Assembly: GCA_963678705.1 (NCBI GenBank)
Contig: OY783221.1
Span: forward strand, 2,356,001 to 2,420,000
Source: Panorpa germanica
Taxonomy: Eukaryota > Arthropoda > Insecta > Mecoptera > Panorpidae
Direction of reading: 5' to 3'
Length of the DNA stretch: 64,000 nt
The stretch's first letter is position 1; each line of letters begins with the position of its first letter. Below, piece after piece: positions 1 through 64,000 of the stretch. The notes beneath the pieces are model-generated. The model saw only the letters and a program-made list of their open reading frames with translations. It had not been told where the DNA came from and ran no database searches. Both the position numbers and the translations under genes were made by a program.

Positions 1-214
1 ATATAAGGAAATACTGATTTTATAAAAATATATTTTATGGCATTGACAAGACGCAAACAGGAAGATCTAAATTGTTTAAAGCCATAAAATAAACATAAAC
101 CTTGACTTTACTGGTGGAGTACCACGTAATTATATTTACAATGTTCTTGGCCTATATTCTGCAATAATTCTTTAACACGTATGCTGTCTAAACCATGTAT
201 GCATTACTTGTTAG

Positions 215-260
215 CAGTGGCGTAGTATTAGGAAGTTTGTAAGGGGACAAACACGAAATT
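215..260 (+). repeat. solo hAT-like terminus
   Basis: The sequence CAGTGGCGTAG begins here. CAGTGGCG is a common start of hAT-superfamily terminal inverted repeats in insects. No matching inverted end was found nearby, so this is at most a truncated copy. A similar start, CAGTGGCGCTAG, appears near 60985. Confidence 0.3.
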
Positions 261-429
261 AATCGAAGTAATAACGATAGGTTTAAAAAACTACACCAGG
301 TAAAGACTTAGTAAGACTTAGATTAGAATTTCGTACGGCACCTTACCATTTAATATTCATTTTCAAAACTTATTTTTGCAGTTCCAACTCATTAAAAGTC
401 AGTGGAAGAAAGCTTATACAATGTAGAAA

Positions 430-1125
430 TGGTATTAAAGGGAGGCAGTGAAGGAAGGAGGTGGATGGCGGAAATAGAAAAAAGGAAAGAAAAGACAGGA
501 CAATAAATAAGCTTGTGGCTGGGTTGCATAAGGAACATGAAGAGAGAGGAAGTACTAAAAGAGGCAGTGAAGGGAAGCAGGAGAAACAAAGAAGTAGCGA
601 GGAAACAGTTAAACTTCAGTCCAGAAAAATAGAGGATTTTCGGAAAAGAGATAAGGACAAGAGGTGGATGACGGAGATAGAGACAATAATAACATAGTAA
701 AGGTAGAGAGTCAAGAAGAAATAGTAAAGTAACAGAGTCAAGAGGAAATAGTAAAGATAGAGCGTTTATGCCTGTAATAGACATAAGTGGAGAAGTGAAA
801 ACGAAGAGAGAAGGCAGGAAGGATAGTGAAAAGATAATAGAAGGTTTGTCGAGAGGAGACAAGGAAGGCAAGAGGTGATAGATGAAGATACATGCAATAA
901 GGAAAGAGAAGCAGAAAACGGTGTGAATAAAGGAGGAGTAGGACACATGAAGAAAGAGGATCAAGAAAAGAAGAAACAGAAAGTACTATTCGAAGTAGTA
1001 ATAGTCTTGAATAGTTTCAGTTTAGTTTTAACTTTGAATTTATATGATATGTATTAAGAAATATAATAATGTAGATTGTAAAGCCGAAAGGCACACAATT
1101 AATATAATATAATAATAATAATGTA
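430..1125 (+). mobile_element. purine-rich LINE-like 3' tail, degraded
   Basis: Strongly A/G-biased sequence, open in one frame at 461-697 only because of that bias (Lys/Glu/Arg-rich, no domain). It ends in a segment with a short GCCGAAAGGC stem followed by repeated AAT/ATA units at about 1095-1124, which resembles the 3' untranslated end and simple-repeat tail of non-LTR retrotransposons. No reverse transcriptase or endonuclease motif is visible. Classification is by composition and tail shape only. Confidence 0.3.
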
Positions 1126-2034
1126 GAAATGGAAGAAAATGTAGATACGTTATTCATCTAACCAATTGCAGCTTTAGATTTTGATTTGCATTAAACATTA
1201 AACATTAAAAAAACATGTTTTTTTGATAATATTTAACCTGCTGTATAGTATCGCCATCTATATTTCGTTTCACCTTAATATATGTTTGAATATAATTATT
1301 GAAAGCCACTAATTATTAAACGGCGCCACTAATTGATTTGTTATTACACTTTATGCTGAATAAGGTTATCGCAAACATTATTTACATGTTCAAACACACA
1401 AATATAAATAATGTAACAATTAACAACATTGCAGCATTCTGAAGTCAGTCATTTATTTCCTACAAACAGTGACATTCCTCCGTCCGTGAAACTAACCTTT
1501 CATATTTACGGTAAAAATATTCGCACCACTCTACATCCTACCCCCACTACCAACTACGCTGCCCACAGAATCGGTATGCATTATTTATACGCATAAATGC
1601 ATATATTTACAATATTTCTAGACACTAATGTCTCTGAACTATAGAAACTCAAGGCCCAAAAGGAAGCCTGCCATAATACTACTACATATAGCGGTAAGCC
1701 TGGAGTTGGAATATATTCGCACAAAGTAAACATATGTTCGGGTGACCTCAACAAAACCATGTTGATGCTGTGAGTACTTTGTGTGGGTTTATTTAGTTTA
1801 GTTTATGTTGTTGTGGTTTCATTTGTTTAGGGAATAAGGTTGAGTGCAAGGCTGGGAGAGACGCAAAATATACAAGGCGCTAAAAGTTAATAATTATTTA
1901 TTTTTCAGTTTCGAGCGAAGGGATGAAATGAAATCAGTAAGGATTAGAAGTTATAGGAGTAGGAATTGAGTATTAGTCATGACATTTATGGGACTTTAGG
2001 TATAAATAATATGTTCAAACGTACCACTTGTCTG

Positions 2035-2056
2035 GAACCCCTTCATGAAGGGGTTC
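2035..2056. repeat. 22-bp perfect palindrome
   Basis: GAACCCCTTCA is followed directly by its exact reverse complement TGAAGGGGTTC, with no spacer. The match continues outward with a one-base offset (TCTG on the left, AGA on the right). It is more GC-rich than its surroundings. It could be a cruciform-forming site, a factor-binding palindrome or the fused ends of a deleted element. Confidence 0.8.
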
Positions 2057-3327
2057 AGACCTCATAAGAGGTTGTTGTTTTCCCGGCTTGTTTTGTTCCA
2101 GGGAGCGACAAATTTAACAAGAAATTTCACGGGAATACCGGGATTATAAAACGTAAATTTAAGTTTCTCCCAATCTGCATAAATTAGAAAAAATGACATG
2201 TAGTTTTTTTTCCGCAGTTTTTCCCGTTTCACTTCCTTGCGAGCGTTGAAAAAGAAGGATTGCGATATATCAGACTCCGCTTTTAATTCAGCAGTGAACC
2301 GTCGTTGCGATCTCTGTAGGTCATAAAGAGGGCCTTTCCTATGAACGACTGAATAGAAAACGAACACGTTCCAGACAAAAAACTCATGATATGTAATAGA
2401 AATTAAGTAGAATTTCATGTTTACTGGGTAGTCTACTAACAAAATTAATTTTTCATAAAAGAAAAATATTCTAAATAATAATGAACATTGTTTATTTATT
2501 AAGTTAGGTTATGCTACGATGAAAAGTATATAAATGGCAGTTAAATATGAAATAACATTAATTTTATTAAGCTTATTTAACATAATTATTGATAATTATA
2601 TAATAAAATACAATACAATATAAAAGAACAAAGCAAATTTTTTGTTTCGTTGCTTTTTTTTAGATTTAAGTAATGCAGGAATATATCAAGTATGCTAATG
2701 ATGTCAATAAGCCGACATAACAAAATAGCAACTTCAAACAGCGATAACAGCTTTAACCTGATAACAGAACATAACCTGAAAACGTGACATAACGTGTTAT
2801 TTATATACATATTCGTACCATCACGTTATTTTTCCGATTATTTTAGAATAATTATCAAATCCAACTTTGCTAAAACCTAATATACATTGGAAAACAACAA
2901 ACTTTTCATGCAAATTCTAATAACAATATTTTTACATACCCTGTGACTATATAAGTAGTATACTTTCTTATGTCAACTTCATGGATTCAATGTGAAAATA
3001 CCAAAAGAGTAAATAAGAAATTTAAAACCGTTATTATGGTTCGACAACTCGATCCGGTATAAAACGGATGTAGGTTCACATGATACGGATATCCGATTTC
3101 AAATTCAGCATAGTCAGGTGTTTTTTATACCAAAGCAAAATGAGCAAAAGGGAAATTTGTAATCCTGATTTTTATCTCATAGACATACGTCTCTGAATTA
3201 TGTGCCAAGAATATTAAATGTATCTACAGAAGAAAACAGAACGTGTTTGCATTTCTAAGTCAAATTTGTGATGTAACTTAGGTTCGTGAAGATACAGATA
3301 TTTTTGTATTGTTGTGGTGCGATTTAA

Positions 3328-3705
3328 TGCCAGTTTCACACCAGAGATACATACAAAATCATGTTTTGTTTTATTTTAAGACAGTTCTGCTTTTCTAAAA
3401 CAGATTGTTCACACTGAGCAGGCTGGTTTTGTTTTTAGTGTTTAGTCTGTGTGTACCACAAAATGTATAAACATGATAAACAACAACTGACAAGCATAAA
3501 TGTTCACAAAAAACAAAACTGTGCACAAAACAAAACAATAAACGTGTTTTCCTTTGATCTTACTGACTCCAGATGGGAATATGTTTTGTTTACTAAAACA
3601 GTTTTTAAAGAACTGTCTCTTTGGTGTAAACATTGGTGTTTTGGTTCAGAAAAACAAATTTTTGTTCGTGTTTTATTGAATTGTCTCTTTCGTGTGAAAC
3701 CGGCA
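3328..3705. mobile_element. MITE, 378 bp, TAA target duplication
   Basis: The left end TGCCAGTTTCACACCAGAGA matches the reverse complement of the right end, TGCCGGTTTCACACGAAAGA. Both ends are flanked by TAA (3325-3327 and 3706-3708). A three-base TAA/TTA duplication fits the PIF/Harbinger superfamily, but no transposase is present to confirm it. The 85-codon open stretch inside (3451-3708) overlaps the repeat ends and is not treated as a gene. Confidence 0.6.
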
Positions 3706-3708
3706 TAA

Positions 3709-4034
3709 GAGATTAATGTGAATGTGACGTGAATGTGAAGCCCTCAAAATTTGCACACCTGTCATAATCAGCTCTCTATATACATATATTTAAAAGGTAT
3801 TCAGCATGATTATGAAATTGTCGTAATTCTTGCCAGGCACATTGTATATGTAATGACAGCAGTTCACTCTCGTTTGCTTCGCTTGATGAGCGGTCTTTTG
3901 ACACAAGTCAAATGAAACAAGATGTGAGACCAATAGCCATATTCATTCCCGACACTTCGACAAATATTTTGACAAATGTCTCGCCAAGAGTGAACTAATC
4001 ATATGGTTTACTCCTGCCCGTGAAGTGGTGTATA
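3709..4034. other. intergenic, nothing recognised
   Basis: Short AT-rich spacer between a MITE and the mariner fragment. No open frame, RNA gene or repeat was recognised. Confidence 0.5.
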
Positions 4035-4344
4035 TAGCACATGGGCTGAAAAGTCCCGGTTTTTGGTTCAAAATTAGCTTTATTCATCAACGTAATCTCC
4101 ATCAAGAGCAACGCAATCATTCCAGCGCCGCTCTAACATTTCAATACCACTTTTGTAAAACGATTTATCTTTTGCCTCAAAATAGGCCTTAGTTTCAGCG
4201 ATAACCTCTTCATTCGTGCGAAATTTGTTACCGGCGAGCATTTTTTTCAGGTCTGCGAACAGGCAGTAGTAGCTGGGAGCCAAATCTGGCGAATACGGTG
4301 GATGTGGGAGCAATTCGAAGTTCAATTCATGTAGTTTTGCCATT
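4035..4344 (-). pseudogene. mariner transposase 3' fragment
   Basis: Only the C-terminal 87 codons of a mariner-type transposase remain (4080-4343, minus strand), followed by a short tail containing GGGCTGAAAAGTCCC near 4050 that looks like the inner part of the element's terminal repeat. The recognisable block is PYSPDLAP followed by a Lys/Arg-rich C-terminus ending in DGDYVDE. In the mariner DD34D catalytic triad the third Asp normally follows LAPS; here that residue is Tyr, so this copy could not be catalytic even if complete. The N-terminal helix-turn-helix and the first two Asp residues are absent: sequence upstream of the fragment is unrelated AT-rich DNA, so the element is truncated. 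It is a dead remnant. Subfamily was not assigned. Confidence 0.85.
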
Positions 4345-5783
4345 ATTTTGATTGTGTGTTACAACATATATTTAAAAAGTTCGCTTTTAAGAAATGATAT
4401 TACATATTGAAAAATTATACTACAAACAAAGAAAATACAATATATGATATTAAATTTATTTAAATATATTCGATGTACGCTCGCATTTACGCTTATAATA
4501 ACAGCGACGCCATTTGGAAAAAAGTACATTAAAAAAGAAAACAAAACGATTATATGATAATCACACACGAATATATTTAAAAAGTATATAATGAAAGTAT
4601 ACACATAACCAGTCATGGTAAAAGTTAGGTCTCTAAACATCATAAATATCCATGAAGTAATGGGGAATTTGCTGTTATTTATTTCCTTACTATAATTATA
4701 TTTTATGTGACAGATAAAAGTTTATAGAGGAGAAGTTTAAGTAATAAATAGCTTTGGGAGAATGTTTCCATGTGTTGGTTGTATTTATATACAATATAAG
4801 GAAGTTAAGAATATATAATGTACAAAGGAAAGTATTATAATCTTGAAGGAAAATAACCTATGACCTCCATTGTTCCATAAAACTTATAAGTCATCTTATT
4901 TACTTTTAGAAGTTTGAGTTATTTCAAACTGAAACTTTCATTTTATAGTTTTACGTTGTTCTTTGGTATAAGTAATGCGTCTTTTGTAAATATTATTCAA
5001 AATAACGAAGATTTCCATTATGGTACACGAAAACAAAAACGTACTTGCATTTAATAGCTATCTGAAGTCATTTCGCCAATGAAATTAATTATGAATCAAT
5101 AGTTATCTAGCAGGTCATTGTAGAAACTTTAATAATGACGTCAGTAAACTTTGTAAAGGACGAATTATTGTCCCTTTAATTATGTTCCTTAATTTTTTCA
5201 ATAAATGAAAATTGTAAATCATACATATTCGTGGTCATCTTACTTCTATTGTAAAAGAGTTTCTACTTTGGTTTATATAATTCTTAGCAGGCTAAATACA
5301 CAGGTTCAGTTCCTGACAGGTGTACTGTCAACTTTTCACACTACATATTTTCTAGCAGCAAATTTAATCAAACAAAATTTCAATGATTAATAATTTAGTC
5401 CCACATATATATATATACTTTTGTGTGTTTGTGTGTGCGTGTTTACCTCTCATGTGGTGAATATTGATTGCAATGTCTAGGGTGTCGCTTTGATGAATGC
5501 CTGTTAACATTACAGGATAAGGTAAAACAACACCGGCTATCTGCTAGACCAATAAAACTGTTTTAACAACGAGAACTGCAGGCGGTCACTATTCATTAGT
5601 CATAGATTTTAATTATGTATATAAAGTACATATCGGGTATACTCGTTTTGAAACAGACAAAATGATATGAGTTATTGTATTCTTATCATAAAACCAGGTA
5701 TTTTATTAATTAGATGGTTTATTCAATTTTAAATTCTTTAAATTGTGTGTTGATAAACCAATGAGATTTCAAAATCATGACAA
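4345..5783. other. intergenic, nothing recognised
   Basis: AT-rich with a short TA run near 5405 and a GT run near 5425. No gene or repeat family was recognised. Confidence 0.5.
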
Positions 5784-6413
5784 TGGGCTTGTGTCCTCAT
5801 TTTTTAGTGGTCGATTTTTCAATTGTTGATTGAAATTGATGTTAATAAATGTGTATTGACGTGTCTATTTTATTAAATATCTAAATGTTGACGGAGATAT
5901 AGCAATTAAAAATTTGAATTGTAGTTTTAGCGCTAGAAATGGTCGGCCATATTTGTTGAGTAGGTCAGTCGAAATAATCAAGTCAAGTCAAAGAATAATA
6001 AGTTTTTATTTTATTTAACCCTGTTACGGCAGACATAATATTGAAATTTTATTATTCCTTGAAATAGCTGTAAATAATATTTGATATTTTGATATATAAA
6101 TACATATAGCAGAGATTTATAAGCCGTAAGGTTGGTAACCTGTAAACTTGTCAAAGTTCTGTCAAGAATATATCTCTTTTACGCTCTGTCGTATAAAAGA
6201 AATAGGAACTAGTGGTGGTGATGTCACATGCATTTGGAATGTTGTACAACGTTGAATCCCTTTAATAATTAAAGCAATAAAATGACTTTTTTAATTGTTA
6301 ATATCTCCAAACATACAAGTAGTTATTAAAAAATAATTGAACACTTGAGGTTCTAGTAACCAACTTTATCAATATATAGGACAATTTTATAGAAGTTATA
6401 GGGCACAAGCCCA
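5784..6413 (+). mobile_element. MITE family TGGGCTTGTGTCC, copy 1
   Basis: The longest apparently undisrupted member (about 630 bp) of a family with eight copies in this window. It begins TGGGCTTGTGTCC and ends GGGCACAAGCCCA, its inverted complement. Internal landmarks shared with the other copies are AGTGGTCGATTTTTCAA near the left end, GCGCTAGAAATGGTCGGCC in the middle and AATCCCTTTAATAATTAAAG towards the right. No coding capacity is seen. The target duplication could not be settled, because flanking CAA/TTG extends the inverted repeat here. Confidence 0.8.
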
Positions 6414-7327
6414 TTGTAGGTTATTGATGTGGATTAACTTATTTTAATATCGAATTTGAGATAAAATGTGACAATAGGGGAGTAAGGGTCAGAAGCTTTG
6501 TGCCTATATGCTGCGAACGTCATAGAAACAAACGCAAGAAATTCAAATTATATGTCTGTCTCGCTTGTTCTCGTTCTACAATGCTTCCTGCTTATTCATT
6601 GATAGATGTAAACCAATAATGTTAAAACAATAAGAGAAAAATAGTTTTCTCATTCTCTCGTTACTACATGTCACAAGCATCTTCTCTTTTTTGAATTGAT
6701 TAAAATTATAGAGATCATATTTGAGTCCGAACGCAACCTAGCAATTTAATCTAGCAGTGTAATTCTATATATTATAAAATATTACCCGTATATACGTATG
6801 TCATACATTCATTGGGTTTCATATTCCCATTACAAAACGTAAAACGAAACCAACTCAGAGCAAATTATATGATGTGCACGTTAAAAACCACGATGCATGT
6901 AAAATATTGAAGTTGAGTAGTTATGTATGCTCGTATGTGTATGTAGTAAGAACAAAAGAAAAGATCCCCAGAACAGTGTCTACCAATAAAAGAAAAAGAA
7001 AATATTCTGAGTAAATAAATAACAAGATATTCTAGGTATTTGAGTGGGACAATATTTGTATTAATAATAAATGCGAACACTGACACGGAAAGAGTGTTCC
7101 CTAGTTCCCTAGGGCATCGTTAGAGGGCTATTTTTCTACTTTTGGGTGGAATATTTTTTAGAGAGTTGAATTTTCAAAGGGTGAATATACCGGAAAAGGG
7201 ATGACGTGGCCGATTGAGAAATACACTCCTGGGTAAAATATAATTTTATATTTGTTGGAGAAAATATGTTTTGAAAGTTCGCGTTTAACTAAGATATATT
7301 CAATTGATTTGGATAATGTTAATTTAA
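6414..7327. other. intergenic, nothing recognised
   Basis: AT-rich spacer between two repeat copies. The open minus-strand stretch at 6865-7086 lacks motifs and coding character. Confidence 0.45.
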
Positions 7328-7975
7328 GAGGGGGGTAAGATCAAAACGATAAAAAAGCATATATTCGATAATGTTTTTTGACGACACAAGTAATATATAA
7401 TTATTTCTATAATTACTAGATGATAAAATGACATTTGAAGAATATTTTCTGAAGTTTTCATAAATAAATATCAAGAAATGAGGCATTGACAGCGAATCTT
7501 CGCTGATGTCACAAAAAAAAGTTTCATTGCGGTGTTACTCATAACTCATCACTGGATTTTCTGAAATCGAAAAACCAAAATTATTTCATTAGTTGATAAG
7601 TTTCTGCAGGTAACGCCGTTGAGTTTTTTGTTTATTGATTTTACATGAAAAGATCAGAAACTTTGTTATTTTAAAATACGTTACGACAGCATTACCTCGG
7701 CTACTTTATGTAAAGAAAGAGTGTGCAAAATTTCAAAAGAATCGGTCCAGTACATTCTGAGCTAGAGAGGACACCGTCTGAAAAAGCTAAGTGTGAGAAA
7801 AACGCGTTTAACAGTTTCAAAGTAAGAAGAATTAGACCAGAGAGGTGAAGACTTAAAACTCTATATCTCCGACAGTTTTACTCCAATCGATTTCAAATTT
7901 TCACACAATAAACTTAATATGTTGTACATTAATATAAATAAATAAAAAAAAGTTGAAACCTTTATATCCTTAAAA
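7328..7975 (+). mobile_element. G-rich-ended repeat family, copy 1
   Basis: First of four copies of a 0.45-0.73 kb repeat. It starts with a run of G (AAGAGGGGGGTAAG) and reads through TTCGATAATGTTTTTTGACG, then a segment naming the family in all copies (GAAATCGAAAAACCAAAA), then AGAGAGGTGAAGACTTAAAACTC. The far end of other copies is C-rich, so the termini form a loose inverted repeat. No protein is encoded. It is probably a non-autonomous DNA element. Confidence 0.7.
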
Positions 7976-10019
7976 TTAATTTATTATTTTTACTCGACAA
8001 GGGTGTGGCTCTTGTACATATGCATATAGTATTACCTATGTATATATTTATTTATGTATATACATAATGTATATTTACAACCGGGAAATATAGAAGTATA
8101 CAATTAATTACTCTTCACCTCAATATATAATTAAAATCTGTCAATCAATTTCAAGTGCTTTATAATATTTGTGACGCTATTATATTTATTCAAAAATTTA
8201 ATTAGTTTTCTATTGATTTAAACTATATTATACAGTGCCGAAATATCCTTTCTATAGCCCAGTGAGTGTGATATAATATTTTTTATAAAACAATTGCTAA
8301 TATGCTGAGTTGTAAATCAACTGAGGTGTACTTGCACCTTCTACCATGAAAGAAAATCTGCAGAAAAGATTAAGAAATAAAATTTGACGATATGAATAAA
8401 AACTAAAGGTTATTGCCCAAATTTGTTCAAGAATTTGTTAATGAATTCAGTGTCATCTACCTTTTTTCTTATGAACACTGCGATGTACCTCCCTGAAAGT
8501 AATCCTGTCGGCGCCTATGATTATCGTATACATATATTTATTTAATAATACTCTGACTTGAAGTGCGTGAGTGGCGAAATTCAATTAAATGAAATGTTTC
8601 TAGTACGTCGTCATGTGGAATAAAGCTCTAAGCTCAATATATTCAATACGCATATATAAATCCCGTATTCTGCGACTCCTACACGACGTGGTGGAGACCT
8701 ACGGAGTCCTAGGGGTGGTTTTGGTATGGAGCAATAGCTAGTAGCTCCAAGCAATTAGATTCCTATTCAATTACACGAAGTATGCAAACGAAAATCGCTC
8801 TATATCAAATGTAACGGAAATAAATACAAAACATTATTCGAGAAAATAGAGTTTTCCACTTTCCATTTTCTATTTCACGTTACGGTGGAAAAATTGTTGA
8901 GGTTGGAATTTCATTAAATGAAAAGTCTTTGTTTTTGACGTTTCTGCTATTTCATTTAAAAATCATTTTATAAAATAAATGTAATGGTAAATCAAAGTTA
9001 AATTAAATGAAAAAAATATTTGTACCTCATTGTAAATTCATTTAAACATTATTTTAATTTTATTTATGTAACTATGGCAACAACGTATCAATATTTTGTT
9101 TATATTTAAACACCTGCGTGGAGATCAATGACCGGTAAGTCATAACAAGTTCTAATAATATTTTGCAATGTTTATTTTTTTAGAGAAAAATTATTATAAC
9201 GTGTTAGAGCAGTGCATAGTTTTATTTAATAAAATTATATGTAAACGAAAGAGACAGCAATATTGTTACAAAAATATAAAGTAAACAATTGAATTTAATG
9301 ATTGGCTTTATGCCGGTGGAGATGTGTTACAGTTAAAGACGAGTTTGAGACACTTTGTTCGATTGGCTAATAATTAGCTGTTGAAGAAAAGAGATGAATA
9401 TAGTTTCCAAATTAATCTAAGCAACTATTTATATATTAGAATTCAAAAAAATATTGGATTCTTTTGCAAGTTGAAACTTGCTGGGTTTGTGGGTGTTGGG
9501 TGAGTGTTTATAGTCTGGAAGGGGGGATGGGATTATTATGTTAACTCAGGCATGTAAGCGCCAAATTCAAAATCAAAATCAATTAAATTTAAAATGTATG
9601 TTTTGAAATAAACGGAATGTTTTCAGTCACTGGTAAAATTATTGTTTAGTAAATGAGGTGTGCAATAGAGAATATTTATTACTAATTAAAAAATAATAGA
9701 AATTGAAAACTTTCAGTACATTACAATGATTAAGTAATGTATTACAACTAATTCCTATTACCAAATTATTATGGAAACAGCCAATAATATCGGAACAATG
9801 GATAGATTACATTTCATTGTATAAATCATAATCATATTATTGTAAATACAATGACAGAATGCATACACATTGATAGCATGTAAATGTATTGGCTTCTCGG
9901 AATAATGCTATTGTAACCAGTTACCAACAAACAGCTAGAGCTAAGCGGCTAATTTGATGGCAACTGGCAAATATGCACAAGTATCATTAATTGGTAATTA
10001 ATAGTTATACAAGAAACAT
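7976..10019. other. intergenic, nothing recognised
   Basis: AT-rich sequence. Segments with AATTAAATGAAA-like motifs recur at about 8582, 8910 and 9000 but do not form a clear element. No gene was recognised. Confidence 0.45.
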
Positions 10020-10248
10020 GAAACATTTTGGAGTCACTTTGACATCGTATTGGAGATGCGTATGATTTTTTTGTCATGAAAAAATTCAGTTTATATCAGT
10101 CGTTCATATAAAATGTTAATTTTATCAGCAAATGACGAAACAACTCCACCCGCCGGAATACAAATGAAGATAAAGTTGATGCGAACTATAATTGAAGTGC
10201 AATAGTAATAGAAACGTCACAAAATATGACACATGGCCAAATTGTTTG
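10020..10248 (+). mobile_element. CCCAGTAAACA-family MITE, copy 1 (degraded ends)
   Basis: Matches the family body from ACATTTTGGAGTCACTTTGAC to GAAACGTCACAAAATATG and on to CCAAATTGTTT, but the terminal CCCAG/CTGGG bases are lost at both ends. The body contains GATAAAGTTGATGCGAACTA, shared by all copies. Confidence 0.7.
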
Positions 10249-11642
10249 CTTGCTTTTATTTTAAATAAGGATATGTAATGAATACCCCCCGTTTCCTATC
10301 CCCCCTCCACCACTATTCTGTCGAAATAACATGTTCAATCATGAATTAATTTAAAATTTTCCTTGCACAAAAAACCGCAACAGGAAAAGATAATTATGAC
10401 AAAACCCAGATTGTGATTTATCCTTAGTGACAGTGGCATATTATCAGATAAGCATTTCCAGCCAATGTTTAGCGCCTTTGATTGCCACAAGCCAGCAAAG
10501 AATTATTTCATACTTTCTTGTAACATTTAATTTGTAATTTAGGACCTTTATAATAACTAGAAACAATCAAAACTTGGTTCCGCTTGAGACACTTCTAGAA
10601 TTTGACCACCACTGCTTAACGAGATAATTATAAACACTTGATCTCTTTGTTGCAGATTAATTTATAATGTAATGAGAAACATAAATGAACATAATTTTTC
10701 AGACTTGCTTCGTTTCGCAGTGCAAAAATAATCGTTTCTAATCCTTAGTTTTCAAAATATGAGTTGTAAAAACTGTGTATATTAAATATTTTTCAATACA
10801 GGCAAACTTAAAGCAGATATTTCTCCAATTTCTTCAATCTGAGGTGTTATTAATTAAGCAACATAAAATGTTCCTAATAAAGTTGAACATTGAATATTTA
10901 TGAACATGATTAGTGTAAGAAAACGCCCTTCAATATGGCTAAATATGTAAATATATACATGCTACATAAATATATGCATATATTTATGAGTGTATACATT
11001 TCATTTGAAAATATTTCCATTTATAAACAACAGCATGTATATTTACTTCAAATTATAAAGGTATTTACTGATAAACAAAAACATGTTAATGTATAAATCA
11101 CTTTTAATAAGAATTTTAAAATATTGGAAACAAAAATTGCAATTTATAAGATCTATTTAATTTAATAACAGATTAGATAAGCAACTGCATAACTGCAAAG
11201 AATTTTGACAGATATTCTAAGAGAAACAATACACTAATCAGAAATATACTCTAGATATGACAGGTATTTTAAAAATTCGTTGTATTTGTTTTTAAAACAT
11301 TAAAAACAAAGAATGTTAAAAGATAAAAATAAATATAAAGCATTTGTCAAAAACATAAACATTAGACAAAATGAAAAACTTACCTTTTAGAAAAGTTTAG
11401 AGATAAATATTCCAGCTAAAACCACTTTTGATTTAATAATTATACAAGTCCAATGCAAGTTAATAAACAAAATCACTATTGACGTTTGATACAAAGAAAA
11501 ACAAAACAAATTTAAGGTTATGTAATAAATTAGTAATATTTGAGTTTAGGAATACGTGTAACAAAGTCGTTTTATTGTTGTATAGACTTTCTTTACACTT
11601 TTTTCACTATCAAAGAGAGTTTCAATACTCTCTTTTTAATGT
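10249..11642. other. intergenic, nothing recognised
   Basis: AT-rich. The small open stretch at 11479-11691 runs into the P-element end and is not a gene. No repeat family of this window was recognised. Confidence 0.45.
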
Positions 11643-11649
11643 GCACAGC
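11643..11649. repeat. left target-site duplication of the P element
   Basis: GCACAGC sits immediately before the left terminal repeat and occurs again immediately after the right one (15630-15636). The duplication is seven bases; the classical Drosophila P element makes eight. Confidence 0.85.
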
Positions 11650-11710
11650 CAACACCTCCTAAATATACAAGGCCTAACTGCGATTTTGTGACGTCATCAC
11701 TTGTAGTCAT
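11650..11710 (+). repeat. left terminal and internal inverted repeat of the P element
   Basis: Outer 36-bp repeat, one spacer base, then the 24-bp internal repeat TGTGACGTCATCACTTGTAG and four more bases. It pairs with 15558-15629 on the opposite strand. Confidence 0.9.
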
Positions 11711-12152
11711 CTGAACACCAGATGTTTTACACAATTCTACCTAAATATACTTGAAATGTACTTTAAGGGTATTGATTTAGTACAATTTAGAATCTCTCTG
11801 TGCATTACGTATTGTATTTACTTCCATGTTATTTCGGTTAAAAAAATCGTATAAAATATATAATTAATTAAAAATATAAATAATCAGTCTTAAGAGGGTG
11901 TATTTATAGTAACTGTGTTTGTGTTTTTTTTTTGTTTATATTTGGTTTAAACATTAAACTGTTTTAATCTAAAAATTAGTGTTGTGTATGAAAACCTTGT
12001 ATGGTGTATGTGCTGTAAATGTTTTACTGATCATTACGTGTGTAGAATTTTAGCTAACTGTGTAATATATAAAACTAATTATAATATTCCACAATTAATA
12101 ACCAGTTTGTCGAGTGAGTGACTTCTTAAAGTGTAAATTATTAGACAACAAA
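11711..12152 (+). promoter_or_regulatory. probable promoter and 5' leader of the P transposase
   Basis: AT-rich DNA between the left inverted repeats and the first likely ATG, with long T runs near 11927. No unambiguous TATA box or initiator could be chosen by eye. The transcription start is inferred only from position. Confidence 0.35.
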
Positions 12153-15087
12153 ATGCCAAGTAGATGCTGCGTTCCACTTTGTAAGGGCAACTATCCTACG
12201 GGTCCAAAAGTATCTGTATTTGGCTTCCCTAAAGACGAATGCTTAAAAAAGAAATGGTGTTCTGCTATTCAGCGAAAGGCGTTTGTTCCGTCGAATAAAT
12301 CCAAAGTAAGTAGATAATGAGAACGTATGCGTGAAAGATTAATTAGACAAACATACCGACCATCACAAGACTATTATATTAAACTATTTACAGGTCTGCG
12401 AACTCCATTTCAAAAGTGACGATATTGAAACAGAATCGAAAGCGTATGACAACAAAACTGGTGTTCTAGTTTCAGCAACTCTTAAAGTCAAAAGACTAAA
12501 GAAAGGAACTATTCCTTCTGTATTTTCAAATTACCCCAAAAGTGTTGCATATTGCTCCTCAAGCAACACCTCGCCGGGCCCTTCAACAAATAGAGTATCT
12601 CCCGATTCAAAAGCCGAAGAAAGAGAAAATAGATTATTGAATTCAGCGATCATAAACAGTATAAATTCAGCAAATGCCTATAATACCGATCGTAGAATTA
12701 ATAATATAAACAACCTTCTGGATTGTATTAGAAAATACGGTGTTTCTGAGAGATGGTCACATCAGTATTTGCCAGATAAAGAGCTTATTTGCATTTTTTA
12801 TTTAACTGTTGAACCTGAACCCTTAATTCAATATTCTATTACAATAGATAAACATTTGGCATTATCGGTCTTTATAAAGAGTACATTAATTAAGAAAATA
12901 GGCCCAAAATTATTACCACAGAAAATAACTAGCTACAATGAGATTACTGATATTTTAGAAACCATTGTTTTAATCAAGGCAGACAGTAAGACATGCAAAA
13001 GAAGTGCTACATTTCATTTAATCGATGAATTGTTAAAGGACGTTGTAACCAACAAGAATGAAAATATTTTACATTTCTTAAGGGGGCAAATAGAATTGTG
13101 CATATGTCCTACAAATAATTTTAGATATTCCCCTGAGTTATTAGTATTTGCTTCTTTATTAAATACAATTTCACCACATGCCTACAAGTTCTTAAGACAA
13201 AGTGGATATTTTATATTTCCGCATCCTAACACATTGAAGAAAGTATGCAATGATTTACATGTAAATCCGCAGTTAGAAACTAATGATAAAAATTTTTTGA
13301 TGTACGCTAGTAATAGAGTAAGCTATCTTCAAGATTTTGAAAAAACAGTTATACTAATGATTGATGAGATACACATTAAACCATTTTTTGACTATAAGGG
13401 AGGATCTATTGTTGGTGCATCGTTTGATTCAAATACTGCGGCTACAAGTGCCTTTGTTTTTATGGTTTCCAGTTTATTATCACAATTTAAAGATGTTGTT
13501 CATATTGTACCAATTAAAACAATAAATTATGTAACTTTATACAATTTGATAAAAAAGCTTATATTAGGGTTAGAAAAGGCGGGATTCAAAGTCATTTGTG
13601 TTGTTACAGATAACAATGCAATAAATAGAAAAGCTATGAGTTGTTTCGCTGTTCCTAATAAAACATCTTTTCTTTATCAGCATCCCCAGGATGCTAATAG
13701 GCCACTCTTCTATTTAATTGATTCGGTTCATCTTCTTAAAAACATTAGAAATAACTGGTTAAATCAAAAAAATATTGGACAGTGTATGTTTTTTCCAGAT
13801 TTTGAAAAAGGTGATAATTGTAGAACTGCATCATTTTCTGCTCTTAAAAAGTTATATGAAATAGAAAATACTGCAATCATTTCTTATGCACACGGGTTAA
13901 CATTTAAGAGCATTGCACCTTCAAATCTTGAGCGCCAAAATGTGAAATTAGTGTTGAAAATTTTCAACCAATTTGTAGTTCAAGGTTTGAATGAAAAAGG
14001 ACGTCTGCATAATATTGAGTATTATAATGATACGTCAATTTTTATTTCAATCATTTGCAAATGGTGGGATGTTATGAACGTTAAAACTGTATACAAAGGT
14101 TTACACAAAAGTAACATTTACATGACACCTTTAACAAAGGACAAATCAGATCAGAAATTTATATTTTTAAACAAATTTATTGACTGGCTCGACGCGTGGC
14201 AACAAATGAATTTTTCCAGTGGTTGCTTTACTAATCAAACGCACGATGCGTTAAGACAAACTACATACGGAATGTTAGAATTGTGTCGTTATTGCATAGA
14301 CGAACTAAAATTTACTTATATATTACCAGGTAAAATTCAAACAGATTTACTTGAAGATAGATTTGGCAAATATAGGCAATTAGCTGGGTCTCAATATCAC
14401 ATCTCCATGAGACAAGTTCTAGAGTGTGAAAAAAAATTACGTCTTCAATCAAATTTAAAACTAGAACTAATAATTAAAGATAGAGCAATGACAGTGCAAA
14501 CATTACAATGTCCAGAAAATATTCTAGATAATATTGAAGATACTAATGAAGCAATGACACCATTGCAATCGGTAGTAATTAGCGAAATGGATATAGCCAA
14601 TGTAGAAGAATTATTACCTGTAATTACATATTTAGCGGGGTATTGTTGTCATGCTGTTTTAAAAAAAATTAAGTGTAGCAAGTGTAAAGAAATCTTAACA
14701 ATTGATAAGACAATTTCTTTACACCAGTCATACAATTTAATAAAAAATCTTGATCGTGGAGGCCTGATTTGTCCGACACCTTCTGTAGTCAATTTAGTTA
14801 TGTACAATTATTTAATAGTTGAAAAGTTGTCTCGTGATATAGATTTTTTCTCTCTCCAAAATCAGAGAAAATATATAATAGATGTTACATGCAAAACTTT
14901 AGAAGTTAAAGAAATGCTGTTAGAAGACCTTCTTGATCTCGAGTGTCATAACAACTATTATATATGCAAGTTATTAATTCATGTTTCAACTAATATTATG
15001 TTAAATAATTTATCATCTCGTAAAAATGACGACTTGCAACATAATAAACAGTATAAGAAAAGAAAATTGCAAACTCTAACTACATAA
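12153..15087 (+). CDS. THAP-domain P-element transposase
   Basis: DNA transposase of the P superfamily (relatives: Drosophila P transposase and vertebrate THAP9). Exon 1 is 12153-12305 and exon 2 is 12394-15087, separated by an 88-bp GTAAGT...CAG intron in phase 0; the joined frame is 948 codons. Residues about 1-90 form a THAP zinc finger: candidate ligands C5, C10, C53 and H56, conserved P26 and W35, and a TIPSVF box corresponding to AVPTIF. The intron splits the finger between residues 51 and 52. The RNase H-like core shows MIDEIHIK (D375), VTDNN (D457), the DSVHLLKNIRN block typical of the family (D494) and LLEDRFGKYR (E705), so D375/D457/E705 are the proposed catalytic residues. The C-terminus has an AGYCCHAVLKK block with a Cys-rich motif. 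The start chosen is the ATG directly before the THAP cysteines; an upstream in-frame GTG at 12114 is less likely. Longer than Drosophila P transposase (751 aa), similar to THAP9. Intact. Confidence 0.92.
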
Positions 15088-15153
15088 ATATGGTTCTAAA
15101 TATAAGTATTGTTATTGTATACACTCGTATATTGTTAAAAGAAATATATGAAA

Positions 15154-15159
15154 AATAAA
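15154..15159 (+). terminator. polyadenylation signal of the P transposase
   Basis: AATAAA lies 67 bases after the stop codon, still inside the element. Confidence 0.6.
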
Positions 15160-15200
15160 GTTAATATTTTTATATAATACATTTTTATTATTATTATTTT

Positions 15201-15205
<5 letters not shown>

Positions 15206-15239
<34 letters not shown>
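15206..15239. repeat. (TA)n microsatellite
   Basis: An almost pure TA run of about 34 bases between the transposase gene and the right end of the P element. Confidence 0.9.
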
Positions 15240-15240
<1 letters not shown>

Positions 15241-15557
15241 GGAAGGTATACCATTTTCCTTTTTTGCATATGTGTGTTACTAGTCTATTTATTTTAATTT
15301 TTGTAGAAATGTTACGATTTAGAAATGTTACTTAGTTTAAAATTAAATTTTCGATGTATTTTACTTCTTTAATTACTCATTATAAAACCCTTACAAAAAC
15401 CAATTCATAAACAAACAATTCATTAATTGCAAACTAATTAATAATTTAAAAATGATAGTCCTTAATAATTTGTAACCAGAAACTTTGTTCAATACCCTAT
15501 ATGATACTAACATTTTCAAACAAACTGTCTTATACCGATAGCAGAACTCAGCAGCAT

Positions 15558-15629
15558 ATGACTACAAGTGATGACGTCACATACCATTGACTGAATCGCT
15601 GTTAGGCTTTGTATATTTAGGAGGTGTTG
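15558..15629 (-). repeat. right internal and terminal inverted repeat of the P element
   Basis: Internal 24-bp repeat (15558-15581), about 12 unmatched bases, then the outer 36-bp repeat ending GGAGGTGTTG. The outer repeat differs from the left copy at two positions. Confidence 0.9.
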
Positions 15630-15636
15630 GCACAGC
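15630..15636. repeat. right target-site duplication of the P element
   Basis: GCACAGC, identical to 11643-11649. Confidence 0.85.
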
Positions 15637-16599
15637 AGGCACTTGCCACTCACAACGCGACCTTACGGTCTCGATGGTGCTGGAGAACTAACAGCAATGA
15701 ATTCCTTCCAGAGTTCGTTTTGCGCGGAGCAAACGCCCAGGCGTAGTGTGTTTTAGTATATTGGGCGAGAACGTAGGGGGCATGGCATAAAGCATTATCA
15801 CACGGGATAATCTATAATCGAGTTAAATCTTCTTTAATAAGGAGAAAATACACAGTTCAATATTCTTGGTCATCATTAAATAAAAAAAGTTAATGATACT
15901 AAGGTTGAACTTTTTATACATTTGAGGTGCGATACTTACTTTATGCTACACTTTACACACTGGCCAAGATGTTTTATTACACATAACTACCACGAACTCT
16001 GACCTCTGTTTAACTACCACTCACATCATTTTAATTTACGACTTGTTTATGGTTCCTGATTTTGAAATTAAAAATTAATAACGATATTTTTAAATCGTCT
16101 CTGGGCTTTAAGGATTTCATTTGTTTTGACGATAAAAAGTTGATATTGAAATCAAACTAGCTTCCGTCTTGACTTGATTAGACTGATGCAGAGCAGAAGG
16201 GTGGGGCGGAGGCGGTGGTACGCCATATACTTCAAGTCAATTACAACTAGATACAATATTTACGAAGCTTAAAGGACGAAAGCTGCGTAAACTTAGTTCT
16301 ACTTGGGATATCTCTCACTAGAGCAGATTATGAACGACCTTCAAATTTTTCAGTATGGTGCGCTTGAGTTTTTTCTCATTAGTACATGTTATCATATGAT
16401 GAAGAGAGGAGCTGAAAAAGTCTGTAGTGAATACTTCCGTACGCTCTACACGGTATGTATTCCATTTTTTTTAGATACATGCATATCCGTACATAACGTG
16501 AGCGGTACCTTGTGTTTTAAAACCGTTAATCCGTCTAAAATGCACGGTTCCGATCGTGATTCGTGTGATACGATCACGTAACCCGTCCCATTGTCCGTA
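15637..16599. other. intergenic, nothing recognised
   Basis: The 150 bases right of the P element are less AT-rich than most of the window, but no open frame or RNA gene was recognised. The remainder is AT-rich. Confidence 0.45.
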
Positions 16600-16990
16600 T
16601 TAGACCATCCGCACATGACTAGACTGATTGCAAACACGAGCCCCGAATCTGCCCGAACCGAATGAGAATAGAACTGTGTTCTTAGTGAGATAACGCACAT
16701 GTATACGAGTGAGATAACGCTTAAGCTCGAATAAAACAAAACTGATTTGAAATTGGTTTTGAGCGACTGTGTTTCTAGGTCGCAGGGCAATTACGTTGCA
16801 TGCTTTTGATGGTGACATCATGAGCAGAGATGTGCACAAATACTTTTCAAAAGTATTTAAATACATACATACATACAAATACCTCATAATACGACACAAT
16901 AAAATCCCCTATTACGCTATTGTTAGAAATTCTATAGAGTCACGAAACACTGCTCGCATTACTTGGCGTCTTGACCTTACAATCATATTA
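16600..16990 (+). mobile_element. degraded MITE, relative of the element at 61567
   Basis: Shares a long series of blocks with 61567-61913, including ACTGATTGCAAAC, GAGCCCCGAATCTGCCCGAA, TAGGTCGCAGGGC and TAGAGTCACGAAACA. It contains an extra ACAT microsatellite near 16860. The right terminal repeat is missing, so this copy is truncated. Overlapping open frames here are repeat shadows. Confidence 0.7.
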
Positions 16991-17590
16991 CTTTAAACAG
17001 TTTCGTTGACAACCATTGTTTAATACATGGAAATCCCAGCGAAGTCTGAGTTCGCGTGTAATCTAACTCAGAAAGTGCAAGTTCATTCCTGTTTACGAGT
17101 GTACATCACTTTTATTTTTGTTTAGCATGATGCACTAAATGAACTGACTGCTTGTAATTTGTACATGAACTATATATATTGCTGGGGAACAAAAACTAAA
17201 GCCTGTGGGGTCATGTAGTCCCCTAGATTGAACATAGAGTACTTTATAAACGAACTAACGAGTTGCAAGGGCACCATCGATCGCCTTCTACTGATGTATG
17301 TTCATATACGTCACTAATCACATGCATACGAGTATATACATATGTACATAAATACTAAGTAACTAAATACACTATATATGTAAATAACTAAATGTCAGTA
17401 GAATAATTATCTAAAACTTAAAACCTTATTTGAAGATTGAAAATTCCAAATTATTCGATGAGAAAATTTCAATTATGACAAGACTGAAATTTAAATTTGA
17501 TATAGCTATAACTTCGTCAACTTTTATATATTATAATATTTTCAGTTTAGTAGGGAGCTATGCTAGATAATTCTGCACCTTCTAATAGAA
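16991..17590. other. intergenic, nothing recognised
   Basis: AT-rich spacer before a MITE copy. Nothing recognised. Confidence 0.45.
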
Positions 17591-18188
17591 CAGGCTTGTG
17601 TCCTATGTCTTAATTTCTGTAAAACTGTCCTATATATTGATAAAGTGGGTTACTAGAACCTCAAATGTTCAATTATTTTTTAATAACTCCTTATATGTTA
17701 AAAGATATTAACAATTAAAAAAGTCATTTTGTCTCTTTAATTATTAAAGAGATTCAAAGTTGTACACATTCCAAATGCATATGACATCACAACTGCTGCC
17801 AACCTTACAGCTCATAAATCTCTGCTATATGTATTTATATATCAAAATATCAAATATTATTTACAGCTATTTCAAGGAACAATCAAATTCCAATATTATG
17901 TCTGCCGTAACAGTGTTAAATAAAATAAAAACTTATTATTCTTTGACTTGACTACTAACAGCTACAGAACATTACTACAGCACTGACCTACTCAACAAAT
18001 AACTGACGTTAAAATGCATTTCACGTTATATAAATATGGCCGACTATTTCTAGGGCTAAAACTACAATTCAAACTTTTAATTGCTATATCTCCGTCAACA
18101 TTTAGATATTTAATAAAATAGACACGCTAATACACATTTATTAACATCAATTTCAATCAACAGTTGAAAAATCAATTCGAAAATCGAA
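17591..18188 (-). mobile_element. MITE family TGGGCTTGTGTCC, copy 2
   Basis: Inverted relative to copy 1. Its right-hand terminus is present as GGCTTGTGTCC at the low-coordinate end; the other terminus stops after GTTGAAAAATC and lacks the ACACAAGCCCA end. About 600 bp, no coding capacity. The open stretch 17760-17951 lies wholly inside it and is not a gene. Confidence 0.75.
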
Positions 18189-19103
18189 AATTTCATTTAA
18201 TTTATGTATTTGTTTTGCCTTTTTAGCTTTGCAATCTGTTTATATTTATTTTCATTCATTCTCTAACTTAACAAATATTAAAGACCTAATTCAATTCACT
18301 TCTTTATGTAATAAGTACAATTAAAATTGTACTATACAATATTAAAGAATAAATATACATTTGTTTTAAAATTAGAAATTTCTTTCTGTACATTTGCACG
18401 GTGTATAACAATTGAAAATTTTACGAATGGTTGTTATAGGCTTTGCATAGTTGTAGAAGTGAAACAAAACGAAACGCAAGTGTTATTCATAATCACCCAG
18501 GCGTACGTGGAGTTTTATCGGTCACAAAAAAGCGTTATCTGAATTTATGCACGACTGCAGAACAACTAAAACAAACTTGAGGTAAAATTTTCTTTTCATA
18601 GTTTAGTTTTGCAATATTAGTATTAGCTTACAATGATTTGAAAAAGATTTAAAAGTAGAAACTGTTCTTTTCACAAATCACTTTCTAGGTTAGGATTTAA
18701 TCACATGCATAATATAATTTACACGTTTGAAAAATTTAATTTTCTAGATATATTTGAACACAATTTCGATTTTGGGGTTATGCCACTATCAGAAAGATAC
18801 GTTGCGGGTTATTTGACGTGCTAGAAATTTCATAATGATTGTTAAATATATTTAGCTTATGCTCTAACAAAAATAGAATCAGTGAAAGTATTTCTTCTTA
18901 AAACTAATAGTTATTGATATCCCCTACCAGCGGCAACGTTTCTTTTTTTAGAAGATAGTTTAGTAGTAAATGAGGTTAAAGAATCCAGCTGAAATTTTAT
19001 TTAAACGATTATTTATTTAATTGTATGATTTTAAAATAAAACAAAAAATAAATACACTGTTCAGGAATTATATTATTAGGAATCCTATATTATAATGTTC
19101 CAA
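18189..19103. other. intergenic, nothing recognised
   Basis: AT-rich spacer. The short open frame at 18327-18542 has no recognisable domain or splice context. Confidence 0.45.
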
Positions 19104-19329
19104 CCCAGTAAACATTTTGGAGCATTTTGGAGTCACTTTGACATCATATTGGAGATGCGTATGATTTTTTTGTTATGAAAGAGTTCATTTATAGTTCAGT
19201 TTCTCACAATCGTTCATATGAAATGTCTGTTTTATCGGCTACAGATGACGGAACCATTCCACCTGTCGGAAGATAAAGTTGATGCGAACTATAATTGAAG
19301 TGAAATAGAGATAGAAACGTCACAAAATA
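19104..19329 (+). mobile_element. CCCAGTAAACA-family MITE, copy 2, cut by another MITE
   Basis: Begins with an intact CCCAGTAAACATTTTGG and carries a short tandem repeat of ATTTTGGAGC/T next to it. It runs to ACGTCACAAAATA and then switches abruptly at 19330 into a TGGGCTTGT-family copy, losing its own right end. Confidence 0.75.
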
Positions 19330-19834
19330 TGGGCTTGTATCCTCATTTTTTAGTGGTCGATTTTTCAATGTGTACTGGCGTGTCTATTTTATTAAATATC
19401 TAAATGTTGACGGAGATATAGCAACTAAAAATTTGAAATGTAGATTTAGCGCTAGAAATGGTCGGCCATATTTGTATGACGTGAAAGGTCAGTGCTGTGG
19501 TAATGTTCTGTAGCTGTTGGTAGTCGAAATAATCAAGACAAGTATAAGAATAATAAGTTTTTATTGTCAGAGTTCTGTCAAGAATACATCTCTTTTACGC
19601 TCTGTTGTATAAAAGAGATAGCAACTACCGGTTATGATGTCACATGCATTTGGAATGTTGCACAACGTTGAATCCCTATAATAATTAAAGAGACAAAATT
19701 ACTTTTTTAATTGTTAATATCTCTTAACATATAAGGAGATATTAAAAAATAATTGAACATTTGAGGTTCTAGTAACCAACTTTATCAATATATAGTACAC
19801 TTTTATAGAAATTAAGACATAGGACACAAGCCCA
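19330..19834 (+). mobile_element. MITE family TGGGCTTGTGTCC, copy 3
   Basis: Both termini are present (TGGGCTTGTATCC and GGACACAAGCCCA). About 505 bp, with internal deletions compared with copy 1. It abuts the broken right end of the preceding MITE, but sequence beyond 19834 does not resume that element, so simple insertion does not explain the junction. Confidence 0.8.
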
Positions 19835-21602
19835 TTTGAACTAGAGCAGATAATATTTAATGTGCATGTATTATTGATTTCATACAAGGTTTGTGGTTTT
19901 GTTGCTCTGCTGAAACAAAGTCCAACGGAACGGTCTCTTTGTTCGTCAACTACATCATAAAATTTGTACAGCCTCCAGGCTACGACCGTACCTTGTTATG
20001 AGTTGCCCTGTTTACCTCTAGCTTTGATAATTAATTCTGGATTACCTTGCAACGACGTCTGTAGCATTTTGTTGTGCAAAATATGTTTCCAAGTAAAATC
20101 AAATGAAATAAATTCATTTATAAAAGATAATCAGTGACGCCTAACGTATGTAAAACGCAACTATTTTATCATGAAACCAGTTATAACAGCTATAAAACAC
20201 CACAAATGTGCGTTCATTTCATTTACCATTAGATTTGTTATCAAAGTAATATATTAAACAGTTATATATTTATTATATTTCTATAAGTATTGTTTGTAAT
20301 GATTAGGGATTGTTAACATGTTGTTTGTGTTGCTTCCATTCAGGCGCGTAAACTCAATTCTAGATAACCAATCTCGAATACTTCTCTACTCTTCCACGTT
20401 TGATACAAAACATACGTTCTTGCGATCGCATACCTTAACTCAACTATAAATAGAATTTTGAATTAGAAATAATTTATTACTTTATTGTTATATATGTAAC
20501 TTTCTTTCATTTCATGATCCTTTCTTTAAGTTTTTAATTAAGAACATTCACACACTGGATAATCGACCTTTTGGAATTTAATTAATTTCTAAATAAATAA
20601 CAGTATTATTTTTAGTTTATTGAAGTCTTATTGTTTTTCAAAACTTATAATTACAATAAATAATTAATACCATTATTATTTAATCAATTTCGTGTTTCAA
20701 TAAAATGGCATGTGCTTCGAATGTCAATTGTTCGCGTGTTTCGGACTTATTTTCCAATAAAATTAATATTATAAACGAATTTGTTTGATAGCAACTTACC
20801 TTTCTACTTATATCTACACGAATTCTAAATTTAATTTTTATAAGAATTTATTCTAGTATACTGCGCCTGCGAGTAAAAACATGCAATCCTTATTACGCGT
20901 TTTACTGACGTACTAGGACGTCTAGGCGCAGTATTCATAATATTTTAATATATGCGTAGCATTTTCAAGTTTTAACATACCAAATAAATATCTAATCTTT
21001 CACAATACAGTCGTATGTTTTAAAAATGGAGCATATTATATTATAGCGATTCTAACCCTTTCCTAAGACCTTAAACTTATTTATTTGAGAGAAACTCAAA
21101 ATCATATGTTCTCCTCCCCTGAACTAGGTTGTACATATTACATAAATATAATTATTAAGTAATATGCTTAAAAGGTTTCTTTATAACAATATAATCTAAC
21201 ATTTTTCATTTTACTAAAGTTAATTTTCTTGATGTAATAAAATGAATAAATTAATTTGTTTTCTTTATTATTATTTTATAAAGCTTATAAAATAACCATG
21301 ACCTTAACTAACCTTCAAATTATATAATGGACTTTGTTAACTGAAATATACTCATATAAAATATAAACAATGTTAAAAATATATAAAAATAAACCTGAAC
21401 TGTTTCTATTCTTGCCAACATGGGTGTTTACACTCTGCTCAACATAATAAAAGTTACCTGTTACGTAAGCGATTTTACCAATAAACTTTTCATGACCCAT
21501 TTTACTTTTTTTTGAAAAATAGATCTATGCTTTTACTCATAAAATTTTATAAGAATTATAGAATTATAGGAACCCATCTTTAACGATTAAATGCTTTTAG
21601 AA
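19835..21602. other. intergenic, nothing recognised
   Basis: AT-rich. Position 21331-21384 is the apparent source of a 54-bp inverted insertion found in the next MITE copy. No gene recognised. Confidence 0.45.
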
Positions 21603-22277
21603 TGGGCTTGTGTCCTATGTCTTAATTTCTATAAAAGTGTACTATATATTGATAAAGTGGGTTACTAGAACCTCAAATGTTCAATTATTTTTTAATAATT
21701 CCTTATATGTTAAGAGATATTAACAATTAAAAAAGTCATTTTGTCTCTTTAATTATTAAAGGGATTCAACATTGTACACATTCCAAATGCATGTGACATC
21801 ACAATCGCTGCCAACCTTACAGCTCATAAATCTCTGCTATATGTATTTATATATCAAAATATCAAATATTATTTATTAGTATTGCAAGGAACAACAAAAT
21901 TGCAATATTATGTCTGCCTTAGCAGGGTTAAATAAAATAAAAACTTATTATTCTTTGACTTGACTTGATTATTTGATTACCAACAGCTACAAAACATTAC
22001 CACAGCACTGACCTACTCAACAAATAACTGACGTGAAAATGCATTTCACGTCATACAAATATGGCCGACCATTTATATATTTTTAACATTGTTTATATTT
22101 TATATGAGTATATTTCAGTTAACAAAGTCTAGCGCTAAAACTACAATTCAAACTTTTAATTGCTATATCTCCCTCAATATTTAGATATTTAATAAAATAG
22201 ACACGCCAATACACATTTATTAACATTTCAAACAACAATTGAAAAATCGACCACTAAAAAATGAGGACACAAGCCCA
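21603..22277 (-). mobile_element. MITE family TGGGCTTGTGTCC, copy 4, with an inserted block
   Basis: Both termini are intact (TGGGCTTGTGTCC and GGACACAAGCCCA). It is interrupted at 22075-22128 by 54 bases absent from every other copy, lying between CCGACCATTT and CTAGCGC, which are adjacent in copy 1. Confidence 0.85.
22075..22128 (-). repeat. 54-bp inverted copy of 21331-21384
   Basis: Exact reverse complement of 21331-21384, which lies outside the MITE. Shared bases at the junctions (TTT on one side, C on the other) look like microhomology. The likely origin is a template-switching repair event inside the MITE. Confidence 0.85.
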
Positions 22278-23148
22278 TTGCTAGAAAATAATAAATCATA
22301 TACATATTTTGTGTTTTGCTCTCTCTCTCTCTCTCTGAGTCCGTGGAGCCTAACGTTACGAAGGTACATCTTTTAATCAGCTTCTGATAAAAAGATATAA
22401 CTGTTAAATAAAAAAATTAAACTGTTCATATATTACATTTATTTATTTTGAATATTTATAATATTTACAAGCAATTTCATCTATTTAAATAAATACAAAA
22501 ATTGACTTTTATCCAAATGCAAATATCAATAATCATTGTTTAGGCCATTTTACTTAATAATGAACTACATATATAAATATTAATTAAATACTAGATTTGT
22601 GTTTGCAGGTTAGTAAATAATACATTATAGATTTTTTTAAAGATTTTTATATTATTATTAAACAATTTATGTGCTACTACATCTAATTGTTGTTTCAAAT
22701 AAAAACTGTGGAAATTTTATTTAAACGTATTATGTGTGTTAAAGAATTTTACTTAAAGGTTCGACTTGGTAAGTGGGGAGGGAGTATATTCTAAACAAGT
22801 TTATCGTAATGCAATTATTTGTAATTAATTCATCGCGGAAGCAATCGATTCGAATACCATTTAGCTGAAGTTACACGGTGGTACATATTACGCGAGTTGC
22901 TGTCATGTACGATTGGGTCAGTAGCCTGTGACATAGCAGGTACTTGTCTGACTGGTCGAAGCCAGTTGACCTGCTGACCTGAGAGTATGCAGAGGTAGTA
23001 GCCAAGTAGCTGTCATGACACTATCGGGACAGTAGCTGACACCTTGTAACCAATTCTTAAAGACATTCGAAACTTTATTTACATTTATAAACATCACAGT
23101 TTTTATCTGAATCACACATAACAATAATTTTAACAATTACTTTTGCTA
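22278..23148. other. intergenic, short CT run
   Basis: Contains a CT microsatellite at about 22320-22336. A segment near 22910-23050 is less AT-rich and repeats TAGCTGTCATG-like words, but no element boundaries or gene were found. Confidence 0.4.
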
Positions 23149-23237
23149 TAGTGGCGGATTAAGGTCGCTAAAAATTCAATTAAATCACAATGAACTTTCG
23201 GAGATCCTCGGTGCGCCCATAATTTAATTCGCCACTG
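23149..23237. mobile_element. 89-bp hAT-like MITE
   Basis: Left end TAGTGGCGGATTAA pairs with the reverse complement of the right end, CAGTGGCGAATTAA. CAGTGGCG ends suggest hAT, but no 8-bp flanking duplication was found. Confidence 0.5.
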
Positions 23238-26200
23238 TATTTATACTCATAGATATATTTTTGTATTTAACTTAACTACTTATATACAATAATGGAACAT
23301 CTTTTATTTATGCATTGAGAAGCTTCTTGATATTATTCTATCTTATAATGCTAATATATTACACAACATTTTTATTAATTACAAGCTTTAATTATGTAAT
23401 TATTGTATCACTACTTTACTTTTATGTTATATCATTATTGTATGTAATTGCAATAATCCTGAAAATTTATTTAATTTTATATTTAATATACCTAAATTGC
23501 TATATGGTACAGTCAATAATTATTTATTTTTAGTTATTTGTATTTATTATTTGTATTTGATATGAAAACTTTAAAATTCGTATATCATTTTACTTTTTAC
23601 TTTGATCTGACTTTAACTGCTTGAGTATCTCAAGTAGTTGTGTCTAATACATAATTTTCTTTTTATTATTTCAATGATTTTATAGTTTATTTTATTATAT
23701 ATACTTTTATTTAAGCTCAATGTGAACTACTACTACTTCAAAATACAAAAGGGATGTCGCAGATACAGATTTCTCAATCATTTTTATTGTGTTAATTATT
23801 GAAAAACCCACATCTGGCAAACATATCAATAACTTAACGATAGCGATAGATAGTTAATAGCAAACGTTAATGTCAATTTAACCATATTGTTACTTTACTA
23901 ACTTAAATCAGTAACGGAATTGACTCTGGGGTAAAATCAAATATCGGACTACGAATTCTTGACTGAAAAGAATACAATTCAGGAAGTGAAATCAATAGAA
24001 TGGGTCATTTTACAGACTTTGCAAAATGAACGCCACTGCAAGGAACATATTATTATCAGAAAATAAAGCCATATTGATTAAGGCATCTAATATTAATATC
24101 AAATCACTTTAAAACTATCTCTAAATCAAAAGCTCAAATACTGAAATCTAATGGCGGTTTCTATTCCAGAAAAAATGTTGCTCTCGTTTTACACATTTTT
24201 TTTCTTAACGTTATTTTTGTGTTTAATTACAAAATGACTGCTGTCTTGAGTATATTAACGTGGTCTACTGATATAAAGTCCTATATACTTGCAGATCAAA
24301 AAGTGGAAAATGAGAGCGACTGTTTCATGAAAATAAAACGCTTTTGTTCTACATTCATATCCAAGCTGTATTTCTGTCAAAATGCTAAATTTATAACCAA
24401 TTTCAATTACTGCAGAGAGAAAATGATTTGTATAGCAAATAGAATTATATTATTATCTACAGCAAAGAATTTTATAAAATACACTTTAAAAAGAAAACTA
24501 CATTTGGTTTCACACGCATTTTTTATTTGATTCACAATGTAATAATTATTCAATGAAAACTTCATTCAATTTCAGTATATTATCATAATTAAAGTTTTCA
24601 TCAATACTCAAACCTTTGTTTTATTTAGGACCATGAGGATCCGCAGAAATGTTGAGAGCAGCAGAACGACCACATTCAGTGGAAATTTTTCAAAGATTGC
24701 ATTATATCTAGTGACATTTTGATCAGGGAAATCAATTCCCCGCCCTCATACCAATCTAGGTTTAAATCTGTCAGTGTCACACACATAATGTGATATTCAA
24801 AGTTAATATACTAGAGTACTATAATTCAGAACTACGAGAAAGTCAACAGTTATTAATTTATGAAGTAAATTTTCTATTACACATATTTACATAAATATAA
24901 CCATGGCATAGTTACTTTTATTGCCATATAATATTACTCACAAAAGTGTACACATACGTAAAACGATTATCACAAACTCCTAGGGTTTTATAGTATACTC
25001 TATACATGAATCAAAATAATTTAATACTAAATTATATCTAATATTGAAATATAAATTTAACAAAAATCTATTATTTTATAAATTAGATTATTTTGCTGAT
25101 AAAGCTGCATTTCTTTATTTATATAATTATATTTATTTGGCAATAATTATGGAAAGCAAATGGTAACTATAGAAAGGTACATGTTGTTTAGTTTTATTGC
25201 TATATTAATTAATACATATATATCGTTAAATCAAGTTATTTATACTAGTGCTGTATATATTTAGATACAAACCAATACACACGAACCAAAAATATGATAT
25301 GATTAGATAATTGAACAGTATTATATTTAAAAAAAAAAGTATCATAACTTTAATTGATAATAAACATTACCATAATATATGTATTAATTTTAGAAGCGTT
25401 ATACCTGAAAACCCTAGAAACAGATGTTACTCTAAAATTCATTAGACTGTGCATTCCGTAAGACTAGATGTTTGAAGTAAGACAATACTCTTTTGGTTTA
25501 AATAAAGACGTAGCAATATAGAAAGGATAATTCATTTCGTATTTAAATACAAAATAATATATTTTAATTACAAATAGTACAGTTCATTTCAAACACCTAG
25601 TATTACGAGAAAATTTTCAGTGCTGTATTTTTTTACATAAAGCATTAAGCACTACAAAATGCTGAGAAATATTTCCTTTACGCATTACAAAATACTATCT
25701 ATATATTCATGTTTAATGGTTTTTCAGGCTGATCAAACTTTCATAATTATTTTATATTTAAAATATTATTAGTTTAATAGTTCGATGTTTATTAATGATG
25801 TTAATAAAACTACATTTTCTATTATTTTATGTATATAAAATGATTTGGCTTTTTTAGTAAAATTGTTTTTATTTTAAATTAATTTCACAATCAGAATATA
25901 ATATATTGTTATATTAAAAATATTCCTTTTTACTGAAAATTAATGAATAATAAATCTATATTTAATTTTTTAAATTTATATTTAAATGCATCAATCTACT
26001 TAGTTATTAGTTATATACTATTAGTTGTTTGGTAGTACTGCATATGCAATATGCATCACTGCTTTTTATTAATAAAAGATTATCTTCTGTATAATCAATG
26101 CTTTAACACGCAAACACACCACTTTCTGCTATAACAACACTGGTCCCTAGACTGACTAGTAGACATGAAAAGAGACCATGATTTCTTTTTCTAATTTGAT

Positions 26201-27311
26201 GATCATACTACATAATATTCTATTTGTTATTTATATAAAAACATTTTCCACCCTGCATTTTTCCTTTCTTAAACCACAATTTCAAAATATGGTTTTCAGC
26301 AATGAATTCTAAATTTCTAATACAGCAATATATTATTTAATTATTCCTATTATTGCTAACTTAAACTTATTTTTTAACTAAATATAATATGGCTCTTGTA
26401 TTTAAATTGTTACATATATATAAAACTATTAATTTGTGCAGAAATTACTGTGGTTACAGTGATCATACTTAAATATAATCAATTCTAAATGAAAGTAATT
26501 ACAATAGTAATTCGTGATGCCTAATAAAAGATTACCAATTTAATAAAACAAATATTGCAATCTTAGATCCGTCTTAAAATTATCAGTTTTACCTCAAAAT
26601 ATATCCTCCACCATAAAAAACATAATTAATTTACAAATGTTTCTAATTATCTCTACTAAATTGCAATATTTACTTCATAAGCTATTATTAAAATTTAATA
26701 AAAGCATATTGATTTATTAATATATTAAAAATAAATTTATAAATATATTTATTAATGACTTAAAAACGATCACATATTTTCTTCACATGCGGAAGACAAA
26801 TATCTAATACAAATTTACAATAGCATGTCAATTAGTCTAACTCTACATAACAGTATTGTTTTAGGTTCGTTTATTCACTTTTCGTAATTAATTATTTATG
26901 GTAGCAACTTAGTCAATAAATACTAAATATTTATAAAATTGATAAAATAAGAAGGCCTGTTACATGAATTCAGAGCAACAGCTGGTTCTGTTTATTAATA
27001 TAATATAAATGAATATAATAACATTTATCAAAACTTGAGGAGTAATATCCATTTTATACTTACGATTAAATTATAAAAAGGAATATTATAAATATATAAA
27101 AATGTAATATCAGAAACCTATTCATACATTAAAAACGTAATACAAAATAAATGCAAAAAATACCGTAATTTTCTGACGCTATTTTGAATATTTAATAATA
27201 TTTACAACGAGGCCACTTCTTTTTTTAGTTTAAATATAAAAATCTGAATATACAAATTCGCATTTCAGTTATAATAACAATTTTGTAAATATTTCGTTTT
27301 ATCTATTATTA
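23238..27311. other. very AT-rich intergenic DNA
   Basis: About 4 kb of extremely AT-rich sequence downstream of the minus-strand transporter gene. Open stretches at 23315-23533 (Leu/Ile/Tyr-rich, compositional) and 24219-24530 (no motif) are not supported as genes. Confidence 0.5.
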
Positions 27312-27383
27312 TTTATTCTTATTAGTTCATATAAAAATGTCTTTTTTTAAATTTTAAATATATATTATTATATATATATACAT

Positions 27384-27550
27384 ACGGCACACTGCTATAA
27401 ACATGTCTCCACGACATTATCATTAATAAATGTTAAACTATCCAGTCTTCGAGTAAAAGTCACTTCGTCTTGTACACTGCGTGATATTATATCCTGAGGG
27501 GCCCCTATTAACATAGGGACCAAGGCGCACTGCTATAAACATGTTTCTAC
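27384..27550. repeat. short direct repeat downstream of the transporter gene
   Basis: The phrase GCACACTGCTATAAACATGT near 27387 recurs near 27529 as GCGCACTGCTATAAACATGT, in the region expected to be the transporter's 3' untranslated or flanking DNA. Function unknown. Confidence 0.5.
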
Positions 27551-27685
27551 AGCCCTTTCTTCGTTGAATTGGATATTAATAATGTTGTGGTTATTTTCAC
27601 ATGCTTTCCCATCTTCATATGGAAGACCTTTAACATAATGTATTTCTATATAAAACCACTTACATATAGGCAAACATTATGACTG

Positions 27686-27691
27686 TTTAAT
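27686..27691 (-). terminator. candidate polyadenylation signal for the PQ-loop gene
   Basis: ATTAAA on the minus strand, 65 bases beyond the stop codon. A canonical AATAAA on that strand occurs farther away at 27312-27317; either could be used. Confidence 0.35.
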
Positions 27692-27755
27692 AATTACCTA
27701 TGAATATAGGAAGCATGGCTGCATGCTATAAGACAGCAGGGGCGGTGGCGCGTCG

Positions 27756-32658
<4,903 letters not shown>

Positions 32659-33475
32659 ATGGCTGCAGTTTTTAAAATTTTTCCAGTGATCAAAAATGGA
32701 ACATTATTTACAATAGAAAACAGAACTCTTCTTGATACAATAAAACAAAAATGCATTCTAAATAGAAATTACTCAGACTCGACGAGAAATTTAAAAAGTA
32801 CATTAACAACAGCAAAACCGAAATATGAAGTCGGTACAGAAGTTAAACCTCTTGGTGAAAGAGTTAAAGAAAACACTAAAACGGCCTCTTATATGGGTGT
32901 TATATTAATTGGAGTAGGAGTAACGGCCGGTATGTTTTACACAATATTTAGAGAACTATTTTCCAGTAAGAGTCCAAATGGAGTTTATTCAGCTGCATTA
33001 GAAAAATGCATTAAAGTAAATATAATTGCAATTGTGTGGATGTAATCAATTACCAAAGAAATACATTTTTTTGTATACGTAGGATTACAGAGTTGAGGAT
33101 GCCTTAGGCGCTCCATTAAAAGGATTCGGTGAAGAAAGTCGCAGAGGTCGGAGAGGTCATGTGGCACATACATCTTATAATCGCGAAGGTATTCCACACA
33201 TGAGGATGATTTTTTATATTCAAGGAATCAGAAATAGAGCTCAAGTTCAATTAGAAGTTAGAGAAGTAAGTATTCCATGAACATGTTTACACTTACAATA
33301 ACCCAGTAAGTACAGCGATTATTCTTATTATTTACAGAATAGTTCTGGCGACTGGGAATACAGATACTTATTAGCACAATTGGAAGATTATCCACGAACA
33401 ACAATCATTTTAGAAGATAATAGATTAAGCACGCCAAATGCTACACCAAAAGAAAGTTTCAAAGGATTTTTGTAA
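32659..33475 (+). CDS. TIMM21: TIM21 subunit of the mitochondrial TIM23 translocase
   Basis: Inner-membrane protein that links the TOM and TIM23 import machineries and helps assemble respiratory-chain complexes. Exons are 32659-33015, 33083-33265 and 33338-33475, both introns in phase 0, giving 225 codons (human 248). Residues 1 to about 45 are basic and Ser/Thr-rich with no acidic cluster, a plausible mitochondrial presequence ending near RNYSDS. A transmembrane segment lies at about 76-97 (ASYMGVILIGVGVTAGMFYT), followed by the conserved intermembrane-space domain: YSAALEKC, then GFGEESRRGRRGHVAHTSY and FYIQG, as in other TIM21 proteins. An alternative reading through the first donor ends after 128 codons and lacks the core domain, so the spliced form is preferred. 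The ATG is immediately preceded by an acceptor-like CAG. Confidence 0.94.
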
Positions 33476-33575
33476 TTTAATATTCATTTACCATAATCAA
33501 GAAGAACAACGACTGTAGTACACAAATAAGATACCTTGTTTTACATTGTTTATATGTGCATGTAAAAATATATTA

Positions 33576-33581
33576 AATAAA
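33576..33581 (+). terminator. TIMM21 polyadenylation signal
   Basis: AATAAA about 100 bases after the stop codon and well before the next gene. Confidence 0.65.
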
Positions 33582-33866
33582 AGTTTATACATCATAATAT
33601 TTTTATAAATAATTCCGACATAATTCCGTTTTTACGTGATTAGTAATTTATTTCTTTGTTATTTCACTAAATTTAGTAATCTAGTTACACAAACTATATT
33701 GTATATTTAATACTAAAATGTCAACTAAAGCAATTAAATCACAAAGAACTCTGTAATGTTACGTTGCTTAGCAACGAAAATAAATTCACAAACAACATAA
33801 ACCCTTTTGATAATTATTGTTGTATAATAGTTTATATTTTAGTACTTAATTTATGTTTCAATAACA

Positions 33867-35325
33867 ATGACAGTACTGACTGTTCATTCTGATAATTTGA
33901 AAGTATTTTACAAAAGTAGATTATGTTCAAAATCAACTGTGTTTGTAATCTTCACGACTCTGATATCTATTACGCTACCTTTAATAATAGCGTACAGAAC
34001 AAAAGGTATTTAAAAAAATTAAATAGATTGTTACAAAAAATGTAAATTGTATTGTTTATATTTACTTTTAGATATTTGTTAAGTAATTTAAATCATTTAT
34101 AATTTTAGGATTTTGGCAGAAGACTTTTGTTACATTAGAGCATCCATATGTTGCATATTCGAAACAATATTTATTAATGGCTGAAACGTTAAAAGGAAAT
34201 CCTATTATTTGTTCTTCCATTCTTACAAATGATACTTTTATTCAAGATCTTAATCAATGTTCTTCATTTGTAGTATGTATCACATTAGAATATAATTTAT
34301 AAATTTTGTATTCAGGTGTTTTGTCAGGTGTCAAAATGTGCATTGTGTTCTTAATTTGTTCGTTTTCTATTGAAGAAAATGCATAAAGCAGGCTTCATTT
34401 ACTTTTCAAAAACGTCAATGCCTTTGAATATTTCTAATTACTAGAAAATTTATTCATTTCAGTTTACAGAAGATGACTATGACTTCGATGGAAAAATTGA
34501 TAGTTTTAAATTTGAAATGGACGTGAACATTCCAGAAGATAATCAAATTCAAACTGTTTCTTTGATTCTCTCATTTAAAATGAACATATTTGTACGTACA
34601 ACAATAAAAGATTTTTTCTATAAATATATTAAGACTCAATTGTTTATAGTATTGCAATTTTCGATAATTCTGCAAAATAAATAATGAATATATTTTAGTT
34701 TGACTGTGTAATATATTTTGAAGGATTAGCAATTTTTAATCAAATATCGCCACCATTTACATTTGACGGAGGAGTAATAAATTTGCTTGGGTCCTTAAAA
34801 GTAAATCAAGATAGAGCGTTCGCTTGTCGAAAGAATAGCCATAGAATTTCATATTCCACAGAGGAAGAAACAAGCATATTACAAACGATAGAAGAGTATG
34901 ACATTCACCAATTAATTCAACAGTATCATCAACGTGATTGTAAGTTATTTAATTTAAAATAATTTGTCTTACTTAATACTGTCATATATTAATAAACCAA
35001 AGGTGTGAACCTTTACTAATTAGCTATAATAAATATTTATTAATTAAATTTATATTACGTTTTAGTGACTACTACTATAACAAATTCTTATACCACGTGG
35101 ACCAAGAAACAAGCTTCTAAAATGACAATTAAAGTCATTATAAAAATTCCAGAATCTCAATTTATTTACCAAGCATCATTTTGGCAATTATTTAAATGGG
35201 CATGGATTCAATATTTAGCGATAGCTGTTATAATAATGTGGCTATTCAATTGTATTAAACAATACATATTTAGCAATCAGATATTAATGACCTGGAATTT
35301 AACTTCTTCAAAAAAGAATTTGTAA
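33867..35325 (+). CDS. TMEM231: transmembrane protein 231, ciliary transition zone
   Basis: Component of the MKS (B9) module that forms the diffusion barrier at the base of cilia. Five exons: 33867-34005, 34109-34272, 34463-34591, 34699-34939 and 35066-35325. All introns are GT-AG with matching phases (1,0,0,1), and the total is 310 codons (human 316). Recognition rests on FYKSRLCSK before the first transmembrane helix (about 23-43), GFW at the second exon boundary, DGKIDSFKFEMD in the extracytoplasmic domain, SWTK-like and SFWQLFKWAWIQYL before the C-terminal helix (about 270-292) and FSNQIL near the end, all in the order of vertebrate TMEM231. In insects cilia are confined to sensory neurons and sperm, so expression is expected to be restricted; that is inference. 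It follows TIMM21 by 391 bp on the same strand. Confidence 0.95.
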
Positions 35326-35363
35326 TATAATTAATATTAGTTAGTTTTATGTTAATTGATTTC

Positions 35364-35369
35364 ATTAAA
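35364..35369 (+). terminator. candidate TMEM231 polyadenylation signal
   Basis: ATTAAA 39 bases after the stop codon. No closer canonical AATAAA was found. Confidence 0.35.
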
Positions 35370-36089
35370 TATTGTTTTTATTAGTTTTCTTATGAGTTGT
35401 ATTGTACTTTTATATTAAAATAATATTATAGAAGAAAGCATTAATAATTAAATATTATTTTAAATTTATTATTCTAAGAATCAAACCATTATCAGCTAGT
35501 AACGCATTTGTCAACTTCTGTTATTAAAGATGCTTGAATATTATTTGCAGGGACCTTAAATTTTAAATAAGAAATTTTAGATTAGGTTTAAATACTAGGC
35601 TAACTGGACATAGCCACTACTTTATTTTGACGAGTATTTACGAATTAAATGGCGCCTCTAGTTCCTTTATAAATGAGTTTATTTTACATTTTGCTGCTGC
35701 ATTAAAATAAAAAGTTAACAGGTTTTACTTATTCCTGTCGTGACTTTAACTACCTAATTGAAAACTATAGTTCAAATTACGAGAGTTCAGCGGCGACTCA
35801 TACTTAAAACAAGTTGTGGGGTTTAAACTGCCGATATAACTAAAAAGCATTGACTCACTTATTTTTCTAAAATGTATATAGAAACGAATAAGATAAAATT
35901 CATTATCGTATTATAGATTCTTACCGCTCTTATAACCTCTTTTAAGTATAAGTCGCCGCCGAACTATCGTGATTTGGACTATACATGACTTTCTCGAAGT
36001 GTAAATTTTGCTCTTAAGTACTGTTGCCGCTCTGTCAGGCGCAATGATGTCCTTAAGTTTCACTGTACATGCGCTGCTATTAATTAGGG
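35370..36089. other. intergenic, nothing recognised
   Basis: AT-rich flank of TMEM231. Nothing recognised. Confidence 0.45.
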
Positions 36090-36250
36090 CTTAATTGATG
36101 ATGACTTAATTTCTATAAAACTGTACTCTACAGATTGATGAAGTTAGCTACCAGGACCTCGAATGTCCATTTATTTTTAATAACTCTTTATACATATTTT
36201 AGGAGATATTAACAATTGAAATTGGCATGTTTCTTTTTAATTATTAAGAG
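36090..36250 (-). mobile_element. MITE family TGGGCTTGTGTCC, degraded fragment
   Basis: Matches one end of the family (CTTAATTTCTATAAAACTG, then a diverged copy of the AGAACCTCAAATGTTCAAT block and AGGAGATATTAACAATTGAA). The terminus itself is eroded. It is the most diverged copy in the window and so perhaps the oldest. Confidence 0.6.
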
Positions 36251-39200
36251 ATCACTTAAACGTAATTATAAATAAAAATTGGAAGACACTATATGAAATT
36301 TTATTATTTTATTTATTCCAATAAATTTTTGATTGTAATAATATCAAATATACTAAATGAAAATGATAACAAAATCTGTAAAGATTTAGCAAGGACTAGA
36401 ACCTAAGTATTAATGAATTAAGATTAGGATTTCACGTAATAATTTTAAATAATATTAATAAAAATATAAATTTAAAGAATTTAATTTATTAATGAGTTAT
36501 TTCAATTATTTTTTATTAATTCCTTGGAAATTTAGTTGAAGTCCATTTAAGGTACCCCACATATATGTATATGTATACATAACTTTCTAACGTGTTCTGC
36601 AGTGTTTACATTTCCTTGTTGTCCCTTTTTTTATGGCCTGTAGCCTGACAAACCTGAAAATGTTTTCGATTTTCTTCAAACACTATTAAATATTTTCTAA
36701 GCATGCGCAATTCATGTTTATCAACAACATTACAGGTGAAGAACGCTGTTGTACATTCTATATAACCAACACACATTCAATTTCTATTTTACACTAGAAT
36801 AATGAATACAACTTTTCATTGTAATATTGTAAAATTATCATTTGCAATTTAGAAATTAATATTATTTATTTACACGCCGTTTCTGTGAAAATTGCAAATA
36901 GTTTCATTGAATGTGTAAGTGAAATGGAGCTATTATTTATTTATATTACTGTCTTTTACTTTCATTATATTTTAGTGAGGTCAAACAAACAATAATTATT
37001 TCGAACTATATAAACATTATTTTTTTATTTAGAATTTTCTTGAAATAAAACAAATTAAAAATCGTCTTTTTACTAGGATGTCTCTTATTTTTTAGTTTCA
37101 CATCCTAAAATTTATTATTTTCAGCCATAAGTACAAAATCACCAATTTAATTGTTGTTAAACATAGTTATATATATATATGTCATGTTTATTAACGGTAA
37201 AATATATTACGCTAAATAATACATTAGGTTATGGTCACAAGTACCACCACAAAGTGTGGCTTCAGAAGATAAACAAAAAGCAAATATAAAAAGATTTCTT
37301 TGTAAAAAGTTGTTGCAAAAGAAATTGAGGAAAGTGATGGAAAAACAAAGAAGAAAAGAGTCTTAAAATTTTCCGTTTCATTTTAAAGCATTTCGAAAAT
37401 CAGTGAATAACCTTTCACCCCCAAATCGCTTTCTTTACTTTTGCTACCGTCGGAAATATACCCATGGGCGCACTGTTTTGCCATCACTAACAATTATAAG
37501 AAAATTAACTACATATTTTTAAACTTAAAACTATAACCTTTAGGTACCTAATTATATTTTTATGGAATCAAATTATTGCGTTAACAAAACCAGTAATAAA
37601 ATATGTAATAACTTTTTCTTTTAAAGCTTTAACAAGTTGATTGTGTAGCCCCAAGCGTGACTTCGAATTTATTTCATCGCCGTCACTGAGTACAATGTCG
37701 ACCACTCACCCGATTTAGTCATTTTCTTTCAGTTGTAGGGACACCGTTGCATTGAGTTGACGTCATATTGATCAGTGAAATAATTTGCGAATGACAGTTA
37801 TAAAACAAATTAAATATACAAAACATTACTTTTAATGTATTTAATATATAAATAAATGTGTTAATTGCTTTAAATAAATAAAACATTGTTTAAAATATAA
37901 CGAATTGTGTACATATTAATAATTTATTGTTTACGAAAAGCTATTACAGGTATGTTTATTATATAAACTTTGATATACTAATTTTAGGTTACTAAACTTA
38001 AAACAATATTTATATTTTTATTGTGTTATTAATATACTTTATATTAGAAATTGTTTTAATTAGAATACGTTTTACTTTTGACATGACATGTTTTAAATTT
38101 GCGCCATTTCAAATTAGATTTTCTATTTTAAATTTTGACAAGGAGTTGTTTTGAAATAATATACATAATCTTGCTGTAGGCTTTACCACATTCCTATAAT
38201 TATTATTTAACGTGTTTTTTATTCAACATTCTTTTGTAGCTAAAGGCTAAGGTCATTTAACAATCAAAATGTTTTGGTTCCTATTCTACAGATGTGGTTT
38301 TAACAGATCTAAATAAACAGTTACTTTATATAATTTTATTTACTAAGTAAATATTATTCTTTTATTTATTTTTTCTCCCTGTATGTTTGTTCTTTATTTT
38401 TCGTATTTTCTTTGTCAATAAAAGTTTTCTTTAAATGCGATTTGAATACGTGATTATATTTTGTGATGAAATGGAATTTAGTTTTAATTTGAGGGTTTTT
38501 TTATTTAATAATTTTTTTCTAAGTGTTTTATAACTTATATTATTTATTATTAGAATATTATGTAGGCAATTTATGGTTTTGTGTTCTCAAATGTGGACAT
38601 AATCAGAATTCGTTATTTGACATTGCCTAAAGAAGATTCTCTTAAAACTGACATAAACAATTTTATAACCTTAAATAATATATTTGAATTTTCAACCTCA
38701 ATATCTATCAGATATTGACCCACTGTTAAGGAGATATAACAATAAAAAACCCAGCAAGTCCTAATTAACCAAAAAAGATAATTTACCAGCTTTTCTACCA
38801 ATTTGCCGCATTTAACCTCAATTCCGAATTATGTTCACTAATATTTCACGATATGTTTTTTATTGTATTTTTTTTACTACATTTGAATATCTTCGGGTAT
38901 AAATATTTGTATTATATTTTTATAGACTAAAGAATACATAAGAAAAATTCAAATACGGTCATTTGATTTACATTTTTATACAATCAATTTATTATTGCAA
39001 AATATAAAATACTTACTGCTGCAGTACTTTCTCAAGACTACTTGGAATTTATATTTGTATTAGTTACCTAAAACTTATACCATACTACACAGGGTATCTT
39101 AAAAGTTGTTAGCTAATATAATCTGTTCCAAATATGATGTCATATTTATTATATATTTTTCATGTGATTTATTTACTAATTTTCCAAAGACTGATTATAT

Positions 39201-41250
39201 AAAATCAGTTATGTTATAAAGGTCATACTTTTTACTCAGCAAAACCAAAACAAACCATATCTATACTACTAGAAAGACAACTATACTATTTTTAACTTGT
39301 GTTCATATAAATTCAATAATCGTTTAATTTGATTCATTATTCTTAAACACCCTATTAATTAACGTTATTAAAATTGTGATTCATGAAACAGTAAAACACA
39401 AATGTGCTGCAATTAATAATTTTAAATTAGAAATAATTAAAATAAATTAGTTCGCTTGCTAAGACACTAAGAAGCTACAAAACAACAATAAATTTTATGA
39501 ATTAGTGGTCTGGTATGCATAAACTACCACAACACGTTTGTTAAATCACTGGAGTAAATCATTTTAACACTCATTAACACTGATATCTATCGATGGTCTC
39601 TAACTGCACACAAGAAGATTGTCTTAAGACATTTTGTCAAAATAATCCTTTCAAAAGGCGTCTTTTGTTCAATAACTTTGCCTACAAGTTCATATTTTCC
39701 ATTAATAATGAGTATAAATTGTCGATCAGAGGTAGTTACAATCGTAGAGTGTCTGTGTACATAACAGAAGATTTGGAGTCGAATCCAGTTTCTGATAGAT
39801 TTTTTATTAATCAATTAATTATTGATATGAACTTATAACGAGAATATGGACCTCCGGTATTCATAACAATTATCGTTGGTCACTAAAATACCTAAAAAGT
39901 GACTCAATTTGAATATTAATGAAACCTTACCTTTTTTAATTCTAATCACGTCGAGTAAATGATTGTGTCGACGCATCAACGACATGTGTAAACTAATAAA
40001 TCATCATTTTTTATCTTATCATTTAAATGATAATTGATAAATACGTTTAGCTGTTTGTTGATATGATTATAACATTTAACAAATTGCATACAATAAAGTA
40101 ATTCGGTGTATTAAATGATTCAGAAAATTCTTAAAATGTTTATTTTGTTATTCATACACTCTTAAACAAATGTTATTTGCCATACGTACTTTTATAAACA
40201 AAATAACAATCATAGAAAACCGGAAATACAATTTATAACAGTTGGGGAATCCCCTGTGGACTGCTTAAATAAATGATGTTTTTTCCGGATGGGATAGGAG
40301 TATGTTGGAAACCATTGGCGTCTGGAGAACAGGAAGGCATTTTACACTAGTTTAGAATAAAATGTGAAACAACAAATTGGTCATTAGCTCCAGATTTGGC
40401 AAATTTATTCTTTGCATCTATTCTTTTAAAAAGAAATTATGAACACCTTTGTGTGGAGCCATCAGTTGATATATTAATTAATGATCTGTTTATAAACAGA
40501 GCTTGAACATTTATCTGACTCCTAAAGTTTCTATCAATTTAGAAATGTACGCCGAGAACAAGTAATTTAAAATAAATTTTACATGTATGACTCGGCATTT
40601 TATTTATCTGTTCTTTGTAAATTTTCAACAACGCAAATTTATACTTTAATGTAAATAATAATGAATCATCTACCTCTAAAAAAATTTATGTGTATTGTAC
40701 CTGTGTAAAGAAACGTTGAGTATAACGTCCGTATGAGGTTCAACATGCACACATATTTATTGAAATTTTACTTTCGATTCTATAAAATTGTCTGGTATGC
40801 TAGCAATGTCTTAACTTTAGAATCTAAACAAGTTGGAGTTATTTAAAGTTCCTTCACATACGACGTAAGTTTCATTTCGGTAATCAAACTTAGCTCAATT
40901 TTTGGTAAATATTTGTATAAGCTAAACGTTTACTTCCTGTGCGGTATGAATCATAGTGAATCAGAACAGATTTATGTACACAGTGGGTAAAAGATTTATA
41001 ATATGCAATATTGTTGGCACAGGGTGTTTGGAACAAGACGATTTTGTGTTTAATGGTTAACTTTTAATATTTAAAAATAAGCGACCTATACGATTAATTA
41101 TATCATGTATAAAAGAAACGGAATGGCGATAGAAGAGGCAGAGAGAAGAAGAGAAGAAGGCACAAGTGAAGAAGAGGAGTTAAGGAGCAGAGACAGAGAG
41201 ATACAGCAGTAGGAAAGAATTGATAACAGCAAATATAAAGAAAGTTTTTA
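36251..41250. other. long AT-rich intergenic region
   Basis: About 5 kb without a convincing gene. A 45-codon basic open stretch after an acceptor-like TTAG at 37229-37366 is reported as a finding only. A purine-rich patch (41110-41215) resembles the one at 430-1000. Open frames near 38.7 and 39.6 kb overlap on both strands and show no motif. Confidence 0.45.
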
Positions 41251-41970
41251 GGTCAAAACGATACAAAAGAAGCATATTTTCGATAATGTTTTTTGACGAT
41301 ACACTTAATATATAATTATTTCTATAATTACTACATGATAAAATGACATTTGAAGAATACTTTGTGAAATTTTCATAAATAAATATCAAGAAATAAGCCA
41401 TTGACAGCGAATCTCCGCAGACGTCACAAAAAAAAGTAACATTGCGGTGCCACTCATAACTCATCACTAGATTTTCTGAAATCGAAAAACCAAAATGATT
41501 TCATTAGTTGATAAGTTACTTCAAGTAACGTTGCCGAGTTTTTCTATTTTTATTGATTTTTCAATTATTTACAGCACTTAAAAGTTAAAATACCGATTTT
41601 TCATGAAAAAAATCAGAAACTTTGTTATTTCAAAATACGTTAAAATTAAAAAATAAAAAAGAACTCGACAGCGTTACCTCGGCATTTATGTAAAGAAAGG
41701 GTGTGCAAAATTTCAAAAGAATCGGTCATGTAGATTTTGAGCTAGAGAGGACACCGACTCTGAAAAAGCTATGTGTGAGAAACCGCATGTAAAAGTTTCA
41801 AAGTAACACGAAAGCAGACCAGAGAGGTGAAGACTTAAAACTCTGTATCTCATACAGTTTTAATCCAATCGACTTCAAATTTTTACACAATAAACTTAAT
41901 ATGTTGTACAATAATATAAATAAATAAAAGAAAATGGAAATAGTTTAAACCTTATCCCTCCCCCCTTAAA
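41251..41970 (+). mobile_element. G-rich-ended repeat family, copy 2
   Basis: About 720 bp in the same orientation as copy 1. It begins GGTCAAAACGATACAAAAG and ends with CTTATCCCTCCCCCCTTAAA. It is the fullest copy, including a segment (about 41560-41670) with AAAGTTAAAATACCGATTTT that copy 1 partly lacks. The open minus-strand stretch 41180-41467 is a repeat shadow. Confidence 0.75.
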
Positions 41971-43212
41971 TCATTCAGACTAATACATTAAAAAAGAAGG
42001 GGGGAGAGTGAGACCAGTGGGAAGAGTGGGAACAGTTTCTTCTTCGTCTGGGAGATCTAAATCCACCACTGATAAAACAGAACACTAGCAAACTTCACCA
42101 ATATTATTAAAAAAAATATCCATATTTCGAATTAGGTCAAATATTGGTGGCACCTTGTCTAAACTGGGGTGAAACAATTGTTATCAGTTTGATAATGGAC
42201 ATATATATGAAGGTCAAAGAAATTTATAATAATTATCTCATGTTATACTGGGTCCCAGTGCCCAGAGCTTATAAGTATTGCTCTGCTGGGTTATCAACAC
42301 TTCAATTCGAGTGTTTTCACGTACAATTTAATGATAGGATAGACCAACGCTACTACTGGAAAATATCGTGGATGGAATACATGGAAGACAAGGCTGGTCG
42401 ATAGACTCACTGGACACAATGCTGCGTCGTTTGAAGTTGACACGGGTAAATAAATTGGTTAAAACAAGTGAAAGGATGAAAATCTCGGTCGCATCTATAT
42501 CTATCTATATGCATACGCTTGTAAATTGTTCAAAGGACGTTGTGGGTGGCCTTATTTAAATTGCCACGGGTAGTTTGGTAGCTGAAGAACAAAGGAGAAC
42601 TGGGCAAGAGGAAATTGAGCTGATATCATGATGTTCACAGTATATGAGAAAGGCGTTTGAAAATTCAATGAAGTGGGAATATATGAATTTTTCCTGTAGA
42701 TAGGGTGTTCGGAAATTAGTTATCTATTTCTGTGAAATCGGACGATTCCAAGTATTAGAAAAAGGCTTCTTAAGACGAAGATATCTCTCTCACAAATTCG
42801 TATACGACAACACTTTGGAACCTATTTTACTGGTTTTTGAAAAATAACTTGCAACTCTTTTATACATATTTAAATTGTGAATTTATTTTACTGATTTTAT
42901 AATAAATAAGAATTCGCTCAAGGTGAATTATATCACCTTTTTTAAAATGAGATCTATATATATATAAATGTATGTAGTATGTTACTTCTGTAATTTATTC
43001 GCAGAGAGAAACTTGTTCGCGAATACCTGCCGAGTTACGTAATCCATACGATTGTATATTTATACCTTATTATTTTTGACATATAGTTTTGAGAGCTCTT
43101 CAACATGACCCCAAATGAAACTTTATTCCAACCGTCACTTTGAAGCAGTTCTATTCAACGTGAGGTCCTTACCTCATGCAATTTACAGTATAATTTTTAT
43201 ATATAGTTCAAA
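41971..43212. other. intergenic, nothing recognised
   Basis: Open frames at 42144-42404 and 42368-42559 overlap each other and have no recognised domain or splice signals. No repeat family was recognised. Confidence 0.4.
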
Positions 43213-43612
43213 TGGGCTTGTGTCCTATGTCTTAATTTCTAAAACTAAACTATAACTGTACAATATATTGACAAAGTTGATTACTAGAACCTCAAATATC
43301 CAATTATTTTTTATTAACATATGTTAGAAGATATTAACAATTAAAAAAGTAATTTTGTCTCTTTAATTATTAAAGACACAGAACTCTTATCCATAGAAAA
43401 AATAACTAACCTACCATTAAGAGTAGATACAAGTTACGTCATAAACATGGACGACATCTGTAGCGCTAAAACTACAATTCGAATTTTAAATTGCTATATC
43501 TCCGTCAACATTTAGATATTTATTAAAATAAAAACGCCGATATACATTTATTAACATCAATTTCAATCAACAATTGGAAAATCGACCCTTAAAAAAGGAG
43601 TACAGATGCCCA
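43213..43612 (-). mobile_element. MITE family TGGGCTTGTGTCC, copy 5
   Basis: About 400 bp: intact TGGGCTTGTGTCC at one end, eroded GATGCCCA at the other, with the middle deleted. It contains AGCGCTAAAACTACAATTCG, shared with copies 2, 4 and 6. Confidence 0.75.
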
Positions 43613-44030
43613 TTGCGAGAGTTCGGCGGTGTAATGTATAATTTTTATTTATAATGTATATATAATTCATCCTATCATAGGTTTATACGTCTCTTATAGC
43701 ATCGCTTAAGCATGAGCCATCTCCGAACTCTCGTAATTTTAACTATTGTAGTTGTTAGTTCATGTTAACAAAAACCTGTTGACCTTCGTAACCCCTCTCT
43801 AACTCAACTCAAAGGGTCAAACTCTACTAAATTAGTTTTTGTGGTAAATATTTGCCAAGGCTAACAACCTTTCTTACTTATTACCTTAGAGTACAGGAAA
43901 GTTGCACCACTAGAGATAAAACAATAATAGATAATAGATAAAACAACATTGTATGTTGCTACAATCTTGTAATTGCGTAACAAGATCTAACCGTTATACA
44001 CATACTCTCACTTAACGGGTTTAATCCAGC
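43613..44030. other. intergenic, nothing recognised
   Basis: AT-rich spacer before the hAT-like MITE. Nothing recognised. Confidence 0.45.
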
Positions 44031-44038
44031 ATCACCAA

Positions 44039-44374
44039 CAAAGACGGTCTTAGGGGGTGGCATGCAGGGCAACCGCCGGGGCCTCGCATTCTCGCGAAAC
44101 AACCCAAGTAGAAAAATTCATTACTATGTATGTATTTGAATCTCGCGCCTCGCTCTTTAGAAGCCCCACTAGAATCACTGCGTATATCTTTTAAGGCATT
44201 CGTGTACCTTAGTTTTTCATTATTAATATTTGTCGCCCTTGTGCTTGTTAACTTTTATAAATCTTCCAATATATAAGTTTATTTCTTGTCAATGAGCATC
44301 AAAAATACTTACTTACAATTTACAAAGAACAAGTGCCTCGCAAAGATCTGCCGCAATGTCTAAGGCCACCCCTG
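44039..44374 (+). mobile_element. hAT-like MITE with 8-bp duplication, copy 1
   Basis: 336 bp flanked by a perfect ATCACCAA duplication (44031-44038 and 44375-44382). The ends are diverged inverted repeats, CAAAGACGGTCTTAG against CAGGGGTGGCCTTAG reversed from the right. An 8-bp duplication with CA-starting ends fits hAT. The body is shared with 45492-45817. Confidence 0.8.
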
Positions 44375-44382
44375 ATCACCAA

Positions 44383-45491
44383 GAAGGGTGACATTTTCCT
44401 TAGTTTGTGTCTACAGTTATTGTATATTTATCCAACGATATTCGAATTCTTAACAAAAGCAAATTGGGTAACGCTTGGTTGGATACAAATAATCGTAACA
44501 CAGCTCGTGCCAATTCCTAAGAATAAATAAAACTTCTCAAACAGCTGCGAGCTTTAGAATTAAATAAACAAAGAAATCTTACAGCAACAGAAGTTCGTCT
44601 AACGGATATAGGAGTAGGTTTGTCGGTATTAACATCCCTTATTTATAAACCCTTCAATAATACATCATTTACTACAGGGTAAATACAAATATCTAGTCGG
44701 TATTTAACTAATGAAAAAGAACTGCAGGTATACTTATGTTAAGGTTTATTGGCAAAGCTCTATTTGCTATCGGGGATTAAACCTAAAATAACAACACTTT
44801 GGTTATTATGTATATGTTACTATTATCAAGCAAATAAGGAATGTAACTTAATTGCGCATGCCTTATGAGGACCTGGAAGAAGTATTTGTAAATACCTTGT
44901 ATATTATATACAGTTTTTAAGTTTTACGAAACCTACTCTTTATGTAGTTTGCTTTAGTAGTTCCCCCAAGCATGAAGAAGTAGCAGATGTCTTAGAATTC
45001 TCTGTAACAGCTGATCCATTTCTTTTTAAACATGGCAGTTTTTAGTTAGTTACCACTGAGCTCTTCTTTTACCATACCAGGTGTTCGAACTGAAAATAAA
45101 GCCGGGCTTAGGGTATTATTTCCTCATCAGGTAATACAATGTACTTCGAAATTTAAACCGCTTGATTTAGCCTCACAATTAGGTAAATCGAAATGACGAA
45201 TAATAGAGTTTAATTTCTTTTTGCATTCCTAACATTTTTGTAGGTTTAAGATTTAGTGTCAGGTGAAGTATTAAAATCTTATTTCTCTCACAAGGCGAGG
45301 CATAGAAAACTGTTATGATCTCGGAATGGATCCCGTTCCGTTGCGAGTCATTATCATCAATTGTATGACAACCTATATTCGATAAATGAAACTCATTTTT
45401 AATCGAAGATATGACTCGTTTGCATAAGTCGTTTATACAAAGGAAGTATTATCTGTAGCATTCTTAACCCTATTCATTGGGTGGAGACAGT
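44383..45491. other. unrecognised sequence between two hAT-like MITEs
   Basis: About 1.1 kb with broken open stretches, for example a plus-strand frame around 44530-44680 reading LTATEVRLTDIGVGLSVLTS. It may be an old pseudogene or the interior of an element, but no family was recognised and stops interrupt every frame. The small open frame at 44333-44530 crosses the MITE boundary. Confidence 0.3.
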
Positions 45492-45817
45492 CAGATGCGG
45501 CTTTAGGGGGTGACAAGCAGGGCAACCGCAACAACCCAAGTAGAAAAATTAATTACTATATATGCATTTGAATCTCGCGCCTTGCTCTTTAGAAATCCTA
45601 CTAGAATCACTGCGTATATCTTTTAAGGCATTCATGTACCTTAGCTTATCATCATTAATATTTGTCGTCTTTGTACTTGTTAACTTTTATAAAACTTCCA
45701 ATATAAAATTTTATTTCTCGTCAATTATCATAAAAAATACTTACTTACAATTTACATAAATTACACAAAGAACTAGTGCCTCGCGAAATTCTGCCGCAAT
45801 GGCCAAGACCGCACCTG
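45492..45817 (+). mobile_element. hAT-like MITE, copy 2
   Basis: Direct-orientation relative of 44039-44374. It begins CAGATGCGGCTTTAGGGGGT and ends AAGACCGCACCTG, whose reverse is CAGGTGCGGTCTT. No 8-bp flanking duplication is visible. The open frame 45562-45759 is inside it and is not a gene. Confidence 0.75.
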
Positions 45818-46486
45818 CTGCTTAACTTCACCACAACAAAATATTATATACCTTATGTTTCAACTTCAAATATACCGCAGTCCAAGTGTCGAGTCTTTAA
45901 AAATATCGGCAATAATACCGGATATATAACACACGGTTTTGAATAACGATTTCTGAATTGAATTTACTGTACGTTACTACAAGTCTATTTAAATATTCAT
46001 TTTGAAATATCGCTTTTTATATTTAATATATATATATATATATATATAGAACGAACGCTTTGCTGAAATGAAATGTAAAATCATGAAATTTATTCCTAAA
46101 TAAAATTTATATAACGTAATATAAAAAGTAAACATAAAAAAGGTAGAATCCATAGGAAATGTATTTTTTTCTTCTTTCAATTTACGAATATATCTTTTAA
46201 AAATAAAATGAAAGCAAAATAAATGACTGATGGTACTAGTAGTACATCATGAGTTTCAGAGTTGCTTCAATATTCGTATAATAGGCTATTAAGCTTACGC
46301 TGATGCTGGTAAAAGACATGTAGTGATAAGAATCCGGGAAAAAGATTCTAGCAACATAGCACATTACATACAATACATAAGATATAGTTCGAGAACCGAA
46401 AGTACAATTCGTATAGCTATTAATCATATCTCATGTTTTTGAGTATTGAAATCATCAAGCGGTATGCCAGGTAAAGCTGGACCTGA
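45818..46486. other. intergenic with a TA microsatellite
   Basis: A TA run of about 20 bases occurs at about 46028-46048. Open frames here are compositional. Confidence 0.45.
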
Positions 46487-46866
46487 AAGTGTGTCCAAAA
46501 TGTGTGCGAGTGAGAAAGGTATATGTTCCTATTTGTACTCTATGCGCATGCGTTGAAAGTGACAGTTGTCAAGTCAGAGATGTATAAATATAATACGTGA
46601 CAGTTGTTAAATGTGACATTATATTGATGTAGAATAATGTAGATATGTATATCTATATATAAATATAACTAAAAATGTGAGTTCTGTCCACTCCAAATAT
46701 CAACTGTATTCATGCGTTCGACAGACGAGCTTTGTACCAACTAAACAAATACAATTTCTTTACATATTTAATATTTATTATATCTAGCTGTCACTTTCGA
46801 CGCATGCGCATAGAGAACAAATAGGAACATATACCCTTCTCTCTCGAAAAAATTTGGGCACTCTTT
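46487..46866. mobile_element. MITE with about 77-bp terminal inverted repeats
   Basis: Roughly 380 bp. The left arm includes GGTATATGTTCCTATTTGT and CTCTATGCGCATGCG, then GAAAGTGACAG; the right arm carries the same words reversed. Arms agree except for scattered changes and run about 77 bases. The interior is AT-rich and non-coding. No flanking duplication was defined. Confidence 0.8.
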
Positions 46867-47180
46867 TAATCTATAGGAAATATAGGCTCTAAGGTAAAGT
46901 TTAACAAGCGCTGTTTTTGCAAGCATAGGCATAAGTAGCTATTTTATATGGCGTGTCTTCTTATCGCGGTTTTCAGCAAAATGGTACTTCAGAAATAATA
47001 AGACTAGTCTATTTGCTTCGCAGTAATGACTACTTCAGCAAGAGCAGCGCCTGAGGTGACTGTTAAGAGGGTATATTTATCAGCGTGGCCGTTAGTTGGA
47101 ATCTCAAGTGTTTATATAATGCAGTCTTATCTGTGCAATGGAATGAGTCGGTTCCCAATCTTTTAGATTTAGATATATAG
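46867..47180. other. intergenic, nothing recognised
   Basis: Spacer between two repeats. No gene or repeat family was recognised. Confidence 0.4.
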
Positions 47181-47410
47181 TGTCAAGCCCATCGCACACT
47201 GCAACCGTATTTAAGCAAACCGACTCCTGTGTTCTTTGCATGTGTTGTGTCACAATACATACATACCACGTACCGATACGACAGTGCGCCAAGTCAAACT
47301 TGTGTACTTGTGTACAAACTTTGCACTAGCATAATTGGTCATAAGAACAAACTTTTACTTTAATTTTTATCGATACACCACTGCTATGAAAAAGACTATT
47401 GCATTCTCTT
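47181..47410 (+). mobile_element. partial MITE, relative of the element at 58598
   Basis: Shares GTTCTTTGCATGTGTTGTGT, CATACATACCACGTACCGAT and TTTTTATCGATACACCACTG with 58598-58830 in the same orientation. The terminal AAGGCCTG ends are missing. The open minus-strand frame 47104-47292 is a shadow. Confidence 0.7.
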
Positions 47411-47923
47411 TTTATCACAAACTATTATTAATTCAAATCAATTTATCAATTAACAAATATCAATTCAAATTTTCAGCATAATTAGATAATAAATCCTTTA
47501 TAATATTCGGTGTGTATTTTTAATTTAATTAAAGTATTTTTAATTGAATGTATAAAATAATTTCACCGTTAAACTTTTTCTAAAAATGTGTTTATTATTT
47601 ACCATGATAATAGTAGTCAATGCATAATTATAAAATGAACTAAATGAAATTTCATATTTAAAATATAGAAAACTTTTTAATTAATCTGCCTTTGTGTTAA
47701 TACAAGTATAAAGTAAAACATAATTGGAAAATTTTAACGTGTAGATAATTTTCTTCTTTATAAAGTACTTTATAAAAAACTACAAAGTTTTCTCAGTGCC
47801 ACAGTTTATATAAAGAAAATGAAAAAGAAAAACTTTTCCAACACCTGTGTATTAAACTTAGTTCTATTTCTGTAACGTATATAGTAAACTCTGCCTATTC
47901 ACGAACTCTGTATTTGCAATAAA
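47411..47923. other. intergenic, nothing recognised
   Basis: Very AT-rich spacer. Nothing recognised. Confidence 0.45.
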
Positions 47924-48377
47924 GTGGGGGGTGGGAGTGGTAAAAAGATTTCAATTTTTTATTTATTTATATTAATGTATAACATATTAAAATTATTTTG
48001 TGAAAGTCGTGTTATTTGAAGTCGATTGGAGTAAAACTGTCGAAACTGTCGATATAGAGTTTTAAGTCTTCACCTCTCTGGTCTGGTTTCTCTCACACAT
48101 AGCTTTTTCAGAGTCGGTGCCCTCTCTAACTCAAAATCTACTACACCGATCCTTTTGAAATTTTGCACACTTTTTCTTTACATATAGGCCGAGGTAACGC
48201 TGTCGAGTTTTGTGACGTCTGCGGAAATTCGCTGTCAATGGCTCATTTCTTGATATTTATTTATGAAAATTTCACAAAGTATACTTTAAATGTTATTTTA
48301 TCATGTAGTAATTATAGAAATAATTATATATTAACTGTGTCATCAAAAAACATTATCGAAAATATAAATAACTTTTG
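47924..48377 (-). mobile_element. G-rich-ended repeat family, copy 3 (deleted)
   Basis: Inverted relative to copies 1 and 2. It begins GTGGGGGGTGGGAG and carries TTAAGTCTTCACCTCTCTGG, then jumps at about 48210 from GCTGTCGAGTTTTG straight to TGACGTCTGCGG, losing the segment present in copy 4. It ends after CATTATCGAAAATAT without its far terminus. The open frame 48163-48381 is repeat sequence. Confidence 0.7.
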
Positions 48378-48649
48378 GTAAATACATGGGTCGACCTTGA
48401 AATTTGTATGTACCATGTAAAATCGTATAAAGAATTTCACATCTTTCAAAAACTTGTGTAACTTTGTCATAGATTCCATTGGATCCAGTATACATTTGTC
48501 ACAAATTACATTCATCTATATTATTTCCATAAATTACTAATGTTTAAGGCAGAAGCAATTATGTAACCCACCCTCCTTCTTAGAGATGAATTATATAGTG
48601 ATAAAATAGCCTACAACTATTTAGCTAAATCCTAAAATACAGAATACAG
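48378..48649. other. intergenic, nothing recognised
   Basis: AT-rich sequence upstream of the candidate promoter region. Nothing recognised. Confidence 0.4.
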
Positions 48650-49150
48650 GTGTTTTACTATACTGGTATTACCCATGCTGCTCCGCGACGGGTGTTATCG
48701 TTCTTGTTCTTGAACTTCTCATCCTTTCCTCGTTGTATCTGCAACTCAACACTCTCCCCCTTTTTTTGCAACGTACTACTGAATTGAGCTACCCTTGTGT
48801 CAGATTCGACCTCGCCCCACTTCTTCCCCCACCCCTGTGTGCTCGTATCATCAGTTCAGTGTCAGTGTTGTGTTTGCTGCTGCCATGACAACCGTGACAG
48901 CGACAGGACTCCACCTGGTATAGCCACTACGAACCACCTTGGTAAATTGCCAGTTGTGGTTTACTAGCTTTGGTCGACGTAGATGTACCTTTGTACAGAA
49001 CACAACAGTGGATACAAAGTCATTCTGAGAGTGTGGTGATACTGTATTTAAATTGATGATAAAGTGTGATATATATGCAGTATATGTGTTGAAGTTTAAA
49101 GCAGTCGTTGTGTTTTGATAAGGATTTATTTTTACCGTTGGTTTTTTAAG
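48650..49150 (+). promoter_or_regulatory. candidate promoter and non-coding first exon
   Basis: Conspicuously less AT-rich than its surroundings and pyrimidine-rich on the plus strand to about 48840. It is followed by overlapping initiator-like TCAGT words (48851-48866). After this comes a short upstream open frame (ATG at 48885, 12 codons) and then a good splice donor, TTTTTTAAG followed by GTAAAT, at 49150/49151. This looks like the first exon of a plus-strand gene, possibly joined to the exon at 55765-55853. It is inference from composition and signals; no protein supports it. Confidence 0.35.
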
Positions 49151-49296
49151 GTAAATACTTTCAATAAAAATTTATTGTGATCTATACCATTTAAGAAATG
49201 TACGATTAGATTTAAGTTGTTGTCATTTATTCTGATAGCGATAATTATTGCATACCGAGAATTACAAAACATGAGCCACGTTGTTTGTTAAAACTA

Positions 49297-49549
49297 CCCA
49301 GTTAACAATTTGGTGAAGTGTCTTGTTTTGTGACGTTTCTATTCCTATTTCGCTTCAATTATAATTTGCATCAACTTTATCTTCATTTATATTCCGACAG
49401 ATGGAATGGTTTCGCCATTTGTAACCGATAAAATAGACATTTCATATGAGCAACTGTGAGAAACTGAATTGTAAATGAACTCTTTAATGACAAAAAAGTC
49501 ATGTGCATCTTCAATATGATGTCAAAGTGACTCCAAAATGTTTACTGGG
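49297..49549 (-). mobile_element. CCCAGTAAACA-family MITE, copy 3, complete
   Basis: 253 bp flanked on both sides by TA. Its left end CCCAGTTAACAATTTGG pairs with the reversed right end CCCAGTAAACATTTTGG. It is the best-preserved member, and the TA duplication suggests a Tc1/mariner-type non-autonomous element. Confidence 0.85.
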
Positions 49550-51814
49550 TAAATAAATGAATTGTTGCTTTTGTTAGCAACTTTTTGTGATGTTTCAAAG
49601 ACTTTTGAAGTTAATTCTGGCTCAAGTTCTATAGCACCAAGGTATAGTACCTTGTTCACATATATAGTTCACATATCAATTTACAATTACAGTGTATTCT
49701 CACAGTGTAGCCTTATATAATCCTATCAGACATTATATAACTAAAAATAATTGATGTTATAGGTTTTTTTTAGATATATTTTAAGCGTCTAGCACCTGTC
49801 TAGATTCTAAGTTAAGTACACCTGTAGAATTATGCTCACACTTTCGTCATTTGCCATCTGTATGGCGGACAGATCCCATTGCATGATATAAACAAATTAT
49901 ACGACAGGAAAATAATATTATTAACAAGTTTTTTTCCATGTGAATTTAAAATCGCAAATATAATTTCATGTGTTACAGAATTGTGGATTTTTTTCCGCGC
50001 GTTTTATATTTGCAGTACAGGCTTTACCTAAGATATTGCAGATTCATGTACAACGGTGTTACTTCTCATTTTCGTAAGCCCCCTTTAATCCATACCGTTG
50101 ACCCGGCTATAGTTATTAGAAAATTCACAATACGCATTTTTCTATTATACTTAGGCAAACCTGAGTCACAAAGAAGTCAACGTGATTCACTCCAGGTTTT
50201 TTAATACATTAGAGGGCCACCAAATTTACGAAATTACTCAAAAATTGGATTGAACCACATTGTGTTTTTTAGCCATTCATATATTGTTTAATTCTCGAAG
50301 AGTAACTCGATTTCAGATACCAGTTGTTGTCTTAGTAGGTTCGTAGCGGTCCTGCGTTTCATACGCTACATTTGATGCGAATTTGTGTATGCAAACCTTC
50401 GACTTAGACATAATACGCACCCTGTACAATATACACTTTTATATTCATCCCCTAACATCCCGAAAAGCAACAGCTGAAGAATTCATGTGTATGGTAGACC
50501 CTAAAACTTCAAGAAAATAAGAGTATTTTATACATCAAATCCTACTCCAAGATTAAGTGAGTGAAGGACATCGCTACATGCATTACTATCACCAATCCCA
50601 TCACCTGGAGCCCCGTAATGTAATTTAAAATCGACGTAATAGAATCGCATAGCCCCGGGTGAATATTGATTCCTCCTCTTACGGGTTATATTATGTACTC
50701 ATATCCCTTTCCCCCGGATTCCCTTCCTCCTGTTACTATTCCGTCCATCCCTTCACCGTAACGGTTACCTAGTGGTGTTGACAAACCTTCAAAAAGTAAA
50801 ATTATAGGATAAGTAAATAAGAACGAATGTAATACATTATGTACATATTTTGTTTGAGCTAAAATTTATTCTATCGCTTTATACTTAGAAAAATAAATCG
50901 ATTTCGTTTCCTTCCAGAAAGAATTTTTGTTAATAAAATACTATTTTATTTATTTAAATATTATTACCAACAGTCTGAAGTTTATAATATCACACTTAAA
51001 CCCACCAAGATTTACTTTTCCTTCGACTTGTTTTCTTTGCGTGAATATCTAAAGACAAAAGTTATTCTTATTAACAAAAATACCAGAGTCAGTTGCTTCT
51101 TGAACAGATTTTCTATTTTCTTTATGTAAATGATAAATTTCCATGTCTTATACTCTTATTTTGCATTATACTTGGATATCACAGACACAGCGAAAGACAT
51201 GCCATTCGCAGTGCTTTAAGGTTTACCTAATATATCTACAGCAACATTGAACATACCCTTCTAAGTCTAAAGTCTTTGCAGGGCTTACGTTTTCCCTACC
51301 CTTATTGTACGAGTAATATCTACCCCTAGCGCCTGTAGATGGCTTTCCTCCATTTGTAAACAAAACAGCAAAATTATAATGTGATACACCCGTTGTCGTT
51401 TCTTTTTGTTATATTTTTCTTAGGGATTAATTTAATGTAATTAACTTTGGTGTGGTCTTAAAGAGAGTGACGTTTTAATAATAGTGACATTTCAATTTTT
51501 TTAATTATTTGCCTGTTCGTTTTGAAGCGAGATAACAAATGGTTTTGTCAAAATATACTGAGCTTAAAATCGTGACTGAAATATAAACAAATACTTACAA
51601 ATCAATATTTGTTGGCATCTCTTCTAAATATATTTAGTGTTCTCTACATTCCATTTAGTGTTACATAGGTAGAATATTGTCTTGCTGTACTGGTTGTAGC
51701 AGTACTAGCTTGCTTCAAGCTTATTTTAAAAGATTAATTAAGCCTTTTTAGAATTCTTGATAGAAAAGAGAAACCCAAATAAAGGTAAAGCGGAAAAATC
51801 GAGATGCAATGTAA
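49550..51814. other. intergenic, nothing recognised
   Basis: AT-rich, with a more GC-rich C-run segment at about 50660-50780 that could be the edge of a retroelement but has no recognisable frame. The open stretch 49968-50204 lacks motifs. Confidence 0.4.
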
Positions 51815-52450
51815 AATAAAATAAAATAAGGATGGAAAAAATTGAGAAGAGCAATTATAACAAAAGATACAAAATGATTTGGGAGAGAGATATACCAGAA
51901 TACTTTAGAGGAAAAGACACAAAAACATGAGAAGGATTGCCAGATTCAGATTGGAAGACGCAGAGAAAGGAAACAGTGCAAGGTGTGCAGAACGGAGATA
52001 GAAACATTGGAGCACATTAAGTTTTCATGTGAGAAAAAGGTAATAAGCGAAAAGAATATGGCGTAGCTAGAGAAAAGGAGCGAGGAAAGAGAAGGAATGG
52101 CAGAGTAGAAACAGGAGGGAGAGTAGCAGTAGTAGTTTTGTTTTTATTTTTATAAGGATAATTTTTGTTTTTTATTTTGGAAGGAGTGAGAATGTTTAGA
52201 TATAATAAGGATCAAAATTGAATTAAGCACAATGATATGTAAATAATAATGGCAAAATCATTCAAATAATAAAAATATGTAAAATACAGACAGTTGATGT
52301 TTGGAGGGGACGCTAAAGTATCTAGATAAACAAGGATGTAATAATGCTAGAATGATTACAAGATTTAGATTAGGTAACGAAGAAAAAGGAAGTAATATTA
52401 GGGAGGAAAGGAACCCGAAAACAAGCAGGATGTGTAGTTAAATCATCGAC
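51815..52450 (+). pseudogene. degraded LINE 3' ends, probably two
   Basis: Frame-shifted remains of the C-terminus of a non-LTR retrotransposon polyprotein. The first reads WERDIPEYFRGKD (about 51880-51920), then in another frame ARFRLEDAEKGN (about 51935), then in a third CRTEIETLEHIKFSCEKK (about 51985-52040). That spacing of Cys and His follows the zinc-knuckle-like end of insect LINE reverse transcriptases. A second, more diverged unit at about 52340-52430 reads RMITRFRLGNEEKGSN. Each has several frameshifts and stops. No reverse-transcriptase core remains. Copies of this kind are common in ant genomes, which is the main basis for the Hymenoptera guess. Confidence 0.6.
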
Positions 52451-53128
52451 AGTTCTTTCATACCTTTAGGGAAACAGCAAGTGTAAAATCGCCATTGCAA
52501 AATATAAACTTCCTACTAAAATCCCGCTAAACTTTGAACAACGTTTCAAATTGCATCGCAATTCAATCTGAGCCTGTAGGTATATCTCCCCTACGAGGTT
52601 TAACTTCTGCACTAATTAGTTGTGAGTGACACTCTGGTAATGTATTCGATGTTGTTGATGTAGAGTATGGAGGTAGTGGAGGCTGCGAAAATAATTGCAT
52701 CGATGTAGCTCGAGCTGTACCGTTCTCGGAAACCGCTAGAAACTAGATCACTGATGAGCGCTAGCGTTGAACTCTAACAAGCTGTAATACAAAACTAATT
52801 GGACAGTATCCGGTTATTATACCAGAATAACAGTATCATGAACGCAGCACCATCTACCAATAAGCTTGAGCTCTGTTAAACGGTTCTACATACCATACTA
52901 TATAATAGAATGATTTCTACATATAATAAATTAATCGCCTCTTGCTAGAAAGGATTTATGTTCGTCCAAGGGTATATTGATATTTTTACAACCCTAACGC
53001 AGTTTAAAATAGAAATTAAATTATTTTTAATGATCAAGAAAATTGAAAGAGAAAAAGAAATCAGACAGAATGCAGATAGTATAAGAAGAATGAGTTAACA
53101 CAAGATCTTCATGTTCTCCAAAGGTTAA
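52451..53128. other. intergenic, nothing recognised
   Basis: Moderately AT-rich. No gene or repeat recognised. Confidence 0.4.
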
Positions 53129-53570
53129 TGGGCTTGTGTCCTATGTCTTAATTTCTGTAAAAGTGTACTATACATTGATAAAGTGGGTTACTAGAACCTC
53201 AGATGTCCAATTATTTTTTAATAACTCATTATACGTTAGGAGATATTAACAATTAAAAAAGTCATTTTGTCCACTTAGTTATTAAAGGGATTCAACGTTA
53301 TAGAAAATTCCAAGACATGTGCTAAGTTGTTATCTTAGACCTCAGAACTCTTATTCTTAGAAAAAATAACTGACCTACCCTTAATAGTACAGACATGTTA
53401 CGTCATAAATATGGCCGACATCTCTAGCGCTAAAACTACAATTCAAACTTTTAATTGCTATATCTCCGTCAACATTTAGATATTTATTAAAATAGACACG
53501 CCAATACACATTTATTATAACATCAATTTCAATCAACAGTTGAAAAATCGATTCCTAAAATCGGCCCAAA
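53129..53570 (-). mobile_element. MITE family TGGGCTTGTGTCC, copy 6
   Basis: Intact TGGGCTTGTGTCC at the low-coordinate end. The other end stops at GTTGAAAAATCGATTC, missing the terminal bases, exactly the type of loss seen in copy 2. Confidence 0.75.
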
Positions 53571-54783
53571 AGAATACAGATAGAGTAAAAGTGGTCTAGG
53601 TGTTTTCTGGGTGTATTCAAAATTAGTGAGTGGGACCTCTGCCTTATCATCATTTTCTACAGCAAAACATATTACACTAACATTATTTATTACTATGGAA
53701 CAGTATTTACTCTCCCCTCCCCATACGTCTTTACCAAATATAAGGTCCAAAATAAAGCGACCTTTATGCACCCTATGTAATACTTCTCCCACTATATTTT
53801 ATTTATAAACGTCCTCACCCTTCTACCACCCTTTGGTCTATAAGATATTCATGCTTTGGATCATGTTTATTAGGCAAAACACTAAAATAGTATTTGACCT
53901 TTAGTTTTGTTCAGGATCATTTTAAAAATAGAAAAACCTTGAAAAGTTAACGATCAAGTAAATTATACATATGTCATTTATTAATAATTGGACTATTGTA
54001 ATTATTGGTACAGAAGTTCTTAAAATAAACTTTAAGTAGTACAAAATTTGATAGTAGTTCAATTATTAATAGAATTTTCGAAATGAAGTGGGGCACGTGA
54101 CGTACATTGATATACATATATAGATATGCTTATTTACACATATATTTAACTGTATTAAATACATGTAAGCTTTTAGATACATATACAGACTAAATACAAT
54201 CACTCTGTTAAGAAATATGGTAACGTTGAGACGCAAAGTATGATTGGGTTTGACAAGGGTAATCACGAGTTAGCAGACACCTTGTTAAATAACTGAGTTG
54301 TTTTACTTTTGTTTGTATTAAGTTGCATGTCGCACTAGTGTAGACGTGTTGTACAACTTCTTACAACAAATGTTGGATACCGTATGTTTAAGTCGCACAT
54401 ATGTGTACCATACTTAAGAATCTTTCACTTTAATAAAGTTTCCAAGTAATACGGGCATAGTTAAAGGTTGTTCAACCCTGATTCAATTTCGTTGCTTGAA
54501 CCCTTACATAACGAAACACGTGGCACAGCAGGTGGGTAATGTGGCGCTAATTTGACATGAGAGAATAAATATTAAGACCGTTGGCTCTGACGTAAGCAAT
54601 GGGATTTGACGCTGCGACTTGTGCTAGGGTTAAGTCTATGATTTAAGAGAATATATTTTGCTAAAAGTATAATATCTGAACAATATATAACGTCATATTT
54701 TTATGTACAACTTCTTATGGAGCTGTTCTAAATTAGATTGTTAGAATGCAACATATTCTATCATATCAAATTTGCAAAGAGAA
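53571..54783. other. intergenic, nothing recognised
   Basis: Overlapping open frames on both strands at 53529-53808 show no motif or coding asymmetry. Nothing else recognised. Confidence 0.4.
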
Positions 54784-55510
54784 GATGGGAAAAGGTTTCA
54801 ACTTTTTTTCCCCATTTTTTTTATTTATCTATATTATTGTACAACATATTAAGTTTATTGTGTAAAAATTTGAAGTCGATTGAAGTAAAACTGTCGAAGA
54901 TATAGAGTTTTAAGTCTTCACCTCTCTGGTCTGCTTTCGTGTTACTTAGAAACTTTCAAATGCGTTTTCTCACACAAAGCTTTTTCAGAGACGGTGTCCT
55001 CTCTAGCTCAAAATCTACTTGACCGATTCTTTTGAAATTTTGCACACTCTTTCTTTACATGAATGCCGAGGTAACGCTGTCGAGTTTTTAGTTTTAACGT
55101 ATTTTAAAATAACAAAGTTTCTTATTTTTTTCATGAAAAATTAGTATTTTGACTTTTAAGTGCTGTAAAGAATTAAAAAATTAATGAAAAAATAAAAAGT
55201 TGACAGCGTTACCTGCAAAAACTTATCAACTAATGAAATCATTTTGGTTTTTCGATTTCAGAAAATCCAGTTATGAGTTATGAGTGGCATCGCAATGTTA
55301 CTTTTTTGTGACGTCTGTGGAGATTCGCTGTCAATGCCTCATTTAATGATATTTATTTATGAAAATTTTACAAAGTATTCTTCAAATGTTATTTTATCAT
55401 GTAGTAATTATTGAAATAATTATATATTAACTGTATCGTCAAAAAACATTATCAAAAATATGCTTTTTTGTATCGATTTGGCTTTAACACCCCACCACCC
55501 TCCCCTCTTA
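54784..55510 (-). mobile_element. G-rich-ended repeat family, copy 4
   Basis: About 725 bp, inverted relative to copy 1 and full length. It carries TTTAAGTCTTCACCTCTCTG near one end and GACAGCGTTACCTGCAAAAA in the middle, and ends in CACCCCACCACCCTCCCCTC. Confidence 0.75.
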
Positions 55511-55764
55511 TTTATTTCAATTCGAAATTAAGATATTTGCTAAATCTCTTATTTTATTTACATTTAAAGTTGTATCGTTCTTAAAGATAAACCTCTCTGT
55601 ATTTTAAATCACGTGCTACAACTAATGGAATAAATGTTCATCAATTATTTTCGCATATACCTAATCGTATTTAATTTTATCATCGAACCCCTTTGGCGCT
55701 GTAATCATCCACAGATTAAATAAATAAATCATGTTTTTAATGACTGTATTTCCGTTTATTACAG
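55511..55764. other. flank or intron upstream of the candidate exon
   Basis: AT-rich. It ends in a good splice acceptor, TTCCGTTTATTACAG, at 55764. Confidence 0.4.
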
Positions 55765-55853
55765 AACAACTACCATGACGTCACCAGCTTTGATTGAATT
55801 CGAAGGCTGGCTTATCTATCAACGAATTACCGCAGAATGTTCCAACTGTTTGT
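55765..55853 (+). CDS. candidate first coding exon of an unknown gene
   Basis: Bounded by a pyrimidine-rich acceptor ending ACAG (55764) and a consensus donor GTAAGT (55854). Ten bases of leader precede an ATG at 55775 in good context (CTACCATGA), and 26 codons plus one base stay open to the donor, reading MTSPALIEFEGWLIYQR and then a Cys-containing ECSNCL. The sequence is less AT-rich than its flanks, as expected for conserved coding DNA. The product was not recognised. No compatible downstream exon was found in the window: the next acceptor-like site tried, near 56775, would create an immediate stop. The 5' leader might be the exon ending at 49150, with an intron of about 6.6 kb. Confidence 0.4.
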
Positions 55854-57156
55854 GTAAGTGTCTCATTATTATTTCATTTATTCTGTTCTGTTTCATTCCC
55901 TTTTGGAACCAATTAAAAAATAATTGTTCGTAATATGATTGCGGTCAAATTCCCATATACATTTCCTTATGGCATATCGTATTTTTAGAAATAGCTTAAA
56001 TAATGAAGTAATGTAATACTGATAACACGAAAACCATAACGAAGCTTTAGGGAATACGTGCTCATACTCATACAACTGTTAGCCTACATGCAAGATTGCT
56101 TCATCAAAACACGAAATTCAGATTTTTCCATTGTTTTTAACATTACAAAGTAGCGTCATTAAAACTACTGTAACTCTTAAACTAATGGTCGGATTGTCAT
56201 GAAATTTCGGCACGTATCGTTTGAATGTTGGTACTAACTAAACATCAATTCCATCTACATGTCATCCTGCGAAGTTCTGTTGATCAAAGTGCAGCCTTCC
56301 CAGTGCAAGGAGGACTTTGATCTACATTCGATTTATTTCACAACAGAAAGACCTAATTTTTAGACAAACGAAAGATATTTATCTATGTATAATTCCTATA
56401 AATTAATTAAAATAACATTTATAATATAAAATTAATTAAAAGTCTAAACAAGAAACTTATTATTATTTTCTAATTAATTTTCTTTGCACATTACATTTCA
56501 CCATCCCTATTTTGTACGCATCAGTTGTTATATTTGTTTTATTCGTATTCGTTACAAATTTTCAGAATTTAATTATATTAGTAATCCTAGAAATACGAAA
56601 CCCACTCGTTTTTATTCGTTGGCAGTCGGGATATGCTCGTATTATAGTGATACATGCTTTTCAATATAATGAAATATTATTTATGTTATTTTTTTAAAGT
56701 ATATTGGATAATTTTAGAACATCCCTTTGTTTTTTATTTTTATTTATTTATTTTTATTTCTTTTTATTTTACAGAATTCCTGCACGATCTATGTTTTAAT
56801 ACTACTGATTTTGGCGCTTTTATTTAAAATTTTGATTTCTGCTGTTTTGTTTATTATTTCCTGTAACAAATGTTAGAAACAGGTAAGTTTTTATTTATTT
56901 ACATTATTTATTATTTAATTTTAATTGTTTATAAATCATTTTTAAAGTTATATTCTTTTGTTATGTACTATCCTATATAAAGTTTTATTTATTTTTTAAC
57001 GGATTGCTTTACATTTGTATAATGCTAGGCAGTTACGTTCTTATAGCTTTTGATTAGATTCAAATGAACGCAATTTAATTAGCTTGTGGTAAGCTAAGTG
57101 TATCAAACTTCTCTGCAAGACAATTCTCTATATTAAAAATAAAAACTGAACCTTAA
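55854..57156. other. AT-rich region, possible intron
   Basis: If the exon at 55765-55853 is real this is intron sequence. Overlapping open frames at 56484-56697 have no support. Confidence 0.4.
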
Positions 57157-57405
57157 TGGGCTTGTGTCCTATGTCTTAATTTCTATAAAAGTGTACTATA
57201 CTCGTATATTGATAAAGTGGGTTACTAGAACCTCAAATGTTCAATTATTTTTTAATAACTCCTTATATGTTAAAAGATATTAACAATTAAAAAAGTCATT
57301 TTGTCTCTTTAATTATTATAGGGATTCAACGTTGTACACATTTATTAACATCAATTTCAAACAATAATTGAAAAATCGACCACTAAAAAATGAGGACACA
57401 AGCCA
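57157..57405 (-). mobile_element. MITE family TGGGCTTGTGTCC, copy 7 (short)
   Basis: 249 bp with both ends (TGGGCTTGTGTCC and GGACACAAGCCA, one C lost). A large internal deletion joins GGGATTCAACGTTGTACACA directly to TTTATTAACATC. It shows that the family shrinks by internal deletion while keeping its ends. Confidence 0.8.
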
Positions 57406-58095
57406 TTAGCTTGTGGAAAACAAGCAAATGTGAATATAATACATTTAATGCAAAATATACGAACAATTTCATGGCTTGTAAACAGACAAGCTCTGTAAAT
57501 TTGAGGAGTAATAAAATGAAACTATATGCGAATCTGAAACTAATTAAAGGTGTGATTTAAGTCTTTATGGAGTTGCATTTAAGCTGCCTATTCAACAGTT
57601 CAACAGTTTTATGTTTCAGTATTTTTCATGTATGTACCCGACTTTACATGACTATCTCTAAACAAAATACTTCAGTTGAACCAACTTACAAATATTTAGA
57701 ATATAAAAACAAGCTGCCATTATATTTTAATTAGTTTTTTTTAATATCCATCATAAATGGAATCGGGTTCTTGCCCGCGCTATCTGTCGGCTATACTATA
57801 ATCGTATGCAAGCCAGGAATTGTAGTTTTTATACAGATTACAGAGCATATGGTTGTTACGCTTAGAATCCTGCCTGTCTGACAGAATAATGAGACCGAAG
57901 ACCAAGCCCTAATCAAGTGTAATCTAGTGTTACCGCATTTCCCGGATACAGATGAATGCCACAATATAAGGAAAGAAACGTCATATTTTTTACTATGTTT
58001 AGCGGCTGTTACATTATAATATCAATACTGTGACCAGTGATGTACAAAAGAGGGTTAGGCTCACAATTAACAATGAAAAAAAGGAATGAAAATCT
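57406..58095. other. intergenic, nothing recognised
   Basis: AT-rich spacer. Nothing recognised. Confidence 0.45.
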
Positions 58096-58362
58096 CCCAG
58101 TAAACAATTTGGTGAAGTGTCCTATTTTGTGACGTTTCTATCACTATTTCACTTCAATTATAGTTCGCATCAACTTTATCTTCATTTGTATTCCGACAGG
58201 TGGAGTGGTTCCGTCATCTGTAGCCGATAAAATAGACATTTCATATGAACGATTGTGAGAAACTGAACTATAAATGAACTCTTTCATGACAAAAAAATCA
58301 TACGCATCTCCAATATGATGTCAAAGTGACTCCAAAATGCTCCAAAATGTTTACTGACTGGG
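58096..58362 (-). mobile_element. CCCAGTAAACA-family MITE, copy 4
   Basis: Begins CCCAGTAAACAATTTGG and ends TTTACTGACTGGG, with a small duplication (CCAAAATGCTCCAAAATG) next to the right end like the one in copy 2. The TA flanks are not preserved. Confidence 0.75.
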
Positions 58363-58597
58363 CTATATAATTAAATTAAATTAAACTTTACGGGACCTTA
58401 TTAAAACGCAGTTTTCTCAATGAATTGAAAACCGATTTTAATTTCGATTGTACTATTGTAATTGTAAAGGTTTAAACTTTAATGTTTATCTTTATGCATT
58501 TTTGAAAATTATAAGTCGTTTAGAAGTTATAACGAAATTTACTGGGTTACTTTTTCGCTCTTTCATCAAATTCAATACTTTTTCTAATCGTAGTCTT
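58363..58597. other. intergenic, nothing recognised
   Basis: Short AT-rich spacer. Confidence 0.4.
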
Positions 58598-59011
58598 TAA
58601 GGCCTGACACACAATGCAAGCGTATTTAAGCGACGGCGTTCTTTGCATGTGTTGTGTCACAATACATACATACCACGTACCGATACGACAGTACGCCAAG
58701 TCAAACTTGTGTACTGTAGGGTGTATTTGAGTTGTTTTGCAGTAATAATCACTAGAGCAAAATTTTACTTTAATTTTTATCGATACACCACTGTTATGAA
58801 AAAGACTATTGCATTCCGCTTCAGTCTGAGCCGGCTGATTGCAATTACAAGGTTCAGATAGGTTTAGCGTTGTAACATGTTAAAATTCGCTGATATACGC
58901 TTCCAGTATGACAGCTACGTAACGCCCATATTTGGACGGCTTTGTCTCTTGCAGTGTGCGAGGTTCATTACATTTCATTACAAATACGCTTGCAGTGTGC
59001 AGCAGGCCTTA
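58598..59011. mobile_element. MITE family TAAGGCCTG, complete copy
   Basis: About 414 bp. The left end TAAGGCCTGACACACAATGC continues AAGCGTATTT, and the reversed right end reads TAAGGCCTGCTGCACACTGC and AAGCGTATTT. TA lies at both boundaries. Two open frames at 58643-58861 and 58877-59104 are repeat sequence. Partial relatives occur at 47181-47410 and 62334-62576. Confidence 0.75.
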
Positions 59012-61565
59012 TTCAACCTTAATACGGCACTGGCAAGATATGGTATTTATTTTTATTTCAAAGCAGTCTCATTAATCTATCAAACTATAAATAAAACCCA
59101 TTAAATATTCAAATATATATTTTTTTGTGATATTAAAACAATTTTAATCTCTCTCTCTCAATAAATCTAAAGGTTGTTGCACTTCACTTATTCATCCATG
59201 TCCCAAAGCATTCTCCGCTAAATCTAGGCACGCTGCGCCGAGTCCGTTCAACGATAGTCGGGTAATATCAGCCGCTCGGATGTTACAAAAAAAACAAGTT
59301 TTTTGTTGAAAACTATTATTTATGAGATCATTCGAAATGATAGCCACAACACTCGCAGAAACAACAATAGACAAAATGAAATAAAGCAAAGTACGAAGAA
59401 AACGAAGGTGACGTATTTAATTAGAAAATTAGTTAATAGATAAAGAATTTCCGGTGTACCGGAAACTTTTAAAAATATACTAATTACATCAGATAATTTG
59501 TCATCATATTACTTTGTTTACTGCAAATAGTTATTATGACTGCATTCTTAAGGTGAAACATTACTTCATGGTTATATGGTTAGATATAGATGCCGACAGT
59601 GTACTAAAATGACAATCGATTTACAAATTTATACTAATTCTTCATGTTTTCAAATAGAAAAACGTTAATAACTTTGCACACGATTGAGCTATTTAAACCA
59701 TATAAACTTTAGGAGTCAGATAAATGTTCAGACTTTGTTTATAAATAGATCATTAATTAGTATATCAATTATTTAGAAACATATAGCGTGTTGAAAATCA
59801 AATTTCTATTTTCTGTTAATATTTTTATATCTGCATTCAAAATAGTAACAGTATCTAAATGCTTAGCATACCTAGACTAACTACTATCAAGTTTTCAGCA
59901 AATAATGTTAAGACTAAAGTTAAGTCCATAAAGTTGTGAACTGGTCTATACTAAAATGACTTATTCCGCTCAAGGTCATGCCATACGGTTTGTGCATATT
60001 TATAAAGCAGAGTTTGTTGTCTTCTAGAGACATTTAAAAATGAATAAATTAATGGACGCACATACTCAACATGTGCACAACATATTTCTTGTTATGGTCT
60101 TTACTGGTACAAAACAACGACTCCATAATGTTATAATTGTTGATTCAGAGATAAATAAAAACTATTTATAAAAGCATATGTAACAAATCAAATGTTTCTT
60201 TTGAGAAATTATTTACATACAAAGAACAAACGTATATTTATAAACGTTTAATTTTTTCATTCACTTTCATTGCTTCCCATGCAAATGATTTGAAGTAAAT
60301 TACATGAATGTCAAGTCCGAAACTGTCACTTGACTAAAAAATTTCATGATGACATAATGTAAGTGTACAAAAACGTATAGAATTCTTTCTATGTGACTTA
60401 CAACAAGTCCACTGTCTTAAACTTCAAACCATTAACATAATTTAATTTACGAAAATATGTATCTTTCATATTTTCTATATGTACATAACCTTAAAAGTGT
60501 TAAAGTTGATGAGATTTTTATGTGAAACATACCCATACATAACATTTTAGAATCATTTTACATAAAGTGTCTCAGTAATGGATGCCAGATTGGGTGATAG
60601 TTTCCGAGTTGTATCAGTAACGGTCATAAAGTCATATCTCTAGCAAATAGCACACTCATTATACTCAGCACGTTACTTCATGAATAAATGTCATTATAAC
60701 GACTTATCGTAACATTTCTTTACATTGCATTTATAAAGATGTTTTTACAAATATATCGTGTATATACTTGTACGTAAATATTTAATCAATGTGTTGCTTT
60801 TAAAATATTTGAAATAAGTTACACAATCATTAAGGTAGGCGTTCATTTATGATAACAGACATAGGATTCATCTAAATGCATATACCTTTGAATGTTATAA
60901 CAGAGATTTTTCCATAAACTCTCTGAGTTGTATGTAGAATCATAAACAGAAAGAAAATAGTTTATAACATCAACATTAGATCCAGTGGCGCTAGTAGTGA
61001 ATGTAAAAATAAGGTTATTTAGTTTTAAATCAAATCAAACATATCAAACACACGTTGCGCAGCGACGGCATGATGCTCCAGTACAGTATTCGAGTTTTAT
61101 AAGGAAACAAAAAATAGAACCATTAAAGATTTCTTAATATTTAAATTTACGGTTATGCAAATGGATTTTAGGTTATGTTTCGTCAAGCAATCCGGGAGGT
61201 CAATCCATTCAACAAAAGCCAATAAAGAATCTTATTGGAATTTAAGAAGCCTTTATAAATTTAAATACTATTAGTACATCATATATGTGTATGTATTTTT
61301 GCGTGTGTTGTACAGGTTCTACTGAATACAACACTTACACAATGAAAGCAGATTTCTTGTGGGATGAATTGTAGCAGTTCGAGCAATAAGTTAGGTTAGG
61401 ACAGTGCTTTGGAACCTTTACACATTGGCCTATCACTGTTAATTTCGCTGATAATAAAGAGAACACGTTACCATTCTTCATTGAATAGATTTTTTTATAT
61501 ATGTGTATTTTATATATCAATACACAATCATTATCTTCAGTAAAACAAGACGTATTTGCATAATT
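59012..61565. other. long AT-rich intergenic region
   Basis: No gene, RNA or repeat family recognised in about 2.5 kb. A TCTC run lies near 59148, and a CAGTGGCGCTAG hAT-like word near 60985 has no partner. Confidence 0.45.
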
Positions 61566-61566
61566 A

Positions 61567-61913
61567 CGCCGTCCGCACATGGGTCGACTGATTGCAAACG
61601 CGAGCCCCGAATCTGCCCGAACCGAATGAGAATGGAACTAGTGTATACGAGTGAGAGAACACACACGGCACGAATGAAACTAAACTGATTTGAAATTAGT
61701 TTTGAACAACTGTCTAGGTCGCAGGGCTTTGATGGGGAACATCATGAGCAGAGATATGTACAAATAATTTTCTCACAATACGACACAATAAAATCCGCTA
61801 TTATGCTATTGTTAAAAATTTTATAGAGTCACGAAACATGGATTGACATTGCTCGTTTTTCGTTTTCGATGGAAACTTCGAGTTTGCAATCAGTCGACTC
61901 GTGTGGGGACGGC
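61567..61913. mobile_element. MITE with GCCGTCC ends
   Basis: About 347 bp. The left end GCCGTCCGCACATGGGTCGA continues CTGATTGCAAAC, and the reversed right end reads GCCGTCCCCACACGAGTCGA with the same continuation. A truncated, more diverged relative lies at 16600-16990. The target duplication was not resolved. Confidence 0.8.
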
Positions 61914-62002
61914 CTTACTGGATAAATTTCAGGATTAATAAAAACACCATATTATGAAGTCACAAAGAAAACAATGAGGTGCTAGTTCCCAACCACTGGT
62001 TT

Positions 62003-62746
62003 GGGGGCGTCCATAAATTACGTGAGGTGTTTTTTTAAATTTTCTGTACCTCCCTCCCCCCCTGGTGAGATGTCGTGAGATTTTATTCAACCCCCTCCCC
62101 CATCCCCCAATCTCACGTGAGATTTTTCAAAATGTGGGTTTCTTACGTAAACGCGTTGGATTGTTATTGTAAAAAGAAAAAAAAAAATTGCTTCGTGCTT
62201 TTATTTACGACTAGTTAAGACTAGTAATCAATATTGCTGAGAGTTTAATTATAAGTGTAATAAAAATTTAACAATAGAATACTTAAATCGTCATTACTGT
62301 GATTAAAAAAAGAATATCTACTCTAATTCAGTCCATGGAGAATCATACGCGGTCTCAAGAGAGACTATAACGCTTGGATAAAATTCGCCTTTATTCGGTT
62401 CTACTGTGCGAGGTAGTGCCGCCCGTATTCGGACGGCTTTGTAGCGTGCAGTCTGAGAGCTCCAGAGCGATCTCATTACATTTACATGGTTCGGATAGGT
62501 AAAGCGTAGTAGCCCGTATACGTCCGGCAGAAATTCGCTTAAATACGGTCCCATACTGAGACAGGCCTTAAGCATGTACAATCTAGATTAAATGGACCAA
62601 AATAGTATAATTTTTTTTTGTTTCAATCAGAAAAAAAATTGCGTGATATTTGCCGAGACCCCCCCTCTCTCCAACGGAAGATTAGATGAGATTTGACTCG
62701 ACCCCCTCCCCCCCTTAAACATCTCACGTAATTTATGGACGCCCCC
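62003..62746. mobile_element. MITE with GGGGGCGTCCATAAATTACG ends
   Basis: 744 bp including nested sequence. The ends GGGGGCGTCCATAAATTACG, then TGAG, match in inverted orientation (about 27 of 28), and both are flanked by TTT. Just inside each end are C-rich runs (62050-62115 and 62660-62720). The middle is occupied by a piece of the TAAGGCCTG family. Confidence 0.8.
62334..62576 (-). mobile_element. partial TAAGGCCTG-family copy nested in another MITE
   Basis: Its high-coordinate end reads CAGGCCTTA, reversed TAAGGCCTGTCTCAGTATGG, followed by CCGTATTTAAGCG. Internal words GGATAGGT, CGGACGGCTTTGT and TTACATTT match 58820-58990. The opposite terminus is absent. It makes up the open minus-strand frame 62318-62581, which is not a gene. 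Confidence 0.6.
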
Positions 62747-63019
62747 TTTAGACTATCGACCTTGGTTGAAATGCACTACACTACACAAAAATAAACGAAT
62801 GTACTTGTCTCACGTACTTAGTACCATCACTCTCCACCAGGGGCATGGATTTTAACTTGGTTATAGAAGTTGCTGACTCCTTTAGGGATATATATTTGCA
62901 CGAGTGAACTGCAAAGGCTGAGATTTCGTTTCTTAGAAGATATTCTTTATTTAAAATCAAAACTTTAATTTTTGTAGACGATTACTAAACAATAACTGCA
63001 GATATTGGAATGAGGTATA
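62747..63019. other. intergenic, nothing recognised
   Basis: Short spacer between a MITE and the mariner copy. Confidence 0.4.
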
Positions 63020-63894
63020 CCAGGTCTGTTCAAAAAATAAGGTGAGGCAAAAATTTCGCGGGCTACGTACATTCGATTATCGATTTTTTTATTTTGTTAT
63101 ATTGGTACACTCGTCTCGAACATATATTCACAGTTTTAGCTATATAGCACATTTAGTTTGTTTGTGAGAGGCATAAAAGGTAGAAGTGTTTTGCGTGTTC
63201 GGTGATTTTATGCTGTCGAAAAACATGGATCAAAGAGTTTGCATTAAATTTTGTGTGAAAAATGGAATCAAGTGCTCCAAAACACTTGAAATGTTGAAAG
63301 TGGCATACGGTGAGTCTACTTTAAGCCAAATAAATGTTAACAAGTGGTACAAGCTTTTCACAGAAGGTCGAGAAGATGTGAATGACGACGCTCGCCCTGG
63401 AGAATCGTCGAATCACTATTAGAGAAGTTGCTGAGGATGTCGGCATATCGGTTGGCTCATGCCATGCAATTTTTTCGGAAATTATGGGCATGAAGCATGT
63501 AGCAGCGATTTTGACCAAAAAAATCGTCGCATGAGCATCGCTCAGGAATTGTTGAATGACGTCAATGGCTAAAAACAACACCGTAATCATGCCTCAGCCA
63601 CCGTATTCACCAGATTTGGCCCCCTGCGACTTTTTCCTGTTCCCAAGATTGAAGAGACCCATGAAAGGACGGCGTTTTAAGACGATTGAGGAGATACAAA
63701 CCGAATCGCTGAGAGGGCTCAAGAGCATACCAAAAAGTGCATATCAGAACTGCTTCGAGGATTGGAAAAAACGCTGGCACAAGTGTATTATATCTGAGGG
63801 GGACTACTTTGAAGGGGACAAAATAGAAATTGATGAATAAATAAATGTTTTTTGAGAAAAATGAAAATTCACCTTATTTTTTGAACAGACAGTG
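63020..63894 (+). mobile_element. internally deleted mariner element
   Basis: 875 bp with 26-bp terminal inverted repeats sharing the core CTGTTCAAAAAATAAGGTGA and a TA on each side (63018-63019 and 63895-63896). A full mariner is about 1.3 kb, so roughly 0.4 kb is missing from the middle. The ends are well kept, so it could be moved in trans by an active relative; that is inference. Confidence 0.9.
63210..63840 (+). pseudogene. deleted mariner transposase
   Basis: Three broken pieces of one mariner transposase. The first (ATG 63210 to 63422) is the N-terminal helix-turn-helix region, with RVCIKFCVKNG, YGESTLSQ and KLFTEGREDV, and ends at a frameshift stop. The second, in another frame (about 63400-63560), continues RITIREVAEDVGISVGSCHA, then DQKNRRMS-like and ELLNDV. 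After that about 140 codons, including the first two catalytic Asp residues, are deleted. The third (63556-63840) resumes at NNTVIMPQPPYSPDLAPCDF, where the third Asp of the DD34D triad is intact, and ends normally with KRWHKCIISEGDYF and an acidic tail. It cannot make an active enzyme. It is from a different mariner lineage than the fragment at 4035-4344. Confidence 0.9.
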
Positions 63895-63896
63895 TA

Positions 63897-64000
63897 TTTT
63901 TATTAGGTATCTATCATAGCATATTTCATTCCTTCGAATATAAATCGAATATTTATTTATGGAATATATTTTTGGATATTGCAAATAACAACACGGTATG
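63897..64000. other. window end, nothing recognised
   Basis: AT-rich sequence after the mariner copy. Confidence 0.4.

Follow-up and report, generated by a model that had tools for sequence, protein, structure and literature searches.

Transposons of the P superfamily excise and integrate with a 17-nt staggered cut. The Drosophila P element is described as 2.9 kb long, with 31-bp terminal repeats, three introns and 8-bp target duplications; its binding sites lie 9 and 21 bp from the terminal repeats, and D230, D303 and E531 are the catalytic residues of its transposase (PMC7776569). Galileo, by the account in PMC4168063, makes mostly 7-bp target duplications and has a palindromic 15-bp target motif (duplication consensus GTATTAC or GTANTAC); its terminal repeats are long and internally repetitive, and its transposase carries a THAP finger, a DDE triad and a D-x2-H motif. 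P elements of Anopheles gambiae are reported to be 4.2-7.5 kb long with 27-31 bp terminal repeats and 8-bp duplications, to include three reference transposases of 876-895 aa, to have three putative exons (with one exception), and to have been recently mobile and to have given rise to short derivatives, or MITEs (PMC1562414). Zebrafish Pdre2 / THAP9, also of the P superfamily, is described as having a transposase that is active and relatives with internal deletions; its terminal repeats measure 13 bp, its 12-bp subterminal repeats lie at a distance, and its target duplications are of 8 bp (PMC10983969).

Here, a P-superfamily transposon of 3,980 bp is identified at positions 11650-15629 of a 64,000-nt stretch of Panorpa germanica DNA, referred to throughout as the window, which also contains a TIM21 exon and a PQ-loop exon and is therefore eukaryotic nuclear DNA. 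It is a new, well-preserved and recent family within a well-known kind, accompanied by useful derivatives, and it joins Galileo-like 7-bp duplications with P-like asymmetric ends. Taken together, the data make it very probable that this is an autonomous cut-and-paste transposon that multiplied very recently in P. germanica. Its features are as follows.

11643-11649, no strand: left target-site duplication, 7 bp, identical to 15630-15636
11650-11685, + strand: left terminal inverted repeat, 36 bp, two mismatches to the right repeat
11687-11713, + strand: left subterminal inverted repeat, 27 bp, one mismatch to 15555-15581, 1 bp from the terminal repeat
12066-12072, + strand: TATA-like sequence upstream of the gene, a weak pattern match
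12153-12305, + strand: transposase exon 1 of the gene model, first part of the THAP finger (THAP domain, residues 5-95)
12306-12393, + strand: 88-bp intron predicted within the sequence that encodes the THAP finger, GT..AG, kept in 23/23 full-length copies
12394-15087, + strand: transposase exon 2, with the remaining THAP sequence, HTH, RNase-H core, D375/D457/E705 and stop (gene model, Pfam, 6p5a alignment)
15154-15159, + strand: poly(A)-signal-like sequence, a pattern match
15201-15237, no strand: TA microsatellite, length differing strongly between copies
15555-15581, - strand: right subterminal inverted repeat, 27 bp, 12 bp from the terminal repeat
15594-15629, - strand: right terminal inverted repeat, 36 bp, two mismatches to the left repeat
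15630-15636, no strand: right target-site duplication, 7 bp, identical to 11643-11649

The two mismatches between the 36-bp terminal repeats compare with at least 12 of 36 in every one of 2,741 random place pairs of similar spacing in the window, even with the best of 41 shifts taken for each pair. The terminal repeat appears to extend by a further two bases because the duplication starts and finishes with the same two bases; a shorter duplication with longer repeats was rejected, as the other two-ended copies stop exactly at the 36-bp repeat. No second copy was found within the window, where the terminal repeat matched solely at the element's two ends and blastn of the element against the remaining sequence returned only short matches (E 0.005 or worse). 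End-to-end alignment places 11 additional bases at the right end, between the terminal and subterminal repeats; the spacings of 1 and 12 bp recall the unequal spacing of the Drosophila P ends. The left subterminal repeat is a candidate THAP or host-factor site, and each of the two subterminal repeats contains a CRE-like palindrome that may serve as a bZIP site.

The gene model runs from an ATG at 12153, through a donor after 12305 and an acceptor before 12394, to a stop ending at 15087, and encodes 948 codons. Among the splice pairs tried, four other GT/AG pairs also preserve the frame, so the intron at 12306-12393 is a prediction; the 12305/12394 pair was judged best because it cleanly joins the THAP C..H pair. 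Three further TATA-like matches lie farther upstream of the one at 12066-12072. Three Pfam domains scored above their cut-offs: THAP (PF05485, E 5e-16, residues 5-95), which also matches the solved THAP domains of THAP1, THAP2 and THAP11, the P-element HTH (Tnp_P_element, PF12017, E 3.5e-7) and TNP-like_RNaseH_N (PF21787, E 1.4e-15). No Pfam domain was found past residue 468, and a laxer scan of the exon-2 protein gave nothing more. Searched against solved sequences with E up to 1, the exon-2 protein had a sole match, the Drosophila P transposase (6p5a/6pe2, E 7e-12), and counting along the alignment to 6p5a sets D375, D457 and E705 opposite D230, D303 and E531. The stretch from D457 to E705, where a GTP-binding insertion is expected in the P superfamily, aligns to 6p5a with no Pfam match and a poor fold model, AlphaFold run from the single sequence without an alignment giving a mean pLDDT of 32.5. 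A D-x2-H motif, as in Galileo, is present at D494-x2-H497 of the 948-aa protein. Of the P-superfamily features, the protein has the THAP finger, the HTH and an RNase-H core bearing the D, D, E triad, and the element has terminal inverted repeats with target duplications in the 7-8 bp range. This agrees with the original prediction, which had described a 7-bp duplication, 36-bp terminal repeats with two mismatches, internal inverted repeats, a THAP finger and an intact 948-codon transposase: all of these were found, the THAP domain passes its Pfam cut-off, and the "family-typical contexts" proposed for D375, D457 and E705 correspond to positions in register with the catalytic residues of 6p5a.

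If the element works as the Drosophila P element does, a spliced mRNA would yield the 948-aa transposase, whose THAP finger would bind near the subterminal repeats; a GTP-assisted complex would bring the two ends together, and the D375/D457/E705 site would cut and join with a 7-bp stagger. The same transposase could mobilise internally deleted copies in trans.

The own-genome search covered 249 contigs totalling 464,208,970 bp, C18 being the one that carries the window; the published ijPanGerm4.1 assembly is given as 254 scaffolds and 464,228,243 bp (PMC11464959), a few small scaffolds being absent from the searched set. It returned 23 full-length copies (the window copy and L010-L031), and a protein search gave the same 23 places. 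The reading frame is open in 22 of them: 17 have 948 codons, and in five an in-frame deletion of 12 bp leaves 944. In L018, codon 944 is a stop. With gaps counted, blastn identity to the window copy is 97.6-99.8%, and the gaps fall mostly in the TA repeat at 15201-15237. The original prediction had proposed a recently active lineage, to be checked by looking for copies above 98% identity and to be doubted if only one old, fixed copy existed; 22 further full-length copies were found, 19 of them at 98% or more, and their near-identity and their own 7-bp duplications at different places support recent activity. Apart from the older L029, every other full-length copy (21/22) differs from the window copy by 0-4 substitutions, and L012 and L017 by none. 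A few copies have altered ends: L028 lacks the last 8 bp and hence its right end, L014 and L015 carry 67 additional bases as a left-end duplication, and L029 has a 231-bp insertion near its left end. The differences of L029 number 28 in the joint alignment and 59 in a pairwise alignment that places the insertion elsewhere.

Across the 231 pairs formed by the 22 copies other than L029, mean divergence is 0.067% and the maximum 0.175%, with 17 variable columns. If mutations arise at 3e-9 per site per generation, a value for other insects, the mean corresponds very roughly to 110,000 generations. By a separate calculation, the chance that a frame this long remains open under neutrality would fall to 5% at 0.5-1.2% divergence, depending on the rates assumed. 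Older copies match in pieces at about 84-98% DNA identity, and the protein search also found copies with many stops on contigs C1 and C7; these decayed copies show that there were earlier waves. Of 17 coding changes that separate the window copy from the older but intact L029, 8 are protein-altering, where a fraction of 0.741 is expected (binomial P 0.016). Small as these numbers are, they suggest that selection kept the transposase working from one burst to the next.

The ends of 37 copies (the window copy and L010-L045) were examined by an 18-base search allowing up to two mismatches. Both ends were found in 30 copies, 29 of which are flanked by an exact 7-bp duplication, the exception being L036, which has none; a single end was found in the other seven (L028, L033, L038 and L042-L045). 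Duplications of 7 bp, read by eye, likewise flank the older copies L038, L042, L049 and L050. The 29 sites carry 28 distinct duplication sequences, the recurring one (L019 and L026) lying in different flanks, and together they reveal a palindromic target motif centred on the duplication, with G at -5 or C at +5 in 51/58 half-sites (binomial P 2e-34) and G at -3 or C at +3 in 36/58. An identical internal deletion is found at separate sites with separate duplications in L034, L035 and L037, another is shared in the same manner by L040 and L041, and the left-end-duplication variant occurs at two sites with unrelated flanks and separate duplications (L014 and L015). Movement by transposition is shown by these data, and the internally deleted copies have moved, as non-autonomous P derivatives do. 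The empty site of the window insertion was not found in the species' own assembly, which contains just its two halves at the occupied site.

The target sites and ends also separate the element from its described relatives. A canonical Drosophila-type P element was rejected, as the duplications are of 7 rather than 8 bp; the two are alike in having short terminal repeats, subterminal repeats and unequal end spacing, and in transposases that can be aligned across the RNase-H core and beyond, whereas the Panorpa element is larger (4.0 kb), with longer terminal repeats and one predicted intron. Identity with Galileo, as judged by long repetitive ends and a GTANTAC target, was likewise rejected. 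The Panorpa element shares the duplication length, a palindromic target motif, the THAP finger and the DDE triad with Galileo, but has 36-bp terminal repeats and a different motif, strongest two bases outside the duplication. In size, terminal-repeat length, transposase length, recent mobility and short derivatives it resembles the Anopheles gambiae P elements, differing from them in duplication length and exon number, and it resembles zebrafish Pdre2 / THAP9 in its superfamily, its internally deleted relatives and its predicted activity, with different ends and duplications.

The open gene, the near-identical copies and the 7-bp duplications therefore point to a recent transposon burst and not to a domesticated gene, and current mobility is likely, judging from the sequences of the copies. 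The alternative that survives best is that the burst is already over, the family now being silenced and the copies intact merely through recency. The young copies show 14 coding changes, of which 12 are protein-altering (again small numbers), so no constraint is visible on single copies after insertion, as expected of copies drifting once inserted, and the family's older copies are dead. Against this, the frame is kept in all but one of the full-length copies, and since L012 and L017 are without substitution relative to the window copy, any silencing would be very recent; an ended burst is possible but rather unlikely. Far less probable is the explanation that the copies arose by segmental or assembly duplication instead of transposition. 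When 500-bp flanks were compared for eight pairs, six had no shared flank at E 1e-5, and this, with the diversity of duplication sequences and the different flanks of the one that recurs, refutes it for copies with unrelated flanks and their own duplications; it stands for L043 and L044, which have both flanks in common at 99.4%, and perhaps holds for L036, which shares its left flank with L034 at 100%. A domesticated THAP9-like host gene lying by chance between inverted repeats would explain the long intact frame with its THAP, HTH and RNase-H domains, but a single locus without flanking repeats is incompatible with 23 full-length near-identical copies, terminal repeats and individual 7-bp duplications, and this origin is hardly credible.

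The chromosomal distribution of the copies appears uneven. Contig C21, which is presumably the X chromosome of P. germanica, holds 7 of the 23 full-length copies, where its length predicts 2.4 (one-sided binomial P 0.007), 9 of 25 when two long truncated copies are added (P 0.0006) and 8 of the 29 sites with duplications (P 0.008), in a test that was conceived after viewing the copy list and that assumes an equal chance per base. A tentative extension, which we consider somewhat less than even in probability, is that this is a currently mobile P-superfamily transposon of Mecoptera that retains an 11-bp end asymmetry, about one helical turn, despite its 7-bp duplications, and whose burst was X-biased. 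If that holds, unequal end spacing would not be peculiar to Drosophila P but would be an ancient functional property of the superfamily.

Outside the Diptera, the family offers a set of P-superfamily copies that are nearly identical and have open frames, along with non-autonomous derivatives, a target motif and a recent burst. It could be used to test the pairing of unequal ends and the origin of 7-bp versus 8-bp staggers, and to follow a P invasion in a group for which XX/XO sex chromosomes are reported, from P. cognata (PMC10715201). No published account of this element appeared among the literature matches listed, and the term 'P element' had zero uses among the matches listed for transposable elements in Mecoptera, Panorpa or scorpionflies. 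Searches of the viral, genome-contig and phage collections revealed no relatives at the sensitivity used. In a single viral contig (L001), 20 bases of the terminal repeat (21 by blastn) were matched, with weak similarity elsewhere, and this was taken as chance; on reading the contig by eye, the matched segment overlaps an apparent ribosome-binding site before a phage gene. Within P. germanica itself, a genome search with PF21787 identified at least 150 places (150 of 241 candidates scored), the present copies included. Many of these belong to different P-superfamily sequences, in some of which the open frame spans several hundred residues, and P-type sequences are therefore common in this genome.

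Full-length copies of the transposon are over-represented on the inferred X chromosome (contig C21), which carries seven of the 23 (L010, L013, L016, L018, L020, L021 and the older copy L029) against an expectation of 2.4 (P 0.007, in a post hoc test). A search of the same genome with the PF21787 profile, the RNase-H domain profile matched by the transposase, returned at least 150 places, mainly on contigs C1, C2, C5, C6 and C7; many of the matches listed are P-superfamily sequences other than the present family and, by our own count among those matches, only three of these lie on the X chromosome. Around 29 insertion sites of the family, G+C falls from 0.438 within 20 bp to 0.332 within 450 bp, compared with 0.302 in the single 64-kb window.

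On the 3' side of the stop codon, at window 15201-15237, lies a TA microsatellite, the length of which differs from that of the window copy in all other full-length copies. Outside it the young copies are nearly invariant in sequence, and the microsatellite is a convenient marker for tracing copies. A perfect CRE-like palindrome, TGACGTCA, lies within each of the two subterminal repeats, at window 11689-11696 and at the corresponding bases of 15555-15581, and may be a bZIP site.

Internally deleted derivatives are also present. L034 and L036 represent one shared deleted element, lying about 45 kb apart on contig C12 on opposite strands; their 500-bp flanks are identical on the left and different on the right, and L036 has no target duplication. 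The pair may have arisen by inverted duplication or ectopic exchange, or may reflect an assembly error. An older deleted derivative of about 2.2 kb occupies three sites (L049, L050 and L051), with 83-89% identity in pieces and 7-bp duplications at L049 and L050.

Elsewhere in the window there are two mariner-like transposase remnants:

4083-4358, minus strand, DDE_3 match under its cut-off
63177-63837, plus strand, HTH_48 at 63177-63419 (E 2e-5), extended past 63419 by eye

Several interspersed repeat families, with members roughly 70-97% alike, also occur in the window, among others at:

41254-41958, interspersed repeat
54787-55480, interspersed repeat
7338-7958, interspersed repeat
17586-18173, interspersed repeat
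21598-22248, interspersed repeat
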